From Gammaproteobacteria bacterium (GTDB lineage Bacteria > Pseudomonadota > Gammaproteobacteria > Pseudomonadales > Azotimanducaceae), in the NCBI GenBank assembly GCA_009841615.1, contig VXLL01000025.1, positions 62,001 to 126,000 of the forward strand: a stretch of 64,000 nucleotides of DNA. The letters are read 5' to 3'. The position numbers were made by a program, and so were the translations under genes. The notes beneath the pieces were generated by a model. It was not told where the DNA came from and searched no databases. It saw only the letters and a list, made by a program, of their open reading frames with translations. Positions 1-64,000 of the stretch are shown here, one piece after another. Every line of letters starts with the position of its first letter. Position 1 is the stretch's first letter.

Positions 1-1
1 C

Positions 2-172
2 CAACGGGGTGAAAGGAACTTAACTCTGTACTTTGAGACCGCAGTCGTCTCCGTACAAGACTTGATCTGGACGATATTAGCAGTGCTGTTGGTAGGTCTG
101 CTAGCAATTCTGCGCCCACTGAGTCTAGTCTTCAAGAAAGATCCTGTAGAGTCCCTGAACAGAATGGTGTAA
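2..172 (+). CDS. C-terminal fragment of an integral membrane protein (5' end outside window)
   Basis: An open frame enters from the left edge and ends at TAA 170-172, leaving 56 residues. It has one strongly hydrophobic segment (residues about 20-40, rich in L, I, V and A), then a short basic cytoplasmic-like tail (LVFKKDPVESLNRMV). This looks like the last transmembrane helix and tail of a transporter or other polytopic membrane protein. Too little remains to name the family. It is separated from galU by about 140 bp. Confidence 0.5.
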   Translation, partial: QRGERNLTLYFETAVVSVQDLIWTILAVLLVGLLAILRPLSLVFKKDPVESLNRMV

Positions 173-311
173 ATTCGACCGGTTCAGTTAGTGGACCCAG
201 TTTGCTAGCTGTGGCGAGGTTTGTAACTGCGACCTATTCAAGCACATCTAATCGTAACCGTGCTTTACTAAAATCTTTTAGACAGATTTTTGGCACAGTT
301 GTGAGGAAATA

Positions 312-1133
312 GTGCTCAACACATGCCTGTTTTTAGCTGGCGGATACGGGACGCGTTTCCTACCCGCGACGAAGGCGATGCCCAAAGAAATGCTACCGAT
401 TCTGGATAAACCGTTGATACAGTACGGTGTTGAAGAAGCGGTCGCAGCAGGATTGACTGAAATTGGAGTGGTAACCGGACGTGGAAAACGCGCGATCGAA
501 GACCACTTTGACGTCAATTTTGAGTTGGAACACCACCTTCAAGGATCGGCGCGAGAGACCAAAGTACATGCTCTTAAGAGACTGACTGATTCTTGTCGGA
601 TTGCCTACACCCGACAGAAGGAAATGCGCGGTACCGGCGACGCAATACTGACAGGGAAGATTCTTGTTGGAAATTCGCCCTTTGCGGTGGTTCTGTCGGA
701 TGATCTGTGCTTGCATCCATCCAAAGGCGTTCTCGAACAAATGGTGGAAGTTTTCCAGAATCATCAATGCTGTGTCGTAGCGGTAGAGGAAGTGCCTGCA
801 GAGTTGAGCGAACGCTATGGTATCATAGACGGTACCGAGCAAGAGGACGGTACTTACCTAGTACACAACTTGGTAGAAAAACCTTCCACGAGTGAAGCTC
901 CGAGCAACTTAGGGGTGGTGGGTCGGTATATTCTGGTACCCGAAATTTTTGACGAATTAAAGAGAACTCCCCCTGGATACGGTGGAGAGCTTCAGCTGAC
1001 TGACGCGTTAGGCGCGATTGCTCGACGAGATAAAGTTGTAGCTTGCCGCTTTCAAGGCATTCGATTTGATTGCGGATCTATTGAAGGCTTCGTCGCGGCC
1101 ACAAACTACTGTTATGAGAAGCTATCAGGATAA
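312..1133 (+). CDS. galU: UTP--glucose-1-phosphate uridylyltransferase
   Basis: Makes UDP-glucose from UTP and glucose-1-phosphate in the cytoplasm, the sugar donor for LPS core, exopolysaccharide and osmoprotectant glycans. The N-terminus carries the nucleotidyltransferase signature G-G-x-G-T-R-x-L-P-type (LAGGYGTRFLPATKAMPKE, residues 8-26), followed by the conserved KPLIQYGVEEA. Further GalU blocks are VLSDDL (about residue 127), VEKP (about 187) and GGELQLTDA (about 224). The 273 residues are slightly short for the family (about 290-300). The start is GTG at 312, because an in-frame TAG lies directly upstream and no ATG precedes the catalytic loop. The gene stands alone; the next start is 69 bp downstream. 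Confidence 0.93.
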   Translation: MLNTCLFLAGGYGTRFLPATKAMPKEMLPILDKPLIQYGVEEAVAAGLTEIGVVTGRGKRAIEDHFDVNFELEHHLQGSARETKVHALKRLTDSCRIAYTRQKEMRGTGDAILTGKILVGNSPFAVVLSDDLCLHPSKGVLEQMVEVFQNHQCCVVAVEEVPAELSERYGIIDGTEQEDGTYLVHNLVEKPSTSEAPSNLGVVGRYILVPEIFDELKRTPPGYGGELQLTDALGAIARRDKVVACRFQGIRFDCGSIEGFVAATNYCYEKLSG

Positions 1134-1202
1134 CCACGTGACCTACTCGCCCTGTTACGAATGTCGTTTATAGATTACTTGACATAAAACATGGATATAT
1201 AG

Positions 1203-4200
1203 TTGATAAAACTTACGTTTCACAACATTAAATTATATATAAAGCAGTATTATTATTGGCTAATATTCGCTCTTACTTTACTGCTATCTATAACACTATA
1301 TTTAATGTATTATGAAGATTACGTCAGCGGTCAATATCACAACGTACTATCTCTACCACCGAAACATATGCTACTTGTCCTAGGAGGTTATCCTCTGTTG
1401 CTAATGTCATGTTTTCTATGTTTCATGGGTCGAAACCTTCTGACACGCGACAAATTCTTCAGAATACACGAGGTTGTCGATGCGCGACCGCTCTCGAATG
1501 TGAGGTTATTAGCTTCAAAGATCCTTGCGTTAGTCATTGTAGGTTGGGTACCAATGGCAGCTTTTTTGGGTAGTATCCAATTGTGTGCGTTCTTACAACA
1601 CTTCATTGACTTCAACATAGTTGAGAGTTTTTCCACTGTGTCATTGTTAAAGTTTTTACTGTTAACGTGCCCCGTGACACTTAGTTTCGTTGCGGTTCTC
1701 TCATTACTGTTTAACGTGTTGTTACGGAACAATTTGCTGACGATGAGCGCACTCTTAGGAACTGTCATCGGAGGCTATTTCTTGATTACTCAACTCTCTT
1801 TGTCGCAGCACATGCTCTTCGAGGGATTACCATTAGTCGGGACCTTCGGTTCAGACCTTGACCCTGAACAGCTAGGAATTCTTGATATCGTTCGCTACTC
1901 AGGATACTTCGCCGCGGTTTTGTTTTTGTTTATGTTAGCTGTTGTGTTCTACCGGAGACGGGACGTTTTCAAGCTACGAGATTCAATTGTTGGATCTGTG
2001 TGTGGGCTAGTCTTTGTCGTGTGTCTCGGAACTTCTTCCGCGATTGCTATGCAACACGCATCGAAGGTGCAATTATGGACGGACTTTCGCGGCGGAAGTA
2101 CAGAAACAAGAGTTCCTCAGATTGACATAGTTGAAGTCAGTGCGCAAGTGAATCTCAATCCGAAGCACCGCCTTACCGCTACGACCGAACTCTCTGCTAT
2201 CGTGCTGACAGATTCGGTCAAAGACTCCTTGACTCTTTGGTTAAATCCTGGTTTTGTCGTATCGGAAGTCCGGCTTGACGAAGTCCAAGTCAAATCGGAA
2301 TTTGACGCAAAAGGTGCTCTACGCGTGGAGTTAACACAACCACTCAAAGTAGGGCAGAAGCTAAACTTGTCGATCACATATCATGGCAAACCAGACTTAG
2401 CTTATGGTTACTTCGATAGTTCCACCGACATAAGACTGATTCCATATTGGGATCAACTGTTGTCTTACATGGGGAGTGTTCACGGAATTTTTAGTTCAAA
2501 TTTCGTCGCGTTACCACAGGAAATTGCTTGGCTCCCTTCTGCGTTTTTACCATTGCACGAATTACGAGAACGTAAGGATTTCTTTATTTCAAATATTGAA
2601 TTGACCCTACCGAAAAACTGGGAACCCGCGCTTCCCGGTACGAAAATCTTGCTAGAAGATGATGACCCTCGTCGAACCAGCAAAACTTATGAATTCACCA
2701 CAGACACACCTGTCTCTTCGGTGGGACTGTATGCTGGTCCCCTTAGAACGCTAAGCCGTGAAATCAGTGGTACAAATTTTGAAATTTTAATTTCAGAGCA
2801 TCAACTGAATCGGCTAGGTCTCATTGGCGAATCCATAGATGAACTCGCCGACGCACTTGCCGAACAACTAGAAGCCAATTCAACAAATGGCTATGAGTTT
2901 CCATGTAGCAATTACCGGTTCGTATCAGTACCGCAACACTATCGGGTGTATGGAGGAGGCACTTTTTTAAATTTGTCGATTTCCAATAAATGCTCTTATT
3001 TACTCCGCGAATTTGATATTCTCTTAGTTGACTGGCAGAAATCCATTCCCGAGTGGATGAACGCGTGGTTTGAACGGGAGGACATGACTCGCGGAGCTTA
3101 TTTTGTAAACATTCTGAGACAGTATTTTCGATTAAATATTCAAGGATTCAATTTCCATCTAGACTTATTCAATACCTATTGGGACCATGAAGTTGGTATA
3201 GTCGGTCCAGAAGCTGAAGCGTTGAGTTTAGTACTGTCCTACCTAAATGATTTGTTTTGGTACTCAAGCATGGACGGTTTTTCCGCAAGCGGATACTTTC
3301 CCAAAGCGATGAGACCTCCGCAAGGTCAGACGAATCAAGGTTATTGGAGTTGGCAAGGTCGGAACAGAGTGGGTCGGACCGGTCTTCGCATCTTTGGAAG
3401 AGTAAAACCTCTTCTAAGACATGTTGACCTCGTAGAGGACATTGTGGGTAGGCGACTTACCACAGAGGAGGTTCAACATGCAGCGTTAGAGTCTTCGATT
3501 CAGCAGACAATTTCTTCAGATCTAGATCCGTTCCTAGCCGAAACTCTCCGTTTGCGCTGTGCTCATTTGAGCTATCAACTGTATCTTGTTTTGGGAAGAG
3601 ATGACACTAAGGTGCTGTTCGACGAGTTATTAGCTCGATACAGACACTCAAACTTCAATCTCGAAGACTTATACGCGACAAGTGCAGACCTTGGTTTGCC
3701 AGTAAAGGAAGTCCTTGGAGACTGGTTTTCTGGAAATGTACAACCACAATTGGAGGTTTCAACCGCACATACCTACAAGAGGCAAGTGTCCGAGGATGAG
3801 CTTGAGGAAGAATATCAAATTTTGTTTCATGTTTTCAATCGGGGTGAGGGAACGGGTGTATTTCGAACATCTGTAACCACGGAGTTTGGAGGATATGGTG
3901 CCTTGTCCGCTGACATCGGTTTACAGGCAAGCTTCGATGCACAGAATATGAGGATGGGTGGTTTCGGTCAGGGACCGGTAGTTTTCATACAACCCGGAGA
4001 AAGCGTTGAAGTAGGAATCGTGACCGAGCGCGAGCCTATTCGCGTGATCGTTGACCCTTTAAACTTGAAGATTGGTGGGGGACGGGTTGCGGTCCCGGCT
4101 AAAGTAGTTCAAGACACTCGAAACATCGACGCCCACCTATTAGAAGAATTTCACGGTTTTCGAGCGAGCGATTGGAAACCACCCCCACCAACGAATATCG

Positions 4201-4715
4201 GTATCGTGGTTGATGACTTAGACCCATCCGTTTCAGTTGAAAACGGCCGGCGAGTCGAAGACGTCAAAACTTGGCGGCGGGTCGACTACCCAAGTGCTTG
4301 GGGAAGTTCCCGCCGAACCATGGTGTACAGCGAGACTAAGAATCCGAAGAGCATAGCATTTCAAACTAAATTACCAAATGCTGGGATGTGGTTGTTAGAG
4401 TTTCATCTTCCCGATTTTCGAGGTCAATTTGGTGATTATCCGCGTGGCTTACTACCGCGGGGAAGAATTGGATCGACTAATTTGAACAACTTTTTCTGGC
4501 AGAGCATAGCGGGCGAGTACCAGTTTACTCTTGAAGCGGGCGACGTTTCTAAGGTGATTGACGTGAGTGTCAGTGAGAGTGATTTTGGTTGGATTTTCGT
4601 TACTGAAACTCAGTTAGACCAAGGAACGGCTGTTGTCAATGTAAAGCCAAGCAATAGCGACGGTAAGCTATTCGGCGATGCGATTCGATGGGTTCAGGTT
4701 GACACTGGAGAGTAA
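1203..4715 (+). CDS. Large membrane protein: ABC-2-type permease-like N-terminus fused to a degenerate M1-peptidase-like region
   Basis: A 1170-residue protein. Residues 1-285 hold about six or seven hydrophobic helices arranged like an ABC-2 permease (short basic loops, e.g. FYRRRDVFKLRD after a helix). From about residue 310 there is a long soluble, probably periplasmic part, with features of the M1-aminopeptidase N-domain (ATTELSAIVL, LNLSITYHGKPDLAYGYF) and a VYGGG segment near residue 585. I see no HExxH zinc motif, so catalysis by the usual M1 mechanism is unlikely. No ATPase gene is adjacent. The start is TTG 1203; an ATG at 1191 opens only a three-codon frame ending at TAG. Homologues are usually annotated as ABC permease/M1 aminopeptidase fusions. 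Function unknown. Confidence 0.6.
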   Translation: MIKLTFHNIKLYIKQYYYWLIFALTLLLSITLYLMYYEDYVSGQYHNVLSLPPKHMLLVLGGYPLLLMSCFLCFMGRNLLTRDKFFRIHEVVDARPLSNVRLLASKILALVIVGWVPMAAFLGSIQLCAFLQHFIDFNIVESFSTVSLLKFLLLTCPVTLSFVAVLSLLFNVLLRNNLLTMSALLGTVIGGYFLITQLSLSQHMLFEGLPLVGTFGSDLDPEQLGILDIVRYSGYFAAVLFLFMLAVVFYRRRDVFKLRDSIVGSVCGLVFVVCLGTSSAIAMQHASKVQLWTDFRGGSTETRVPQIDIVEVSAQVNLNPKHRLTATTELSAIVLTDSVKDSLTLWLNPGFVVSEVRLDEVQVKSEFDAKGALRVELTQPLKVGQKLNLSITYHGKPDLAYGYFDSSTDIRLIPYWDQLLSYMGSVHGIFSSNFVALPQEIAWLPSAFLPLHELRERKDFFISNIELTLPKNWEPALPGTKILLEDDDPRRTSKTYEFTTDTPVSSVGLYAGPLRTLSREISGTNFEILISEHQLNRLGLIGESIDELADALAEQLEANSTNGYEFPCSNYRFVSVPQHYRVYGGGTFLNLSISNKCSYLLREFDILLVDWQKSIPEWMNAWFEREDMTRGAYFVNILRQYFRLNIQGFNFHLDLFNTYWDHEVGIVGPEAEALSLVLSYLNDLFWYSSMDGFSASGYFPKAMRPPQGQTNQGYWSWQGRNRVGRTGLRIFGRVKPLLRHVDLVEDIVGRRLTTEEVQHAALESSIQQTISSDLDPFLAETLRLRCAHLSYQLYLVLGRDDTKVLFDELLARYRHSNFNLEDLYATSADLGLPVKEVLGDWFSGNVQPQLEVSTAHTYKRQVSEDELEEEYQILFHVFNRGEGTGVFRTSVTTEFGGYGALSADIGLQASFDAQNMRMGGFGQGPVVFIQPGESVEVGIVTEREPIRVIVDPLNLKIGGGRVAVPAKVVQDTRNIDAHLLEEFHGFRASDWKPPPPTNIGIVVDDLDPSVSVENGRRVEDVKTWRRVDYPSAWGSSRRTMVYSETKNPKSIAFQTKLPNAGMWLLEFHLPDFRGQFGDYPRGLLPRGRIGSTNLNNFFWQSIAGEYQFTLEAGDVSKVIDVSVSESDFGWIFVTETQLDQGTAVVNVKPSNSDGKLFGDAIRWVQVDTGE

Positions 4716-4756
4716 CGCTCCGCGGCCGAAACTTCGATTTAAGACTAGCGAAGATT

Positions 4757-5380
4757 GTGTTTGACTTAATACAAGCTGGGGGTTGGCTCATGCTGCCGAT
4801 CCTCGCATGCAGCGTAATCGCACTCATGGTGTGCATCGAACGTGCCTGGGTCTTACGGAGAACGGCGATTGTACCGACGTGGTTGGTACCACAAATTGAA
4901 GCAAGAGTAAAAGAAGTAGGCTACTTCGACAGCGAGTTTCTTGGGCAACTCGAGCAATCAGCTTCGGGGAAAATTTTAGCCGCAGGTTTACGCAAGACCG
5001 ATTTTGGGATTGATGCTGTAAAAAATGTTATGGAAGAGACTGCGAACACCGTCATATTTGACCTACAGCGATTTCTCACTGTATTAGGTACGATCGCGTC
5101 CATTTCACCGTTACTTGGCTTGTTGGGAACTGTCATCGGTATGATCCAAGTATTCACAGAATTGGTATCGACAGGTGGTGGTGATCCGTCCCAACTCTCG
5201 GGTGGAATTTCGCAAGCATTGATAACTACGGCATTTGGATTGGGAGTAGCCATTCTGGCACTCATTGGCTACAGGTACTTCCTTCGTCGAGTGGACCATC
5301 TGATCGTACACTTAGAGTGGCAAGCTAGCCGTCTTGTGGACGTGTTGGTGGTAGGTTTCGACACAGAGTCTCAAGAGTGA
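4757..5380 (+). CDS. exbB: ExbB/TolQ/MotA-family proton channel protein
   Basis: Inner-membrane subunit of an ExbB-ExbD proton-driven motor of 207 residues. It has three transmembrane segments, at residues about 10-28, 115-140 and 155-178. The family core is clear: SPLLGLLGTVIGMIQVF (about 116-132) and the GISQALITTAFGLGVAI block (about 150-166). The N-terminus FDLIQAGGWLMLPILACSVIAL is the standard MotA/TolQ start, so GTG 4757 is chosen over the later Met13. The stop overlaps the exbD start (GTGA). In pseudomonads and relatives this exbB-exbD pair precedes lpxK, so it belongs with the envelope-biogenesis genes rather than with a tonB gene. Confidence 0.9.
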   Translation: MFDLIQAGGWLMLPILACSVIALMVCIERAWVLRRTAIVPTWLVPQIEARVKEVGYFDSEFLGQLEQSASGKILAAGLRKTDFGIDAVKNVMEETANTVIFDLQRFLTVLGTIASISPLLGLLGTVIGMIQVFTELVSTGGGDPSQLSGGISQALITTAFGLGVAILALIGYRYFLRRVDHLIVHLEWQASRLVDVLVVGFDTESQE

Positions 5381-5796
5381 AATTTCAACGACCGCAAAGA
5401 CGAGATGTATCAATTGAAATTACGCCGTTAATCGACGTCGTCTTTCTACTACTGATCTTTTTCATGGTTACCTCGACCACGGTACGAGAGAACATTCTTT
5501 CAATCATGCTCCCAGAAGCACAGGGTGAAGTAGCCACGCAAACCAACGATGACATTCAAATATTAGTATCCAGTGACGGCGTTGTAATGGTCAACGATGT
5601 GCGCCTAGAAACTCTCTCACGAGATACTGTGACGAAACATATCACTGCTACGTTTCCAAACTATCCGGATGCTCGGGTAGTTCTTGGAGGCGACGCTGAT
5701 GTTAGACACGCAACCATAGTACTGGTTTTAGATGCGTTGGCAGAGATCGGTATCACGAATGTTTCGATCTTGGTTCGCGAAGCAACTAGAAACTAG
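5377..5796 (+). CDS. exbD: ExbD/TolR-family biopolymer transport protein
   Basis: Partner of the preceding ExbB. The 139 residues show one N-terminal transmembrane helix (about 15-35) containing the conserved ITPLIDVVFLLLIFFMV, whose Asp is the family's proton-carrying residue. A periplasmic TolR-like domain follows (VLGGDADVRHATIVLVLDALAEIGITNVSI is typical, about residues 101-130). The start is GTG 5377, overlapping the exbB stop by four bases, so translation is probably coupled. A gap of 66 bp separates it from the msbA-like gene. Confidence 0.92.
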   Translation: MKFQRPQRRDVSIEITPLIDVVFLLLIFFMVTSTTVRENILSIMLPEAQGEVATQTNDDIQILVSSDGVVMVNDVRLETLSRDTVTKHITATFPNYPDARVVLGGDADVRHATIVLVLDALAEIGITNVSILVREATRN

Positions 5797-5862
5797 CTAC
5801 GCTCTTCTTTGATGTAAGGTAGTGGCATTACTCTTTGAAGGTAATGGAATCGAGAATTTTCT

Positions 5863-7701
5863 GTGATCACAAAATCTGAACGATCCGACTGGCATACTTA
5901 CGGCCGGTTAACGTCCTATGTAAGGAGTCGAGCTTGGTACTTCGTGATCGCTCTTTTGGCATTCTTTCTAGCAGCCATTGCGGAAGTGTTTTTTGCCCAA
6001 ATTCTAGGTTCAGTCGTGAGTTCGTTTGAGGCAGGTTCTGACTCGTTCGCCGGCGACATCGCTAAGGACACTGTGTCGACAAAATCTTGGTTTTGGATAC
6101 CGAATTACTTTCTGCATTACGTTCCCTGGCCGATACCAATATTGTTCGCATGCATGATCGGAGTTGCTGCTCTAGTACGCGCCCTATCCAACGTTGTGGG
6201 CGAGTTTCTGTTGTCACGAGTGTCGTTCTACGTGGTACACACAATTCGTTGCGAGTTGCACGATCGACTGCTACTGTTACCTTGTTCGTACTTTGACGAA
6301 AGTAGACAAGGAGATATTTCTAATCGCCTTACGGACACAACGTCCAAACTTAGGGATACAGCCACAGAAGTATTGCGAATATTGATGCAGGACGGAGGTA
6401 AGCTCGTATTCATGTTGGGCGCGATGTTGCTTATCAATCTGTGGTTGACTCTACTGTTTTTTGTGCTGGCACCAATTGTTGCCGTAATTGTCCACCATGC
6501 TTCGCGCAGATTTCGCGACTTAAGTATCAGAATCCAATCTTCTATGGGGGAAGTAACACACTTTGGACAGGAAACGGTCCTTTTACATAAGACGATTAGA
6601 GCCTACGGCGCGCAGGATCAACAATCTCAAGCATTTCAGGACGCAAGCACAAAGAATCGACAACAGCACTTGAAAATGGTTGCAACGAAGGCGACAAGTG
6701 CGCAGTTCATTCAATTGTTAGTCGCGTTTGCGATAGCTGCTCTTGTTGGAGTTCTTTTCATTGATCAAATCAAGGGTGGGATGGATGCGGCTGGCATCAT
6801 CACTTACATCGGCTTAGCAGGCGCGTTGGCTAGTCCTATCAAACGTCTTTCCGATTTGAACGCTCGACTTCAAATCGGACTAGCTGCTGCAAGTGAAATA
6901 TTTGATCATATTGACCGCGATACCGAACTTGATAACGGACGCGATGAACTTTGTGCAACACGAGCAGCGATTCAGTTCAATCATGTCGATTTTTCGTACC
7001 AGAAAGCAGACAAACAAACTTTAACAGACGTTTCCTTAGAAGTAGCTCCCGGACAAACATTAGCTATTGTTGGTGCAACGGGAGCAGGTAAGACTACGCT
7101 TATTCAACTGTTATTGCGCTTTTACGAACCGAAATCGGGACAAATATTGCTTAACGGCGTGCCTATCTCAAGTTACACAAAAGAGTCGCTGAGGAATCAC
7201 ATCGCCTTTGTGAGTCAGGAAGTGGTTCTCTTCAATGACACAATTCGCAACAATATTGCTTATGGGAACCTTAGAAACTCAACAACTGCTCAGATTGAAA
7301 GTGCAGTGCAGCGGGCTCGAGTGGATGTATTCACACAAAGGATGCAGAAGGGTCTGGATAGTAACGTGGGCGATCGCGGTACGAATTTGTCACAAGGCGA
7401 AAGACAGCGCATTCTCATTGCACGGGCGATACTGAAAGATGCCCCTGTTTTAATCCTTGATGAAGCAACTTCGTCGCTCGATGCTGAATCCGAGAGTTTG
7501 ATCCAAGCGGCTCTTGACGAAATGATGTCAGGCCGGACTACCTTGGTGGTAGCCCATCGACTATCGACCATTGTAAACGCTGATACCATCGCTGTTGTCG
7601 AGCAAGGAAGTGTTGTCGAACTAGGATCTCATCAGGAATTATTGGCGAAAAATGGTCGATATGCGAAGTTACACGCATCGCAATTTCGCAACGCAGATTG
7701 A
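5863..7701 (+). CDS. msbA: Lipid A exporter-like ABC transporter (MsbA family), permease plus ATPase
   Basis: A 612-residue half-transporter. Residues about 25-330 form a six-helix type-1 exporter domain; 365-605 are the nucleotide-binding domain. Visible motifs are Walker A GATGAGKTT (about 404-412), the signature LSQGE (about 509), Walker B VLILDEATSSLD (about 528) and the switch histidine VVAHRLS (about 562). Position immediately before lpxK (6 bp) matches the msbA-lpxK pairing of gammaproteobacteria, where MsbA flips lipid A-core across the inner membrane. An extended periplasmic loop (about residues 55-85) after the first helix is longer than in E. coli MsbA. The start is GTG 5863. A peptide or drug exporter of the same fold is possible, but context favours lipid A. 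Confidence 0.85.
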   Translation: MITKSERSDWHTYGRLTSYVRSRAWYFVIALLAFFLAAIAEVFFAQILGSVVSSFEAGSDSFAGDIAKDTVSTKSWFWIPNYFLHYVPWPIPILFACMIGVAALVRALSNVVGEFLLSRVSFYVVHTIRCELHDRLLLLPCSYFDESRQGDISNRLTDTTSKLRDTATEVLRILMQDGGKLVFMLGAMLLINLWLTLLFFVLAPIVAVIVHHASRRFRDLSIRIQSSMGEVTHFGQETVLLHKTIRAYGAQDQQSQAFQDASTKNRQQHLKMVATKATSAQFIQLLVAFAIAALVGVLFIDQIKGGMDAAGIITYIGLAGALASPIKRLSDLNARLQIGLAAASEIFDHIDRDTELDNGRDELCATRAAIQFNHVDFSYQKADKQTLTDVSLEVAPGQTLAIVGATGAGKTTLIQLLLRFYEPKSGQILLNGVPISSYTKESLRNHIAFVSQEVVLFNDTIRNNIAYGNLRNSTTAQIESAVQRARVDVFTQRMQKGLDSNVGDRGTNLSQGERQRILIARAILKDAPVLILDEATSSLDAESESLIQAALDEMMSGRTTLVVAHRLSTIVNADTIAVVEQGSVVELGSHQELLAKNGRYAKLHASQFRNAD

Positions 7702-7707
7702 GTCTAC

Positions 7708-8745
7708 TTGTGCCGTTCGGTACCGCCTAGTATTGGGGTAACTAGTTTGTGGTACTCCAAACATAGCTGGCTAAGGGGTTTTGCTCCCCTTTCTTGGATA
7801 TTGCGTTTGTTAGTCGAATGTCGTCGATCGTGGTACAAAATTTGTACGAACAGAGTCTGGAACGCTCCAGTACCGGTTTGCGTTGTCGGTAACATCACTG
7901 TTGGTGGCACTGGTAAGACACCACTTGTTATCTGGTTGTGTGAATGGTGTACTCGAAGAGGAGTCAATGTTGGAATAGTGAGTCGTGGTTACAGCGGTAA
8001 AGCACCGAAGTATCCAATACTGGTTGACGAACGAGCTCAGTGTCGCGATGTCGGGGATGAGAATGTCTTGCTGTACCGAAGAACGAGAGTTCCTATCGCA
8101 GTCGACCCACAGAGAGTACGCGCGACCCAATTCCTACTAGAAAATCATACCATCGACCTCATTATTGCAGATGACGGTCTGCAACACTACAAACTAGGTC
8201 GAGACATTGAAATCGCGGTACTAGACAGCGCGCGAGGTATCGGTAACGGCTTACAGTTGCCATTTGGCCCCCTTCGCGAACCCAAATCTAGGTTGCGAGA
8301 AGTGCAGTGGACGGTCGTGAAAGGCGGGCATAGCTGCATTGACCTGCCAACATCTGTTATGCACCTTGAACCTGTTGAATTTGTAAACGTATCAAACGAT
8401 TCTGTGTTGTCTATTCAAGAGTTTCGGGCGCAACATATTGGGCGACTTCAAGCAATCGCTGCGATAGGTAATCCGGGCAGTTTTCAGGACACGTTGGAAC
8501 AAATCCAAATTGAAGTGATCGTAAAGACATTTCGTGATCATCATCATTTTCGCTCAGATGAACTCGAAAATAACGGTAGTGTTATCATCGTAACCGAAAA
8601 AGATGCACAAAAAATTCGTGAGTTACCCATAGACACAAGTCACATTTGGTACCTAAAAGTGACCGTGCAATTTGAAGATGACGTGGATAAATTCCTCACA
8701 TCATTGTTTCACAAGTACGGTATCAACTTAATGGATCCAATTTGA
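7708..8745 (+). CDS. lpxK: Tetraacyldisaccharide 4'-kinase
   Basis: Phosphorylates the 4' position of the lipid A disaccharide at the inner face of the cytoplasmic membrane. The N-terminal hydrophobic helix (about residues 22-38) and the P-loop VVGNITVGGTGKTP (about 59-72) are diagnostic, as are SRGYSGK (about 92), ADDGLQHYKLGRD (about 154) and AAIGNPGSF (about 251). The open frame allows a TTG start at 7708. A TTG at 7747, 7-8 bases after a GGGG stretch, gives an N-terminus closer to known LpxK proteins and may be the true start. The stop overlaps the kdsB start (TTGA). Confidence 0.93.
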   Translation: MCRSVPPSIGVTSLWYSKHSWLRGFAPLSWILRLLVECRRSWYKICTNRVWNAPVPVCVVGNITVGGTGKTPLVIWLCEWCTRRGVNVGIVSRGYSGKAPKYPILVDERAQCRDVGDENVLLYRRTRVPIAVDPQRVRATQFLLENHTIDLIIADDGLQHYKLGRDIEIAVLDSARGIGNGLQLPFGPLREPKSRLREVQWTVVKGGHSCIDLPTSVMHLEPVEFVNVSNDSVLSIQEFRAQHIGRLQAIAAIGNPGSFQDTLEQIQIEVIVKTFRDHHHFRSDELENNGSVIIVTEKDAQKIRELPIDTSHIWYLKVTVQFEDDVDKFLTSLFHKYGINLMDPI

Positions 8746-9509
8746 ACGATTCCTTTTCTGTAGTCATTCCCGCGCGGCTAAGTTCCAAGAGGCTTCCTGG
8801 CAAGCTTCTTTTACCGATCGCGGGACAAGCTATGCTACGACACGTTGTTGAACGAGCACTGCTATCCGATGCAAAGCATGTTTATGTTGCAGCCGACGAC
8901 CAACAGCTCATCGATGTCTTGGTTGGTACGGACGCAATCTCGGTCATGACTTCCGTAGATCATGTGTCTGGTACGGATCGCATAGTAGAGGCGATCCAAG
9001 ACACCGGATTGGAACCGACTGACATAGTTGTCAATGTGCAAGGTGACGAACCCTTGATTCCGCCTAATGTTGTAAATCAGGTTGCTCAACTACTAATAGA
9101 TCGGCCAATAAGCGGTGTAGCGAGCTTGTACTCGACCATTTCAGATGTTAAAGAGATCTTTGATCCGAACGTGGTGAAGGTCGTCTTAAGCTCCGATTCG
9201 AACGCTCTGTACTTTTCGCGTGCTCCTATACCTTGGGATCGCCGAAACTTTGCAGACGGGGAACCTACAGAAGTCGATCCTCATTGGTATCGGCACGTAG
9301 GAATCTATGCGTACCGAGTGTGGGCTCTACAGCAGTTCGTTTCTTGGAGCCCATCGCGATTGGAGCAACTAGAGAGCTTGGAGCAACTTCGATTTCTTGC
9401 GAACGGAATTTCGATCGTGTTGGATCACGTGAACGAACCAGTATGTGCTGGTGTCGATACACCGGCCGACCTGGAAAGAGTTCGAGAGTTTTTCGCGACA
9501 CAAAATTGA
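8742..9509 (+). CDS. kdsB: 3-deoxy-manno-octulosonate cytidylyltransferase (CMP-KDO synthetase)
   Basis: Activates KDO with CTP for LPS inner-core assembly. The 255 residues open with the cytidylyltransferase loop IPARLSSKRLPGKLL (about 9-23), followed by VNVQGDEPLIPP (about 97-108), YFSRAPIPWDR (about 156) and HVGIYAYR (about 184), all characteristic of KdsB. The start is TTG 8742, overlapping the lpxK stop. No ATG lies before the catalytic loop. Twelve bases separate it from murB. Confidence 0.95.
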   Translation: MNDSFSVVIPARLSSKRLPGKLLLPIAGQAMLRHVVERALLSDAKHVYVAADDQQLIDVLVGTDAISVMTSVDHVSGTDRIVEAIQDTGLEPTDIVVNVQGDEPLIPPNVVNQVAQLLIDRPISGVASLYSTISDVKEIFDPNVVKVVLSSDSNALYFSRAPIPWDRRNFADGEPTEVDPHWYRHVGIYAYRVWALQQFVSWSPSRLEQLESLEQLRFLANGISIVLDHVNEPVCAGVDTPADLERVREFFATQN

Positions 9510-9521
9510 GTAAGTTATAGG

Positions 9522-10553
9522 GTGATTTCCACTCTGGCACGTCCCTTTTCTGTATTACGCGACTTTTCGCTGTTCAGTCTCAATAGCCTCAAATTAGAGA
9601 GTCATGTCGAAGAATATGTGCGAATTACTTCTCTCGCGCAACTCATCGAGGCATCGAACTTTTCCGGACCATTAAATTTTTTGGGAGGCGGATCAAATCT
9701 GCTCTTGCAATCAAGAATCGAAGGACGCATGCTCCACATTGGTATCGAAGGGATTACTGTTACCTTGGACGACGACGGTAGATATTTAGTTCGCGTCGGA
9801 GCTGGAGAGAATTGGCACAAGTTCGTGATGCATATGCTAGATGTGGGAATCGGAGGTTTAGAGAATTTAGCTCTGATACCAGGAAACGTAGGTGGCGCGC
9901 CTTATCAAAACATTGGTGCTTACGGTCGCGAACTATCAGAACTAGTGCACAGTGTTGAAGTGTTTGATTTAACAACGAAAGAGACGCGCGTCCTGCCCAA
10001 CGAAGAATGTAAGTTTTCCTACCGCGGTAGCGTGTTTCGATCCAATTTCGTACCGGATGTCATCATCACACATGTGAACTTTTTGCTCGGAAGACTCCCA
10101 TTGATGACAGAGTATCGAGATGTTCGTGAATCTTTAAGTGGGTGTTCGCCGGAGGAAATCGATCACAATCTCATCGCAGATACAGTGATAAGAATTCGAC
10201 AAAGCAAACTCCCCGATCTGAACAAATTTCCAAATGTGGGCAGCTTTTTCAAGAATCCCATACTAACAAAGCGAGAATATGATCGTTTACTAGGCAAAGT
10301 TGATATTGTTGGATTCTCGCAAGGAGAAATGATTCGTGTCCCCGCGGCGAGGCTCATTGATGCACAAAAGTGGAAAGGCAGACAAGTTGGTAGTGTCCTA
10401 GTCTGGCATAGACAACCACTTGTCTTAGTCAACTGTGGGGGAGCAAGCGCTGAAGAGTTCTTAGATGTTGCCCAGCGCGTAGCGGACGATGTCGAGCAAC
10501 ATTACGACATCCGTCTTTTGCTCGAACCAGTACTTATGGGAAACAAAACCTGA
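9522..10553 (+). CDS. murB: UDP-N-acetylmuramate dehydrogenase
   Basis: FAD enzyme that reduces UDP-GlcNAc-enolpyruvate to UDP-MurNAc in peptidoglycan precursor synthesis. The FAD-binding region shows FLGGGSNLLL (about 49-58) and LALIPGNVGGAPYQNIGAYG (about 116-135). The type I substrate loop SYRGSVFR (about 166) and the catalytic-region NVGSFFKNP (about 240) follow. The length of 343 matches E. coli MurB (342). The start is GTG 9522. It is the last gene of the plus-strand envelope run and converges on rne, with 24 bp between stops. Confidence 0.95.
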   Translation: MISTLARPFSVLRDFSLFSLNSLKLESHVEEYVRITSLAQLIEASNFSGPLNFLGGGSNLLLQSRIEGRMLHIGIEGITVTLDDDGRYLVRVGAGENWHKFVMHMLDVGIGGLENLALIPGNVGGAPYQNIGAYGRELSELVHSVEVFDLTTKETRVLPNEECKFSYRGSVFRSNFVPDVIITHVNFLLGRLPLMTEYRDVRESLSGCSPEEIDHNLIADTVIRIRQSKLPDLNKFPNVGSFFKNPILTKREYDRLLGKVDIVGFSQGEMIRVPAARLIDAQKWKGRQVGSVLVWHRQPLVLVNCGGASAEEFLDVAQRVADDVEQHYDIRLLLEPVLMGNKT

Positions 10554-10577
10554 CTGAGTGCGCTGACGCACAGCAAA

Positions 10578-13265
10578 CTACTGAGACACTACCGGTATCG
10601 GTCGGTTCTCCTTAGGTTGAATTCGAGGATCATTCGAAGCTCGAGCTTTTCCGTCGGTTGAGTCGTTATCCATTCTGGCAACATCGACATCAGCAGTCGC
10701 TTCGTTGGTGGATCCATCTAGATCGTTGTTTTGGCTCTTCTGATCAGACTCTGCGGTAGCCGACTCTAACGGTTCTGTCATCGAAGTTTCAATGTCAGAT
10801 GTGGTAGCTTTCTTTTCTGTCGACTCAATCGGTGTTTGTGTAGTTCGATTCTCCTCCTCGTTCAGAAAGCCTTCTGTGAGCGCGACATTCTCGCGGTCAA
10901 CTACCTGATTTTCAGGGCTACGCTGATTGTCTGTCTTCGTCTGCGGTTCAGTATGAGAGGGCGAATCTCCCACTGGTGATTTGAGTGCCTTCTGACGCGT
11001 ACTCTTTTCTTCCTTTGAATCTGTTTTAGCGACAGGTCTCTTTTCGACACCTGGAGTTTGGATAGCTTTTTGTTTTAAGTCAGCCGCTGCGGCTTTTTTA
11101 GCCACATGCGCTTTGTTTTTCGCCTTTTCTTTTGAAGTGGATGTACCAGCAGATTTAGTTCCACTTGATTTCTTTACACTTTTTTTCTTTACCTCGCCGA
11201 TTTTGGGCGTAACTGACTTGGTAGCTTTTTTGGCAGAATCTCGTTTCGCGTTACTCTTTACTCCTTCTTGCTGCGCGCTAGTGCTCTTTGTAGTAGGTAC
11301 GGAGGAGGGAAGTGTTCTCTCTTTAATGCGTTTTGATTGCGAACTTCTCGCCGTCGTCTTGTTTGGAGAGTGTCGAGTAATCTTTTGTTTTACGCGTTGT
11401 GTAGTTCTTGCACCGCTGCCGGTGCGTCCCGCCTGCGTACGCTTTCGGGAGTTGGAAGTTTTTTGATTACTTTTTGTCGTGCCCTTGGACTCGTTTTCAA
11501 CTACGAATAGTCGCTGATAGAGATAGGAGGGTACCGCAGGTACGAAACGGAAAAATCGAGTCGCGCCTTCAAGGACGTTGGAGACCCCCGTTTTGTCTTT
11601 GCCGGATCTGGCTTCAGACTTCTTAGGTGGTTTACGCTCAACTTCTGGACGTTTTACTGCAGCAGTTTGAATTGACTCAGCTTGGGTTTCTCTGTTTACT
11701 TTTCCTTTTTTACCCTTACCGTTCTCGGGCATTCCGTGTTCGAAATTTTTCGTCTTCACAGGTGTCTTGCTATAGGTCGTTGAGAACGATTCGACAACGA
11801 AAGAAGCATCTTCTCCGTCTTGATCTGGAACAACTTCCAATTTCGCGCTGGATCGCATCTCAACCATACTTAGATGAGGCCGGAGTTCGTTAGTCAAGTA
11901 TTGCGCTACAGCTGGAGTGACTCTAGCTCGGATCCGTGCAATACGTTTGCTATGACTACGAGCTTCAATTTCACGAAAGATTCGATGACCGACCGAGTCC
12001 ACAGTCTGTCTATAGCCGTGTCCACCACATCCGTCGCACCGCTGAAAATCGGTGTCGTATATTGAAGAGCGCGGTCGTCGGCGCTGCAATTCCATCAAAC
12101 CAAACGACGAAATCGGTTCCCATTTCGTCCGGCCACGATCTTGGTCACACAAACGAGCGACTCGATCTTCAAGTTTTCTTATGTCTTGCACTTCGTACAG
12201 ATCGATGAAGTCTACCACGATGAGACCACCGATGTCCCGAAGTCGTAGTTGCTTGAAAATCTCCTCCGCGGCCTCTAAATTAGTGTTTAACACCATGTCG
12301 CGAAAGTTATCGTTGAATCGGAATTGCGCTGAATTCACGTCGATAGTTAAAAGTGCTTCGGTTGGGTCGAGCACAATTTGACCACCCGATGGTAGCTCAA
12401 TCGTGCGGTCGAAAACCTTGCTGACTTGCGCTTCAATACGATATTTCGTATATAACGGGATTTCGTCTTTATAGAGTTGAATCTCACCAGAAAAATCTGC
12501 CATATAGGACTTTACAAAGCTGCGGATGTCGTCGTAAATTCCTTTGTCATCCACAATCACTCGTTCAATGTTGCTGTGGAGATTGTCCCGTAATACAGAA
12601 TTGACCAAGTTGTTAGCCTCGTACAAAAGGCGAGGTGCTTGCGAATCGGAATAGGCTTGTTGAATAAGCTTCAATAAGTCAGCACATTCTCGTACATCGG
12701 TTTGTAGTTCTTTTTGGCTTCGACCTCGTGCTGAGGTCCGGATTACGAGGCCGCACTCGTTCGGAACCTTGAGCTTGGGCATCATTGCTTCAATCTCGCC
12801 TCGCTGCTCTCGATTGATTTGTCGGGAAATCCGAGTGATCGGCCGGTTCGTATTCAGTACTACATGCTGTCCATGAAGTTGAATTTGACCGGTTAATGCC
12901 GCACCTTTTTCGACTCGGGCATCTCTTTCAACCTGTACCAGCACGTCGTCATTGACATTCAATACGTCTGCGATCCGTTCAGGTGTGTTGTTTTCCTCAC
13001 TACTTCCACGACGGCCGTATTTGTAGTGAAGTTTGTCGAGGGTCAGCAGCCCGTGCTTAAGGTCCCCGAAATCGACGAACGCCGCTTGCAGCTGATCATT
13101 GATTGAAACAACCTTGGCTTTGTAGATATTGCCTTGCGAACTTCGATTTGCGAACTTCTCAATGTGCAGGTCATGTAAAACTGGTGCATTCTGCGCACCA
13201 TTAGAATTGACAATTGCTACGCGCACTTCTCGTGATTTGAGTACGCTTATCAGCATCATTTTCAT
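10578..13265 (-). CDS. rne: Ribonuclease E
   Basis: Essential endoribonuclease for mRNA decay and rRNA/tRNA processing, and scaffold of the degradosome; 895 residues. The N-terminal half is canonical. The start MKMMLISVLKS is followed by an S1 RNA-binding region (about 38-125, with AAFVDFGDLKHGLL), catalytic aspartates in TIDVNSA (about 307) and VVDFIDL (about 349), and the Zn-link CDGCGGHG (about 409), whose two cysteines hold the tetramer. After about residue 500 the protein becomes low-complexity: a long Lys/Ser/Thr-rich stretch, then an acidic C-terminus. That is the usual unstructured scaffold arm, but its sequence shows no recognisable enolase or RhlB sites. Divergent from rluC, as in E. 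coli. Confidence 0.95.
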   Translation of the reverse strand: MKMMLISVLKSREVRVAIVNSNGAQNAPVLHDLHIEKFANRSSQGNIYKAKVVSINDQLQAAFVDFGDLKHGLLTLDKLHYKYGRRGSSEENNTPERIADVLNVNDDVLVQVERDARVEKGAALTGQIQLHGQHVVLNTNRPITRISRQINREQRGEIEAMMPKLKVPNECGLVIRTSARGRSQKELQTDVRECADLLKLIQQAYSDSQAPRLLYEANNLVNSVLRDNLHSNIERVIVDDKGIYDDIRSFVKSYMADFSGEIQLYKDEIPLYTKYRIEAQVSKVFDRTIELPSGGQIVLDPTEALLTIDVNSAQFRFNDNFRDMVLNTNLEAAEEIFKQLRLRDIGGLIVVDFIDLYEVQDIRKLEDRVARLCDQDRGRTKWEPISSFGLMELQRRRPRSSIYDTDFQRCDGCGGHGYRQTVDSVGHRIFREIEARSHSKRIARIRARVTPAVAQYLTNELRPHLSMVEMRSSAKLEVVPDQDGEDASFVVESFSTTYSKTPVKTKNFEHGMPENGKGKKGKVNRETQAESIQTAAVKRPEVERKPPKKSEARSGKDKTGVSNVLEGATRFFRFVPAVPSYLYQRLFVVENESKGTTKSNQKTSNSRKRTQAGRTGSGARTTQRVKQKITRHSPNKTTARSSQSKRIKERTLPSSVPTTKSTSAQQEGVKSNAKRDSAKKATKSVTPKIGEVKKKSVKKSSGTKSAGTSTSKEKAKNKAHVAKKAAAADLKQKAIQTPGVEKRPVAKTDSKEEKSTRQKALKSPVGDSPSHTEPQTKTDNQRSPENQVVDRENVALTEGFLNEEENRTTQTPIESTEKKATTSDIETSMTEPLESATAESDQKSQNNDLDGSTNEATADVDVARMDNDSTDGKARASNDPRIQPKENRPIPVVSQ

Positions 13266-13297
13266 GATATCGAAACTTCCTGTTATTCGAGTTTCGA
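13266..13297 (-). promoter_or_regulatory. Hairpin enclosing the rne ribosome-binding site
   Basis: Just upstream of the rne start, the mRNA contains a perfect 7-base inverted repeat, TCGAAAC ... GTTTCGA (plus-strand 13270-13276 and 13291-13297), with a 14-base loop. The loop and the edge of the stem hold the ribosome-binding sequence AGGAAG, about 10 bases before the ATG. RNase E is known to control its own mRNA through 5' leader structure in E. coli. Whether this hairpin plays that role is inference. Confidence 0.45.
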
Positions 13298-13814
13298 CTC
13301 CGAAATGTCAAAGAGTCATTTACATCGTTTGTCTTCCGAAGACTCTAAATAGTCCTGCCTGCAAACTTGTTCACGAAATGTTCTACTCCATAGACCGATA
13401 CAACGGGACGGCAAAGATATAGTCGCTCTCGTGGGTGTCATGGAAATTTGCTATAGATCGATTGATTCCATCATCGTCGTGGAAAAGAAACCACGGCTTG
13501 ATTTAATTGGCTCGTTAAAGTCTTCAGTTGTTTGAGTTTAATGTAGCTGTTCTGATTGACTTCGGGATCGAAATCTTGATTGTTACTGCAGTAAATACAT
13601 TACATCACTCGGGTTTCTGGATTTTTTTGTGAAACCAAAAATGTTATCTCTTGACCTAGGACAATTAGCTTTCCGTCAAAGGCCCGATCGGAGCTTCTGA
13701 GTAAGTGTCTTGAAGCGATTTCGCGACCAGTTAGATACACATTCGAGTGTCCTTAAGACTATATGATACACACATTAGCCCAATCTGTAAAGTAGCAAAT
13801 ACGCGAGAAGTAGC
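13298..13814. other. Divergent rne/rluC intergenic region
   Basis: About 520 bp without a supported gene, AT-rich, between the divergent rne and rluC starts. It should hold both promoters and the rne leader. A 6-base inverted repeat, GGTTTC ... GAAACC, lies at 13612-13636 around a T-run. I could not identify convincing -35/-10 pairs. In E. coli the same divergent interval carries a long rne 5' UTR. Confidence 0.5.
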
Positions 13815-14711
13815 ATGACTCCTGTACAACATTTCACTATTAGCCGACACGCGGGGCAGCGTTTGGACAACTTTCTATTACGGGAGCTAAAGACCATTCC
13901 ACGAAGTAGGATAATGCGAATGATTCGTAGTGGTGAGGTTCGAGTCAACGGTAAACGCGCCAAAGTTCACTTGAAACTCAGTGACGGTGACCGTGTTCGA
14001 GTTCCACCTCTCGTGTTAGAAGAAAAGAAGACCGCAGAAGTACCCGGTTGGCTCATTGATCTCGTCAGCAAGAGTGTGATTTACGAAAGCGATCGCTTGA
14101 TTGGGGTGAACAAGCCTAGTGGCGTGTCAGTTCATGGGGGAACGTCAGTGCCAGTAGGTCTTATTGACGCTATTCGCGAGTACTTTGACGACGATGACAT
14201 TCAGTTGGGACACCGCATAGATCGCGACACCTCTGGCTGTGTGCTCTTTGCAAAGACAAGAGTTGCTTTGTTGGAAATACACTACGCGTTACAGCAACAT
14301 CAGTTTCTAAAGAAGTATGAAGGCATCGTCTCTGGGTGCTGGCCTCAAGCCGTCAGCGAAATCAAGGTACCACTGAGGAAGTTTCGACTAGCTAACGATG
14401 AACGTAGAGTAGAAGTACATGAATCGGGTAAAGCTGCAACGACAAAATTTAAGATCCTGCGCGCTACGGATTCTTTGAGCTGGCTTCGCATTGAACCCAC
14501 GACTGGACGAACACACCAGATTCGCGTACATTGCCAGTATCAAGGACACGCAATTGTGGGAGACCGCAAATACGCAATCCCGCAGAACTTCAAGTCGCCA
14601 AAAATGTTGCTCCATGCACGAAGTGTTCAATTCTCCGATGGCCTGACTATTCAGGCTCCGGTTCCGCCTTACTTTGAAGAGTTTTGGCATCAACAAACTC
14701 CAGCGGGTTGA
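13815..14711 (+). CDS. rluC: 23S rRNA pseudouridine synthase (RluC/RluD family)
   Basis: Converts uridines in 23S rRNA to pseudouridine. Residues about 14-70 form an S4 RNA-binding domain (GQRLDNFLLREL, IRSGEVRVNGKRA). The catalytic motif is HRIDRDTSGCVLFAKT (about 133-148), with the nucleophilic Asp in RIDRDTSG. The C-terminal RTHQIRVHCQYQGHAIVGD (about 235-253) completes the RluA-family signature. The assignment to RluC rests on the conserved rne-rluC divergent arrangement. Its 3' end overlaps maf on the other strand by 65 bp. Confidence 0.92.
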   Translation: MTPVQHFTISRHAGQRLDNFLLRELKTIPRSRIMRMIRSGEVRVNGKRAKVHLKLSDGDRVRVPPLVLEEKKTAEVPGWLIDLVSKSVIYESDRLIGVNKPSGVSVHGGTSVPVGLIDAIREYFDDDDIQLGHRIDRDTSGCVLFAKTRVALLEIHYALQQHQFLKKYEGIVSGCWPQAVSEIKVPLRKFRLANDERRVEVHESGKAATTKFKILRATDSLSWLRIEPTTGRTHQIRVHCQYQGHAIVGDRKYAIPQNFKSPKMLLHARSVQFSDGLTIQAPVPPYFEEFWHQQTPAG

Positions 14712-15273
14712 TCCCACACTCTCGAAGAAATTCTGCAGTTCGTATCAGTGGAAGCCCAACGATTGCGGTGGGATCGTCAGAACGAACCGATTTGAATAGG
14801 AGAGGTCCATGCGCTTCTGACTTTAAGGCTCCGGCACAGTCAAACGGTTGGTCTAGAGTTAAGTAGGCGATCGCTTCACTTTTGGTAAAGTCACGGAATT
14901 GAACTTCGGTTTCAACAACATCGCACAACTTCTTACCTCCCGGATCAAGTACTGAAACGGCTGTAAAAAAACAGACTGATTGTCCTCTAAATGTCAGCAG
15001 CATCTCTTGAGCGCTTTCAAAGACAATTGGTTTGACTAGTAGTCGTCCGTTGCACACGCCAGTTTGATCGCTACCGATCACAACGCATTTAGGGAATTTT
15101 TGTGCGACGGCCTTCGCTTTCATAGTAGCGACTCGTCCTGCTATAGCACTGGGAGTCTCTGAAGGAAGGGGCTGCTCGTCGACATCGGGCGTCGCCGTAC
15201 GAAATCGATATCCTAGAGACGCGAGCTGTTGTCGACGGTATGGGGACGAAGAAGCTAATACAAGGTCTTGCAC
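14647..15273 (-). CDS. maf: Maf-like nucleotide pyrophosphatase (YceF type)
   Basis: House-cleaning NTP pyrophosphatase that hydrolyses modified nucleotides. The N-terminus LVLASSSPYRRQQLASLGY (residues 4-22) is the Maf signature. VIGSDQTGVCNGRLLVKP (about 65-82) contains the general-base Asp region, and FDCAGALKSEAHGPLLF (about 144) matches the DCAGS[Y/F]KxEG block of the YceF subgroup. The 208 residues are slightly long because the C-terminus extends over the end of rluC. The position next to rluC and yceD is conserved in gammaproteobacteria. Confidence 0.9.
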   Translation of the reverse strand: MQDLVLASSSPYRRQQLASLGYRFRTATPDVDEQPLPSETPSAIAGRVATMKAKAVAQKFPKCVVIGSDQTGVCNGRLLVKPIVFESAQEMLLTFRGQSVCFFTAVSVLDPGGKKLCDVVETEVQFRDFTKSEAIAYLTLDQPFDCAGALKSEAHGPLLFKSVRSDDPTAIVGLPLIRTAEFLRECGINPLEFVDAKTLQSKAEPEPE

Positions 15274-15377
15274 AGACTCTTACCGCTCTTGTATCAATTT
15301 AAAGGTCAACCTGTGGACATTGACAGTAACTTGCATTGTCTCTATCATCTTAAATAGCGAAAGCGCCTTGGATATTC

Positions 15378-15875
15378 ATGATTGTATTTTGTCCGAGCGA
15401 CTGCGCACGTGCAAACCGCAAGTGGCAACGCAGTCTCTCGATGCCTACGTTTCCACGGTTATATGAAGCGGTAGGTAAGGTTAACGAAGCTGTGTGCGTG
15501 CAAATTGAATTTTCGCTTGATGAAAACGATCGAGTACGTGTATTTGGTCAAGTAGCAACCAAAGCTAAGTTGCGTTGTTATGCTTGTTCGCTGGAAAAAG
15601 AAGTTCCATTTACAGTTAGTCTTGACGTACGGTTGGTACGATCAGAGCGGGAAGCTCGTGAGATTTTTGGCGAATTTGATGCGATTGTCGTCAGTGATGA
15701 TAAAATTACCCTACAAGAACTCATAGAAGACGATGTTTTAATGAGCATTCCTTCTCGAGTTTGCGACGACCAACAAGCCTGTCCGCGAAGACACACGGAC
15801 ACAGAGGCAATCCCTCCGACAACACATCGGCCTTTCGCCAACATAGGGCGGTTGATGAAAGCGAGTCGGTCGTAA
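15378..15875 (+). CDS. yceD: YceD/DUF177 family protein (23S rRNA accumulation protein)
   Basis: Small acidic protein encoded before rpmF in most bacteria and linked to ribosome biogenesis. The DUF177 hallmark is a paired cysteine motif LRCYACSLEKEVPF (about residues 62-75). An acidic stretch LQELIEDDVLMSIPSRV (about 115-131) matches the conserved E-D-x-x-L-x-x-P region. The frame permits an ATG at 15378, but the internal ATG at 15441 (MPTFPRLYEA) may be the true start. The next gene is rpmF, 29 bp downstream. Confidence 0.85.
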   Translation: MIVFCPSDCARANRKWQRSLSMPTFPRLYEAVGKVNEAVCVQIEFSLDENDRVRVFGQVATKAKLRCYACSLEKEVPFTVSLDVRLVRSEREAREIFGEFDAIVVSDDKITLQELIEDDVLMSIPSRVCDDQQACPRRHTDTEAIPPTTHRPFANIGRLMKASRS

Positions 15876-15904
15876 CTAGTTTCACTCAATTCGGTATTTA
15901 GTTT

Positions 15905-16105
15905 ATGGCAGTCCAACAGAATAAGAAGACGCGTTCCAAGCGAGATCATCGGCGAGCACACGATCAAGTAGCCACTCCGACACTCACTGAGGACCAATAC
16001 ACCGGTGAGATTCATCGACGTCATCATGTCGCCGCAGATGGGCGATATCGTGGTAGGCAAGTGCGAGAAATTGAGATACCTGAGGAAGATCAACTAGAAG
16101 AGTAG
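15905..16105 (+). CDS. rpmF: 50S ribosomal protein L32
   Basis: A 66-residue ribosomal protein. [20 protein letters not shown] and [20 protein letters not shown] are nearly diagnostic for L32. Compared with the 57-residue E. coli protein it has a short acidic C-terminal tail ([12 protein letters not shown]). It lacks the zinc cysteines found in some bacteria, as is usual for gammaproteobacteria. It lies between yceD and plsX. Confidence 0.97.
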
Positions 16106-16136
16106 AGCACCATAGCTATTACTATGGAACGCTTCC

Positions 16137-17126
16137 ATGGTTGCCCCTCGATTTCAGATCGCTGTCGACACTCTCGGCTCCGAATCACCCACTACTCATA
16201 TTGTCGCTGGCGCGCGCGACTTTATTAATGCCAACTCAGATTGCGTCTTAACACTCATCGGACGAAGTCGTGACTTTTCTGGCTTTCCCTCGAATCGTTG
16301 TCGAGTTGTAGATTGTCCTACTGCTGTACCACAGCACGCGACACTTCTCGACGTGCTACGAAAAAAAAGTGATTCCTCGTTGCGGGCGGGCTTGAGTCTA
16401 CTTGCCAATAGGAGTGTTCATGCTCTGGTGTCGACTGGAAACAGCGGAGCGCTGATGGTACTCGGAAGACAAATCATCTCGACATTACCAGGGATTTCTC
16501 GACCGGCGATGATCAAACAGTTCACTCGGTCGAAAGGATCTTTTTGGATGCTTGACCTAGGGGCTAACCTCGCTCGTCGTCAGGGTTTGCTCAGTGAATT
16601 CGCGCGTATCGGAAGTGCTTATGCTAGTTCCATCGGTGGCCTGAAAGATGCCAAGGTCGCTTTGCTAAATATCGGAACTGAAGCACACAAAGGACCGCAA
16701 TACTTGCGCGACACAGCCATGGAACTTGCTCGAGACCCTCATGTGAACTTTGTCGGATACGTTGAAGCTCATGCATTGTTCGACGGTATCGCTGATGTTG
16801 TCGTAACTGACGGCTTCACGGGAAACGTTGTATTGAAGTCCATCGAAGGGGCATTGGGCATCGCGCGACAACATGTTCAAGATGCTTTAGAAAGTTCAGA
16901 TGACGCTAAGAGTGAATCTGTTTCCAAACAAGTTAATACCAGCTTAAATGCTCAGACTTACAATGGCGCAAGTCTCGTTGGTTTGCGGGGCGTCATAGTG
17001 AAATGTCATGGGAACACGAACCACATCGGAATTCGATCGGCTTTAGCGTTGGCTAAGCACGAAATAGTCGCGCAAGTACCGCAACGTTTAGAGGCTCACT
17101 TCGAACAATCACAGAGGCTGAATTGA
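16137..17126 (+). CDS. plsX: Phosphate acyltransferase PlsX
   Basis: Makes acyl-phosphate from acyl-ACP, the first committed step towards phosphatidic acid through PlsY. Family blocks seen: IAVDTLGSE at residues 8-16 (usual form IAxDAMGGD, so slightly divergent), STGNSGALM (about 99), RPAMI (about 121), MLDLGAN (about 136), LLNIGTE (about 175), FVGYVEA (about 201) and VVTDGFTGNVVLKSIEG (about 220-236). The length of 329 is normal. The stop overlaps the start of fabD (TGATG); there is no fabH in between. Confidence 0.93.
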   Translation: MVAPRFQIAVDTLGSESPTTHIVAGARDFINANSDCVLTLIGRSRDFSGFPSNRCRVVDCPTAVPQHATLLDVLRKKSDSSLRAGLSLLANRSVHALVSTGNSGALMVLGRQIISTLPGISRPAMIKQFTRSKGSFWMLDLGANLARRQGLLSEFARIGSAYASSIGGLKDAKVALLNIGTEAHKGPQYLRDTAMELARDPHVNFVGYVEAHALFDGIADVVVTDGFTGNVVLKSIEGALGIARQHVQDALESSDDAKSESVSKQVNTSLNAQTYNGASLVGLRGVIVKCHGNTNHIGIRSALALAKHEIVAQVPQRLEAHFEQSQRLN

Positions 17127-18049
17127 TGTCGAGAGTCGCGTATCTATTTCCAGGGCAAGGTTCACAATCAGTAGGTATGCTTGCAGATCTCTACGAATTG
17201 GGTACGGACATTCAGGAACACTTAGCGCGTGCGTCCGAAGTAATCAAAGTAGACTTAACGACGATTGTCACGAACGGCCCCGAGGAAACGTTAAACAAGA
17301 CTGAAATTACACAACCTGCTATTCTGGCGACATCGATTGGCTTGTTCTCCATGACTCGTCGACTTGGTTTAGAGATGCCCTGTGCCGCGGCTGGGCATAG
17401 TCTCGGTGAATACAGTGCCTTAGTAGCAAGCGGTATGCTTAATTTCGAATCCGCAGTACAGTTAGTGCATGAACGTGGAAAGATCATGCAAGCCGCAGTA
17501 CCGGAAGGCTCGGGTGCTATAGTAGTGGTGCTTGGACTGAACGATGAAAGTGTTCAACAAATTTGTGATTCAGTTGACGAAACAGTAGAGATAGCTAATT
17601 TCAACTGCCCAGAACAAGTAGTTATCGCGGGTTTGACTTCAGCCGTCGAACGAGCATCGGCGGCGTGTATGGATGCTGGCGCGTGGCGAGTTCTTCCGAT
17701 TCCAATGAGCGTACCAAGTCATTGCTCTCTTCTTCACAGTGCCAGAAGACACCTTGAAGAGGTGCTGTCACATTTAGAATTTCAGCACTCGAACTTTCAG
17801 ATCTATCAGAATATCAATGCGACAGTTACAGACGACACAGAGGAATTTAAGCAAAATCTCGTCGGACAGATCAGCTCCAGCGTGTTGTGGCATCAGAGTA
17901 TCAGAGCAATGATAGATCACGGTATAAATACGTTCGTAGAGTGTGGTCCGGGTAGAGTCCTCACTGGGCTCATGCGACGTATTGATCGTGAGGTTACCGC
18001 AACGGCCTTGAGTAACCGAGAAACATTTGAAGAATTAATCAGAGAGTGA
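17126..18049 (+). CDS. fabD: Malonyl-CoA:ACP transacylase
   Basis: Transfers malonyl groups from CoA to ACP for fatty-acid elongation. YLFPGQGSQSVGM (about residues 5-17) and the nucleophile motif GHSLGEYSALVA (about 91-102, Ser in GHSLG) are diagnostic; the catalytic His is in VPSHCSLL (about 200). ATG 17126 is preferred over an upstream in-frame TTG at 17123 because it gives the standard N-terminus MSRVAYLFPGQG and forms TGATG with the plsX stop. The stop overlaps the fabG region, giving one tight operon. Confidence 0.95.
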   Translation: MSRVAYLFPGQGSQSVGMLADLYELGTDIQEHLARASEVIKVDLTTIVTNGPEETLNKTEITQPAILATSIGLFSMTRRLGLEMPCAAAGHSLGEYSALVASGMLNFESAVQLVHERGKIMQAAVPEGSGAIVVVLGLNDESVQQICDSVDETVEIANFNCPEQVVIAGLTSAVERASAACMDAGAWRVLPIPMSVPSHCSLLHSARRHLEEVLSHLEFQHSNFQIYQNINATVTDDTEEFKQNLVGQISSSVLWHQSIRAMIDHGINTFVECGPGRVLTGLMRRIDREVTATALSNRETFEELIRE

Positions 18050-18051
18050 AC

Positions 18052-18780
18052 ATGACACAAAAATCGGCATTAGTAACTGGTGCAAGTCGCGGAATAGGAC
18101 AAGCTATCGCTAGTCGCTTAGCCGCGGATGGCTTCTACGTATTCGGCACTGCGACAACCCAAGCTGGAGCGGATCGCATATCGGAGAGTCTTGATTCAAA
18201 CGGTAGCGGAGTCCAATTGCAACTAACCGATGCACCATCGATCGAAAACGCTTTACAAACCATTGCCGATTCTGAAAGAACGATTTCGGTATTGGTAAAT
18301 AATGCTGGAGTCACGAAGGACAAGTTGTTGCTTCGAATGTCAGAACCTTTGTGGGATGAAGTGCTCGACACAAACCTTACCGGATTTTTCCGCATTACCA
18401 AGCCCGTGTTACGCGGCATGTTTAAGCAGCGCTGGGGGCGCATTGTGAATCTTGGGTCAGTCGTTGCACGAACGGGAAATCGTGGCCAAGCGCACTACTG
18501 CGCTACGAAAGCAGGAATCGAAGGATTTACCCGAGCTCTCGCAATGGAAGTCGCATCTCGCGGCATCACTGTGAACTGTGTTGCACCAGGTTTAATATCG
18601 ACCGACATGACCACAGATATTTCCGAGAGCGGCGAGGCAGCTTTGTTGACCGTTGTGCCCTTAGGTCGAGCTGGAACTCCAGAAGATGTTGCTAACACAG
18701 TCGCTTTTCTAGTGAGTACCGAAGCGAGTTACATCACTGGTCAAACTATCCACGTTAATGGTGGTATGTACGCGCCTTGA
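18052..18780 (+). CDS. fabG: 3-oxoacyl-ACP reductase
   Basis: NADPH-dependent reductase of the fatty-acid elongation cycle and a short-chain dehydrogenase. The Rossmann motif GASRGIG (about residues 10-16), NNAG (about 85), the catalytic Ser in NLGSVVA and the YxxxK pair in HYCATKAG (about 149-156) are all present. The C-terminal YITGQTIHVNGGMYAP is typical of FabG. An in-frame GTG lies at 18046, but the ATG at 18052 gives MTQKSALVTGASRG and is preferred. A 185 bp gap before acpP probably contains a separate promoter. Confidence 0.94.
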   Translation: MTQKSALVTGASRGIGQAIASRLAADGFYVFGTATTQAGADRISESLDSNGSGVQLQLTDAPSIENALQTIADSERTISVLVNNAGVTKDKLLLRMSEPLWDEVLDTNLTGFFRITKPVLRGMFKQRWGRIVNLGSVVARTGNRGQAHYCATKAGIEGFTRALAMEVASRGITVNCVAPGLISTDMTTDISESGEAALLTVVPLGRAGTPEDVANTVAFLVSTEASYITGQTIHVNGGMYAP

Positions 18781-18965
18781 GAGGCGTGTCAATTACGAGT
18801 CCGGAAGACAGCGAGTAGGGATTGGAAAAAGTCGCGATACCGGGCAAAGTGTTTTGTGAGTTCCGTCGTTCAGCGTTCAGTTTCTATGTACAGCAAAAGT
18901 AAAATACGTTGTCCCGCTAGGGATGTTTGTTTTTATAACACCGAGATACGGAGACCCATACACGA

Positions 18966-19226
18966 ATGAGTTCTATTGAAGAGCGCGTAAAAAGACTGAT
19001 AGCCGAACAACTTAAGAGTGAGCTGAAAGATGTGACTGATGAAGCTTCTCTTATGGACGATCTCGGTGCCGATTCGCTTGACACTGTCGAGTTGGTTATG
19101 GCATTAGAGGAAGAGTTTGAAACAGAGATTCCCGATGAAGATGCCGAACGTATCGCGACGGTGAAACAGGTAATCGATTACATCAAGGACCAGATAGCAA
19201 ACACCTCGGATTCCAACAACGACTAG
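18966..19226 (+). CDS. acpP: Acyl carrier protein
   Basis: Carries acyl chains on a 4'-phosphopantetheine arm attached to the Ser of [20 protein letters not shown] (the DSL motif, residues about 32-51). The protein has 86 residues, with [13 protein letters not shown] at the front and [11 protein letters not shown] near the end, as in all bacterial ACPs. A few extra residues at the C-terminus (SDSNND) lengthen it relative to E. coli AcpP. The 5' gap suggests strong independent transcription, as is usual for acpP. Confidence 0.96.
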
Positions 19227-19299
19227 AGCTCTCGGTGTTGTTGTATTATCGCGTCCCTTTTTCACGCAGTGAGTCGAACCACCACCGAAAACGACCGTA

Positions 19300-20532
19300 A
19301 TGTCTAAGTCACGAGTCGTAGTGACCGGTATGGGAGCTTTAACTCCCATCGGGAACACGGTTGAGGAGACTTGGAAGAACGCACTTGCAGGTGTGAGTGG
19401 CGTAGCACAAATTGAAGCGTTTGACACTACTGATCATCGCGTTACGATCGGCGCGCGGATCAGAGACTTTAACGTTGAAGAACACTTTACCTCTAAAAAC
19501 GCCAAGCGATACGACGAATTCATTCAATTAGGATATGCTTCGGCAGTTCAAGCCATAGCACAGTCTGGGATTCATCTCAGTCCCGACTTGTCCAATATCG
19601 GTGTCGCATTTGGTTCCGGTATTGGCGGTATTCGCATGATCTGCGCCCAGCACCAAGTATTGCTTGAGCGCGGACCCCGTCGGGTATCGCCCTTCTTCGT
19701 ACCATCCAGCATCGTCAACATGATCGCTGGGCAAGTCTCGATCGACTACGGTTTCGGTGGTCCGAATATCTCTATTGTTACCGCGTGCACGACAGGTTGC
19801 CATAACATTGGATTCGGGGTTCGGATGATTCAATGCGGTGATGCGACAGGGATGATAGTCGGTGGTGCGGAATGGTCGACGTGTCCCTTGGCGATTGCAG
19901 GTTTCGCTTCAATGAAGGCATTATCGACCCGGAACGACGAACCGGAACGCGCGAGCCGTCCGTGGGACAAGGCTCGAGACGGGTTTGTTTTAGGAGATGG
20001 TGCTGGTTGTTTGGTGATCGAGTCTTATGAACACGCAGTTGCGCGTGGCGCAGAGATCCTTGCTGAAATTGTAGGCTTTGGAATGAGTGCGGACGCACAT
20101 CACATTACAGGTCCACCGGAAGACGGAAAAGGCGCGATCGCCTCGATGCAGCGAGCACTGGACGATGCGGGTATCGATTCAGAAGAAATTCACTACATTA
20201 ACGCTCATGGCACATCAACGCCCTTGGGCGACGTCGCTGAAACAAGAGCTCTCAAAGCAGTATTTGGTGAAAATTGTGCTATTCCAATCAGTTCATCGAA
20301 GTCGATGTTTGGTCACTTATTAGGTGCTGCGGGTGCCGTTGAAGCCATTGTTTCAATTCAGACTCTCCGCGAACAACGGGCACATCCAACCATAAATCTA
20401 GAAGATCCTGATGAGGAATGTGATTTAGATTTCGTTCCAACAGAAGCACGAGATATTTCAGTTGAGTACGCACTTAGTAATTCGTTTGGTTTTGGCGGTA
20501 CCAACGGCACGCTGATTTTTCGCAAAGTGTAA
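19300..20532 (+). CDS. fabF: 3-oxoacyl-ACP synthase II
   Basis: Condensing enzyme that extends acyl-ACP with malonyl-ACP. The thiolase-fold catalytic triad is visible: Cys in VTACTTGCHNIG (about residues 163-174), His in NAHGTSTPLGD (about 302) and His in KSMFGHLLGAAGAVE (about 337). The usual ACATGAH is ACTTGCH here, a mild variant with a second cysteine. SNSFGFGGTNGTL closes the protein, whose length is 410. Followed two bases later by mltG; pabC, often found here, is absent. Confidence 0.95.
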   Translation: MSKSRVVVTGMGALTPIGNTVEETWKNALAGVSGVAQIEAFDTTDHRVTIGARIRDFNVEEHFTSKNAKRYDEFIQLGYASAVQAIAQSGIHLSPDLSNIGVAFGSGIGGIRMICAQHQVLLERGPRRVSPFFVPSSIVNMIAGQVSIDYGFGGPNISIVTACTTGCHNIGFGVRMIQCGDATGMIVGGAEWSTCPLAIAGFASMKALSTRNDEPERASRPWDKARDGFVLGDGAGCLVIESYEHAVARGAEILAEIVGFGMSADAHHITGPPEDGKGAIASMQRALDDAGIDSEEIHYINAHGTSTPLGDVAETRALKAVFGENCAIPISSSKSMFGHLLGAAGAVEAIVSIQTLREQRAHPTINLEDPDEECDLDFVPTEARDISVEYALSNSFGFGGTNGTLIFRKV

Positions 20533-20534
20533 TC

Positions 20535-21569
20535 GTGGGACCACTGAATCGTTCTCGAACGATAGCGACTTTAGTGGTCTTAGTATGTGTCTTGGGCGTC
20601 GTAGTGTTCTGTCACTATGAAGCCTGGAAGCACTATGAGATCGAGATTGAAGAACCGCTGACTTTCGAAATTCAGCCAGGCGACAGCTTTACTGACATTG
20701 CATCCAAACTACGTTCACAGGGCATAATTCAAAACGTCGGATACTTTGAATTGCTAGCACGAGTGTCAAATTCCACCGGTTCAATTCAAGCTGGAGAGTA
20801 TTCGTTTTCAGGCGCTCACACACCGGTAACTGTGCTTCAGATTCTAGTTCAAGGGGACGTTGTAGCACGCACGCTCACTCTGCCCGAGGGTGGTTCCTTC
20901 ACTGAGTTTCTAACTATTTTGGAGTCCACTCCCAAGATTGTTTTCGATCTAACGAACCGAAGTGTTGAATCTGCTTTGGCCGAGTTGAACATTGAACGAA
21001 CTTGGGAACAAATCCCTTCAAACCACGGTGAGGGATGGTTCTTCCCGGACACCTATCAATATACAACCTCCATGCGAGCATCCGAAGTCCTGAACATGGC
21101 ACATCGTAAGATGATCGATGAACTACGTGAAGCTTGGTTACAACGCGATCCAACCCTACCACTGAACACTCCCTACGAATTGCTAATATTGGCATCAATT
21201 ATTGAAAAAGAGTCGGGGGTTGTTGAAGATCAAAAACAGATCAGCGGAGTGTTCTCTCGCCGCCTGAATAAAAACATGCGCTTACAGGCCGACCCTACTG
21301 TAATCTATGGTCTAGGGGAAACTTTCGACGGAAATCTCACTCGTTCACATCTGAGCATGGATCACCCTTACAACACGTACCGAAATTACGGACTACCACC
21401 GACACCGATTGCCGCACCTAGCCGCGCGGCTCTGCAAGCCGCAGCGAATCCGGCACCCGGTGATGCCCTATACTTTGTTGCACGTGGAGACGGCACAAGT
21501 GAATTTTCTGCAACTCTTGAAGAACATAATCGAGCCGTACGCAAGTACCAGTTAAACCAGAAAGACTGA
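20535..21569 (+). CDS. mltG: Endolytic murein transglycosylase MltG (YceG family)
   Basis: Inner-membrane lytic transglycosylase thought to cut growing glycan strands. One N-terminal transmembrane helix (about residues 10-27) is followed by a LysM-like part (EIQPGDSFTDIASKLRSQGI, about 45-64). The YceG catalytic region has LILASIIEKES (about 215-225, catalytic Glu) and MRLQADPTVIYGLG (about 248-261). The DALYFVARGDGTSEFSATLEEHN terminus is conserved. The start is GTG 20535. Followed directly by tmk, as in most gammaproteobacteria. Confidence 0.93.
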   Translation: MGPLNRSRTIATLVVLVCVLGVVVFCHYEAWKHYEIEIEEPLTFEIQPGDSFTDIASKLRSQGIIQNVGYFELLARVSNSTGSIQAGEYSFSGAHTPVTVLQILVQGDVVARTLTLPEGGSFTEFLTILESTPKIVFDLTNRSVESALAELNIERTWEQIPSNHGEGWFFPDTYQYTTSMRASEVLNMAHRKMIDELREAWLQRDPTLPLNTPYELLILASIIEKESGVVEDQKQISGVFSRRLNKNMRLQADPTVIYGLGETFDGNLTRSHLSMDHPYNTYRNYGLPPTPIAAPSRAALQAAANPAPGDALYFVARGDGTSEFSATLEEHNRAVRKYQLNQKD

Positions 21570-22199
21570 ATGACAAAAAGAGGTCAGTTCATAACACTTG
21601 AAGGAGTCGATGGGGTCGGAAAGAGTACCGTGGTGCCGAACATTGAACAAGTACTGCAATCCCACTCAATCCCGTACTTTATCACTCGAGAACCCGGTGG
21701 TACTCCACTCGCCGAAGGAATCCGAAGATTATTGTTGTCCGAATGGGAAGAAACCGTAACCGCAGAAGCGGAATTGTTTCTTATGTTTGCCGCTCGCGCG
21801 CAACACGTAGCTGAAATAATTAAACCACGAATTGAAGTCGGCACGTGGGTGATCTGCGAGCGCTTCACGGACGCTTCATTCGCATATCAAGGCGGTGGCA
21901 GACACCTCCCGCTCGGTCTAGTCGAACGCCTTGCTGAAGCAGTACATGCGGAGTACTGGCCAGATCTCACAGTATATCTTGATATAGATGTTGAAACCGC
22001 GCTTCAACGTCGCGCACATCGTACCCAAGACCGCATCGAAAAAGAGACCATCGATTTTTTTGAACTCGCCCGAACTACATATTTGCAACTTGCGAAGTCT
22101 GAGTCTAGGATTGTCAAGATTGACGCAAGCGTACCGTTGGCAGAACTAACTCGGGCTGTTTCGACGGTGGTACAGAATTTCGTGTCTCAACAGCCATGA
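21570..22199 (+). CDS. tmk: Thymidylate kinase
   Basis: Phosphorylates dTMP to dTDP. The P-loop GVDGVGKSTVVPNI (about residues 12-25), the TREPGGTPLAEGIRRLLL block (about 47-64) and the substrate region ICERFTDASFAYQGGGR (about 93-109) identify the family. The length of 209 matches E. coli Tmk (213). The start overlaps the mltG stop region (TGAATG) and the stop overlaps the holB start (ATGA), so these genes are translationally coupled. Confidence 0.95.
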   Translation: MTKRGQFITLEGVDGVGKSTVVPNIEQVLQSHSIPYFITREPGGTPLAEGIRRLLLSEWEETVTAEAELFLMFAARAQHVAEIIKPRIEVGTWVICERFTDASFAYQGGGRHLPLGLVERLAEAVHAEYWPDLTVYLDIDVETALQRRAHRTQDRIEKETIDFFELARTTYLQLAKSESRIVKIDASVPLAELTRAVSTVVQNFVSQQP

Positions 22200-23092
22200 G
22201 TCCTACTTACCCTTGGATCGAGAACAAATTGGAAGAGGTCGCGGGAGATGCGTTTTTAAATCGCTTGCCACATGCAATATTGATCGACGCATACCCGAGC
22301 TGGGGCGTCGAAGAGTTGGCGTGTCGATTAACGCAGAAGATCGTCGGTATGGATGGAGATCCTCGGGAGATTCCTCATCCCGATGTGTTGTGGATTCGTC
22401 CGGAAGATACAAAACTCAAGATTGAGCGCGTCCGGGATGCTATAGACTTTGTCCATTTATCCTCTCAAGTGGCAGCGCGGAAAGTTGCGATATTGGAGTC
22501 CGTTGAGATAGCCAGTATTCCGGCTTCAAACGCATTGCTCAAGTCTCTTGAAGAGCCTCCCGCCAATGTACATTGGATTCTTACAACAACCGCGTATGAC
22601 TTGCTACTACCAACCATTCGAAGTCGTTGCAGTCGAATACACTTGCACAACGCCGATCGCGACGATACTGCGCAATGGTTGCTCGAAAACGAGGTTCCTC
22701 AGAGCGAGCTGGAAAACCTTATGATCGAATTTGGAGACGCACCTTTTGCCATCAAAGAAGCGTTTGAATTGAAACTGCAGTCTCTTCGTACATATCTCTT
22801 GCAAGGATGGCGCGACAAGTCGGTTGATCTTAGTGTCGCCGTAGTTCTGAAAGAGCAGGACTTCTATGAATTGCTAGCCCGATGGCTACGGATCACGGCA
22901 CGCGTCGTTCATAACGAGAAAGCCCCAGAAGCTATGAGATTTTGGGACGAACTCATCGCAGCTCGTCGAGCGGCACATGAACAGAGTAACCTCAACCGAC
23001 AAATTCAGATCGAGCGATTATTGATTCAATGGTTTCGTATGAAACAGAAAATTCGACGACGTAATGCGGCGACAAAGATCATGCAGCACTAA
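22196..23092 (+). CDS. holB: DNA polymerase III delta-prime subunit
   Basis: Clamp-loader subunit of the replicative polymerase. AILESVEIASIPASNALLKSLEEPP (about residues 97-121) and the arginine finger region TIRSRCSRIHL (about 140-150) are typical of HolB/DnaX relatives. The P-loop is degenerate (DAYPSWGVEEL), as expected for delta-prime, which does not hydrolyse ATP. The four-cysteine zinc module of E. coli HolB is missing; that region is shortened to GMDGDPREIPHPD. The 3' end overlaps pepQ on the opposite strand by 14 bp. Confidence 0.88.
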   Translation: MSPTYPWIENKLEEVAGDAFLNRLPHAILIDAYPSWGVEELACRLTQKIVGMDGDPREIPHPDVLWIRPEDTKLKIERVRDAIDFVHLSSQVAARKVAILESVEIASIPASNALLKSLEEPPANVHWILTTTAYDLLLPTIRSRCSRIHLHNADRDDTAQWLLENEVPQSELENLMIEFGDAPFAIKEAFELKLQSLRTYLLQGWRDKSVDLSVAVVLKEQDFYELLARWLRITARVVHNEKAPEAMRFWDELIAARRAAHEQSNLNRQIQIERLLIQWFRMKQKIRRRNAATKIMQH

Positions 23093-24404
23093 ACGCGGCG
23101 CGGGTGAAGTTTCGGATGCCGTTCGATTCGACCAACACATTATCTTCTATCCGGACCCCGCCGAAAGGAACAAACTGTTCGACCAGAGACCAATTAATGT
23201 CCTTGTGACCGCGAACTCGGTCCAATAATACCGGAATAAAGTAGATTCCTGGCTCTACAGTGAATACTAAATCTGCTTCAATTCGCCGAACGAGTCGTAG
23301 AGATGGGAATCGTGTCGGTGGTTTCCCTTCGGAACCTTCCGCATCGACTATATGACCTCCTATGTCGTGAGTCTGAAGACCTAATAGATGCCCGGTTCCA
23401 TGTGGATAAAAGATGTCGGTTAATTGCTGTTCAAACGCTGCCGTAGTGCTGCAAGTGAGAATCTTCAGAGCTACCAACACTTCCGCCATCGCAACGTGTG
23501 CGCGCTCGTGAAACTCAACAAAATCTGTGAGATCAGGTAGTTGAGCGACTAGCGACTGTTGTGCTTCATCGACGGACGAAACTAGGTCCGCAAATGCATC
23601 GTTGGGATTTGCACTATATGACCGGGTAATGTCAGAGTGGTAGCATCTTTCTTTTGCACCTGCATCAATTAAAAAGCTGAGTCGCCGAGCCGGCGGATCC
23701 CGATCGTAGTGTTGATAGTGCAACGTACTGCTGTGGTCGTTCAGTGCGACGATGCTGGGGTAGGGGAGGTCATGATGGACATGCTTGGTCCGTTCCTGGT
23801 ATGCGAGATGTATTTCAAACTCACTGCCCCCAGCTTCAAAACAATCGTAAGCAGCCAGATGCCCCTGAACCGCGATCGCAGTCGCGTTTGAGATTTGTGA
23901 TACTTCAAACGGAGTCTTGTAACCACGGGTATATGCTAATTGATTTTGAAGGGCGGTTGACGGAAGTTCTACATTGTCAAGGTCAACGTATCTCGCGGGT
24001 GTAGCCCCAAAATAGGCCACCCGCGATAACTCTGTTAAGTGTTGTAGGCACGCTTGTTCTAAATCTGAGCGTGTCGAATAGCTTTCACAATCAAAGTGAT
24101 CCAACAACCAGTCAGGAGTGGATGAGGGAAGATACCAATAGTCAGCCGGACAATACCACAAGAGCTTTGGTTGTCCTTTACCATTCAACAAGAGCAAACA
24201 ATGTTCGCTGTTTTCCGCGACGGTCCAACGAAGGAAGTGTGGGTTGGCATGAAACGGTGGAGATTGATCGTCGTCGTGGTACAGCGTGTTCGCGCCCGAT
24301 GCGATCAGCGCGCTGTCGAAATTATTCTGTTGTAATCTCTCATACCACAATTTGGATATGGTCGCTTGGTGGTCTGTAAATTGTGCTTGTGTATTCGCGT
24401 CCAT
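23079..24404 (-). CDS. pepQ: Xaa-Pro dipeptidase (M24B family)
   Basis: Cytoplasmic metallopeptidase that cleaves dipeptides with C-terminal proline. All five dinuclear metal ligands of the M24 fold can be placed: Asp in LIDAGAKE, Asp in SDITRSY, His in HGTGHLLGLQTHDIGGH, Glu in FTVEPGIYF and Glu in VRIEDNVLV. From ATG 24404 (MDANTQAQ) the protein is 441 residues, matching E. coli PepQ (443). The open frame extends 65 codons further upstream, but that part has no family similarity. Convergent with holB, divergent from the molybdenum-hydroxylase operon. Confidence 0.9.
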   Translation of the reverse strand: MDANTQAQFTDHQATISKLWYERLQQNNFDSALIASGANTLYHDDDQSPPFHANPHFLRWTVAENSEHCLLLLNGKGQPKLLWYCPADYWYLPSSTPDWLLDHFDCESYSTRSDLEQACLQHLTELSRVAYFGATPARYVDLDNVELPSTALQNQLAYTRGYKTPFEVSQISNATAIAVQGHLAAYDCFEAGGSEFEIHLAYQERTKHVHHDLPYPSIVALNDHSSTLHYQHYDRDPPARRLSFLIDAGAKERCYHSDITRSYSANPNDAFADLVSSVDEAQQSLVAQLPDLTDFVEFHERAHVAMAEVLVALKILTCSTTAAFEQQLTDIFYPHGTGHLLGLQTHDIGGHIVDAEGSEGKPPTRFPSLRLVRRIEADLVFTVEPGIYFIPVLLDRVRGHKDINWSLVEQFVPFGGVRIEDNVLVESNGIRNFTRAAFSAA

Positions 24405-24736
24405 GGGCATTAACTTTGTCGTTGTGATCCTACAAATTGCAGTGCAGATTGTAGCACTACACGAACCTATCGTCGTTAAGCGTCGATCTTTGGCACTTAT
24501 CAGCAACCCGTTTAAACCTCGATACCGTCGACAGCAGAATCTGTGCTGTATTCGTAATAGTGAATTGCGATCGCTCGGACCGTACGAACCGAAGCCCACT
24601 CATGCGATTTTGAGTAAGTAATCAGACCTTCGAGAGCACGTCAACTCAATCGTACAGTCAACCACTCAAGAGTGGTGTCGTTCAATAAAATTTGCACGTC
24701 AATCCACCCTTCATGCTCTGTTTGTCAGGAGACTTC
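24405..24736. other. Divergent pepQ / molybdenum-hydroxylase intergenic region
   Basis: About 330 bp between divergent starts, containing no supported gene. It should hold both promoters. Its clearest signal is the palindrome at 24661-24676, described separately. A good ribosome-binding site (AGGAGA at 24727-24732) serves the ATG at 24737. Confidence 0.5.
24661..24676. promoter_or_regulatory. 16-bp palindrome, candidate operator
   Basis: ACCACTC AA GAGTGGT: perfect 7-base arms with a two-base centre, 60 bp before the first gene of the molybdenum-hydroxylase operon and close to the AT-rich TTCAATAAAATTT. Size and placement suit a dimeric repressor or activator site. No regulator gene is adjacent, so the binding protein is unknown. 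Confidence 0.4.
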
Positions 24737-25621
24737 ATGTCCAATTTTGGTTACGTAGCCCCCACCACTGTTGAGGAAACACTCGCAGTGCTTCAGCGGG
24801 CAACGGATCAAGGTCAACGAACTCAGATTCTAGCAGGAGGAACGGATGTAATAGTGCAATTTCGATCATTCGATAATTCACACCGATTGTTTGTTGACAT
24901 TAAAGCACTGAAAGAAACGAATGACATTCGTATAGAAAACGAACTGGTTTTTATTGGTGCCGCGATACCGTCTGGCGTACTCAATGAAAATGCAGAACTA
25001 AAGGCTTTATTTCCAGGATTGCTCGAAGCGGCTGATCTAATTGGTTCAACTCAAATCCAAGGACGTGCTTCCATCGGAGGGAATCTGTGCAACTCATCTC
25101 CAGCTGGAGATACCATCCCTGCATTGATTGTGAATTCCGCTCTTTGCGTGATAGCGACGAACGAGGGTACACGAACCGTTCCCGCTGAAAACTTCGTTAC
25201 CGGCGTTGGACGCAACTGCTTAGAGGCGTATGAATTTCTGCTTGGGTTTCAAATACCAAGACCGTCTACAGATACTGGAGATGCGTATTTACGTTTTATA
25301 CCCCGCACTGAAATGGATATCGCGGTAGCGGGCGCCGCAGCGTCGCTTACGTTAAATCATGACGGAATTTGTGAACGCGCGCGTGTATCGATTGGTGCGG
25401 TTGCTCCTACACCCTTACTGGTTTCCTCCGCTGCCGAAGCACTTATCGGTACTACAGCTGATGAAAACGCGTTACAGCAAGCCGCGCAGGCTTGTAGCGA
25501 CGCAGCACAACCAATTACTGACAAAAGGGGTACGGTGGAGTATCGTCGCAAGGTCGTCGGCGTATTGTGTCGACGCGCCGGTGCGATAGCGAGAGATCGC
25601 GCCTTGTCGAATCGGAATTGA
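24737..25621 (+). CDS. Molybdenum hydroxylase FAD-binding subunit (CoxM/XdhB-like)
   Basis: Medium subunit of a xanthine dehydrogenase-superfamily enzyme; it carries FAD and passes electrons to an external acceptor. FAD-binding motifs are ILAGGTDVIVQF (about residues 32-43, AGGTD-type) and TQIQGRASIGGNLCNSSPAGD (about 101-121; IGGN for the second contact). ATG 24737 is chosen over the frame's earlier ATG at 24692 because AGGAGA precedes it by four bases and the product begins MSNFGYVAPTTVEE, as in the family; it gives 294 residues. First gene of a four-gene plus-strand operon. Confidence 0.88.
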   Translation: MSNFGYVAPTTVEETLAVLQRATDQGQRTQILAGGTDVIVQFRSFDNSHRLFVDIKALKETNDIRIENELVFIGAAIPSGVLNENAELKALFPGLLEAADLIGSTQIQGRASIGGNLCNSSPAGDTIPALIVNSALCVIATNEGTRTVPAENFVTGVGRNCLEAYEFLLGFQIPRPSTDTGDAYLRFIPRTEMDIAVAGAAASLTLNHDGICERARVSIGAVAPTPLLVSSAAEALIGTTADENALQQAAQACSDAAQPITDKRGTVEYRRKVVGVLCRRAGAIARDRALSNRN

Positions 25622-25649
25622 GAGTGAAACGAACTATTAGTAGAGAAAT

Positions 25650-26132
25650 ATGAGCAAGATTTACGTTTCCACCACAGTTAATGGTAGACCCGAAGATGTG
25701 CTGTGTGAAGCTCATCAGACGTTACTAGACCTACTACGCGACGAAATTGGACTGACCGGCACTAAAGAGGGTTGCGGTACGGGCGACTGTGGAGCTTGTA
25801 CGGTTCTGTTGGATGACAGGTTGGTTTGTTCGTGTTTAGTTCTAGCACCGGAAGCACATGGAAAAGAAATTACGACAGTTGAAGGCATCGCGGATTCGCA
25901 AGACGGTTTGCACGTCGTTCAACAAAAATTACTAGAGCATGCCGCATTGCAGTGTGGAGTCTGTACTCCTGGATTTGTTGTCGCTGCTAAAGCATTACTT
26001 GACAAAGATCCAAATCCAAATGAGGAGACTATCCGTTATTGGCTTGCAGGAAACCTATGCCGATGTACCGGCTACGACAAAATCATTCGCGCGGTTCAAG
26101 ACGCCGCACAGGAACTAACACCGACTAAGTGA
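25650..26132 (+). CDS. Molybdenum hydroxylase iron-sulfur subunit (CoxS-like)
   Basis: Small subunit with two [2Fe-2S] clusters. The plant-ferredoxin-like cluster uses cysteines in GCGTGDCGACTVLLDDRLVC (about residues 41-60). The second cluster uses CGVC (about 99) and CRC (about 131, in GNLCRCTGYDKI). The length of 160 is normal. Lies 28 bp after the FAD subunit and 15 bp before the large subunit. Confidence 0.95.
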   Translation: MSKIYVSTTVNGRPEDVLCEAHQTLLDLLRDEIGLTGTKEGCGTGDCGACTVLLDDRLVCSCLVLAPEAHGKEITTVEGIADSQDGLHVVQQKLLEHAALQCGVCTPGFVVAAKALLDKDPNPNEETIRYWLAGNLCRCTGYDKIIRAVQDAAQELTPTK

Positions 26133-26147
26133 GGAACACAAACATTA

Positions 26148-28370
26148 ATGGCAGAAGCAGCAAACTTTAAAGCAATCGGTACTCGGCCAATACGACCCGA
26201 TGGAGTCGAAAAAGTCACTGGTCGAGCAAATTTTGGTGCGGATTTGAACCTACCAGACATGTTGCACGGAAAGGTACTTCGAAGCCCACATGCACATGCT
26301 CGAATCAAGCGAATCGATTTAACCAAGGCTCAGGCAATGGATGGGGTCTACGCGGCTATTTCAAGTGCAGACTTTCCTCAAGAAGTCACTTCGAGTTTGA
26401 GTAAAAACATTCTGGCGCGCGACAAAGTGCTGTATCACGGTCATGCACTAGCCGCAGTCGCAGCTCGAACACCTCGTATTGCTGAGGAAGCATTGGACCG
26501 GATCGAGGTTGAGTACGAAGTACTACTACCTGTTCTGACATTAGACGACGCGATGCAGGAGAATGCAACTCTTGTGTGTGAAGACTTGCGTACCAACGAT
26601 GATGAGAGTAGCCCACCGAGCAATATCGCTGCGTCACAAAGGTTTGAACGCGGTAACGTAACAAAAGGTTTCGCAGAAGCAGATGTGATAGTTCAAGAAG
26701 AATTTAGAGTCCCCTCTGCACATCAAGGATATATAGAACCGCATGCTTGTGTTGCGACCAGTAATCCCGGAGGACGTGTGACCATTTGGTGCACAACTCA
26801 GGGACCTTTTGAAGTACGAAGTGCTACCGCTGGAGTGCTAAAAAAGACAGTTTCAGACATCAAAGTCATACCGTCGGAAATTGGTGGAGGTTTTGGCGGT
26901 AAGACAGTGGTATATCTTGAACCAGTTGCAGTTCGACTATCAGAGTTGACAGGCAAACCAGTGAAAATGGTGATGAACCGCGAGGAAGTCTTTCGCGCTA
27001 CTGGCCCCGCGTCGGCGACTCTTTGCAAGATTAAAGTGGGCGCTAAAAAAGACGGTCGGGTGACTGCAGCGACTGCATGGTTGGCCTACGAGGCTGGGGC
27101 TTTTCCGGGTTCTCCAGTAGGACCGGGCTGTATGTCCGTATTTGCTCCATATGACATCAATAATTTCCTAGTTGAAGGCTACGATGTGTTGGTAAATAAG
27201 CCCAAGGTAGCGGCTTACCGCGCTCCCGGAGCACCACAGTCGATGCACGCTATGGAGTGTGCGATCGATGAACTTGCTCAAAAACTTGACATGGACCCGA
27301 TCGACTTACGGCTGAAAAATGCAGCTAAAGAAGGCACCATCGCTCCATACGGTCCAAAGTTTCCTCCGATCGGGCTTGTGGAATGTTTAGAAGCTGCAAA
27401 ACAACACCCGAACTACGTACGCAAGCCGAGTGAAGAAGTTGGGAGAGGAGTGGCAGTCGGTTTCTGGTTTAACATCGGCATGCAATCTAGTGCCGAAGTG
27501 AACATCGCAGAAGACGGTGCAGTATCAATAATGGAAGGGAGTCCAGATATCGGCGGCTCGCGAGCATCAATGTGCTTGATGGCCGCAGAAACTTTGGGTG
27601 TCCCCTATGAAACAATAAACGCTCATGTTGGCGACACTGAATCAACGGGCTTTTGTAATCTTACTGGCGGGAGCAGAACGACCTTCGCAACAGGGTTAGC
27701 GGTCGTGAAGGCGTGCGAAGACGTCATAGCTCAATGTAAAGCACGGGCCGCCATGACCTGGGAACTTGATGTTGAACAAGTAGACTGGAAAGACGGTCAA
27801 GCCGTCCCAAAACCAGGTGTGAACATAGATGTCGAACCATTATCCTTGGCGGACATTGCGAAGACCATGAGTCGTACAGGTGGTCCTTTGCTCGGTCGCG
27901 CCAGTCTCAACGCACAAGGTGCCGGTGCCTGCTTCTCCGTAAATTGGACTGATGTAACCATCGATCGAGAGACAGGCAAGGTTGATGTTAAAGCATTTAC
28001 CGCGATACAAGATGCTGGACGCGCGATTCATCCCGCATATGTTGAAGGTCAAATGCAGGGTGGCGCGGTACAGGGCTTAGGCTGGGCGCTGAACGAAGAA
28101 TACATCTACGATGAAAACGGTATCGTTGAAAACGCTAGCTTTTTGGACTACAGAGTGCCTGTTGCCTCGGACATGCCCATGATCGATTGCGAAATCGTTG
28201 AAGTCCCGAATCCCTCACATCCTTACGGAGTTCGTGGAGTAGGGGAGACACCTATCGTAGCTCCGCTAGCGGCGACCTCCAATGCAGTAAGGGATTTACT
28301 AGGATTTCGAATTAACGATCTGCCCTTGTCTCCCCCAAACGTACTTGCGGCTATTGACGCGGCAGACTAA
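26148..28370 (+). CDS. Molybdenum hydroxylase large, Mo-cofactor-binding subunit (CoxL/XdhA-like)
   Basis: Catalytic subunit, 740 residues, binding the molybdopterin cytosine dinucleotide cofactor. IGGGFGGKT (about residues 245-253), AYRAPGAPQSMHAMEC (about 355-370), the Q-loop LNAQGAGACFSVNW (about 585) and the catalytic Glu in GVRGVGETPIVAP (Glu about residue 700) are all visible. It has AYRAPGAP where form I CO dehydrogenase carries AYxCSFR, so it is not a classical CO dehydrogenase. Likely substrates are N-heterocycles, aldehydes or purines; the sequence does not say which. No dedicated maturation genes (XdhC or MocA type) are adjacent. Confidence 0.9.
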   Translation: MAEAANFKAIGTRPIRPDGVEKVTGRANFGADLNLPDMLHGKVLRSPHAHARIKRIDLTKAQAMDGVYAAISSADFPQEVTSSLSKNILARDKVLYHGHALAAVAARTPRIAEEALDRIEVEYEVLLPVLTLDDAMQENATLVCEDLRTNDDESSPPSNIAASQRFERGNVTKGFAEADVIVQEEFRVPSAHQGYIEPHACVATSNPGGRVTIWCTTQGPFEVRSATAGVLKKTVSDIKVIPSEIGGGFGGKTVVYLEPVAVRLSELTGKPVKMVMNREEVFRATGPASATLCKIKVGAKKDGRVTAATAWLAYEAGAFPGSPVGPGCMSVFAPYDINNFLVEGYDVLVNKPKVAAYRAPGAPQSMHAMECAIDELAQKLDMDPIDLRLKNAAKEGTIAPYGPKFPPIGLVECLEAAKQHPNYVRKPSEEVGRGVAVGFWFNIGMQSSAEVNIAEDGAVSIMEGSPDIGGSRASMCLMAAETLGVPYETINAHVGDTESTGFCNLTGGSRTTFATGLAVVKACEDVIAQCKARAAMTWELDVEQVDWKDGQAVPKPGVNIDVEPLSLADIAKTMSRTGGPLLGRASLNAQGAGACFSVNWTDVTIDRETGKVDVKAFTAIQDAGRAIHPAYVEGQMQGGAVQGLGWALNEEYIYDENGIVENASFLDYRVPVASDMPMIDCEIVEVPNPSHPYGVRGVGETPIVAPLAATSNAVRDLLGFRINDLPLSPPNVLAAIDAAD

Positions 28371-28403
28371 TACTCCGTGTTGTTGCTGTAGGTCCAACGA
28401 AGT

Positions 28404-28646
28404 ATGGCGCGCGTAGTTTTTCCCGACCACTTACATCGGTTTACGGACGGGACTCATGAGCTAGAAGTTGACTGTAGTTCGTTTCGCCAGCTCGTCCGAA
28501 TACTAGAACAAAAGTGGCCAGGGATTGAATCTGTCTTAACTTCTACCACCGTCGCGATCGACGGCCAGTTATTCCAAGACGCGTGGTTCGAAAAAATCGC
28601 ACCAGATAGCGAAGTGTTTTTCTTACAACGAATTGAAGGCGGTTGA
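28404..28646 (+). CDS. MoaD/ThiS-like small sulfur-carrier protein
   Basis: An 80-residue protein ending in RIEGG; the C-terminal Gly-Gly is the thiocarboxylate-forming end of MoaD/ThiS proteins. The rest has a beta-grasp pattern (VVFPDHLHRF; VDCSSFRQLVRILEQKWPGI; VAIDGQLF; PDSEVFFLQRIEGG). It starts 33 bp after the large subunit and so probably belongs to that operon. It might supply sulfur to the molybdenum cofactor or a related thiolation step; no partner E1 enzyme is in the window. The role is inference from the tail, fold pattern and context. Confidence 0.75.
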   Translation: MARVVFPDHLHRFTDGTHELEVDCSSFRQLVRILEQKWPGIESVLTSTTVAIDGQLFQDAWFEKIAPDSEVFFLQRIEGG

Positions 28647-28650
28647 GAAC

Positions 28651-28673
28651 GGCAGATACATCTTCTATCTGTT
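28651..28673. terminator. Hairpin between convergent genes, possible terminator
   Basis: GGCAGATA ... TATCTGTT can form an eight-pair stem (two G-U pairs at the base) with a seven-base loop. It spans the gap between the MoaD-like gene and the convergent TonB-dependent receptor gene and covers the receptor's stop codon. There is no T-run, so Rho-independent termination is uncertain. Confidence 0.3.
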
Positions 28674-30377
28674 CCCAAGAAGTAGCGAAACTCCTAAGGA
28701 AAACTGGCGTCCTGGGGTGTTATACCTGTGGACTTGGTAGTAGGTCTCGTCTAGTAAATTGAAGACCTCGAACGATGTCTCAATTACATCGTTCCAACGG
28801 TACGAGATCACACCGTCTACGACCAAGTAGGCATCCAGCGTAACGCATCCACGCCAACAGGCATCAATGGCTTCATCAACCCATCGAAAGGTCAGGTTTG
28901 AAGTAATACTTGCGGCCGCGTAAGAAACGGTACCAGCCAATATGTCTTTCGGCCTTCGTTCCGTTTGCTGGTATGGTTGGTCCACTCCTGCACGTGCTTC
29001 AGAATTTATTCGAGAATATGCAAAGTTGGTTGATATTTGTCGGTTCCAAGATTGTTTCCATAGTAATTCAAATCCACGGTTGCGACCATAGTCAACATTC
29101 TCACTCAAGTTCCTTCCAAAGGAAATTTTGTCGCGGAGTCGTGTGGTAAAGCGTGTAGCTTGTATAGTTGAAGCTGTTGTAGAGTATTTAGCTCCAAAAC
29201 TTATACCGGTACCTCGTTCCGGTTTGACGTCAGGATTAGGCAACCACTTTTGTCCCCATCCGTAGCGGTCAATCATTGAAGGGAAAGCTATGGTTTGATG
29301 ATCGAATTCAAGATAAATGGTAAGTTGCGACTCCACCGCCGATAGTCCTTGTGCGAGCCAAGCAACTTGCATCGACTTAGACAGAATCGGTTCATCTTGA
29401 GTCGAGTCTATACGCGTGAGCGAAGCATTCCAAGATAGCTTTTGGTGTGTTTGTTCGTACTTCGCGCGCAGGTAATTCACGCCAATTGGCTTGCGTGTCG
29501 GTTCTCCGCGAACTACGGATTCATTGATGTCATAGACTTGATCAAGTTCCAATGTGAACCAATTCCAAACGGGTGATGAGAGCGATAGTTTCGTGCGAGT
29601 CCCAGTGGTATTGTTATTGAACGACTCAAACCAAGTAGCGCGGTTCAATGAGGTTGATAGACGTACAGTCAGCCGATCCAACAATTCTCCATTAACTCCG
29701 ACCAAACCTTGTTCGATTTCAGCACGGCCTCGGTCATATCCTTGTGTAATCGTCGCGTAACGAATCGTGGATTGCCACTTTGAACCAGCAAAGTGATAGT
29801 GCCCGACGACATGCTCAATCCCATCCAAATCACCATCGTCTAATATGTCTATTCCTTCCCAGTTCTTTCTTGAAATTGAAAAGTTGTGCTTATCGATTCC
29901 GTACGTGAAGTGTGATTGGTTACCCGCGGTTCCATAGGCTAAATTTAAACTGCGATGTAATTCGGAAATAGATTCGAGATTTATGACACCACCGATCGAT
30001 CCAGAACCAGGAGTAGCTGAAAAGTGTAGTAGGTCGATTCCAGTACATGAGATTGTCGCGAAATTGAAATCTGAAACTGGATCGGCAATGTCGTATCCGT
30101 CGATTTGAACTCCGAGGTGGTTTGCTTCGGCACCACGGCTTCTGATTTGCCCGAGACTATTGTCAAACGCCAGACTCGAAATTGGCTTTAGCACATCGGT
30201 AGGGGAAGAAAACATCTTCACTGCACTTACCACATGTGTGTATTTAACAAAGGATGGTTCGATTGTTACGTGGATTTCCTCAATCTCAGTTTCGTCAGCG
30301 ATTTCGTCTGCGTGCACTGTGCCGCATAAAACAAGAACGAGTGTAACAAGTAACGATATAGTGCAGTTAAGTTTCAA
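28665..30377 (-). CDS. TonB-dependent outer-membrane receptor (BtuB-like size)
   Basis: Outer-membrane gated beta-barrel importer, 570 residues. A signal peptide (about 1-23, ending TVHADE) precedes a TonB-box-like EIEEIHVTI (about 30-38). The plug domain follows (RSRGAEANHLGVQIDGYDIADP, with GSGSIGGVINLES closing it, about 78-135). The remainder alternates aromatic beta-strands as in receptor barrels. The last residues LGVSLLLGNR lack the usual terminal Phe. The small size is like BtuB, but I see no cobalamin riboswitch upstream and the substrate is unknown. It converges on the MoaD-like gene. Confidence 0.8.
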   Translation of the reverse strand: MKLNCTISLLVTLVLVLCGTVHADEIADETEIEEIHVTIEPSFVKYTHVVSAVKMFSSPTDVLKPISSLAFDNSLGQIRSRGAEANHLGVQIDGYDIADPVSDFNFATISCTGIDLLHFSATPGSGSIGGVINLESISELHRSLNLAYGTAGNQSHFTYGIDKHNFSISRKNWEGIDILDDGDLDGIEHVVGHYHFAGSKWQSTIRYATITQGYDRGRAEIEQGLVGVNGELLDRLTVRLSTSLNRATWFESFNNNTTGTRTKLSLSSPVWNWFTLELDQVYDINESVVRGEPTRKPIGVNYLRAKYEQTHQKLSWNASLTRIDSTQDEPILSKSMQVAWLAQGLSAVESQLTIYLEFDHQTIAFPSMIDRYGWGQKWLPNPDVKPERGTGISFGAKYSTTASTIQATRFTTRLRDKISFGRNLSENVDYGRNRGFELLWKQSWNRQISTNFAYSRINSEARAGVDQPYQQTERRPKDILAGTVSYAAASITSNLTFRWVDEAIDACWRGCVTLDAYLVVDGVISYRWNDVIETSFEVFNLLDETYYQVHRYNTPGRQFSLGVSLLLGNR

Positions 30378-30516
30378 TTTTGTGTCCTAGTGATGAGGTT
30401 GGAGGATTGTGCAAGGTGTTTAAATTGCCCAGACCTAGCAAAGTCGTCTTTGATGGATCAGACTCCACAAAAGGATCGTTGTCTCGTAGCTCCGATTTTT
30501 GAATCAATCGAAACCG

Positions 30517-30567
30517 AAAAAAATTTTATGTAACGTTGCTGAACAAGTCTTCGACGCTTACAGCAAC
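30517..30567 (-). terminator. Candidate terminator of the phosphate operon
   Basis: Downstream of phoU, a perfect 7-base inverted repeat GTTGCTG ... CAGCAAC lies at 30535-30541 and 30561-30567. Read on the minus strand, it is followed within about 10-15 bases by AAAATTTTTTT (plus-strand 30517-30527). The 19-base loop is long, so this is only a moderate candidate. Confidence 0.35.
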
Positions 30568-30614
30568 CTTAGTGCCGCGAGTTTGGGTATGAGCAGGAAG
30601 AAGGAATACGCGAT

Positions 30615-31289
30615 CTATTCGAACAAGTTGTGAATGATCATTTGACCGTGCACCAAGTAGACCACCGTTTGGCAAATATTCTTTGCATGATCACTAATTC
30701 GTTCCAACGAACGTGCTACCCAAATAATCGCGAGTGAGTTTGTAACTCGTTTCGGTACTTTCTTCATTTCTTTAGTCGCATGTTTAACAACAGCATCGTA
30801 AAGCGAGTCAATTTCTCGGTCACCCGCAATAGTCTGTAATGCTTGCTCAACATCAAGTCGAGCGAAGCAATCCAACGATTCTCTTAGCGATGTCGAAACG
30901 CCGTCGCTTAACTCCTGTAGGTAGTCGTGGTACGGTCGATTCGCATCGTAGACGCTCAAGCGGTCAGCTAACTTAGCAATACGCTCAGCTTCGTCACCGA
31001 CGCGTTCAAGGTCGGTACTGCTCTTCAAAATACTGACGAGTAAGCGTAAGTCAGTCGCTGCTGGTTGCCGTCTTGCGATTACGAATTCTGCACGTTTATC
31101 GAGTTCTAACGCATGTCGATTAATCTGCAATTCCGTGTTTTTTACTGACGATGCTAATTCTGAATCATTAGTAAAAAATGCCGTCATCGCGTCGGTGACT
31201 TGTCGTTCGGCTAAACCTCCAAGCTCGGTGAAGGTTGTTTTAAGTTCGTCAAGTTCGTTGTCGAATGCGCCCGATATGTGTTTTTGCAT
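30615..31289 (-). CDS. phoU: Phosphate signalling protein PhoU
   Basis: Links the Pst transporter to the PhoR kinase and holds Pho regulon expression down when phosphate is plentiful. The 224 residues form the two PhoU three-helix bundles. Repeated metal-contact patterns are SSTDLERVGDEAERIAKLA (about residues 90-108) and ARSLERISDHAKNICQTVVYL (about 192-212), both of the E-R-x-x-D-H/E type. Last gene of the minus-strand phoBR-pst operon, 29 bp after pstB. Confidence 0.95.
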   Translation of the reverse strand: MQKHISGAFDNELDELKTTFTELGGLAERQVTDAMTAFFTNDSELASSVKNTELQINRHALELDKRAEFVIARRQPAATDLRLLVSILKSSTDLERVGDEAERIAKLADRLSVYDANRPYHDYLQELSDGVSTSLRESLDCFARLDVEQALQTIAGDREIDSLYDAVVKHATKEMKKVPKRVTNSLAIIWVARSLERISDHAKNICQTVVYLVHGQMIIHNLFE

Positions 31290-31318
31290 GGCTTAAAGCT
31301 TCATCGCGAACAACAATA

Positions 31319-32191
31319 TTATCCGTATCGTCCTGTAACGTAGTCTTCCGTTTTACTCTCGGACGGATTCGTAAAGATTTTTAGAGTACTGTCGAATTCG
31401 ATTAGTTCCCCCAAGTACAAGAAGGCTGTAAAGTCAGAGACGCGTGCGGCTTGCTGCATGTTATGGGTAACTATCACGATGGTATAACGAGTCTTCAAAT
31501 CGGCAATGAGTTCTTCAATCTTTAGCGTGGAGATGGGATCTAGCGCAGAAGCGGGTTCATCCAATAGTAGGACACTCGGTTCGACCGCGATCGCTCTCGC
31601 GATCACTAAGCGTTGTTGCTGGCCCCCTGACAATCCAAGTGCTGAGTCATTCAAGCGGTCATGGACTTCGTCCCAAAGTGCCGCGCTTTTTAGCCCCCAC
31701 TCGACTCGATCATCGAGTTCAGACTTGGGGACTTTGCCCGCTAGCCTTAAACCGTATGCAACATTCTCATAAACGGACTTTGGAAACGGGTTAGGGCGCT
31801 GAAACACCATTCCGACCTGTCTACGTAATTGTGCGACATCAACGTCTTCGTCGTGAATCTCCAAGCCGTTCAATTCAATGCGCCCAGTGATACTGACACC
31901 ATCAATGAGATCGTTCATACGATTGAAACATCGAATCAAAGTGGACTTCCCACATCCTGATGGGCCGATCACTGCCGTAACTCGCTGCCGCGGAATTCGC
32001 ATACTGATTTCGTTCAGCGATTGTTTCGAACCATAAAAAAGAGCAAGATTGGAAACTTTTAAGCAGACATCGTCAGCTGGGAGTTCGCTGGGGCTTCGCG
32101 TGTCTGTGGATCCGACCAACTTCGCCGCGAGTCTAACACCACTCGGTGATGCGATTACAGATTCTGAAGGAGCAGAATTTTCGGTCATCAA
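31319..32191 (-). CDS. pstB: Phosphate ABC transporter ATPase
   Basis: Cytoplasmic ATPase of the high-affinity phosphate importer. Walker [10 protein letters not shown] (about residues 76-84), [14 protein letters not shown] (about 188), Walker [14 protein letters not shown] (about 208) and [22 protein letters not shown] (about 242) are standard for PstB. An extra 30 or so residues at the N-terminus ([20 protein letters not shown]) precede the conserved part; a later start cannot be excluded. Its start overlaps the pstA stop by four bases. Confidence 0.96.
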
Positions 32192-33888
32192 TTCATAGCC
32201 TCGCGATATCGGGCTTCTAGTCGATTTCTCAACGTAATAGCAGTTAAGTTTAAGACGATAATGATTATCACTAGAAGCAATGCCGTGGCAAAAACCAGAG
32301 GGCGCGCAGCATCAACGTTAGGACTCTGATAGCCTACGTCGTAGATGTGAAAGCCAAGATGCATGAACTTTCGGTCTAAGTGAAGGAATGGAAAATTTCC
32401 ATCGACAGGTAGTGTCGGAGCTAGTTTAACAACTCCTACCAACATCAGCGGAGCTACTTCGCCAGCGGCACGTGCGATAGCAAGTATGACACCGGTCAAC
32501 ATTGAAGGACTCGCCATCGGTAGGACGACTTTAAACAACGTTTCCGCTTTCGTTGCACCGAGCGCGAGACTCCCTTCTCGCAATGACTTTGGTATCCTAG
32601 TCAAACCCTCCTCGGTCGATACGATCACCACCGGTACGGTAAGAAGTGCTAAAGTAAGAGATGCCCAGATTAGTCCGGGCGTGCCGAATGTTGGGGCAGG
32701 CTTTGCAGCCTGAAAGAACACGCTGTCGATTGTCCCACCAACAAGATACACAAAAAATCCTAGGCCAAATACACCGTATACGATAGAGGGTACGCCAGCG
32801 AGATTATTGACTGCTATGCGAATCAAACGTACGAAGACACCCTGCCGAGCGTATTCACGTAAGTACACCGCTGCGACAACTCCAAATGGTGTAACTAGCA
32901 CTGACATCAGCAATACCATAAGGACTGTACCAAATAAAGCGGGGAACACACCTCCTTCGGTATTCGCCTCACGAGAACCCTCCGAGAGGAACGCCCAAAT
33001 GCTCGCACAATAGTGTCCAAACTTGGAAAACACATTCATCGCATTGGGTTGCCAAGCGCGCACAATGTTCTTTAACGGAATCACAGACTCTCTTCCACCG
33101 GCGATAGCAATCACCACAGTATCCCGATCGAGTTCGACGTTTATGTCATTGAGTTCGTGTTCTCTTAATGCATATTCTTGGTTCAATTGTTCACGTTGCC
33201 AATCAAGATCGGAAGTGTTAAAGTTCCCCTGTAATTCGCGTTTTCTTTGCTTTAAGCGTAATTTCTCTAGTTTGTAATTGATCCGGTCGATCGATCGATT
33301 TTGAATGCTCTTTGCTTGGCGTCGTAGGTCAACGACACGTCCAATGCGTTTTTTTAACTCCCGCCAAGGGTTCACTGTGGACACGGCGTTTCCGTCCTGC
33401 CTTAGTTCGACAATAGTCCCGTAGGCGTTTCCCCATTCCAAACGCTCAAAAGTGATTAGGTCTTGTTGTTTTTCTTGTTTTGTGATGTCGTGGGTGTAAA
33501 TCCATCGAAAGTCTGGTGGGTTGACTCTTCGATTACCGGATTTAATCATGAGACGTGTGGGATCACCTGAAATATCGATCGCTCGACCAGCCCCTGACTC
33601 TTCAAATTGTGCCCGAGGCACGCGTTCGCGTTGTACCACTTCTCCCGAGATCTGCTGTTCTCCGAGCTCACTTTCATATTCGAACGTAATTACGTCAGCA
33701 GGCCAAAAATGAGCTAGGCCTTTGACTGCAATAATGCCGATCAAGCCCAGGACCGCAATGATCGAAGTACCTACCGCTGTCGCGGTCAACCAGACCCAGG
33801 GTTCGCCTGACTTAAACCAGACGCCTAGGTTCATGCGTTCCCGAAAGAGCTTCCGGTGTTCTTGCGGCAGCCGTTCAGAGGTTTCCAT
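32188..33888 (-). CDS. pstA: Phosphate ABC transporter permease PstA, long form
   Basis: Membrane subunit of the phosphate importer. The permease core (about residues 310-560) contains [36 protein letters not shown] and the coupling-helix region [23 protein letters not shown]. The protein is 566 residues, about twice E. coli PstA (296). The extra length lies between the first transmembrane helix (about 35-58) and the core, a periplasmic insert with a coiled-coil part rich in Arg, Glu and Leu (about 175-235). Long PstA and PstC proteins occur together in several marine gammaproteobacteria. The start overlaps pstC. Confidence 0.92.
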
Positions 33889-36091
33889 AACGTGCTCTGA
33901 GACGCTGGCGAACGATTTCCGCGATAGTATTGAATAGGAAGGTGATTACAAACAAGACAAGAGCGGTTAAAAACAGAATCCTGAAGTGCGTCGAACCAAC
34001 TTCGGATTCTGGCATTTCTACGGCAATATTTGCGGCGAACGTCCGCATGCCTTGAAACAAATTTATGTCCATGATTGGCGTGTTGCCAGTGGCCATTAAC
34101 ACGATCATGGTTTCGCCGACGGCGCGACCCATGCCGATCATCACCGCAGAAAAGATCCCTGGACTAGCCGTAAGTAGGACCACACGCACTAAAGTTTGCC
34201 ATCGAGTGGCACCCAATGCAAGAGAGCCATGCACCAAGTGTCTAGGCACGCCGTAGATAGCGTCTTCTGAGATGGAGAAGATCGTGGGAATCACGGCGAA
34301 CCCCATGGCGATACCTATGATCAGAGCGTTCCTTTGGTCGTATTCAACACCTTGATTTTCGAGCCACATACGCATATTCGTCCCAAAGATAAACTGCCAT
34401 AGAGACTCGCCATAGGTTAGAGTCAGCCAAGAAAGAAGTAGTATCACGGGAACGGTCAAGGCACCGAACCAGCCTTCAAAACGCGCAGTGATGCGACTTG
34501 GTAAGAGGGTGGTGAGGTACGCACAGATTAGAACACCCACCGGTGGAAGGACGAGCAAGAGCATGATCGCCGATAGATTCTTTTCGACGATTGGAGCGAG
34601 CCACAGTCCTGCTAGAAAACCGAGAATCACGGTGGGTAGGGCCGCCATAATTTCGATGCCGGGCTTCACGATCTTACGCATACTCTCGGACATAAACACA
34701 GCTGTATAGATCGCACCCATAATGGCGAGGGGCGTTGCGACCAACATAGCATAAAACGCGGCTTTGATGGAACCAAACAGTAGTGGCGCGAGTGAGAACT
34801 TAGGTTCAAAGTCTGTGTCGGCAGAAGAACTCTGCCAGCTATACACGGGTTTTCGGTATCCTTCATACGCGACTCGCCCCCAAAGCGTACCCCACGATAC
34901 TTCGGGATGTTTGTTCGATACCTTAAAGACATCAATAACACCATCTTGGAGTGCGATTAGACGATCTGCGCGCGGGGAGAAATTCACCAATTTGGGAACC
35001 ACATTCATTGGCTGTTCTGCGAGTTTTCGTTCCGATGTGGTGTATCCGAGGTGCGCTGTTCCCAAAGCATCAATCGCTAAAAATCCCTTGCGGCGGTGTT
35101 CGGTGACGATTTGCACAATCGGTTCTTGATACACAAATGAACGAATCTTGCGCAATCCTTGGCCTTCAGCAATCGGCCCTAACGTCCAGTGATCTAAGAC
35201 TCCTTGGTCATTGGCGACCAAGAAAGAGTAGCGGCCGAGCACTGGTGCAGCGACTACAAAGTTGCCGTCGGTGTCGTCGAATGTACCGGTATCTTCGACA
35301 CTAAATCGTCGAATCGAAGCAACGTTAATAAGACGATAGTCTCCCGAAGATTCTTCGAATTCGTACAACCATCTTCCCCCGGGACCGAGCATCACAGAAA
35401 GCTCTACCGGATTCCGATTCCAAGACTCGATGGTAAGTGTCCGCGAATCCTCCAGCTCGAAATAGTCATCAACATCCTGATATTCATCCAACAACAAGCT
35501 CCCATCTTGCTGAAGGGCAACAACCCGCAATTTGGTTTCACTTCGATACACGTCGAAGTCAACAGCACCTGCTAAGTCGAGTGCAGTCCCTTCGAACAAG
35601 AGCTCTACCTTATTCTCGATTCGACGTTCGGCGCGATCAAATCGCACGTTGTGCGTGATCTTGAGAAACAACAATTCATCTGTGATCGTTCGGACAGCAA
35701 ATGTGTCTGCCAGAGGGTAGAGAGGTTTAAGTTGCTTAATCGACTCCGATAACACTTGGGAGCTGGATACAGTTTTGTAGTGTGTGGTATCCAGAAATTC
35801 GATTGAACCATCAGCGTTGATTAGGGTCAGTATTTCGAACCGGTCGTCCGATGTAGTAAATATCACCTTGTCCGTTGGCAGTTCGACACTGTTTAGGAGC
35901 TTGATCGACGCCGGTGCAAACATTGGGATTATCACCCACACGAAGTAGCTCATGATGAGTACGATCGCGGCAATAACTGCGATGCCTCCGATACCCACGA
36001 CCAGTTTCGTTAATCGATCAACTAGTGCGCGCCCAAAAGCCAATCCGGGTAGTTGCTGTGGGGATGTCGAATCCATTAGACTCGGGCGCAA
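33875..36091 (-). CDS. pstC: Phosphate ABC transporter permease PstC, long form
   Basis: Second membrane subunit, 738 residues against 319 in E. coli. One transmembrane helix (about 30-57) is followed by a soluble insert of about 350 residues. Its recurring strand patterns (GRYSFLVANDQGVLDHWTLG, GFLAIDALGTAHLGYTTSE) suggest a beta-propeller-like periplasmic domain. The permease core occupies about 425-735 ([53 protein letters not shown]). The start is ATG 36091, or possibly the Met six codons later. The 3' end overlaps pstA by 14 bp. Confidence 0.92.
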   Translation of the reverse strand: MRPSLMDSTSPQQLPGLAFGRALVDRLTKLVVGIGGIAVIAAIVLIMSYFVWVIIPMFAPASIKLLNSVELPTDKVIFTTSDDRFEILTLINADGSIEFLDTTHYKTVSSSQVLSESIKQLKPLYPLADTFAVRTITDELLFLKITHNVRFDRAERRIENKVELLFEGTALDLAGAVDFDVYRSETKLRVVALQQDGSLLLDEYQDVDDYFELEDSRTLTIESWNRNPVELSVMLGPGGRWLYEFEESSGDYRLINVASIRRFSVEDTGTFDDTDGNFVVAAPVLGRYSFLVANDQGVLDHWTLGPIAEGQGLRKIRSFVYQEPIVQIVTEHRRKGFLAIDALGTAHLGYTTSERKLAEQPMNVVPKLVNFSPRADRLIALQDGVIDVFKVSNKHPEVSWGTLWGRVAYEGYRKPVYSWQSSSADTDFEPKFSLAPLLFGSIKAAFYAMLVATPLAIMGAIYTAVFMSESMRKIVKPGIEIMAALPTVILGFLAGLWLAPIVEKNLSAIMLLLVLPPVGVLICAYLTTLLPSRITARFEGWFGALTVPVILLLSWLTLTYGESLWQFIFGTNMRMWLENQGVEYDQRNALIIGIAMGFAVIPTIFSISEDAIYGVPRHLVHGSLALGATRWQTLVRVVLLTASPGIFSAVMIGMGRAVGETMIVLMATGNTPIMDINLFQGMRTFAANIAVEMPESEVGSTHFRILFLTALVLFVITFLFNTIAEIVRQRLRARYGNL

Positions 36092-36137
36092 CTCCGTAAA
36101 AATAAACCCAATTAAAGTTGTCTATCGACGATTTTCG

Positions 36138-37100
36138 TCATTCAATGCGCCGAAGCTCGCGCTCGACAGTTTTCAAGGGTAGAGGTACGTATCCGTCTTT
36201 TTCCACAATCTCCTGACCTACTCGAGAAAGAACAAGCTTGAAGAATTCTCGCTCGAGCGGAGCCAACGGTGTGTCAGGTTTTTTATTCACGTAAACGTAA
36301 AGATATCGAGTTAACGGGTAGGAACCGTCGGTCGCGGTCTCAAAAGAAACTTCCACGGGATCGTCTTCCGATACTTCGGCAACGGGTACTGCACGTACGC
36401 TGGAAGTTTTGTAACCGACGCCCGAGTAACCGATACCATTCAATGAAGCCGTTACCGATTGCACAACGGACGCAGAGCCTGGTTGTTCATTGACGGTATT
36501 TTTGAAATCTCCAGAACACATCCCTACTTGCTTGAAATAGCCATACGTTCCAGAAACCGAGTTACGACCATAAAGTTGAATCGGTCGAGTCTTCCATGAC
36601 CCTTCTAGGCCAAGATCGCCCCAAGTTCGAATGTCGTTGGGGAAACCACAACGTCGAGTTGAGGAGAAGATTGCGTCGATTTGAGGAATGGTTAGGGACT
36701 CAATCGGATTGTCTTTGTGCACGTAAATTGCCAAGGCATCAATAGCCACCCGCACTCCAACTGGCTTGTAACCGAATCGAGACTCAAAGGCTTCAATCTC
36801 TTTGTCCTTCATTTTGCGACTCATTGGACCGAAGTTAGCTACGCCTTCAGTTAGTGCTGGTGGTGCTGTCGATGAACCAGCGCCTTGAACTTGAATTTTT
36901 ACGTTGGGATACTCTTTTTCAAATGCTTCGGTCCACAACGTCATTAAGTTTGCCAAAGTGTCAGAACCAACGCTTGACAGATTTCCAGAGACTCCGCTCA
37001 CTCGTTCGTATTCAGGTAGATCTTCAATCACCCATGTGCTAACTGCAAGCATCGAAATGAAAAATGCTACGATGGTGGTAAGACATTTATGCAATTTCAT
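36138..37100 (-). CDS. pstS: Phosphate-binding periplasmic protein PstS
   Basis: Captures phosphate for PstCAB. The N-terminal hydrophobic segment (about residues 8-24) is a signal sequence. The phosphate-contact loops are [11 protein letters not shown] (about 42-52), [11 protein letters not shown] (about 74-84) and [11 protein letters not shown] (about 180-190). The length is 320. Unusually, the start lies 14 bp inside the end of phoR, so no dedicated promoter can sit directly between them; expression may depend on the whole phoBR transcript or on a promoter inside phoR. Confidence 0.93.
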
Positions 37101-38400
37101 GTTCTACGTGTTCCTCCTCAACATGATTGATCGGTAAGTCACAATAAAACGTACTACCTTGTCCCAATTTACTGTTAACCTGAAGTGAAGATTGATGTCG
37201 TTTTAAAACATGCTTAACAATAGCAAGGCCGAGTCCAGTGCCACCGGTTACCCGCAAACTCGCGGGATCGACACGATAGAATCTCTCAGTGATTCGGGGA
37301 ACGTGTTGCGGTGCGATACCGACGCCCTCATCTTGAACCGAAAAACGAGCCATCCCGTCATGCTGGTACCATTTAATGGTAACCTCGCCTCCCTCTGGAC
37401 TGTAACGAAATGCATTAGTGACTAGATTGAGAAACGCACTATGTAACTCGATATGGACACCACGAATGGGGATACCAGGCGACGCATCGACGGTAATTCG
37501 ATGTTTTCGGGTGACGAATGCTTGCGCCTCTTCGACAATTGTAGAAATCAGGCTCTGGCCATCGATTTCTGACAGCGAACTCAGTTCTGGGGTCGGTGAA
37601 GACTCTAAACGGGTTAGTGTGAGCAAGTCGTCGACTAGAGACTTCATACGTTGTGCTGGGGCGTCCAAGCGCTGAACAACGTCGAGTAGTGTATCGCGGT
37701 CGAGTTCGTCGCTTTGCAGACTCTCAATATAACCGATCAACACCGTCAGCGGGGTGCGCAGTTCGTGAGATACGTTTGCAATGAAATCTTGTCGTACCGC
37801 GAGTAAGCGACTCATGTCGGACACGTCTCTCGCCATGAGCATCGTTTCTTGATCGCCGACTCGAAACAGCCGTAATTCGAGACGAGTGTCGCTATTAACT
37901 GGCGATGGAATGTCAGCCCACACCATGTCTTTAGAATCAGATCTGAACAAAACCTGGGCGTCTGGGTGCCGAATGAGCGAAGCAATGGGTTTCCCAACAT
38001 CTACCGGCGTTAATCCTAGTAAAGTGGCAGCGCTACTATTGACAGTTTCGATCATCATGCGGCCGTCGAGAATAACTAAACCATCAGGAAGATTATTTGC
38101 GATGTTCTTGTACTTTTGCGCCGCGCTTATTAAAGTGTGTGTGCGTCTCCGGCGCGCCAGAACTGTAGCATGAATTTTCGTAGCTGGTTGGTAGTACGCA
38201 CCAAGGTTATTTAGTGGTGGAGTTAATGGTCGCGAGACCCACGACCGGAAGAGAATGCTCCGGCGTAAGTGTAAAGCCATCATTACGACACACCATAACA
38301 CCGCGGCAATACCGCCAATAAGAACTTGATCAAAGATCACACCGACTAGTATCAACGCACTTGCGAGGAAAACTACACGAACTAGGGTCGATATACTCAC
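37087..38400 (-). CDS. phoR: Phosphate-regulon sensor histidine kinase PhoR
   Basis: Membrane-bound kinase that phosphorylates PhoB under phosphate limitation. Two N-terminal transmembrane helices (about residues 5-45) are followed by a PAS-like region ([20 protein letters not shown], about 107-126). The H-box is [19 protein letters not shown] (about 207-225), the N-box [14 protein letters not shown] (about 330) and the G-boxes DEGVGIAP and [10 protein letters not shown] (about 358-400). The length of 437 matches E. coli PhoR (431). The start overlaps the phoB stop by four bases. Confidence 0.95.
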
Positions 38401-39095
38401 GCGTTCGCAGTTTGATGGTCCAGTCGGTACCCTATCCCACGAACTGTTTTAATCACTTTGTGTTTGTCATATGGTTTCAAAGCATTACGTAGTCGAAGTA
38501 CGTGCACATCCACTGTGCGTTCGTCAATGTAAACGTTTCGCCCCCAGACCTGATCTAAGAGCTGACTCCGCTGAAACGCACGATTGGGATGACGCATCAT
38601 AGTCTCAAGTAAGCGGTACTCGGTGGGACGCAAATGTAAAGGATTCCCTTCCACGGAAACTGAATGTGCCACGGTGTCGAGTAGTATGCCGTTCAAGTTG
38701 ATATTTCCGTCCTCGAGGTTTCCCGAGCGCCGTAAAAGAGCACGCACACGTGCGACAAGCTCGCGCGGAGAAAACGGTTTTGTGATGTAATCGTCGATCC
38801 CCAAGTTAAAGCCCTGTAGCTTATCAGCTTCACCACTTCTCGCAGTCAAAATGATGATCGGAAGTTCCTTAGTCACCTGATCTGATCGAATTCGTTTTGC
38901 AAGCTCGATCCCGCTCATCCCAGGCAACATCCAGTCGATAATCGCAACCGAAGGGAGGGGACCTTCTAATATGCGGATAGCTTCTTCAGAATCAGCGGCA
39001 GAACGCACGTGAAACTGTGCACGGTGGAGAGTAAAACGTAACAATTCCCGGATGTCCGGTTCGTCTTCAACAACAAGAATGGATTTTGATGCCAT
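38397..39095 (-). CDS. phoB: Phosphate-regulon response regulator PhoB
   Basis: OmpR-family activator of phosphate-starvation genes. The receiver domain has the acidic pocket VVEDEPDI (about residues 6-13), phospho-acceptor Asp in AIIDWMLPGMSG (about 51-62) and Lys in DDYITKPFSP (about 98-107). The winged-helix DNA-binding domain ends with RTVDVHVLRLRNALKPYD. The open frame begins at 39119, but ATG 39095 gives MASKSILVVEDE and fits the family; the product is 232 residues. First gene of the seven-gene phosphate operon. Confidence 0.95.
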   Translation of the reverse strand: MASKSILVVEDEPDIRELLRFTLHRAQFHVRSAADSEEAIRILEGPLPSVAIIDWMLPGMSGIELAKRIRSDQVTKELPIIILTARSGEADKLQGFNLGIDDYITKPFSPRELVARVRALLRRSGNLEDGNINLNGILLDTVAHSVSVEGNPLHLRPTEYRLLETMMRHPNRAFQRSQLLDQVWGRNVYIDERTVDVHVLRLRNALKPYDKHKVIKTVRGIGYRLDHQTANA

Positions 39096-39531
39096 CGTCT
39101 TGATACCAGAATGATGCAACTGTGGGTAAATTAAGCATACAAACTATTAACGTTTTGTTAAATTTTGGTTCCAACCCGCAAAACGCATGGAAACTCGCAT
39201 ATCATTGACTGATGTACGCAGGATTCGATGAGACTAGTTTAGGGGCTTGACAAACAAAGAATATTGAAATCTTTGAGTACGCTAATAAAATCTTGTACCT
39301 GTGTATTATTATGTACCGATACTTGACGGCACCGTTCCGTCATTTTGGTATTGATACGTTACATTCGCGAACGTTTACGGCAAACCTTGGGAGGGTCTTC
39401 GTTTAGGTTGCGTTGAAAGAACATCAGTCATTCTTTGTCTTTAATTAGACAAAGTGTTCGAGTGTTCTCTATCAACGGAAACGATTGCTGGAAATGTTTG
39501 AGCAAATTGGAGAAATTGAGTAGGAGTCTGT
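39096..39531. other. Divergent phoB / TonB-cluster intergenic region with three inverted repeats
   Basis: About 430 bp without a supported gene. Three perfect inverted repeats are spaced through it: CAAAGA ... TCTTTG (39255-39275), TGACGG ... CCGTCA followed by TTTT (39324-39346), and CTTTGTCT-TTAATT-AGACAAAG (39433-39454). A TTGACA hexamer lies at 39247-39252. I found no good Pho box. The middle repeat has the form of a small Rho-independent terminator, so a short RNA ending there is possible. Confidence 0.45.
39433..39454 (+). promoter_or_regulatory. Perfect 8-bp-arm inverted repeat in the TonB-cluster leader
   Basis: CTTTGTCT and AGACAAAG flank a six-base TTAATT centre, 77 bp before the DUF3450 gene. 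Flanking GAACA and TGTTC could extend the stem around a bulge. It could be an operator or an mRNA hairpin; there is no T-run after it, so termination is unlikely. Confidence 0.4.
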
Positions 39532-40332
39532 ATGACCCACTATCTAGGAAAGCTATTACGCCGTAATCTTCGGTACATAGTTGTCATTGTTGCTTCTTTG
39601 GTTTGTGTCAGCCTAGCGACGCAAACTACTTTTGAAGATGTATTTGAGGAAATCAAGTCTCTGAACACACTTGCCACGGAGACGCAGGGAAAGATAAATG
39701 ATTTAGAAGAAGAGCATCTGTCTGCCAAGCTTCAGTACCGCAACAAACTGAAGACAATTGATGGCCAAAAAGTGCACAACCGCGCCCTAACCTTGCAAAT
39801 TAGGAAACAGGAAGACAACTTAGAGACTTTGGCCGAGTCAATTGCAAAAGTTGATTTGATCAAGTCGCAAATTACCCCATTGATGTCTCAGATGATCGAG
39901 GGATTGGCGGATTTGATCGAACTCGATAAACCCTTTGATTTAGAAGAACGAAGGAAAAGAGTAGAGGATTTACGTGAGTTGCATGAACGATATGACGTAG
40001 AAGATTCAGAAAAATTTGCCCAAGTCTTGAACGCTTATGAGATAGAGAGCGAGTACGGACGAACCATGGACGTGAAGCAGAAAGACTTAGCACTTCCTCC
40101 AGATGGCAAAATAAACAATGTAAATATACTGCGGGTCGGTAGGATTGCATTGGTGTACCAAACTCTGGAAGGGAATGAGACTGGGTGGTGGAACCCGAAA
40201 TCTAAAGAGTGGGAACGACTTCCGAATAGGTACAACACACCAATCAAGAATGGAATAAAAATGGCGAATAAGCAACTCACAAGCGGGTTGTTTCAAGTGC
40301 CTATTCTAGTACCGGAAGAGGAGGAGAATTGA
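39532..40332 (+). CDS. DUF3450 periplasmic coiled-coil protein of a TonB2-type system
   Basis: A 266-residue protein with an N-terminal signal or anchor helix (about 15-30, IVVIVASLVCVSLA). A long coiled coil follows (about 40-110, heptad-like KINDLEEEHLSAKLQYRNKL) and a C-terminal globular part (ILRVGRIALVYQTLEGNETGWW, about 200-221). This is the arrangement of DUF3450 proteins encoded first in TonB2/ExbB/ExbD clusters of marine gammaproteobacteria. The start is ATG 39532. Overlaps the next gene's possible TTG start. Confidence 0.8.
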   Translation: MTHYLGKLLRRNLRYIVVIVASLVCVSLATQTTFEDVFEEIKSLNTLATETQGKINDLEEEHLSAKLQYRNKLKTIDGQKVHNRALTLQIRKQEDNLETLAESIAKVDLIKSQITPLMSQMIEGLADLIELDKPFDLEERRKRVEDLRELHERYDVEDSEKFAQVLNAYEIESEYGRTMDVKQKDLALPPDGKINNVNILRVGRIALVYQTLEGNETGWWNPKSKEWERLPNRYNTPIKNGIKMANKQLTSGLFQVPILVPEEEEN

Positions 40333-40334
40333 TC

Positions 40335-41870
40335 GTGTTTAATAGATTAATGTCAAACAAACCCTCGATCCTAACATGGCTGTTCGTTCTGGGCGCGGTC
40401 TTCATGACCAACACAAGCTTCGCACAAGACGACGACGACTCCGATACTTCCGGCAGTATTTTGGTTGACGAGGGGCTAACCGTACATGAAGCTCGAACGT
40501 TGGATGACTTACTGGAGCTCATTGAAGAGCGTCGCTTTGTCGAAAATCTGGCACATCAACAACGCCTCGACACTTTTGAACGAGAGGTTACTAATCAGAC
40601 TAAATTACTTGAAGATGCTGACAATGAATTAAGAGCTGAACAAAATCGCACCACAAATTTAGAAACAACGATTAGTAACAATCTCGCAACCATCGCGGAC
40701 CGGCGAGACGAACTAGCCTTAAAGATGGGTTCTTTAACTGAACTCTTTGGCGTAATCCAACAAGTAGCGGGTGAAACGCGCGGTACTTTTCTAGGGTCCG
40801 TGGTCAGTGCAGAAATTCCCGATCGCGATATATTTCTGAACGAACTGGCTCAAAAAATGGGTACGGCCATGGAACTTGCATCGGTCGAAGAAATGAACAA
40901 GTTGTGGAGTTTAATGTTTGAGCACATCGTAGAGACCGGAAAAGTGAAACGTTTTAAAGGAACGGTCTTGACTGGTGGGGGTGGCGCAAAGGAAACCGAA
41001 CTAGTGCGCGTCGGTGCGTTCAACCTTGTCGCGAAAAACGGATACGTTAACTATAACTTTGATAATTACCAAGTCGTAGACTTGTCGAGGCAACCGTCGG
41101 GCGAGTTCACAAGTACTGCGAAACGACTACACCGTGCAAAGCCTGGCGATGTTGTGCCGTTTGCTATAGATCCGACGCGAGGGTCAATACTTAGTCTAGA
41201 AACTGAACGCGCAAGGTTCGGGGAGATGGTTGGATCTCCTTTTGGTGGCATAGCGGATGGTAAATGTTGGCTACCGTTTTGTGATGGACAGGGTGGTACG
41301 GTCGGCTCGATCATCATTATGGTGGGTATCATTGGTGTTGTCCTCGCCGTCTGGCGTATGGTTGTGTTGTTCTTGGTCCGACAGAAAGTAAATGCACAGC
41401 AACAAGATTTCGATAACCCGCGTGACGACAACCCACTGGGTAAATTACTGCAGGTTTACACTGAAAATAAAGACGTGGACAGTGAAACACTGCAGCTAAA
41501 GATAGGAGAAGCTATTCTCCATGAAATGCCTGCATTGACGCGAAATATTTCGCTCGTTCAGGTCATTTCGGTTGTCGCACCACTAATGGGATTGCTAGGT
41601 ACAGTAATTGGAATGATTCAAACGTTCCAAGCAATCACGTTATTTGGTACTGGAGACCCGAAAATAATGGCAGGTGGTATCTCTACAGCGCTCATGACAA
41701 CAGTTCTAGGGCTTTGCGTGGCGATTCCCACGGTTCTACTTCATGCTTTGACTTCTCAATTTAGTCGTTCTGTAATTCATGTGTTAGACGAGCAATCGGA
41801 AGGATTAATTGCAGAGCATGCAGAGTCGAAGGGCACACCGGTGCGTGAAGTCGAGAAACAACGCGATTAG
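40335..41870 (+). CDS. MotA/TolQ/ExbB-family protein with long periplasmic N-terminus (TtpC-like)
   Basis: A 511-residue proton-channel family protein. A signal peptide (about 1-32, ending NTSFAQDD) and a periplasmic coiled-coil-rich region (about 50-310) precede a transmembrane helix (IIIMVGIIGVVLAVWRMVVL, about 323-342). The ExbB core is VAPLMGLLGTVIGMIQTFQA (about 415-434) and GISTALMTTVLGLCVAIP (about 449-466). In vibrios such proteins (TtpC) are extra subunits needed by TonB2 systems. GTG 40335 is preferred because GAGGAG ends eight bases before it; an in-frame TTG at 40329 is too close to that site. Confidence 0.87.
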   Translation: MFNRLMSNKPSILTWLFVLGAVFMTNTSFAQDDDDSDTSGSILVDEGLTVHEARTLDDLLELIEERRFVENLAHQQRLDTFEREVTNQTKLLEDADNELRAEQNRTTNLETTISNNLATIADRRDELALKMGSLTELFGVIQQVAGETRGTFLGSVVSAEIPDRDIFLNELAQKMGTAMELASVEEMNKLWSLMFEHIVETGKVKRFKGTVLTGGGGAKETELVRVGAFNLVAKNGYVNYNFDNYQVVDLSRQPSGEFTSTAKRLHRAKPGDVVPFAIDPTRGSILSLETERARFGEMVGSPFGGIADGKCWLPFCDGQGGTVGSIIIMVGIIGVVLAVWRMVVLFLVRQKVNAQQQDFDNPRDDNPLGKLLQVYTENKDVDSETLQLKIGEAILHEMPALTRNISLVQVISVVAPLMGLLGTVIGMIQTFQAITLFGTGDPKIMAGGISTALMTTVLGLCVAIPTVLLHALTSQFSRSVIHVLDEQSEGLIAEHAESKGTPVREVEKQRD

Positions 41871-41881
41871 GAGTTAGACGC

Positions 41882-42394
41882 GTGGACATATACCTGCTAA
41901 TTTCCCGTTTTTTTGATCAGGGTGGTGATGTTCTCTACCTAATCGCGGCTACGACGTTTCTCATGTGGATATTGATTTTTGAACGTGCGTATTACTTTTT
42001 CTTTGAACACAAGAAAGTTGTAAGCGACGTTGTCCATAAATGGGAATCTCGTGAGGAACGAACAAGTTGGACAGCCCATGCAATTCGTGCCACCATGCTT
42101 TCGCAAGCTCACACCAAGATTCGCGGAAGTATGCCCATTATTTTGACCTGTATAACGCTGTGTCCGTTGTTAGGATTACTAGGCACGGTAACTGGCATGA
42201 TTCAGGTTTTTGATGCGATGGCAACTCAGGGTGGAAATGCACGTTCAATGGCCGCCGGAGTGTCGGCAGCCACAATCCCTACGATGTCTGGAATGATAGC
42301 GTCTTTGTCGGGCATTTTGGGAGCTACGTGGCTGAAGCGAAAGATTACACACCACTCAGAATTGCTCAATGATGTCCTTACCATGGAACACTAG
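41882..42394 (+). CDS. exbB: ExbB-family proton channel subunit (TonB2 system)
   Basis: Canonical-length ExbB of 170 residues with three hydrophobic segments (about 16-38, 90-115 and 130-150). Core motifs are LCPLLGLLGTVTGMIQVFDAM (about 94-114) and GVSAATIPTMSGMIASLSGI (about 126-145). GTG 41882 follows GGAG at 41870-41873. Sits between the large TolQ-like protein and exbD. A second ExbB/TolQ protein beside a long one is the normal TonB2 arrangement. Confidence 0.92.
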   Translation: MDIYLLISRFFDQGGDVLYLIAATTFLMWILIFERAYYFFFEHKKVVSDVVHKWESREERTSWTAHAIRATMLSQAHTKIRGSMPIILTCITLCPLLGLLGTVTGMIQVFDAMATQGGNARSMAAGVSAATIPTMSGMIASLSGILGATWLKRKITHHSELLNDVLTMEH

Positions 42395-42406
42395 ATTGGA
42401 GTAGTT

Positions 42407-42811
42407 ATGGCACTAGGAAAACAACGTAGTAGTACTGACGACGACAGCGACATTAACTTAACACCAATGTTAGACGTGGTGTTTATCATGTTGATTTTTT
42501 TCATTGTTACGGCGACTTTTATTAAGCAACCAGGTTTAGACGTATTTCGTCCCGAGGCTCGTTCTGCACAACCAAAACCTCTGGTCAGCGTTTTAATCGC
42601 GGTTGGCAAAGGTGGCGACGTTTGGATTGATAAAAAGCAAGTGGAAATTGACAAAGTTCGGGCTCACATTGAACGATTACATGCAGAAAATCCTAAGGGC
42701 GGTATTGTGATACAAGTTGATCGGGAAGCAAAAATTAAGTCTGTACGAGCAGTGCTTGAAGCTGCGAGAGACGCGAAAGTCGCAGACGTTGCACTTGCCA
42801 CGGAAGACTGA
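42407..42811 (+). CDS. exbD: ExbD-family protein (TonB2 system)
   Basis: Partner of the preceding ExbB; 134 residues with one transmembrane helix. The helix carries the proton-relay Asp in INLTPMLDVVFIMLIFFIVT (about 16-35), followed by a TolR-like periplasmic domain ending VRAVLEAARDAKVADVALATED. Starts 12 bp after exbB. Unusually, the tonB gene follows only after a 571 bp gap. Confidence 0.93.
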   Translation: MALGKQRSSTDDDSDINLTPMLDVVFIMLIFFIVTATFIKQPGLDVFRPEARSAQPKPLVSVLIAVGKGGDVWIDKKQVEIDKVRAHIERLHAENPKGGIVIQVDREAKIKSVRAVLEAARDAKVADVALATED

Positions 42812-42957
42812 CTTAGGTCCGATTAATTGGTGATTTTCCTCGGTCAATGTGCCCGTCTGAGTATATTCGAAGAACGGTAGATAGACCAAATTTAGTTAGT
42901 TTGATCTTCATGTCGTTACGAAAGATCGTGACGAAAGTGCATTAGACACTTAGGACC

Positions 42958-42978
42958 GAACCCACGTAGGTGTGGTTC
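42958..42978 (+). terminator. Hairpin after exbD, possible terminator
   Basis: GAACCCAC-GTAG-GTG(T)GGTTC forms an eight-pair stem with one bulged T and a tetraloop, 147 bp after the exbD stop. The following TAATTGTTACTCTTG is only moderately T-rich, so termination strength is uncertain. Confidence 0.3.
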
Positions 42979-43295
42979 TAATTGTTACTCTTGTCAGTGT
43001 CCTGCTGATCGACTGATCCAGGAGTTTATACAGTAGTACGACACATCCGCAAGATAGCTTAATATCGCCTCACTTGGTAAATCGCAGAGTGAAGACTGTT
43101 TACCCCATCAAAAAAATCAAACCTATTTGAGAGAAAATCAGCCGATTCAACGTCATGAGAAACTGATTGGACTAAAAGTATTTTTAGGAATTTAAGATGA
43201 CTACAACTAGTTGGATTTTTAAATCCTTGTTAAAAAATTGAGTAAAATTAGGTTGAATACCTCTGAGGTAAGCAGTTTGGCTGATGGATAGTGGC

Positions 43296-43318
43296 TGTAT
43301 TTTGGCACTGTAAATACA
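43296..43318. promoter_or_regulatory. 23-bp inverted repeat upstream of tonB
   Basis: TGTATTT and AAATACA flank a nine-base centre, 64 bp before the tonB ATG. Perfect 7-base arms at two-turn spacing fit a dimeric regulator site. It does not resemble the Fur consensus. Confidence 0.4.
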
Positions 43319-43382
43319 CCAACTGTAAAAGTATGAGTTCGAAACTCAGAGAGTTCTCTGTTTGTAAATTTGGAGAGTAACA

Positions 43383-43991
43383 ATGTTCACGAGATATGGT
43401 ATTGGCTTAGTAGCAGGCGCGGTTGTAACCGTTGTGTTACTGTACATCATGCAGGCAGTGATCGCACTTGACAAAAATCCTCTAAATGAAGCTCCACAAA
43501 TTCGCATATTGGAGTTTGTCCGACTAATCGAAGACGTTCCAGTTGTAACGAAAGAACGCGATTTGGAGCCACCCCCTCCAGTAGATGAATTACCTCCCGA
43601 ACCGATCAAGATGACATCGGATACGAGTTTGGGTACAGATGTGGCAAACTTTGAAATCGAAGTTCCGACACTAGATCTGGGTGGATGGGGTCTAGGTGAT
43701 TGGTCTCAAGATGGTGAGATGCAGCCTTGGTTCACACCTGAACCCGAATATCCGACAGTTGCATTGCAACGTGGAATTGAAGGGTATGTTGTCGTGAAGT
43801 TCGACGTGACTGAGGAGGGTACAGTTGAGAATCCGGTGATCTTAGAAGCGGACCCACCTGGAATATTTGACCGTTCCGCGTTACGCGCCGCTAAAAGGTT
43901 CAAATTTAGAGCTAAAGTTGTAAATAATGAGCCCGTGCGTGTCACTGGCGTGAAATATAGACTCATCTACGAATTGGACGAAAAGCAATAG
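43383..43991 (+). CDS. tonB: TonB-family energy transducer
   Basis: Transmits proton-motive force from ExbB/ExbD to outer-membrane receptors. One N-terminal transmembrane helix (about residues 6-28) and a short Pro-rich spacer (LEPPPPVDELPPEPIK, about 61-76) precede the TonB C-terminal domain (about 115-200), with PEYPTVALQRGIEGYVVVKF and AARRF-type RAAKRFKFRA. The 202 residues and short spacer are typical of TonB2-type proteins. GGAGAG precedes the ATG. Likely serves receptors such as the one at 28.7-30.4 kb. Confidence 0.92.
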   Translation: MFTRYGIGLVAGAVVTVVLLYIMQAVIALDKNPLNEAPQIRILEFVRLIEDVPVVTKERDLEPPPPVDELPPEPIKMTSDTSLGTDVANFEIEVPTLDLGGWGLGDWSQDGEMQPWFTPEPEYPTVALQRGIEGYVVVKFDVTEEGTVENPVILEADPPGIFDRSALRAAKRFKFRAKVVNNEPVRVTGVKYRLIYELDEKQ

Positions 43992-44200
43992 ACTCTGGCT
44001 GAGGGTCCAACTTTCAGCCTTGAATTCCGCATACGTAACAATACTAGGAAATAGCCTGGGTGTGTGCTCGTACGCTCCAGAACGTGTTTACAACATATTC
44101 AGTGAAGTGAATAGCAATGATTCTTCACAGCGTGTTCTAGAGTCTCAATGCCTTGCCATCCTTGCGTGCCGCAACCTATCTATAAAAGCAGACAGAGAAA

Positions 44201-44935
44201 GTGAAAAGAATGGCTTTCATTCTACCACGTTGCACATTTCCCTCATTTCCGTTCTCCAAAGGCTTGTTCGTGTCGACTCTCTGTTTAATTGGTGTTGTCG
44301 TAGATTCGGCTATCCAAACAATTTCGAACGATGGGACTGAAAAGGCGTCAGAAGCTACACTAAAAGAAGCAGAAACGACTCAACGTCGTCCTCCGAAGAA
44401 CATTACGTCATACAACATGGACACGATTGATTCCCTGATGATCGTTGAGGAACACATACAGAATGAAGACTACACCGAAGCCGAACAAAAGCTAGCCGAC
44501 ATTTGGACTAACGAAGCCGAATTGACGCTATCGGAAAAAGCCGATTTGATATACATGTCGAGCCGGATCTCTCTCATGCAGCAAAATATGGAGGCTACGA
44601 TAGGTCATCTAGAAAAGGTGCTCGAATACAGGGACAATATCACCTACGCTAGAGAAGAAGAAGTCTTATTGCGATTAGCTAAGCTTTATCTTGCCGAAAA
44701 AGAACATGTTAAAGCACATGGTCGATTGAATGAATGGTTAGAGATTGTTGAACAGCCGAAGGCAAATGAGTTGGCGTTTGCTGGGAGTTTATTTGTAGCG
44801 ATAACAAGCTACGCTAGAGCAAAAAAATATTTGAAGCGCGCGATAGATCAGCAAGAGGCAAACGGACTTGAAGTCGATGCGCAATGGTTCGAGTTGCTTG
44901 ACTATGTCGAAAAAAGACTCGATACCGAGATTTAG
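44201..44935 (+). CDS. TPR-like protein of the TonB2 cluster, short paralogue
   Basis: A 244-residue protein with an N-terminal hydrophobic signal or anchor (about 18-38, GLFVSTLCLIGVVVDSA) and then helical tetratricopeptide-like repeats (EHIQNEDYTEAEQKLADIWT, HLEKVLEYRDNITY, RLAKLYLAEKEHVKAHGRL). TPR proteins commonly follow tonB in such clusters and may stabilise the periplasmic complex. It resembles the N-terminal half of the next gene (both contain HLEKVLEYR/AEKVLEYR-type blocks at the same place). The start is GTG 44201. Confidence 0.7.
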   Translation: MKRMAFILPRCTFPSFPFSKGLFVSTLCLIGVVVDSAIQTISNDGTEKASEATLKEAETTQRRPPKNITSYNMDTIDSLMIVEEHIQNEDYTEAEQKLADIWTNEAELTLSEKADLIYMSSRISLMQQNMEATIGHLEKVLEYRDNITYAREEEVLLRLAKLYLAEKEHVKAHGRLNEWLEIVEQPKANELAFAGSLFVAITSYARAKKYLKRAIDQQEANGLEVDAQWFELLDYVEKRLDTEI

Positions 44936-44982
44936 CTGTGTATCATTATGGAAGTGAACTTTGAATTGAAATACGGTTATTT

Positions 44983-46509
44983 ATGAAGCGATCGATTACT
45001 ACCTGCTTTATAGTCTGCGGTGCATTGTTTTTTATAGAGTTTGGTGTGGAGATAACTGTGAAACATACCAGCTCATTGTCGCACCTAGTCGGTGTGATTA
45101 GCGCACAGGGTGTTGACGGAGACGAAGAAAAACCTGAAGACCCACGACCGGAACGAAAACTTTCATACCCTTCTCAAGAGTGGGGGATTCAACTTGACAA
45201 GATTACTGCAGCTATTGAAGCAGAAGAATTCGATAGCGCAAAAGAGATGTTGGACCGACAGTTGGAACGAACGAGGCGCTGGACTGATCGCGAATTAGCG
45301 ATTTTTCACCAGAGATACTTGGACTTAGCTCTGCTTACATTTGATTACGAACTTGCACTCGAACAGGCAGAAAAAGTCTTAGAGTACAGGGAGGACATTT
45401 CGTATAACACGGAAGAGAGAGTCCTTTGGACGGTGGGGACGATTTATACGCGTGATGATTTTGAAGGCCAAGACTTTGAGAAGGCACTAGACTATTTACA
45501 ACAGAATCTAGATCTTAAACTCGATTGGGAAGAAACATCTGACGATTACGCATTTATAGGAGCAATCTACAACTTTTTAAATGACTTTTACAAAGTTGAG
45601 GAATGGATGTTGCGAGCAACAGCCAAGGCAATAGAAGAAGGAAAAAAAGTCAAATCAACTTGGTGGGAGCAACTGTGGCAGGCTTACAGAGTTCTAGCTG
45701 ATGAACTCATGGATAGTCCAACGGAACGGGATAGCTACCTTCAAAAAGCCCTTAACCTGTCTCAGTTTTTAGTTCTCTCAGAGATCGAAGAAAAAGAATT
45801 TTGGACAAAGATGGCTTCCGATTATGCGAAAATTGCAGCAGTTGCAACTGAGTCTAACGAAGATGCTGGTCCAGTTGGTTTAGAGGCTTATTACACTATC
45901 GAAGCCGCCTATCATTTTGGTTTGTACGAGGAAGCAGGTGAATACAAAAACGTATTTTCTGTTTTGCGTGTCCAGGGAGTCGAGAATCGCGCTGCAATGG
46001 TCTACAAAGAGGGACTTGACCTTGAAATTGTAGAACGAAATTTTGATAACTTGTTTGAATATGGTGAAGCTTTGTACTATTCGACAGACCTGGAAAGAGC
46101 CGCCGAAGTATATGAACAAGCTGTTGATTACAAAGAGGATGCTACAGTATTGCAAACTTTGACAAATCTACATCTCTTGCTTGACAATTTCGAAGAGTGT
46201 ATTTCGTTCGCAGACCGAGCGTTGAATGCAACTGAAGGCGAGCTTGGGGATGAGACTGATCAAGCACGAATCAAGTATGACAAAGGAGTATGTCAATTCT
46301 ACAACGACGATTTAGACGAAAGCGAAACCACGATGGAAGAGCTTCGCGAGGAAATTGGTAATGATTCCGATCACGACGTACTTGAGAGACTGTGGAATTC
46401 GGCAGGTCAGTACCTCGATTTGATTAAAGCTGAACGGAAGCGTATTCAATACAAAAAGGACGTTGACGAGGCGTGGCGCGAATACGAAGAATCGAAAAAG
46501 CGTAGTTAG
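44983..46509 (+). CDS. TPR-repeat protein of the TonB2 cluster, long paralogue
   Basis: A 508-residue protein. A signal-like N-terminus (TTCFIVCGALFFIEFGV, about 6-22) precedes about ten helical TPR-like repeats: FDSAKEMLDRQLER, YELALEQAEKVLEYREDISY, FEKALDYLQQNLDL, LERAAEVYEQAVDYKEDATV and FEECISFADRALNATEGELG. The C-terminal charged helix (KAERKRIQYKKDVDEAWREY) ends the protein. Lies 47 bp after its shorter paralogue. Likely periplasmic, associated with the TonB complex; a precise role cannot be read from sequence. Confidence 0.75.
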   Translation: MKRSITTCFIVCGALFFIEFGVEITVKHTSSLSHLVGVISAQGVDGDEEKPEDPRPERKLSYPSQEWGIQLDKITAAIEAEEFDSAKEMLDRQLERTRRWTDRELAIFHQRYLDLALLTFDYELALEQAEKVLEYREDISYNTEERVLWTVGTIYTRDDFEGQDFEKALDYLQQNLDLKLDWEETSDDYAFIGAIYNFLNDFYKVEEWMLRATAKAIEEGKKVKSTWWEQLWQAYRVLADELMDSPTERDSYLQKALNLSQFLVLSEIEEKEFWTKMASDYAKIAAVATESNEDAGPVGLEAYYTIEAAYHFGLYEEAGEYKNVFSVLRVQGVENRAAMVYKEGLDLEIVERNFDNLFEYGEALYYSTDLERAAEVYEQAVDYKEDATVLQTLTNLHLLLDNFEECISFADRALNATEGELGDETDQARIKYDKGVCQFYNDDLDESETTMEELREEIGNDSDHDVLERLWNSAGQYLDLIKAERKRIQYKKDVDEAWREYEESKKRS

Positions 46510-46870
46510 ATTGGGGGCTCGAAGAAGTTCATTTATTGAGCACTCTTATTCCATGACGATAGCTAGTTGTGTGGGGTCGTCATCCTCTTTTGGCGGGCTT
46601 AGACGAGGAAGAAGTTTCGACTAACGGCGACTCTCGACGAGGAGATTCGAGGAGGGTCGAACACTTGCTTCACTCCCAGAATAACTTCGAACTGTTTTGT
46701 CTGTTCCCATGACTGGGGAATGGTTTTAAGCGAATTTTCATCTTTCAGAGCATCCGCTCAACAGTGAGGCTTTTTAGTATCGATTTGGTATGAAAGTTTT
46801 GTGGTTGATGGACATCAACGAACGAAATTTGCTCAGCTCGGGTTGCGGTTGCGAGCAGCCCTAATGCCTC
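46510..46870. other. Gap between TPR gene and ribE
   Basis: A stretch of 361 bp with no supported gene. A hairpin TTCCC ... GGGAA at 46704-46720, followed by TGGTTTT, could be a weak terminator for the TonB cluster. I looked for an FMN riboswitch before ribE and did not see its conserved blocks. Confidence 0.4.
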
Positions 46871-47512
46871 ATGTTTAGTGGAATTGTTACGGCTTCCTGT
46901 CGAGTTCATTCGATTGAACAAAAGAACGGAGTACATCGACTTACGCTTGACTTAACAGACTTAACGCACAACCTCGAAGTGGGTGGTTCAGTCGCGATTA
47001 ACGGTGTGTGTCTTACCGTGGTAGCCATTGATGATATGTTTGTAGGCTTTGAGGTCGTCCAAGCGACTCGGAACCTTACAAATCTACGTTTCTTGTCTTC
47101 CGGTAGTTTGGTGAACGTGGAACGCTCAATTCGACTTGGCGATGAAATTGGTGGCCAAGTGCTCTCAGGGCACATTGCAGGTGTGGTAGAAGTTGTAAAA
47201 GCGCATACGTCATCTAGTGAAAGTAGAATAGAGTTCGTTGTCCCACGGCTTTGGCGGAAATATTTTCACACTAAGGGATTCATCGCACTTGATGGTGTTA
47301 GTCTAACGCTGGCTGAGTTCGATTGCGAATCGGGTTTGGGAGTTGTGAATTTAATTCCAGAAACCCTTCGACGGACTACACTCAGTACCGTCTCTACTGG
47401 TACGTTGTTGAATTTTGAAGTAGACCCAACAACGCTCGCCGTGGTCGATACCGTTGAACGAATGCTACAATCTGTGTCCAAGACTATGGATAGACCAAGA
47501 CCTCAGAGTTGA
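46871..47512 (+). CDS. ribE: Riboflavin synthase alpha chain
   Basis: Converts two molecules of dimethyl-ribityllumazine to riboflavin. Starts with the invariant MFSGIVTA and has the duplicated barrel: first half with SVAINGVCLTVVAID (about residues 39-53), second half with GHIAGVVEV (about 98) and FIALDGVSLTLAEFD (about 136-150). The length of 213 is normal. Followed 10 bp later by pyrF. Confidence 0.95.
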   Translation: MFSGIVTASCRVHSIEQKNGVHRLTLDLTDLTHNLEVGGSVAINGVCLTVVAIDDMFVGFEVVQATRNLTNLRFLSSGSLVNVERSIRLGDEIGGQVLSGHIAGVVEVVKAHTSSSESRIEFVVPRLWRKYFHTKGFIALDGVSLTLAEFDCESGLGVVNLIPETLRRTTLSTVSTGTLLNFEVDPTTLAVVDTVERMLQSVSKTMDRPRPQS

Positions 47513-47522
47513 TTCGTAGTTC

Positions 47523-48320
47523 ATGTTTCTAGAGGCTTTAGAAGCAAGAACTCGCCATGTGAATTCTTGTTTGTGTGTGGGCTTAGACATCGATTTGCGT
47601 GAGATGTCAGCCAACTTCTCAGATTCCCCAAGTCTGTTAGAGTTCGCTAAGACACTCGTTCGGACAACTAGTAGATTCGCCTGTGTGTACAAGTTCAATC
47701 ACGCATTTTTCGCTGCACAGGGATTAGAAGAAGAGCTTGCCCAAATAATTGCGTATGTAAAAGAGTCATATCCTACTATCCCTGTTATTTTGGATGCAAA
47801 GCGTGGAGATATTGGAAATACCGCGGAACGCTATGCTGAAGAAGCCTTCGCTCGATACAACGCCGATGCAGTCACAGTCAATCCTTATTTAGGTTGGGAC
47901 TCCGTCGAACCTTTTCTTCGGTATCGTGAAAAAGGAGTAATTTTGCTTTGTCGTACCAGTAACAAGGGTTCGACTTGGATTCAAGAATCTGGGGAAGAAC
48001 AACCTGTATATTTAAAAGTTGCTGAACGAGTCGATAGCGAAAAAAATCCAAACCTATTGTTGGTGGTTGGCGCGACCCAACTTGAAGCACTCTCACGAGT
48101 ACGAGAGATCGCACCGTCTACGACACTACTGGTACCAGGAATTGGTGCTCAAGGCGGAAATTTGTCTGAAGTATTGCAACGAGCGCGTCGTAGCGACGGG
48201 CTAGGAGTGATCATAAATTGCTCTCGTAGTATTATTGCACACCCAGATGTCGACGACTACTTTTCTAGGGTAGCTGAGTCCGCAGCACGGTATGCACAAC
48301 TAATGTCCATTCGGAAGTAA
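47523..48320 (+). CDS. pyrF: Orotidine 5'-phosphate decarboxylase, type 2
   Basis: Last step of UMP synthesis. The catalytic Lys/Asp tetrad is in VILDAKRGDIGNTAERYA (about residues 88-105), the longer type 2 (mycobacterial-like) form. The start LCVGLDIDLREM and VYKFNHAFFAAQG also match that subgroup. The 265 residues exceed the 245 of E. coli PyrF, which is type 1. So this gammaproteobacterium appears to use the other branch of the family here. Confidence 0.88.
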   Translation: MFLEALEARTRHVNSCLCVGLDIDLREMSANFSDSPSLLEFAKTLVRTTSRFACVYKFNHAFFAAQGLEEELAQIIAYVKESYPTIPVILDAKRGDIGNTAERYAEEAFARYNADAVTVNPYLGWDSVEPFLRYREKGVILLCRTSNKGSTWIQESGEEQPVYLKVAERVDSEKNPNLLLVVGATQLEALSRVREIAPSTTLLVPGIGAQGGNLSEVLQRARRSDGLGVIINCSRSIIAHPDVDDYFSRVAESAARYAQLMSIRK

Positions 48321-48389
48321 ATTTTGAACGATCAAACGTCCGTTTTCGTATATTTCTTCACATTAAATACACTAATATGAGAGGACCTT

Positions 48390-49565
48390 TTGCCTACTTA
48401 CCCTTTTGATTGGCAAGACCCATTTCGCTTGCATGAACAACTCTCTGAAGAAGAGAGACTTGTTCAACAATCTGCCGCTGAGTTTGCATCATCTTGCTTG
48501 ACTCCACGCGTCGTCGAAGCAAATAGACACGAAGTTTTCGATCCAGAAATTTACTTGGAAATGGGAAAGCGTAGTCTGTTGGGCGCTACGCTACCTAGTC
48601 AGTATGGTTGTGCCCAAACAAATTATGTGAGCTACGGTTTAATCGCAAGGGAGATTGAACGGATAGACTCGGGTTATCGATCCGCACTGAGTGTCCAATC
48701 GTCACTCGTAATGTATCCAATCTTTGTTTACGGGACGGAAGAATTGCGTGCTTGGTATCTGTCGAAACTAGCGAGCGGTGAACTGATCGGTTGTTTTGGA
48801 TTGACTGAGCCGAATCACGGATCCGATCTGGGAAGTATGGAAAGTAAAGCGACATCGGTACCGGAAGGGTATGTTCTGAATGGAACGAAAACATGGATAA
48901 CCAATGCACCCATTGCAGACATTGCTATAGTTTGGGCAAAGCTCGACGATGTTATTCGAGGCTTTATCGTTGAGCGGGACAGTGCAGGTTTTACGACCCC
49001 AAAGATTAAAGGCAAACTCAGTCTGCGTGCTTCAGATACGGGCGAACTTGTGCTGAAAGATGTTTTTGTTCCTTCGACTCACTTGTTACCTGAGGCTAAG
49101 GGTCTCAGCGGTCCGTTCAGGTGTTTGAATCAAGCACGGTACGGTATAACTTGGGGTGCAATGGGTGCTGCTGAATTTTGTTGGCATGCAGCGCGTCAAT
49201 ATACGATTGAACGGGAACAATTCGGCGAGCCACTCGCAGCCCGCCAACTGGTGCAAAAAAAATTGGTCGACATGCAGACTGAGATCACTTTGGGTCTGCA
49301 AGGATGTCTCCGACTGGGACGCATGTTAGATGAGGATCGACTGCCTGTAGAAAACATTTCTTTACTCAAGCGAAATAACAGCCAAAAAGCACTTGAGATC
49401 GCCAGAATGGCACGAGATTTGCACGGTGCTAATGGGATATCTGACGAATATCACGTGATGCGTCATTTAGTGAATTTAGAAACGGTGAACACCTACGAGG
49501 GTACTCACGACATTCATGCGTTGATTCTCGGGAGAGCCCAAACCGGCTTTCAAGCTTTTTCCTAA
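48390..49565 (+). CDS. gcdH: Glutaryl-CoA dehydrogenase (acyl-CoA dehydrogenase family)
   Basis: FAD enzyme oxidising and decarboxylating glutaryl-CoA to crotonyl-CoA in lysine and tryptophan breakdown. Conserved parts are [18 protein letters not shown] (about residues 131-148), [16 protein letters not shown] (about 170), [14 protein letters not shown] (about 248) and [20 protein letters not shown] (about 370-389), with the catalytic Glu in TYEGTHD. TTG 48390 is the start, preceded by GAGAGGA. Followed two bases later by uvrC. Confidence 0.9.
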
Positions 49566-49567
49566 GT

Positions 49568-51418
49568 ATGTTGGTGGAACCGATGACTGAATTAGCAACT
49601 CCGAAGGATTCAGACCCTACAACACAGCTCAGTTCTTTACCGGCGAGATGTGGTGTTTATCGGTTTTTGGATGAACAGAGTAGTGTTTTGTACGTGGGTA
49701 AAGCCAATAACATCAAATCTCGCGTGTTGAGTTACTTTCGACCAACAGGATTGGCGACAAAGACCATGCGTCTTGTGGAACGAACGAAAGACATTCAGTT
49801 CACTGTCACCGAGAGCGAGACCGAGGCATTGTTATTAGAGCAATCATTCATAAAACGGGAAAAACCACCCTTTAACGTGTTACTCAGAGATGATAAGAGC
49901 TACCCGTACATTCACATTACCGAGCACGAGTATCCTCAAATTAAGCGACACCGAGGACGAACACACGATCGCGGCACCTTTTTTGGTCCGTATCCAAGTA
50001 CTGTTGCAGTGCGAAATTCGTTGTCCATATTGCAACGCGTATTTCAATTACGCCCTTGCGAGGACTCGATGTTCAAGAACAGATCTCGTCCGTGTTTGCA
50101 ATACCAAATCAAGAGATGTAGTGGTCCTTGCGTCGGTCTGATTGACCCAGCCCGATATAATCAAGAATTACGCTTAGCCAAGCTGTTCTTAGAGGGTAAG
50201 AGTCAATCGCTGTTAGATGAACTCAAGTCTAGAATGCGCGAATTGGCCGACTTGAAGCAGTACGAGGAAGCCGCGCGCTTGCGGGATCAAATTCAAGATT
50301 TACGTCAAGTACAAGAAGAACAGCACGTTCATAAATCGTCGGGTGACGTTGATGCGTTTGCTATTGCTACAGCAGAAAATTACGTGTGCATTCAAGGCAT
50401 GTTCATACGAAATGGAATTTTGATGGGTCATCGCAATTGGTATCCCAAAAACGAACTTCAAGCACACTCTGCGAGTGTTTTGAGTTCTTTTGTGTCGCAG
50501 TACTACTTCGGAACCGTTGAACGAAACATTCCTCGAACTGTGCTGACGATGCAGTCTCTTGAAGATAACGATGTTCTCGCGGAAGCACTGTCAAAAAAGG
50601 CCGGTCATATCGTTGAAGTTACGTCGCAGGTTCGTGCATCGCGCGCGAAGTGGCAAGAAATGGTCAAAGAAAATACAAACCTTGCGCTCGCCGCGTATGT
50701 TCGAACCCGTCAAAGTGAATCCGAACGACTGTTTGATTTACAACAGCTCTTAGAACTAGACAAATTGCCACAAAGACTTGAGTGTTTCGACGTAAGTCAC
50801 ACACATGGAGAAGAGACAATGGCGGCTTGTGTCGTCTTTGATCTGAATGGTCCAGTTACCTCCGACTATAGACGTTATAAAATTAAAGATATTGAACCAG
50901 GAGACGACTACGCCGCCTTGTATCAAGCAGTGGAGCGTCGCTTTAAACGCATTCAGAACGAAGAAGGACCAGTACCGGACATATTGATAATCGACGGTGG
51001 CCGCGGACAAATAAACAAAGTAGAGGAACTGTTGCTTTCGTACACGGACAAAGAAGTAGTGCTACTAGGGATCTCTAAAGGCGAGGGACGGAAACCAGAG
51101 CTTGACACCGTGTGGCGAGCCGGCGAAGGAGCCGTTTCATTAGACCCGGCAAGCGGGTCGATGCACCTTCTGCAACACCTACGCGACGAAGCTCATCGTT
51201 TTGCCATTTCGGGACACCGCGCGGCACGACGCCGAGTGCGCAAGCAATCGGAATTAGACGAAATCGAGGGAATCGGTCCGAAGCGCAAACGACAATTGTT
51301 GACGCACTTCGGGTCTACTGCTACGATTCGAACTGCAAGCGTTGCAGAGATCGCCAAAGTGCCCGGTATTAGTCGTAAGTTAGCAGCTGAAATTCATGAG
51401 GTTTTCCATGCTACGTAG
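49568..51418 (+). CDS. uvrC: Excinuclease ABC subunit C
   Basis: Makes both incisions in nucleotide excision repair; 616 residues. The GIY-YIG nuclease is at about 27-105 (GVYRFLDEQSSVLYVGKA), a UVR motif at about 210-245 (DLKQYEEAARLRDQIQDL) and the RNase H-like C-terminal nuclease at about 390-550 (ECFDVSHTHGE, DILIIDGGRGQI). Helix-hairpin-helix motifs end the protein (LDEIEGIGPKRKRQLLTHFG). The 3' end overlaps pgsA, the conserved uvrC-pgsA pairing. Confidence 0.96.
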   Translation: MLVEPMTELATPKDSDPTTQLSSLPARCGVYRFLDEQSSVLYVGKANNIKSRVLSYFRPTGLATKTMRLVERTKDIQFTVTESETEALLLEQSFIKREKPPFNVLLRDDKSYPYIHITEHEYPQIKRHRGRTHDRGTFFGPYPSTVAVRNSLSILQRVFQLRPCEDSMFKNRSRPCLQYQIKRCSGPCVGLIDPARYNQELRLAKLFLEGKSQSLLDELKSRMRELADLKQYEEAARLRDQIQDLRQVQEEQHVHKSSGDVDAFAIATAENYVCIQGMFIRNGILMGHRNWYPKNELQAHSASVLSSFVSQYYFGTVERNIPRTVLTMQSLEDNDVLAEALSKKAGHIVEVTSQVRASRAKWQEMVKENTNLALAAYVRTRQSESERLFDLQQLLELDKLPQRLECFDVSHTHGEETMAACVVFDLNGPVTSDYRRYKIKDIEPGDDYAALYQAVERRFKRIQNEEGPVPDILIIDGGRGQINKVEELLLSYTDKEVVLLGISKGEGRKPELDTVWRAGEGAVSLDPASGSMHLLQHLRDEAHRFAISGHRAARRRVRKQSELDEIEGIGPKRKRQLLTHFGSTATIRTASVAEIAKVPGISRKLAAEIHEVFHAT

Positions 51419-51986
51419 CTTAAAGGCTATCTTTTCGCCCAATACACTGTCATTATTGAGAATATTGTTAATTCCAATATTCGTGTTGATCTATATCTTT
51501 TCTGATACTCATCAATGGATCGCGGGGTTGTTGTTTGCTATTGCTTCAATCACGGATTTGCTTGATGGGTATCTCGCAAGACGTACTGGTACGACTTCTA
51601 GATTTGGGACGTTTCTAGATCCGACCGCAGATAAATTGACTGTAATCTCTGCGTTGGTGCTCCTGGTCGGTATGCATGGGGAGCTGTGGCTAACCCTACC
51701 AGGATTAATTATCGTGTGTCGAGAACTACTGGTATCGTCCTTACGCGAGTGGATGGCTGAGCGACAAGTACGATCACAGGTTGCGGTAACCAATATTTCA
51801 AAGGCTAAAACCGTTGTTCAGATGTTGGCTATCGTGGTATTGTTATCAAATGAACCAGTGTTTAACCCATGGTCTATCTTGGGATACGTCATGATCTACG
51901 TCGCGACAGCGTTAACACTGTGGTCGATGTTTATGCATTTGCGCTCTGCGTGGCCGGTGTTGCGATCGGATTTCATCGAAAAGTGA
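51408..51986 (+). CDS. pgsA: CDP-diacylglycerol--glycerol-3-phosphate 3-phosphatidyltransferase
   Basis: Inner-membrane enzyme making phosphatidylglycerol-phosphate. The CDP-alcohol phosphotransferase signature DGYLARRTGTTSRFGTFLDP (about residues 51-70, then TADK) has all expected Asp and Gly positions. Four to five transmembrane helices are visible. An ATG at 51396 is in frame, but ATG 51408 follows GAGG by six bases and is preferred, giving 192 residues. It overlaps the end of uvrC by 11 bp. tRNA-Cys follows 48 bp downstream. Confidence 0.92.
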   Translation: MLRSLKAIFSPNTLSLLRILLIPIFVLIYIFSDTHQWIAGLLFAIASITDLLDGYLARRTGTTSRFGTFLDPTADKLTVISALVLLVGMHGELWLTLPGLIIVCRELLVSSLREWMAERQVRSQVAVTNISKAKTVVQMLAIVVLLSNEPVFNPWSILGYVMIYVATALTLWSMFMHLRSAWPVLRSDFIEK

Positions 51987-52034
51987 AGCGAATGCTGCAC
52001 GCGTGGGCGTGTACAATTCAATAGCGATCCATTA

Positions 52035-52108
52035 GGCTGGGTGGCAGAGTGGTTATGCTGCGGACTGCAACTCCGTCTACGCCGGTTCGATTCCGACCCC
52101 AGCCTCCA
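52035..52108 (+). tRNA. cysT: tRNA-Cys (anticodon GCA)
   Basis: Seventy-four bases that fold as a complete tRNA. The acceptor stem is GGCTGGG/CCCAGCC; the D arm contains GCAGAGTGGTTATGC; the anticodon stem is GCGGA/TCCGT with GCA at 52067-52069; the T loop is TTCGATT. U precedes an encoded CCA, the expected discriminator for tRNA-Cys. In E. coli the uvrC-pgsA pair is followed by glyW-cysT-leuZ; only the Cys gene is present here. A TACAAT hexamer at 52012-52017 may be its -10 element. Confidence 0.95.
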
Positions 52109-52144
52109 TACTCTGTCGAAAGACTAGACTAACTGGTTCTTGGT

Positions 52145-53089
52145 TTATTTGAACAGAGTCGAAACGCTGTAGCCCGAGTGGATTGCTTTGATTGCTTCTG
52201 CAAAAAGTGGTGCAACCGTTATCGTTTCAATTTTCTTACTAGGTTCAGCGGTAGACATCGGTATCGAGTCTGTTACAACTAGACGTTCGATGGGTGAATC
52301 GGTAATTCGTTCGTGAGCCCGTCCAGAAAGTACCGGATGAACAGCTGCGGCTTCTATACGTTGCACCCCGTGAAGTTGTAGGAATCTTGCCGCTTCGAGC
52401 ATCGTACCGCCGCTCGCAATCTCATCATCTACAAGTAGCGCGTTCTTTCCCTCTACATCGCCGATTAACCCCACCGCTTGCGGACGTTCATCGTCACTCA
52501 CTCGACGTTTGTCAACGATCGCGATAGGTAGGTCGAGTCGATTCGCGTATTCGCGTAAATCCTTGGCCTCGCTCACATCACTGGCGACCAGAACGGAATT
52601 CGAGAGACTGGTCGTATTTCGTAAGTGATCACACACTAATGGAGTCGCGTTCAACTGATCCACTGGAATGCGAAAGAAACCGCCGACTTGAGGTGAGTGA
52701 ACATTCATCGTCAACACTCGATCCGCCCCAGCTGTTTCCAGTAAATCAGCCATGAGACGTGCCGTGATTGAAATTCTCGGGCGGTCTTTTTTATCGGAGC
52801 GCGCATAAAAAAAGTATGGAAGCACGGCGGTGATCCTGCGCGCAGATGCGTGCTTTAACGCGTCGATAATGATCAGTAGTTCTACAATATAGTCCGACAA
52901 CGGCGAACAAGACGATTGAACCACGAAAACATCGGACTCTCGAACATTTTCTTTGCACTGAAACATGATGTTCTCATTGCCGAAACGGATAATCTCGGTT
53001 TGCGTAAGTGGTAAACCAAGGTGTTCCGCGATGTCACGCGAAAATTGTTCGTGAGAGGTGCCAGAAATAAGTTTTATGTCGTTTGGCAT
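52145..53089 (-). CDS. prs: Ribose-phosphate pyrophosphokinase (PRPP synthetase), divergent type
   Basis: Makes PRPP from ribose-5-phosphate and ATP; 314 residues. Family marks are LISGTSHEQFSRDIAEHLG (about residues 7-25), YARSDKKDRPRISITARL (about 97-114), MNVHSPQVGGFF (about 131) and the PRPP loop LLVDDEIASGGTM (about 216-228). Two blocks differ from the common enzyme: HSPQVGGFF where HADQIQGFF is usual, and DDEIASGGT where DDMIDTGGT is usual. It therefore looks like a divergent subclass. Convergent with tRNA-Cys, divergent from hyuA. It also lacks the ispE/pth neighbours of the usual gammaproteobacterial prs. Confidence 0.85.
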   Translation of the reverse strand: MPNDIKLISGTSHEQFSRDIAEHLGLPLTQTEIIRFGNENIMFQCKENVRESDVFVVQSSCSPLSDYIVELLIIIDALKHASARRITAVLPYFFYARSDKKDRPRISITARLMADLLETAGADRVLTMNVHSPQVGGFFRIPVDQLNATPLVCDHLRNTTSLSNSVLVASDVSEAKDLREYANRLDLPIAIVDKRRVSDDERPQAVGLIGDVEGKNALLVDDEIASGGTMLEAARFLQLHGVQRIEAAAVHPVLSGRAHERITDSPIERLVVTDSIPMSTAEPSKKIETITVAPLFAEAIKAIHSGYSVSTLFK

Positions 53090-53325
53090 AACTTAAAACC
53101 AATGTGCGAACTGTATAGCTGGAGACTTCCGGTGAGCCGTCAAGTGGGTTCTAAGTATCGGAATTCTCGCTTCTTAGTGACGAAAATCAGACAACACCAA
53201 CTGACGACAGTAGCCGATGAGCAACGATTATATTGGAAAGCTTTGGTACTTGTTATTGGCTCAGAGTAAATGCTGTTCCTCACTTTGGGAGGGATGGTTG
53301 TACGACAAGGAGTAATTGAGATTTA

Positions 53326-55401
53326 GTGAATGGAAAAAACGCGTTAGCGGTAGACATTGGCGGGACGTTTACTGATGTGGTATTGCAGCTGAATCAACGG
53401 TTGCATGCAACAAAAGTACTCACTACACAAGACGATCCAAGCGAAGCAGTAATCGCTGGAATTGAGCAGCTCTTCATGGAAAGTGGAGCAAGTCCGGAGA
53501 ACATTTCTCTCGTTCTGCACGGTACGACTCTCGCGACGAATGCAATTATCGAAAGGCGTGGTGCAAAAACTGCTCTGCTGACTACCGCAGGCCATCGAGA
53601 TATTCTTGAAATGGCATTTGAGAATCGCTTTGAGCAATACGATGTAAATATTGAACGGCCGACTCCTTTGGTACCCCGCAAGCTTCGCATTCCAATTAAA
53701 GAACGCGTAACCGCGACTGGAAACGTATTGGTGCCGCTCGATGAATCCACCGTGCACCAAGCCATCGATCTCTTGCTTGCGGAGGAAATCGAAAGTGTAG
53801 CAATTGGCTTTTTGCACGCATATCGCAACAGGGACCACGAAGCGCGCGTCGCTGAACTAGTACTCAATCGAGCGAATTCAATACCGTTGAGCCTATCCAG
53901 CGACGTTTGTCCAGAGATTAGAGAGTACGAACGTTTATCGACAACTTGCGCGAATGCGTACGTGTTGCCTTTGATGAGCAGATATCTGTTTTCTCTACAA
54001 GAAAAGTTGAATGCACTAAATTTTCGGTGTCCTTACTTGATGATGACTTCAGGTGGAGGATTAACTAGTCTTGAAACTGCGGCTAAATACCCGATCCGTT
54101 TGGTTGAATCCGGTCCTGCTGGAGGTGCGATTCTAGCTGGTGTAATCGCCCGAGAATTAGCATTGGATCAAGTATTGTCGTTCGACATGGGAGGCACTAC
54201 CGCTAAACTTTGTCTCCTAGATCAAGGGAATACGATTCTTTCACGAGCATTCGAAGTGGATCGAACGTACCGGTTTAAGAAGGGTAGTGGGCTACCAGTG
54301 CGAGTCCCGGTGATTGAGATGGTGGAAATTGGGGCTGGCGGCGGATCCATTGCACAGGTTGACCAATTGGGTCGAATTCAGATTGGTCCTGAAAGTGCCG
54401 GTTCTACACCCGGTCCTGCATGCTATGGATCTGGAGGTACCAACCCAACCGTAACTGATGCGGATTGTGTCTTAGGCCGATTTGATCCGAGTAATTTTGC
54501 TGGTGGGCAACTGCAGTTAGATAGGCCTGCGGCTTCTCAAGCCATATCTACAAGGGTCGGAGATCCACTAGAGCTATCTCTTGAAGACACAGCTTTGGGA
54601 ATTTCAGAGATAGTCGATGAAAACATGACTACCGCGGCACAGAGTCATGCTACTGAATGGGGAAAGTCCGTCCACAATCGTACGTTGATTGCCTTTGGTG
54701 GAGCTGCTCCCCTACATGCCGCTCGATTGCTAGAAAAGATGAACTTAGCGCGGGTGATTATTCCTGAAGGAGCGGGGGTTGGCTCAGCGATTGGATTTAT
54801 CTTCGCGCCTATTTCCTACGAAGTCGTTCGGAGTCGGCATGTGTTATTGTCTGAATTCGATGAAAACCTTGTGAGTGAAATCATTCGGGACATGCGCGAG
54901 GAAGCAAACTCGGTAGTTGCATCCGCTCTTCACGGGTCAGAGGAAGTCACAGAAACTGCTACTGCGTTTATGCGTTATGTCGGGCAAGGTCATGAGGTGA
55001 CCGTATCCTTCGGGGCGGAATCTATCAACAGACATCTATTGCAGCAAAATTTTGAGAAAACTTATGCGGAGTTGTACGGTAAGGTGATACCGGATGCCGA
55101 GATTGAGGCGATGAGTTGGACGTTAAACGTTTCAACTAAGAGTCAAGAAATAGAGTATGTGGAGGACAACGGACGCGACTCAGCGTCCATCAATGAATCT
55201 CTCAAGAAATATGAACTAGTCGACATTCACGGCACGCATGAAGCGACTGTCATCGGACGCGAGTTCTTAAGTCCTGACACTGCGATAGAGGGACCTGCGT
55301 TAATAACTGAAAGACATACGACTACGGTGGTTCCACCGGGCTACCAAGTACGAAAGTTGTCACCATCTAACCACTTATCGCTTGAAAGGGTATCCACGTG
55401 A
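53326..55401 (+). CDS. hyuA: Hydantoinase/oxoprolinase subunit A
   Basis: ATP-dependent ring-opening hydrolase subunit, 691 residues, of the ASKHA fold. Phosphate-binding loops are VDIGGTFTDVVLQ (about residues 9-21) and FDMGGTTAKLCLLDQG (about 287-302). Further blocks are LVLHGTTLATNAIIERRGAKT (about 62-82), SGGGLTSLETAAKYPIRLVE (about 243) and GAGGGSIAQVD (about 338). Substrates of such enzymes include hydantoins, 5-oxoproline and related lactams; which one applies here is unknown. The start is GTG 53326. The stop overlaps the hyuB start (GTGA). Confidence 0.9.
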   Translation: MNGKNALAVDIGGTFTDVVLQLNQRLHATKVLTTQDDPSEAVIAGIEQLFMESGASPENISLVLHGTTLATNAIIERRGAKTALLTTAGHRDILEMAFENRFEQYDVNIERPTPLVPRKLRIPIKERVTATGNVLVPLDESTVHQAIDLLLAEEIESVAIGFLHAYRNRDHEARVAELVLNRANSIPLSLSSDVCPEIREYERLSTTCANAYVLPLMSRYLFSLQEKLNALNFRCPYLMMTSGGGLTSLETAAKYPIRLVESGPAGGAILAGVIARELALDQVLSFDMGGTTAKLCLLDQGNTILSRAFEVDRTYRFKKGSGLPVRVPVIEMVEIGAGGGSIAQVDQLGRIQIGPESAGSTPGPACYGSGGTNPTVTDADCVLGRFDPSNFAGGQLQLDRPAASQAISTRVGDPLELSLEDTALGISEIVDENMTTAAQSHATEWGKSVHNRTLIAFGGAAPLHAARLLEKMNLARVIIPEGAGVGSAIGFIFAPISYEVVRSRHVLLSEFDENLVSEIIRDMREEANSVVASALHGSEEVTETATAFMRYVGQGHEVTVSFGAESINRHLLQQNFEKTYAELYGKVIPDAEIEAMSWTLNVSTKSQEIEYVEDNGRDSASINESLKKYELVDIHGTHEATVIGREFLSPDTAIEGPALITERHTTTVVPPGYQVRKLSPSNHLSLERVST

Positions 55402-57053
55402 GCTTAGTCGGAAACATTGAAAAACAATTGGTCTGGGATCGCTTACTGGCGATTGTTGAAGATCAAGCGCAAACGCTGATGCGTACTGCGTTCTCACCTG
55501 TAGTCCGAGAAGCTGGTGACCTGTCTGCAGGGGTGTTTAATACTAAGGGCGAGATGCTCGCACAAGCGATTACTGGTACTCCGGGTCATGTGAACGCGAT
55601 GGCAAGATCGGTGCCAAACTTTCTCGCTGAAGTTCCAATATCAAAGATGCGGGAAGGTGATGTTCTACTTACCAATGACCCGTGGCTCGCCACTGGTCAT
55701 CTGAATGACTTCACGTTGGTGACACCGACGTTTTTGAACGGAAAGGTTGTTGGGTTATTTGCGTCTACGAGTCATATTGCAGATGTTGGAGGTCGTGGGT
55801 TCGGACCGGATGCTAATGAAGTCTATGAAGAAGGAATTCAAATTCCAATCACCTATCTATTCAAGCAAGGCCAAGTTCAGGCAGAGCTGTTACGATTGAT
55901 TCGTGCAAACGTGCGAGATCCCGTTGTCGCTGAGGGAGACTTGTACTCATTGACGGCCTGCAACAACGTAGGTGCTGAGAAACTCATTGACACGATGAAT
56001 GAATTTCAAATTAAAGACCTATCGGACATCAGTGACATGATCCTGAATACGTCGAGAGACGCAATGCATCAGGAGATTCAGAAGTTAAACGATGGCACTT
56101 ATCGATATGACATGACTGTTGACGGGTACGACCAACCAGTTCATGTAGTTTGCGCGCTCACAATCGATGGTGATCGAATTGTGATCGACTTTACTGGAAC
56201 GTCGGGTGTGTCAAGGTATGGTATAAACGTTCCATTACCGTATTGCGAAGCTTACGCATCTTTTGGAATTCGATGTTTGGTCGGAAATGACATTCCAAAT
56301 AACGCAGGGTCGTTAGCACCGATAGAGGTTGTTGCACCTGCTGGATGCATTCTGAATGCCGAACCGCCCTGTGCCGTGTCTGCTCGTCATGCCCTAGGAC
56401 AGATGCTACCTGACGTGGTAATAGGGTGTCTAAGTCAGGTTTTACCGGACGAAGTTCCTTGCGAAGGGGCGTCGTGTATTTGGAATCCGGTGCTTATGAG
56501 TGATTCAACAGCAAGCATGAACTTCAACGCGCCAGAATTTGTGATCAATCCAATTTTTAATGGAGGAACCGGTGCTCGAGTTCACAAAGATGGGTTGTCG
56601 ACTACTGCGTTTCCTTCTGGAGTGAGAACGACTTCAACAGAAGTAAATGAGATTACCTCACCGTTGGTTTTTTTGCGCCGCGAATACTTGAGAGACTCTG
56701 GAGGAGCAGGTAAATTCCGAGGTGGCTTAGGTCAAATCATAGAAATTGCACATACGCACAAAGCACCCTTTGTACTCTCGAAGATGTTCGAGAGGGTGCA
56801 GCACCCCGCGCGAGGTCGCAACGGTGGTTCGAATGGTGCGGTTGGTCGAGTGTACTTAAAAGAGGACCAGGAATACAGTGGAAAAGGCAAAGAGTGGATT
56901 CCGGCTGGAGCTACATTAGTATTTGAAACTCCTGGAGGAGGTGGGTGGGGCGATCCGATCTCACGGCAAGCTTCTATGTTGCGATCAGACGTTGAAAGTG
57001 GATTGGTTTCCCAAGAACAGCTGTCGAGAGTTTATTTCGCAAACGAACATTAG
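55398..57053 (+). CDS. hyuB: Hydantoinase/oxoprolinase subunit B
   Basis: Partner of HyuA, 551 residues. Typical blocks are VREAGDLSAGVFNTKGEMLAQ (about 35-55), LTNDPWLATGHLNDFTLVTP (about 91-110), FASTSHIADVGGRGFGPDA (about 120-138) and the C-terminal RGGLGQIIEIAH and FETPGGGGWGDP (about 514-525). The pair is sufficient for an oxoprolinase- or N-methylhydantoinase-like enzyme. A segment of its coding sequence (about 56461-56670) is repeated as a decayed copy near 62.4-62.6 kb. Confidence 0.92.
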   Translation: MSLVGNIEKQLVWDRLLAIVEDQAQTLMRTAFSPVVREAGDLSAGVFNTKGEMLAQAITGTPGHVNAMARSVPNFLAEVPISKMREGDVLLTNDPWLATGHLNDFTLVTPTFLNGKVVGLFASTSHIADVGGRGFGPDANEVYEEGIQIPITYLFKQGQVQAELLRLIRANVRDPVVAEGDLYSLTACNNVGAEKLIDTMNEFQIKDLSDISDMILNTSRDAMHQEIQKLNDGTYRYDMTVDGYDQPVHVVCALTIDGDRIVIDFTGTSGVSRYGINVPLPYCEAYASFGIRCLVGNDIPNNAGSLAPIEVVAPAGCILNAEPPCAVSARHALGQMLPDVVIGCLSQVLPDEVPCEGASCIWNPVLMSDSTASMNFNAPEFVINPIFNGGTGARVHKDGLSTTAFPSGVRTTSTEVNEITSPLVFLRREYLRDSGGAGKFRGGLGQIIEIAHTHKAPFVLSKMFERVQHPARGRNGGSNGAVGRVYLKEDQEYSGKGKEWIPAGATLVFETPGGGGWGDPISRQASMLRSDVESGLVSQEQLSRVYFANEH

Positions 57054-57122
57054 TGTGATGGTACGTCCAGCGTGCGAAGAGTATAGCTACAGGCGTTTGA
57101 AGCTTCACTATTAATCTATGAA

Positions 57123-57512
57123 ATGAAGTCTAAAGACGAAAATACCAGCGCACCATTGGAGGCCTACTACGCCGCTCCGAGAACCAGTGTTGAGGAGTTG
57201 CTCAACATGTCTGAATGGGGATTGATCGACAAGATTTTCTTTTTCTTGCAAATTCCTCTGTGCATTGGCGTCGGTACATTGGCAGTCCTCGACTTGATAG
57301 GTGTTGAATTCAACGGGTCGATCGATGGAGCACGTGTGATCCTCGTGTGGTCAATGGTTGTACTGTACTTCTGGTTGCGCCAAAAGCAAACTCAGCCACA
57401 TGGAAAACAAACTCCAAAGCGCTTGTACTTTGTGTTAATAGTCTTGTACGGTGTCGTTGGGGTCTTGACGACGTTCCTATGGTTGGTCCAACATCTTAAA
57501 CTTGACCTCTAA
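57123..57512 (+). CDS. Small three-helix membrane protein, first of a tandem pair
   Basis: A 129-residue protein of no family I recognise. A soluble, partly conserved N-terminus (APLEAYYAAPRTSVEELL, then NMSEWGLIDK) precedes three hydrophobic helices (about residues 37-60, 72-90 and 104-122). A basic loop (LRQKQTQPHGKQTPKRL) lies between helices two and three, suggesting that it faces the cytoplasm. It has a close neighbour paralogue 112 bp downstream. Lies 69 bp after hyuB in the same direction, so it may be part of that transcript. Confidence 0.7.
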   Translation: MKSKDENTSAPLEAYYAAPRTSVEELLNMSEWGLIDKIFFFLQIPLCIGVGTLAVLDLIGVEFNGSIDGARVILVWSMVVLYFWLRQKQTQPHGKQTPKRLYFVLIVLYGVVGVLTTFLWLVQHLKLDL

Positions 57513-57624
57513 TTGCCATTGTAAATGAATGACATACACTGTAATCTCCTAAGAAATTGACTTTGATCTCACTATCTTCGCAGACGTTTTCGCTCGACCC
57601 AATTTTCCGATTTGACAATTAGGC

Positions 57625-58008
57625 ATGAATTTAAAAGACGACAAGTCAAACGCACCGTTGGAATCTTACTACTCCGCTCCTAAATCTAGCTTTAGAGAGT
57701 TGCTCGACATGTCCGAATGGGGATTGATCAACAAGACTATTTTTTACTTGCAGCTACCACTTTTTATGATTTATTTCACGATCATGGTCCTGAAATTGAT
57801 AGGGTTTGAATTCAATTGGCTGGTCGATGGAGCAATTGTCATTTGTACGTGGTCAATTTTTGCACTGCACGTTTGGGTACGCCAAAAGAAAACTACTCCA
57901 GACGGGAAACCTACTGGAAAGCGATTGTACGCTGTCGCAATAGTCATTTGGGGTATTATTGGGGTCTGGAACACGTTTGAATGGTTGGTCAATCGTTTTT
58001 GGTTCTAA
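57625..58008 (+). CDS. Small three-helix membrane protein, second of a tandem pair
   Basis: A 127-residue paralogue of the preceding protein, with the same layout: APLESYYSAPKSSFRELL, DMSEWGLINK, a helix, F-E-F-N, a helix, the basic loop VRQKKTTPDGKPTGKRLY and a final Trp-rich helix. Conservation is strongest in the N-terminal motif and the basic loop, which argues that both copies are real genes under selection. Function unknown. Followed by about 400 bp of non-coding sequence. Confidence 0.7.
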   Translation: MNLKDDKSNAPLESYYSAPKSSFRELLDMSEWGLINKTIFYLQLPLFMIYFTIMVLKLIGFEFNWLVDGAIVICTWSIFALHVWVRQKKTTPDGKPTGKRLYAVAIVIWGIIGVWNTFEWLVNRFWF

Positions 58009-58409
58009 CGATGATCACTCGTCCCATGGTTTGACTTATGAATGTATTGGTAGCTGACCTTAGAGTCTGACACCACCATCAAGTAAAAGATTTTTTACTC
58101 GAATATTGAACCAGTCGGCAACTCCACAATTCGGGAATGACGCGTTTGATCGAAACTTTCTTCCACGACTTGCGATCCATACACACACTGGGACCTCCTT
58201 GGTAACGTCGAGATCGTCTGCCATATCGGTCATTGAATAGTTATCGGTGTCAAATGAGGATGTTCGCTAACTCAGGGACAGCACCACAAGGTTCGGGTGG
58301 TAGAAATTTTGGAAACGATTCGCTTACCGAGAAAGTCCAGCTACCGGCCGACATTTAATCGTCGGAGTTTTCGACCGGCGTTTTTCTGTTTCTTCTGTGG
58401 CCAGTTAGA
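58009..58409. other. Non-coding stretch between the small membrane proteins and the convergent repeat-protein gene
   Basis: About 400 bp without a supported gene. It holds an AT-rich hairpin AGTAAAA-GATT-TTTTACT (58082-58099) and a good Rho-independent terminator near its right end (described separately). Confidence 0.5.
58344..58390 (+). terminator. Rho-independent terminator
   Basis: CCGGCCGA (58344-58351) pairs with TCGACCGG (58371-58378) with one mismatch. An inner stem CCGAC/GTCGG is an alternative pairing. TTTTTCTGTTT follows at once on the plus strand. It should end transcription of the hyuAB-small-protein run just before the convergent gene. Confidence 0.6.
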
Positions 58410-60329
58410 CTACTGTTGAGGGCTGGGAGAGTCTTGCTCTAGTACTTTTCGTTCTTTGTCCGTCAGAAACGACTCAAGATGTTCGATCTGTTCGTTGGTA
58501 TAAGGAGGGTTTGAAGATCTTGCGGCTCTCTGAAGAAGTTCGAGTGCTGCTCTAGCTTGTGCTCGAGGTGTTGGGAGGTCGTCAACGTGTTCGTAGGCCA
58601 CTTGTGGAGACAGTCTCGGCAAAAATTTGCCATAGAACTCAATATGATCTTCTTCCGGTATCTCTTCAGTAAACTCGATGACAGAGTCGATGCTTTGGTC
58701 TTGACGGAAAATCGCCTGTCCAATCATTACATATACATGTAGTCGACCGGGTCCTTCGCGTACTTGTGGGAGCAACTCTTTAGCTTCCTTAAAGTCTCTG
58801 TAGGTTAATGCACCGACGATATTGCCTTCCCAACCAGATCCGGACTCATCAACAGGATATTTGAGAGCAATTTCAATTAAGGACGGAGCAATTTCGGGGG
58901 TAACACGACTTAAAAGGGACGAAAGAAACGTAGCGCGAGAATTTCCCAATGGGATTTCGATTTCCGGGTTGTCTAAGAACCACGTGAACGCTTCCTCTAT
59001 ATCTTGATAAGCCCAGCTTTGAAGCAAGCTCCACATGATGTTCCATCGGGTTTGTGGATCCGGTACCTTATCTAGGTACTCGGTCGCCTCTTTGGGATGA
59101 CGGCCACTCATCGACCAAATTCCCTGAGTAAGCGCGTCCTCTCTGTACTCGATGGGTAACAATTCCAATTGGCGGACCACTTCCAATGGTTCAACACTGA
59201 GCCAAGTTTCAATCACAAGTTCTTCCAAGCGTTTCCTGAGTTGATCAGAGGGGACTGTCGACATAGCGTCTAAAGCTAAGAGTGGATCCATATACGACCA
59301 ACGCTCGGCGCATTCAAATAAAACTGGTCGGGCAGTCTCATGAAACAGTAGCACCGCTTGTTCGAAGACGGTACTGATTTCATCCGTTTCCATTTGATCG
59401 GACAAAACCAGGCTGATTAGGCGAGTTCGCACGCGACGCTTTGGGATGGCGTTAGCCAGATCTGCAAATTTGGCGTATCCGTCTTTCTCAATTACAGCCA
59501 AGGCGATCTGAACTAGTTGATCCTGCTCGTCTTCCCAAAAGTTGTCGACGCTCAGCACTTCCTTCCATGCTTCGGTTGGGTTTTCCAGTGGTTTGTCTTT
59601 CTCAATCTCCTGAAGTACGTAATCTGCGACGTAGGGATTGACGTTTAACTGAGCTGCGATCTGCAGCTTCGCGTCATCAGAGAGATCCCAAGCCGTTCGA
59701 AAAATCTGCTCAAGAACTGCTCGTTTCCCTTCCCAGCTGAGGGTAGGAACGTGTTGTTCGGCATAGGTAAGCGCGGCATCAAGATCAATCTCCGACCAAT
59801 CACGATAGATCTGAGAGGCGAAGCTATCATACTGGACTCTGGGAAAAGATTGGGCATGCGAGAGAGCTCGTATCGGATCAAGTGTCGCAAATTTGCGAAA
59901 AATCTGAGTCTGTGTCGATTGCCGCCTTTCAACTCCTTGAAGATCGTGCGACTCGTCAATTAAATCTACTAGAGTCGATAAATCTGCATTTCTCAACACG
60001 CTGTCGAGTGCTACTGAACTCTCAAAGTAGGTTGGCAACTCGAAAATCGATGCTAGATTTGGAGATTCCCCCGATCCAGTGTTGGACTTGTTGCTTGCGG
60101 TATCGTCTGCGGGTTTGACAAGTCGGGGAATATCTGACTCACGAACTTCTGTAGTAGAGTCCGTTTGCGTACTCTCATTTTCAAAGGGATTGAAGAGCAT
60201 CAGTGTCCCGACACCCAGAATAACGGACACACCCGTGCCGATCAGAAAGGGAACAAGTCGAAAGTGTAAAGTGGAGCGTCTATCGTCTTGAGAAGACATT
60301 GTGTGTTCGCCACAACGGGACATCGGCAT
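58410..60329 (-). CDS. Membrane-anchored alpha-helical repeat protein, copy A
   Basis: A 639-residue protein of a family I cannot name. A short basic cytoplasmic N-terminus and one transmembrane helix (about residues 26-46) are followed by a Ser/Thr/Asp-rich linker (about 50-95). About fourteen helical repeats follow. They contain a recurrent W-x-x-x-D/N-x-x-x-A pattern (IYRDWSEIDLDAALTYAEQ, RWSYMDPLLALDAMSTVP, SWAYQDIEEAFTWFLDN), resembling HEAT/TPR-like solenoids. It is probably a periplasmic protein-binding scaffold. The start may be ATG 60329 or, eleven codons in, ATG 60299. A close paralogue lies at the right edge of the window, a more distant one between them. Confidence 0.75.
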   Translation of the reverse strand: MPMSRCGEHTMSSQDDRRSTLHFRLVPFLIGTGVSVILGVGTLMLFNPFENESTQTDSTTEVRESDIPRLVKPADDTASNKSNTGSGESPNLASIFELPTYFESSVALDSVLRNADLSTLVDLIDESHDLQGVERRQSTQTQIFRKFATLDPIRALSHAQSFPRVQYDSFASQIYRDWSEIDLDAALTYAEQHVPTLSWEGKRAVLEQIFRTAWDLSDDAKLQIAAQLNVNPYVADYVLQEIEKDKPLENPTEAWKEVLSVDNFWEDEQDQLVQIALAVIEKDGYAKFADLANAIPKRRVRTRLISLVLSDQMETDEISTVFEQAVLLFHETARPVLFECAERWSYMDPLLALDAMSTVPSDQLRKRLEELVIETWLSVEPLEVVRQLELLPIEYREDALTQGIWSMSGRHPKEATEYLDKVPDPQTRWNIMWSLLQSWAYQDIEEAFTWFLDNPEIEIPLGNSRATFLSSLLSRVTPEIAPSLIEIALKYPVDESGSGWEGNIVGALTYRDFKEAKELLPQVREGPGRLHVYVMIGQAIFRQDQSIDSVIEFTEEIPEEDHIEFYGKFLPRLSPQVAYEHVDDLPTPRAQARAALELLQRAARSSNPPYTNEQIEHLESFLTDKERKVLEQDSPSPQQ

Positions 60330-60404
60330 GGGTTAGACTACCGCAAGAGCAGCGCGTAGAGCGAGCTTCCTGTGGATTTTTATCCGAGCATGTCAGTATC
60401 GTAT

Positions 60405-62192
60405 TCATAGGAACGTTCGAATTTCTTCTAGTTGTTCGTCGGTCAAGTATCTATGTGAATAATTGCCTAAGCCTCTGTCCCGAATTAGATATCGTGCTGC
60501 TTCTTGCTGGTACTTGCGCTGCGGCAGTAAATCTAAGACCTCGTACAACTCTACTTGATCCGTGTTATAGAGTGAGTTTATCACTGATCGGTAGTAGTCG
60601 TCCTGAAAAGACTCTGGTAAATCTGAACCTAGCTCGATTGCTACCGATGATTCGTCTTGCCTTACCAAGGCACTGCCTAGTTCGCTATAGGATCTCTTCT
60701 TAGTTTCATCGTGATCACGAACTTGTGCCAGCATTTCGGTCGCTCGATCTATGTCGGTCTGGGCTAGTATCCGAATGACTTCGAACTCTAACCCTACCTG
60801 ACCATCGGCAATCGTTTGATTCAGTGCCGCACTCATCGCAAGATCCGGATCTGTTTCCACAAGTGAAGGTATTGCAGGCCGTAACAACACTGACTGTAGC
60901 GATTCTTCTTGTAATCCTATCCAGTTAAGCGCTGATCGAGCATCTGTAGCGGCCCATTCTTCGACGAGAGCTCGTCCTAGCTCTTCGACGCCATTAGGGA
61001 ACTCGTTCAAAATATCCAATGCATCTTGCACGGACTCCCGAACAATGTGTTGGAAAGCACTTCCACGTATCCATTGAAGAGAAGAACTCGGCAAATACTT
61101 GGGAAGGTTCTGAAACGCTTCGTAAGGAGCGTTTTCAGCCCAAGCATGGCCGATGTTTTGCATTAAATTATCTTTCACATGCAGCGGGCGAATGTCGACT
61201 TCGGATACTGCTTCAAAAGCAGCTGACGGATCGTTTTTTGCCCACTCGGCTACCACGATGAAAGCACCAGCTTGACGAGCATTTTCGTTTAACTCATTGA
61301 TTAACTTGAAAGCATGCTGTGGATCTTCTTGAGCGATCGGTGTAAGAATGGGATCGAGAATCCCACTTGGATAGTCTATCTGGGATATAGATTCCATCGC
61401 TTCAGGAACAACATCGAAACCTTCACGCGCAACCCATAGTTGGAGGATAGTTCCAAGAGAAATACTCTGCACTTCATCAGAAGTAGCATCTTCCAGAAGA
61501 GCGTTCCAAGCAGATCGTGGATCGTGAGAAGCGCGTGCGATTTGAATCTGTTCGAAAACTTCAGTGCCAATAGACTCGTGTCCGAACTCAAGCGCGAGTT
61601 CCTGAATGCGATCTTCAGAAAAATCGTCTTGTATTCTTAGAATCGCACCCAACGCGGCGCGTCGATCCGCGCTACCTAGCGTCTTTGCGTGAGCAATCGC
61701 AGCATCAATGTCCGTTGTTGCCCATTCAAGAAAGATGGCGTTAACAATCGGTCTGCGACGATTCCAAGCGATATCAAACGTGTGTTTCAACGCCTCCAAA
61801 GGATCAATAACGGCGAAGCGACGGAAGATTTCGATTTGAGTAGTCAGTTTTCGATCATCGGGTTGAATCCGCTTGGATTGTTCAAGTAACGAGGTCACCT
61901 GTTGTTGGTCCGACTTAGACAACATTACTCGAAGAGCTACGGATCTCGTATAGTCGTCCTTTAACGTAGTAAGGCTCTCGAGGTCGCTCGGGAGAGTTGT
62001 TGCCTGTCCTCTGTTAAATTCTGAGACAGATTGGCGTTCTGTTGTTGCCACTTCGTCTGGCGAGGCTGTGGAGGGTCGCTCGTCGTCAGCTGAGAGCAAT
62101 CCAAAAACCCACAGCCCGATTCCAAACAACGCTAAAGGAGCTAACAATCCCACGCAAAACCACGTTAGGACATGGCGGGGATGACCTACCAT
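60405..62192 (-). CDS. Membrane-anchored alpha-helical repeat protein, copy B (divergent)
   Basis: A 595-residue protein with the same architecture as copy A: a short basic start, one transmembrane helix (about residues 9-33, FCVGLLAPLALFGIGLWVFG), an acidic/Ser linker and helical repeats. Shared landmarks are Q-I-E-I-F-R-R-F-A-V-I-D-P-x-x-A-L (copy A: QIFRKFATLDPIRAL), FLEWATTDIDAAIAHAK (copy A: YRDWSEIDLDAALTYAE) and the C-terminal LTDEQLEEIRTFL (copy A: YTNEQIEHLESFL). Identity to A is much lower than between A and C, so the split is older. Lies 75 bp upstream of copy A on the same strand, probably one operon. Confidence 0.75.
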   Translation of the reverse strand: MVGHPRHVLTWFCVGLLAPLALFGIGLWVFGLLSADDERPSTASPDEVATTERQSVSEFNRGQATTLPSDLESLTTLKDDYTRSVALRVMLSKSDQQQVTSLLEQSKRIQPDDRKLTTQIEIFRRFAVIDPLEALKHTFDIAWNRRRPIVNAIFLEWATTDIDAAIAHAKTLGSADRRAALGAILRIQDDFSEDRIQELALEFGHESIGTEVFEQIQIARASHDPRSAWNALLEDATSDEVQSISLGTILQLWVAREGFDVVPEAMESISQIDYPSGILDPILTPIAQEDPQHAFKLINELNENARQAGAFIVVAEWAKNDPSAAFEAVSEVDIRPLHVKDNLMQNIGHAWAENAPYEAFQNLPKYLPSSSLQWIRGSAFQHIVRESVQDALDILNEFPNGVEELGRALVEEWAATDARSALNWIGLQEESLQSVLLRPAIPSLVETDPDLAMSAALNQTIADGQVGLEFEVIRILAQTDIDRATEMLAQVRDHDETKKRSYSELGSALVRQDESSVAIELGSDLPESFQDDYYRSVINSLYNTDQVELYEVLDLLPQRKYQQEAARYLIRDRGLGNYSHRYLTDEQLEEIRTFL

Positions 62193-62359
62193 AATTGGGT
62201 TCGGATCTTTCTTCTACAGGTGAGAAACTATTTTAACACTGCGTTGACGTTAGTACTGGCGGCCCGCATTGCTCCATGTTAGACGACGAGTCATGTCTCT
62301 TACGATGGATTGCGGTAGCCGCGTCGGCAATGCAGATGGTGCTAGGAGCTAGTGTCGAA
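62193..62359. other. Short gap upstream of copy B
   Basis: About 170 bp between the copy B start and the hyuB remnant. It should contain the copy B promoter on the minus strand; no clear motif is seen. It may be an unrecognisable continuation of the hyuB remnant. Confidence 0.3.
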
Positions 62360-62574
62360 CAAACGAGGCATCGCTTAGATTGAATCGTTGGGTGATTAGT
62401 GGTTCATCTGCAAGCATGAAGTTCAACACACAAGAATTCATAGACAATTCGACTCTTAATCGGGGAACCTAGGCTCGAATTTACGAAGACGGATCGTCTT
62501 CTAAGGCGTTTCCTTGTGAAATTAGTACTACTTCAACAGAAGTGAATGAAATTTCCGCGTCGTTTGTAGACTAG
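62360..62574 (+). pseudogene. Decayed fragment of hyuB
   Basis: The plus strand here reads, in one frame and without insertions or deletions from 62413 on, SASMKFNTQEF, then after an in-frame TAG, ARIYEDGSSSKAFP and TTSTEVNEIS. The intact hyuB at 56.5-56.7 kb reads TASMNFNAPEF, ARVHKDGLSTTAFP and TTSTEVNEIT at the same places. Positions differ by a constant 5899 bp (ATG of ASM at 62416 against 56517). Weaker base similarity extends left to about 62360. The internal stop and the short length make it a pseudogene remnant. It ends against the 3' end of repeat-protein copy C. Confidence 0.8.
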
Positions 62575-62579
62575 GAGAA

Positions 62580-64000
62580 TTAAAGCCCAAGAATGTTTCT
62601 TTCTGTTTCCGTCAGAAACGATTCAATGTGTTCGACCTGTTCGTCGGTGAAGGGGTTATAAGAATTGGCTATTCTCTGCAGGAGTTTTAAAGCTGCTCTT
62701 GCTTGAGCTTCTGGTGTTGGAAGCTTGTCAAGTTGTTCATAAACCACTTGCGGGCGTAATCTCATTGCGAATTCACCGTAAAACTCAACATGTTGGTCTT
62801 CTGGTATCTCTTCCGTAAACTCGATGACCGAATCAATACTGTTATTTTGATCGAACAACGCTTGTCCGATTCCCGCATATGCAGTGATTCGCCCCGTTCC
62901 GTCCCTTATTTGTGATAGCAATTCCTTGGCTTTCTTGATATCCTCTCGGGCAATCGCACCGACGATACTCCCTTCCCAACCAGAACCGGAGTCGTCAGTG
63001 GGATGCTCTAGAGCAAGTTTGAACAAGGATGGACCCGTCTCGGCGGTTACACGGTATAAGAGGTATTGGAGTAGGCTAGCGCGAGAATATCCTGAGGGAA
63101 GTTCCAAACCCGGGTTGTCTAAGAACCAAGTGAATGCTTCTTCTATGTTTCTGTAAGCCCAGTTTTGGAACATGTTAACCATGACGCTCCATCTCGTATT
63201 CAGGTCTGCGATCTCACCTAGATACTCGGGGGCTTTTTCGGGTTCACCCGCAGTCATCGACCATATTCCCTCAACAAGTATCTCCTCTCTATACTCGGCT
63301 GGGAACGTGTCCAACTGGCGCAGCACATCCCCGGGATTTCTGTCGATCCAATTCGAAATCACTGTGTTTACCAAGTGTTCTCCTAAAGGATAGAACTGGA
63401 TGTCGGACACAGCCTTCAGTGCTGAATGTGGGTCCAAGTATGACCATCGGTTCGCCAATTCGAAGACCACCGGTCGACCCGTTTCCCGAAACAGTTGTAC
63501 CGCATGTTCGAAGACGACCCCTATGTCTTCTTTGTCCAGTCGACTCAACAATGTATCCCTGATTAAGGTAGTTCTGATTTGACGATCTTGGATGGAGTTA
63601 GCTAGTTCTGCAAACTCAGTGTAGCCGTCGGACTCAATGACTGCTATCGCGATCTGGTGAAGTCTGTTACTCTCATCTTCCCCGATGTTTTCGGCGCTCA
63701 GCACTTCCTCCCATGCTGCTGACAGGTTATCAAGGGGCTTGTCTCTCTCAATCGAGACCAACAGGTCTCTCGCCGTAGAGGAACCGACTCTTAAACGCTC
63801 TGCTATCTGCAACTTCAACGCGTCTGGACGATCCCAGTTAGCACGAACTATTTGCTCAAAAACAGCTGTCGTTCCCTCTCTGCTAAGTGTGGGAACGTGT
63901 TGTTCAGCATAGGTCAGTGCTGAATCTAGGTCGAACAACGACCAATCTCGATAAATCAAAGAAGCTAAATGTTCATACTGAATTTTGGGAAGTGATTCGG
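62580..64000 (-). CDS. Alpha-helical repeat protein, copy C (5' end outside window)
   Basis: Close paralogue of copy A that continues past the right edge. Bases 63960-64000 extend the frame without a stop as ESLPKIQYEHLASL, matching copy A SFPRVQYDSFASQ, so the apparent start at 63959 is not the real one. Shared blocks include TYAEQHVPTLS, AFTWFLDNP, GSGWEG, SIDSVIEFTEEIPE and LPTPxAQARAAL at matching positions. It ends TETERNILGL, shorter than copy A. The missing N-terminus should hold a membrane anchor if the family pattern holds. Confidence 0.8.
   Translation of the reverse strand, partial: ESLPKIQYEHLASLIYRDWSLFDLDSALTYAEQHVPTLSREGTTAVFEQIVRANWDRPDALKLQIAERLRVGSSTARDLLVSIERDKPLDNLSAAWEEVLSAENIGEDESNRLHQIAIAVIESDGYTEFAELANSIQDRQIRTTLIRDTLLSRLDKEDIGVVFEHAVQLFRETGRPVVFELANRWSYLDPHSALKAVSDIQFYPLGEHLVNTVISNWIDRNPGDVLRQLDTFPAEYREEILVEGIWSMTAGEPEKAPEYLGEIADLNTRWSVMVNMFQNWAYRNIEEAFTWFLDNPGLELPSGYSRASLLQYLLYRVTAETGPSLFKLALEHPTDDSGSGWEGSIVGAIAREDIKKAKELLSQIRDGTGRITAYAGIGQALFDQNNSIDSVIEFTEEIPEDQHVEFYGEFAMRLRPQVVYEQLDKLPTPEAQARAALKLLQRIANSYNPFTDEQVEHIESFLTETERNILGL

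Follow-up and report, generated by a model that had tools for sequence, protein, structure and literature searches.

Large paralogous families of bacterial surface proteins that evolve by birth and death have many divergent copies, tandem arrays and copy-number differences between close species. The repeat-protein family found at the locus described here resembles them in its divergent copies, its arrays and its copy number. It has been previously reported that eukaryotic-like repeat proteins of the TPR, HEAT, ankyrin and LRR types are enriched in sponge MAGs (PMC8163846). Those proteins share alpha-helical repeats and high copy number with our family, which differs from them in its predicted single, long, N-terminally anchored solenoid and its two-gene units, and which Pfam-based counts would mostly miss. 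We found no description of this repeat family, or of such sponge-symbiont proteins, in the open-licence literature searched. The lineage studied here presumably includes sponge-associated genomes, judging by the style of the MAG names. The one support for a sponge origin of the relatives is a match of sponge reads to Nitrospira sp. SB0677, given in PMC12203066; the main text of PMC8163846 lacks the name element SB06. The enzyme gene at the locus belongs to the Hydantoinase B / oxoprolinase family (PF02538); its intact copy, hyuB, covers nearly the full model (positions 3-519 of 519) and shows dN/dS values of 0.04-0.06 against five relatives, whereas the fragment considered below is one piece of it, with a stop codon and without constraint.

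We analyzed a window of 64,000 nucleotides (contig VXLL01000025.1, positions 62,001 to 126,000), in which hyuA and intact hyuB are followed by two small genes, sm1 and sm2, and by two cassettes of repeat-protein genes in a row, B-A and D-C as read in the direction of transcription, the second of which reaches beyond the end of the window. The pairs A/C and B/D are paralogous and agree in order and orientation, and sm1/sm2, A/C and B/D are each ~54-56% identical in amino acids; identity of A or C to B or D is ~24-26%. The second unit (relic, C and D) lacks an sm gene. The first-pass annotation had noted that the hyuB fragment adjoins C just as intact hyuB precedes A, and this parallel becomes stronger with D, the paralogue of B, just beyond the window. 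As a side observation, sm1 and sm2 (57123-58008) change fast: relative G013 retains broken pieces only, and G002 has none at the thresholds used.

Features of the hyuB locus (window positions unless prefixed; relatives carry G numbers).
Feature	Position	Strand	Basis or remark
hyuA, Hydantoinase_A N-terminal and C-terminal domains	53326..55401	+	domain match
intact hyuB, Hydantoinase_B	55398..57053	+	PF02538, E 4e-142
sm1, small gene	57123..57512	+	no Pfam family above cut-off
sm2, sm1 paralogue (55% aa), adjoins A	57625..58008	+	sequence comparison
3' flank of A	58190..58409		66.5% nt to 3' flank of A' in G011
repeat protein A, second gene of cassette B-A	58410..60329	-	ORF, structure model
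repeat protein B, first gene of cassette B-A	60405..62192	-	ORF, structure model
stretch between B and fragment	62205..62366		no homologue detected in sequences compared
decayed internal hyuB fragment (codons 358-424, in-frame TAG)	62367..62567	+	homology, without constraint
junction of fragment and 3' flank of C	62562..62580		hyuB homology stops at 62567, C flank starts at ~62561-62562
repeat protein C	62580..64000, continues past window to L003:2464	-	55.8% aa to A
D, after C, outside window	L003:2537-4336	transcribed before C (D-C)	54.2% aa to B

The fragment, its in-frame TAG, the matching motifs ASM.FN..EF and TTSTEVNEI and the offset of 5899 bp to hyuB are all present as the first-pass annotation had described them. 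When a 387-base query (62193-62579) was aligned to the hyuA-hyuB region (53326-57120), the best local alignment paired 62395-62567 with 56496-56668 at a score of 124, far above the scores of 500 dinucleotide shuffles (mean 23.1, maximum 35); a second scoring scheme gave 87 against a shuffle mean of 13.1 and maximum of 19, and under laxer scoring the alignment extended, ungapped and at constant offset, to 62367-62567 against 56468-56668. Searching with hyuB by tblastn gave 50.7% amino acid identity over the 67 aligned codons of the 551 in hyuB (E 3e-13). Within its own genome the 387-base stretch matched, at E 0.001, itself and intact hyuB and nothing else. Furthermore, when the fragment was searched in 58 genomes, 7 matched, all of one genus and including the genome itself, and the matches in the six relatives fall within their hyuB genes.

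Between the fragment and hyuB of the same genome 57/201 bases differ, distributed over the codon positions as 19, 14 and 24 of 67, a split not distinguishable from an even one (chi-square P-value 0.16); over the same stretch, hyuB of this genome and of G008 differ at 0, 0 and 20 sites. The fragment has a lower G+C content than hyuB (0.42 and 0.48), and no ORF of at least 60 amino acids overlaps it on either strand. Positions 1 and 2 (33/134) give the fragment branch a length of ~0.30 substitutions per site (standard error 0.055). This spread over codon positions and the lower G+C fit evolution without coding constraint for most of the fragment's life. The fragment is thus a pseudogene piece of hyuB, homologous to it but no longer under coding constraint. 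In contrast to this drifting piece, the repeat genes are open and constrained, with dN/dS of 0.18-0.41 between cassette genes (0.04-0.11 for uvrC, hyuA and hyuB). This bears out the earlier statement that the enzyme part decayed and the repeat genes were retained, and the data are consistent with selection having kept the repeat genes and not a second hyuB.

We then compared the locus with that of relatives. In G002, G005 and G008 one cassette is visible beside intact hyuB, and it is of the CD type (C 73-87%, D 70-91% amino acid identity); G011 carries both types in an arrangement different from ours, hyuB-sm-C'D'-A'B', and a search at E 0.01 detected no remnant of hyuB between the two. An A-type cassette next to intact hyuB as the ancestral state is not what these genomes show, the CD type being the one that adjoins intact hyuB in all four (G002, G005, G008 and G011). 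CD has therefore probably adjoined hyuB for longer, and sm2-A-B probably arrived later. G010 has hyuB without a cassette, and the region directly after its hyuB matches the split tRNA-Leu region that follows D in our genome. The contig of G005 stops inside D and that of G013 ends ~1.4 kb past the sm remains, so that more cassettes are possible there; D of G008 and C of G005 each match in two frames. The gene between hyuB and C in G008 is 92% identical in amino acids to sm1 and 54% to sm2; unlike it, the sm gene in G005 leans slightly towards sm2 (55%, against 50% for sm1), and that in G011 slightly towards sm1 (58%, against 52% for sm2). A separate observation is the low fourfold divergence of own C and D (L003:581-4336) from G008 (L026), which hints at exchange between lineages or a slower rate.

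The A'B' cassette of G011 has its nearest counterpart at another place in our genome: it is ~87% identical in nucleotides to A2B2 on contig C1 and 73% to AB. In a tree of the B and D genes, B2 joins B' of G011 (support 100/100), own B stands outside them (94/98) and the D genes lie apart. The same cassette type (A'B'/A2B2) hence occupies different sites in two species. We considered whether A2 is a pseudogene and rejected this, its 614-residue ORF being open and the three stops lying at or after the ORF end. By its similarity to the flank of A', the 3' flank of A appears to be one edge of the AB unit.

The relative ages of the copying events were estimated from differences at fourfold sites and third codon positions. 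At fourfold sites, A and C differ at 89/167 and B and D at 82/153 (pooled, 171/320), and the fragment differs from hyuB at fewer third positions, 24/67 (P-value 0.01); compared like for like with all third positions of A-C and B-D (583/1214), the P-value is 0.06. The dS values are 0.51 for fragment and hyuB, 1.13 for A-C and 1.28 for B-D. On this small sample of 67 codons, the copying of hyuB looks younger than the A/C and B/D splits, and these splits, which are common to G011, are probably the older events. The value of 24/67 is about that of the hyuB fourfold differences between our genome and G011 (97/268) or G008 (86/269). Third positions of the fragment differ from hyuB of G002, G005, G008, G011 and G013 at 29-31 sites and from that of G010 at 40/66; in a tree of the fragment and seven hyuB genes, the support for its placement (85.8/42) is too weak to date the copying. 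An event before the species split, followed by loss in the relatives, is possible, since ~0.30 substitutions per site is close to the per-lineage fourfold distance between these species.

Both ends of the fragment were examined. At the right end, the hyuB homology and the 3' flank of C overlap by ~5-6 bases, as judged by the alignment ends. From ~62562 this flank is common to G005 and G002 but not to G008 or G011, although own C is closest to G008 over its first 400 bases (97%). At the left end, 62205-62366 gave nothing above shuffles against hyuB and no blastn match beyond its own copies. Comparison of 62205-62380 on both strands with hyuB, hyuA, the sm region, A, the D flank, two contig C1 flanks and the cassette flanks of G002, G005, G008, G011 and G013 gave a best z of 1.8.

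The explanation that we favour, with modest confidence, is that local rearrangement, at a place where two-gene cassettes are gained, lost and shuffled, left the fragment behind as a partial hyuB copy that is dead and drifting. The A/C and B/D pairs would have arisen earlier, by duplication of a two-gene unit, which may be one mode by which the family grew to its 109 long members here. The block sm2-A-B would then have been inserted between sm1 and C-D in this lineage, and the same event would have copied part of hyuB. This copy, either cut at both sides or short from the start, would have been fused to the flank of C over the ~5-6 shared bases and would then have decayed. The fragment is best read, according to this order of events, as the scar of a rearrangement that came after the duplication giving rise to A and C, and not as a trace of that duplication itself. 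The first-pass annotation had proposed a segmental duplication. That claim stands as far as the partial, decayed hyuB copy and the ordered paralogy of A/C and B/D go; its other part, a single block duplication making A and C, is opposed by G011, by the CD-type neighbours and, less strongly, by the ages; the annotation named the right kind of event and probably erred in deriving A and C from it.

In that single-duplication account, one tandem copying of a hyuB-sm-cassette block gave A-B, C-D and a second hyuB, which later decayed. The A/C and B/D splits shared with G011, which look older than the hyuB copying, speak against it, as do the closer match of the G008 gene to sm1 than to sm2, a pattern that G005 does not show, and the absence of a relic between the cassettes of G011 at E 0.01. 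It draws support from the agreement of the two units in how hyuB (or its relic), the A-type gene and the B-type gene are ordered and oriented, from the similar identities of the three paralogous pairs and from the like-for-like comparison, in which equal age is not rejected at the 5% level; we consider it unlikely. Another account needs no complete second hyuB at any time: while sm2-A-B was being joined to C-D, template switching driven by microhomology would have copied a short stretch of hyuB into the junction as filler. An internal piece of only 201 bp, abrupt at both ends and overlapping the C flank by a few bases on the right, is what such copying would produce, but a full copy trimmed by deletions would leave identical remains, and no partner sequence was identified at the left end. 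We regard this as distinctly unlikely.

The cassettes might also have come from elsewhere, with the CD part, or the AB part and the fragment, imported by recombination from another lineage together with a foreign hyuB stub. Fourfold differences between our genome and G008 are few in C (33/250) and D (40/190) compared with uvrC (105/256), hyuA (130/318) and hyuB (86/269); the match of A'B' to A2B2 at a different site, IS3-type remnants beside A2 and upstream of cassette C27:33457, and an IS3-type transposase upstream of D in G008 point the same way. Nevertheless, the fragment is nearest to own hyuB at third positions, and the fourfold divergence of C and D is below that of core genes against G002 and G011 as well, which may be an effect of rate; the probability that we give to import is lower again. 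We find it hardly credible that the fragment belongs to some unrelated gene or results from an assembly error. The genome is a 38-contig assembly of 92% completeness, which leaves some room for error; however, the homology is collinear, the piece has a stop codon and has lost constraint, neither strand offers an overlapping ORF of the length given above, and a misjoin would be expected to bring in an undecayed copy.

On the favoured reading of a scar left by later rearrangement, the fragment by itself is an ordinary pseudogene scar, and its use is that of a time stamp, which suggests that the array here was rebuilt after an old duplication of the repeat genes. What is out of the ordinary is the family beside it. 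Query A had 110 matches in its own genome, and a profile search of the ~473 kb of own stretches around them, to which the following counts are limited, gave 114 ORF matches, 109 of them of at least 450 residues. Four of the long ORFs have 467-536 residues, and the five short pieces have 70-209, two of them at contig ends. The family occupies 203.5 kb (7.7%) of the 2.66 Mb assembly, with a mean pairwise identity of 22.5% and a cysteine content of 0.2%. An N-terminal hydrophobic stretch is present in 108/109 members and is preceded by a net positive flank in 105/109. The AlphaFold2 model of A has a helix at 20-46, a low-confidence linker at ~47-86 and an alpha-solenoid at 92-633 (mean pLDDT 89); in that of B (mean pLDDT 86) the elements are arranged as in A, the two models not having been superposed. 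The alpha-helical solenoid fold is thus present in the predicted models of A and B, and each member is predicted to carry a transmembrane helix near its N-terminus, joined through a flexible linker to a long alpha-helical solenoid. A periplasmic location is most likely for the solenoid, which would serve there as a binding or scaffold surface.

The family is almost invisible to curated models. Pfam, NCBIfam and PADLOC gave nothing for A and scattered matches in other members of a 77-row alignment: at E 0.01, Pfam found TPR_19 in 2 of these 77 members and PPR, TPR_14 and TPR_12 in 1 each, and NCBIfam matched seven families with one member each. The profile of the 77-row alignment, run against PDB sequences, matched designed PPR proteins (E 2e-13) in at most 8 stretches, the best of ~57 positions, and a PDB fold search with A returned generic solenoids only. 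The PADLOC OloA model matched 4/77 members (best 3.8e-8) and not A, and we did not take this as a sign of a defence role.

Gene order within the arrays has a two-gene rhythm. In codirectional runs of our genome, the mean tree distance at gene lags 1-4 is 3.14, 1.71, 3.15 and 1.82 (64, 30, 21 and 15 comparisons), and for 67/82 genes in even-numbered runs the nearest relative occupies the same cassette position, compared with a maximum of 59 in 5000 random orientations. One array reads ADADADADAD. Runs of a single clade, such as one of eight M genes, occur too and imply that single genes also duplicate. In this genome, alongside such runs, the first and second cassette genes thus often appear to belong to separate clades that duplicate together, and their products may be partner proteins. 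Among chosen arrays of nine relatives (87 members), lag-2 distances were below lag-1 distances in G003, G007, G010, G011 and G013 and weakly so in G014; the rhythm was not seen in the sampled arrays of G002, G005 and G017. The position test in relatives gave 43/66 (random mean 25.9, maximum 44) and, when the nearest relative was sought in another genome, 44/66 (random mean 32.9, maximum 49); neither value exceeded its random maximum.

The family varies widely in number between species. With the A query, 16/18 genomes of the genus had matches and G006 and G012 had 0; the counts were 1-6 in G001, G004, G009, G015, G016 and G017, and the remaining ten genomes had 31-72, where the highest counts are lower bounds limited by the number of candidates scored. 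The profile at E 1e-10 matched 55/200 genomes of the taxonomic family, including 39 outside the genus with at least 1-15 matches each, these being lower bounds from at most 6 candidates scored per genome. In the phylum at least 2/398 genomes matched, our own included, with at most 3 candidates scored in each. Copy numbers from 0 to ~110 between species of one genus make the possible drivers, such as host recognition, surface diversity and choice of partner, testable among close relatives. Tentatively, and as a somewhat doubtful possibility, we suggest that an undescribed family of membrane-anchored periplasmic alpha-solenoids, with more than 100 divergent and mostly full-length copies in a 2.7 Mb genome, has grown partly through duplication of cassettes with paired products; these cassettes would pass from locus to locus and from species to species, forming a combinatorial recognition repertoire, and the hyuB relic would be a datable scar of one such transfer.

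Several minor observations concern the surroundings of the cassettes. A dispersed repeat of ~110 bp lies by A2 (L030:11776-11890), with 5 places in our genome, 15 in G013 and 4 in G011; its copy in L051 overlaps the C-terminal end of a transposase ORF, which we take to be of the IS3 type. As the repeat adjoins cassettes at 2/5 own places (C1:67739 and C27:33242) and at 0 at the hyuB locus, we rejected a transposon as the mover of cassettes, although it remains a lead. Four other cassette stretches of this genome hold a tRNA gene (L064, L065, L070 and L078, with Val, Asn, Thr and Ser), and CD stands near tRNA-Leu. This tRNA-Leu(UAA) gene, after D (L003:4479-4799), is split by what is probably a group I intron (RF00028, E 9e-8; its 36.2 bits fall short of the gathering score, 50), of which a narrow search of the open-licence literature gave no report. 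The gene is uninterrupted in two distant relatives, and by similarity the split form is present in G002, G010 and G011.
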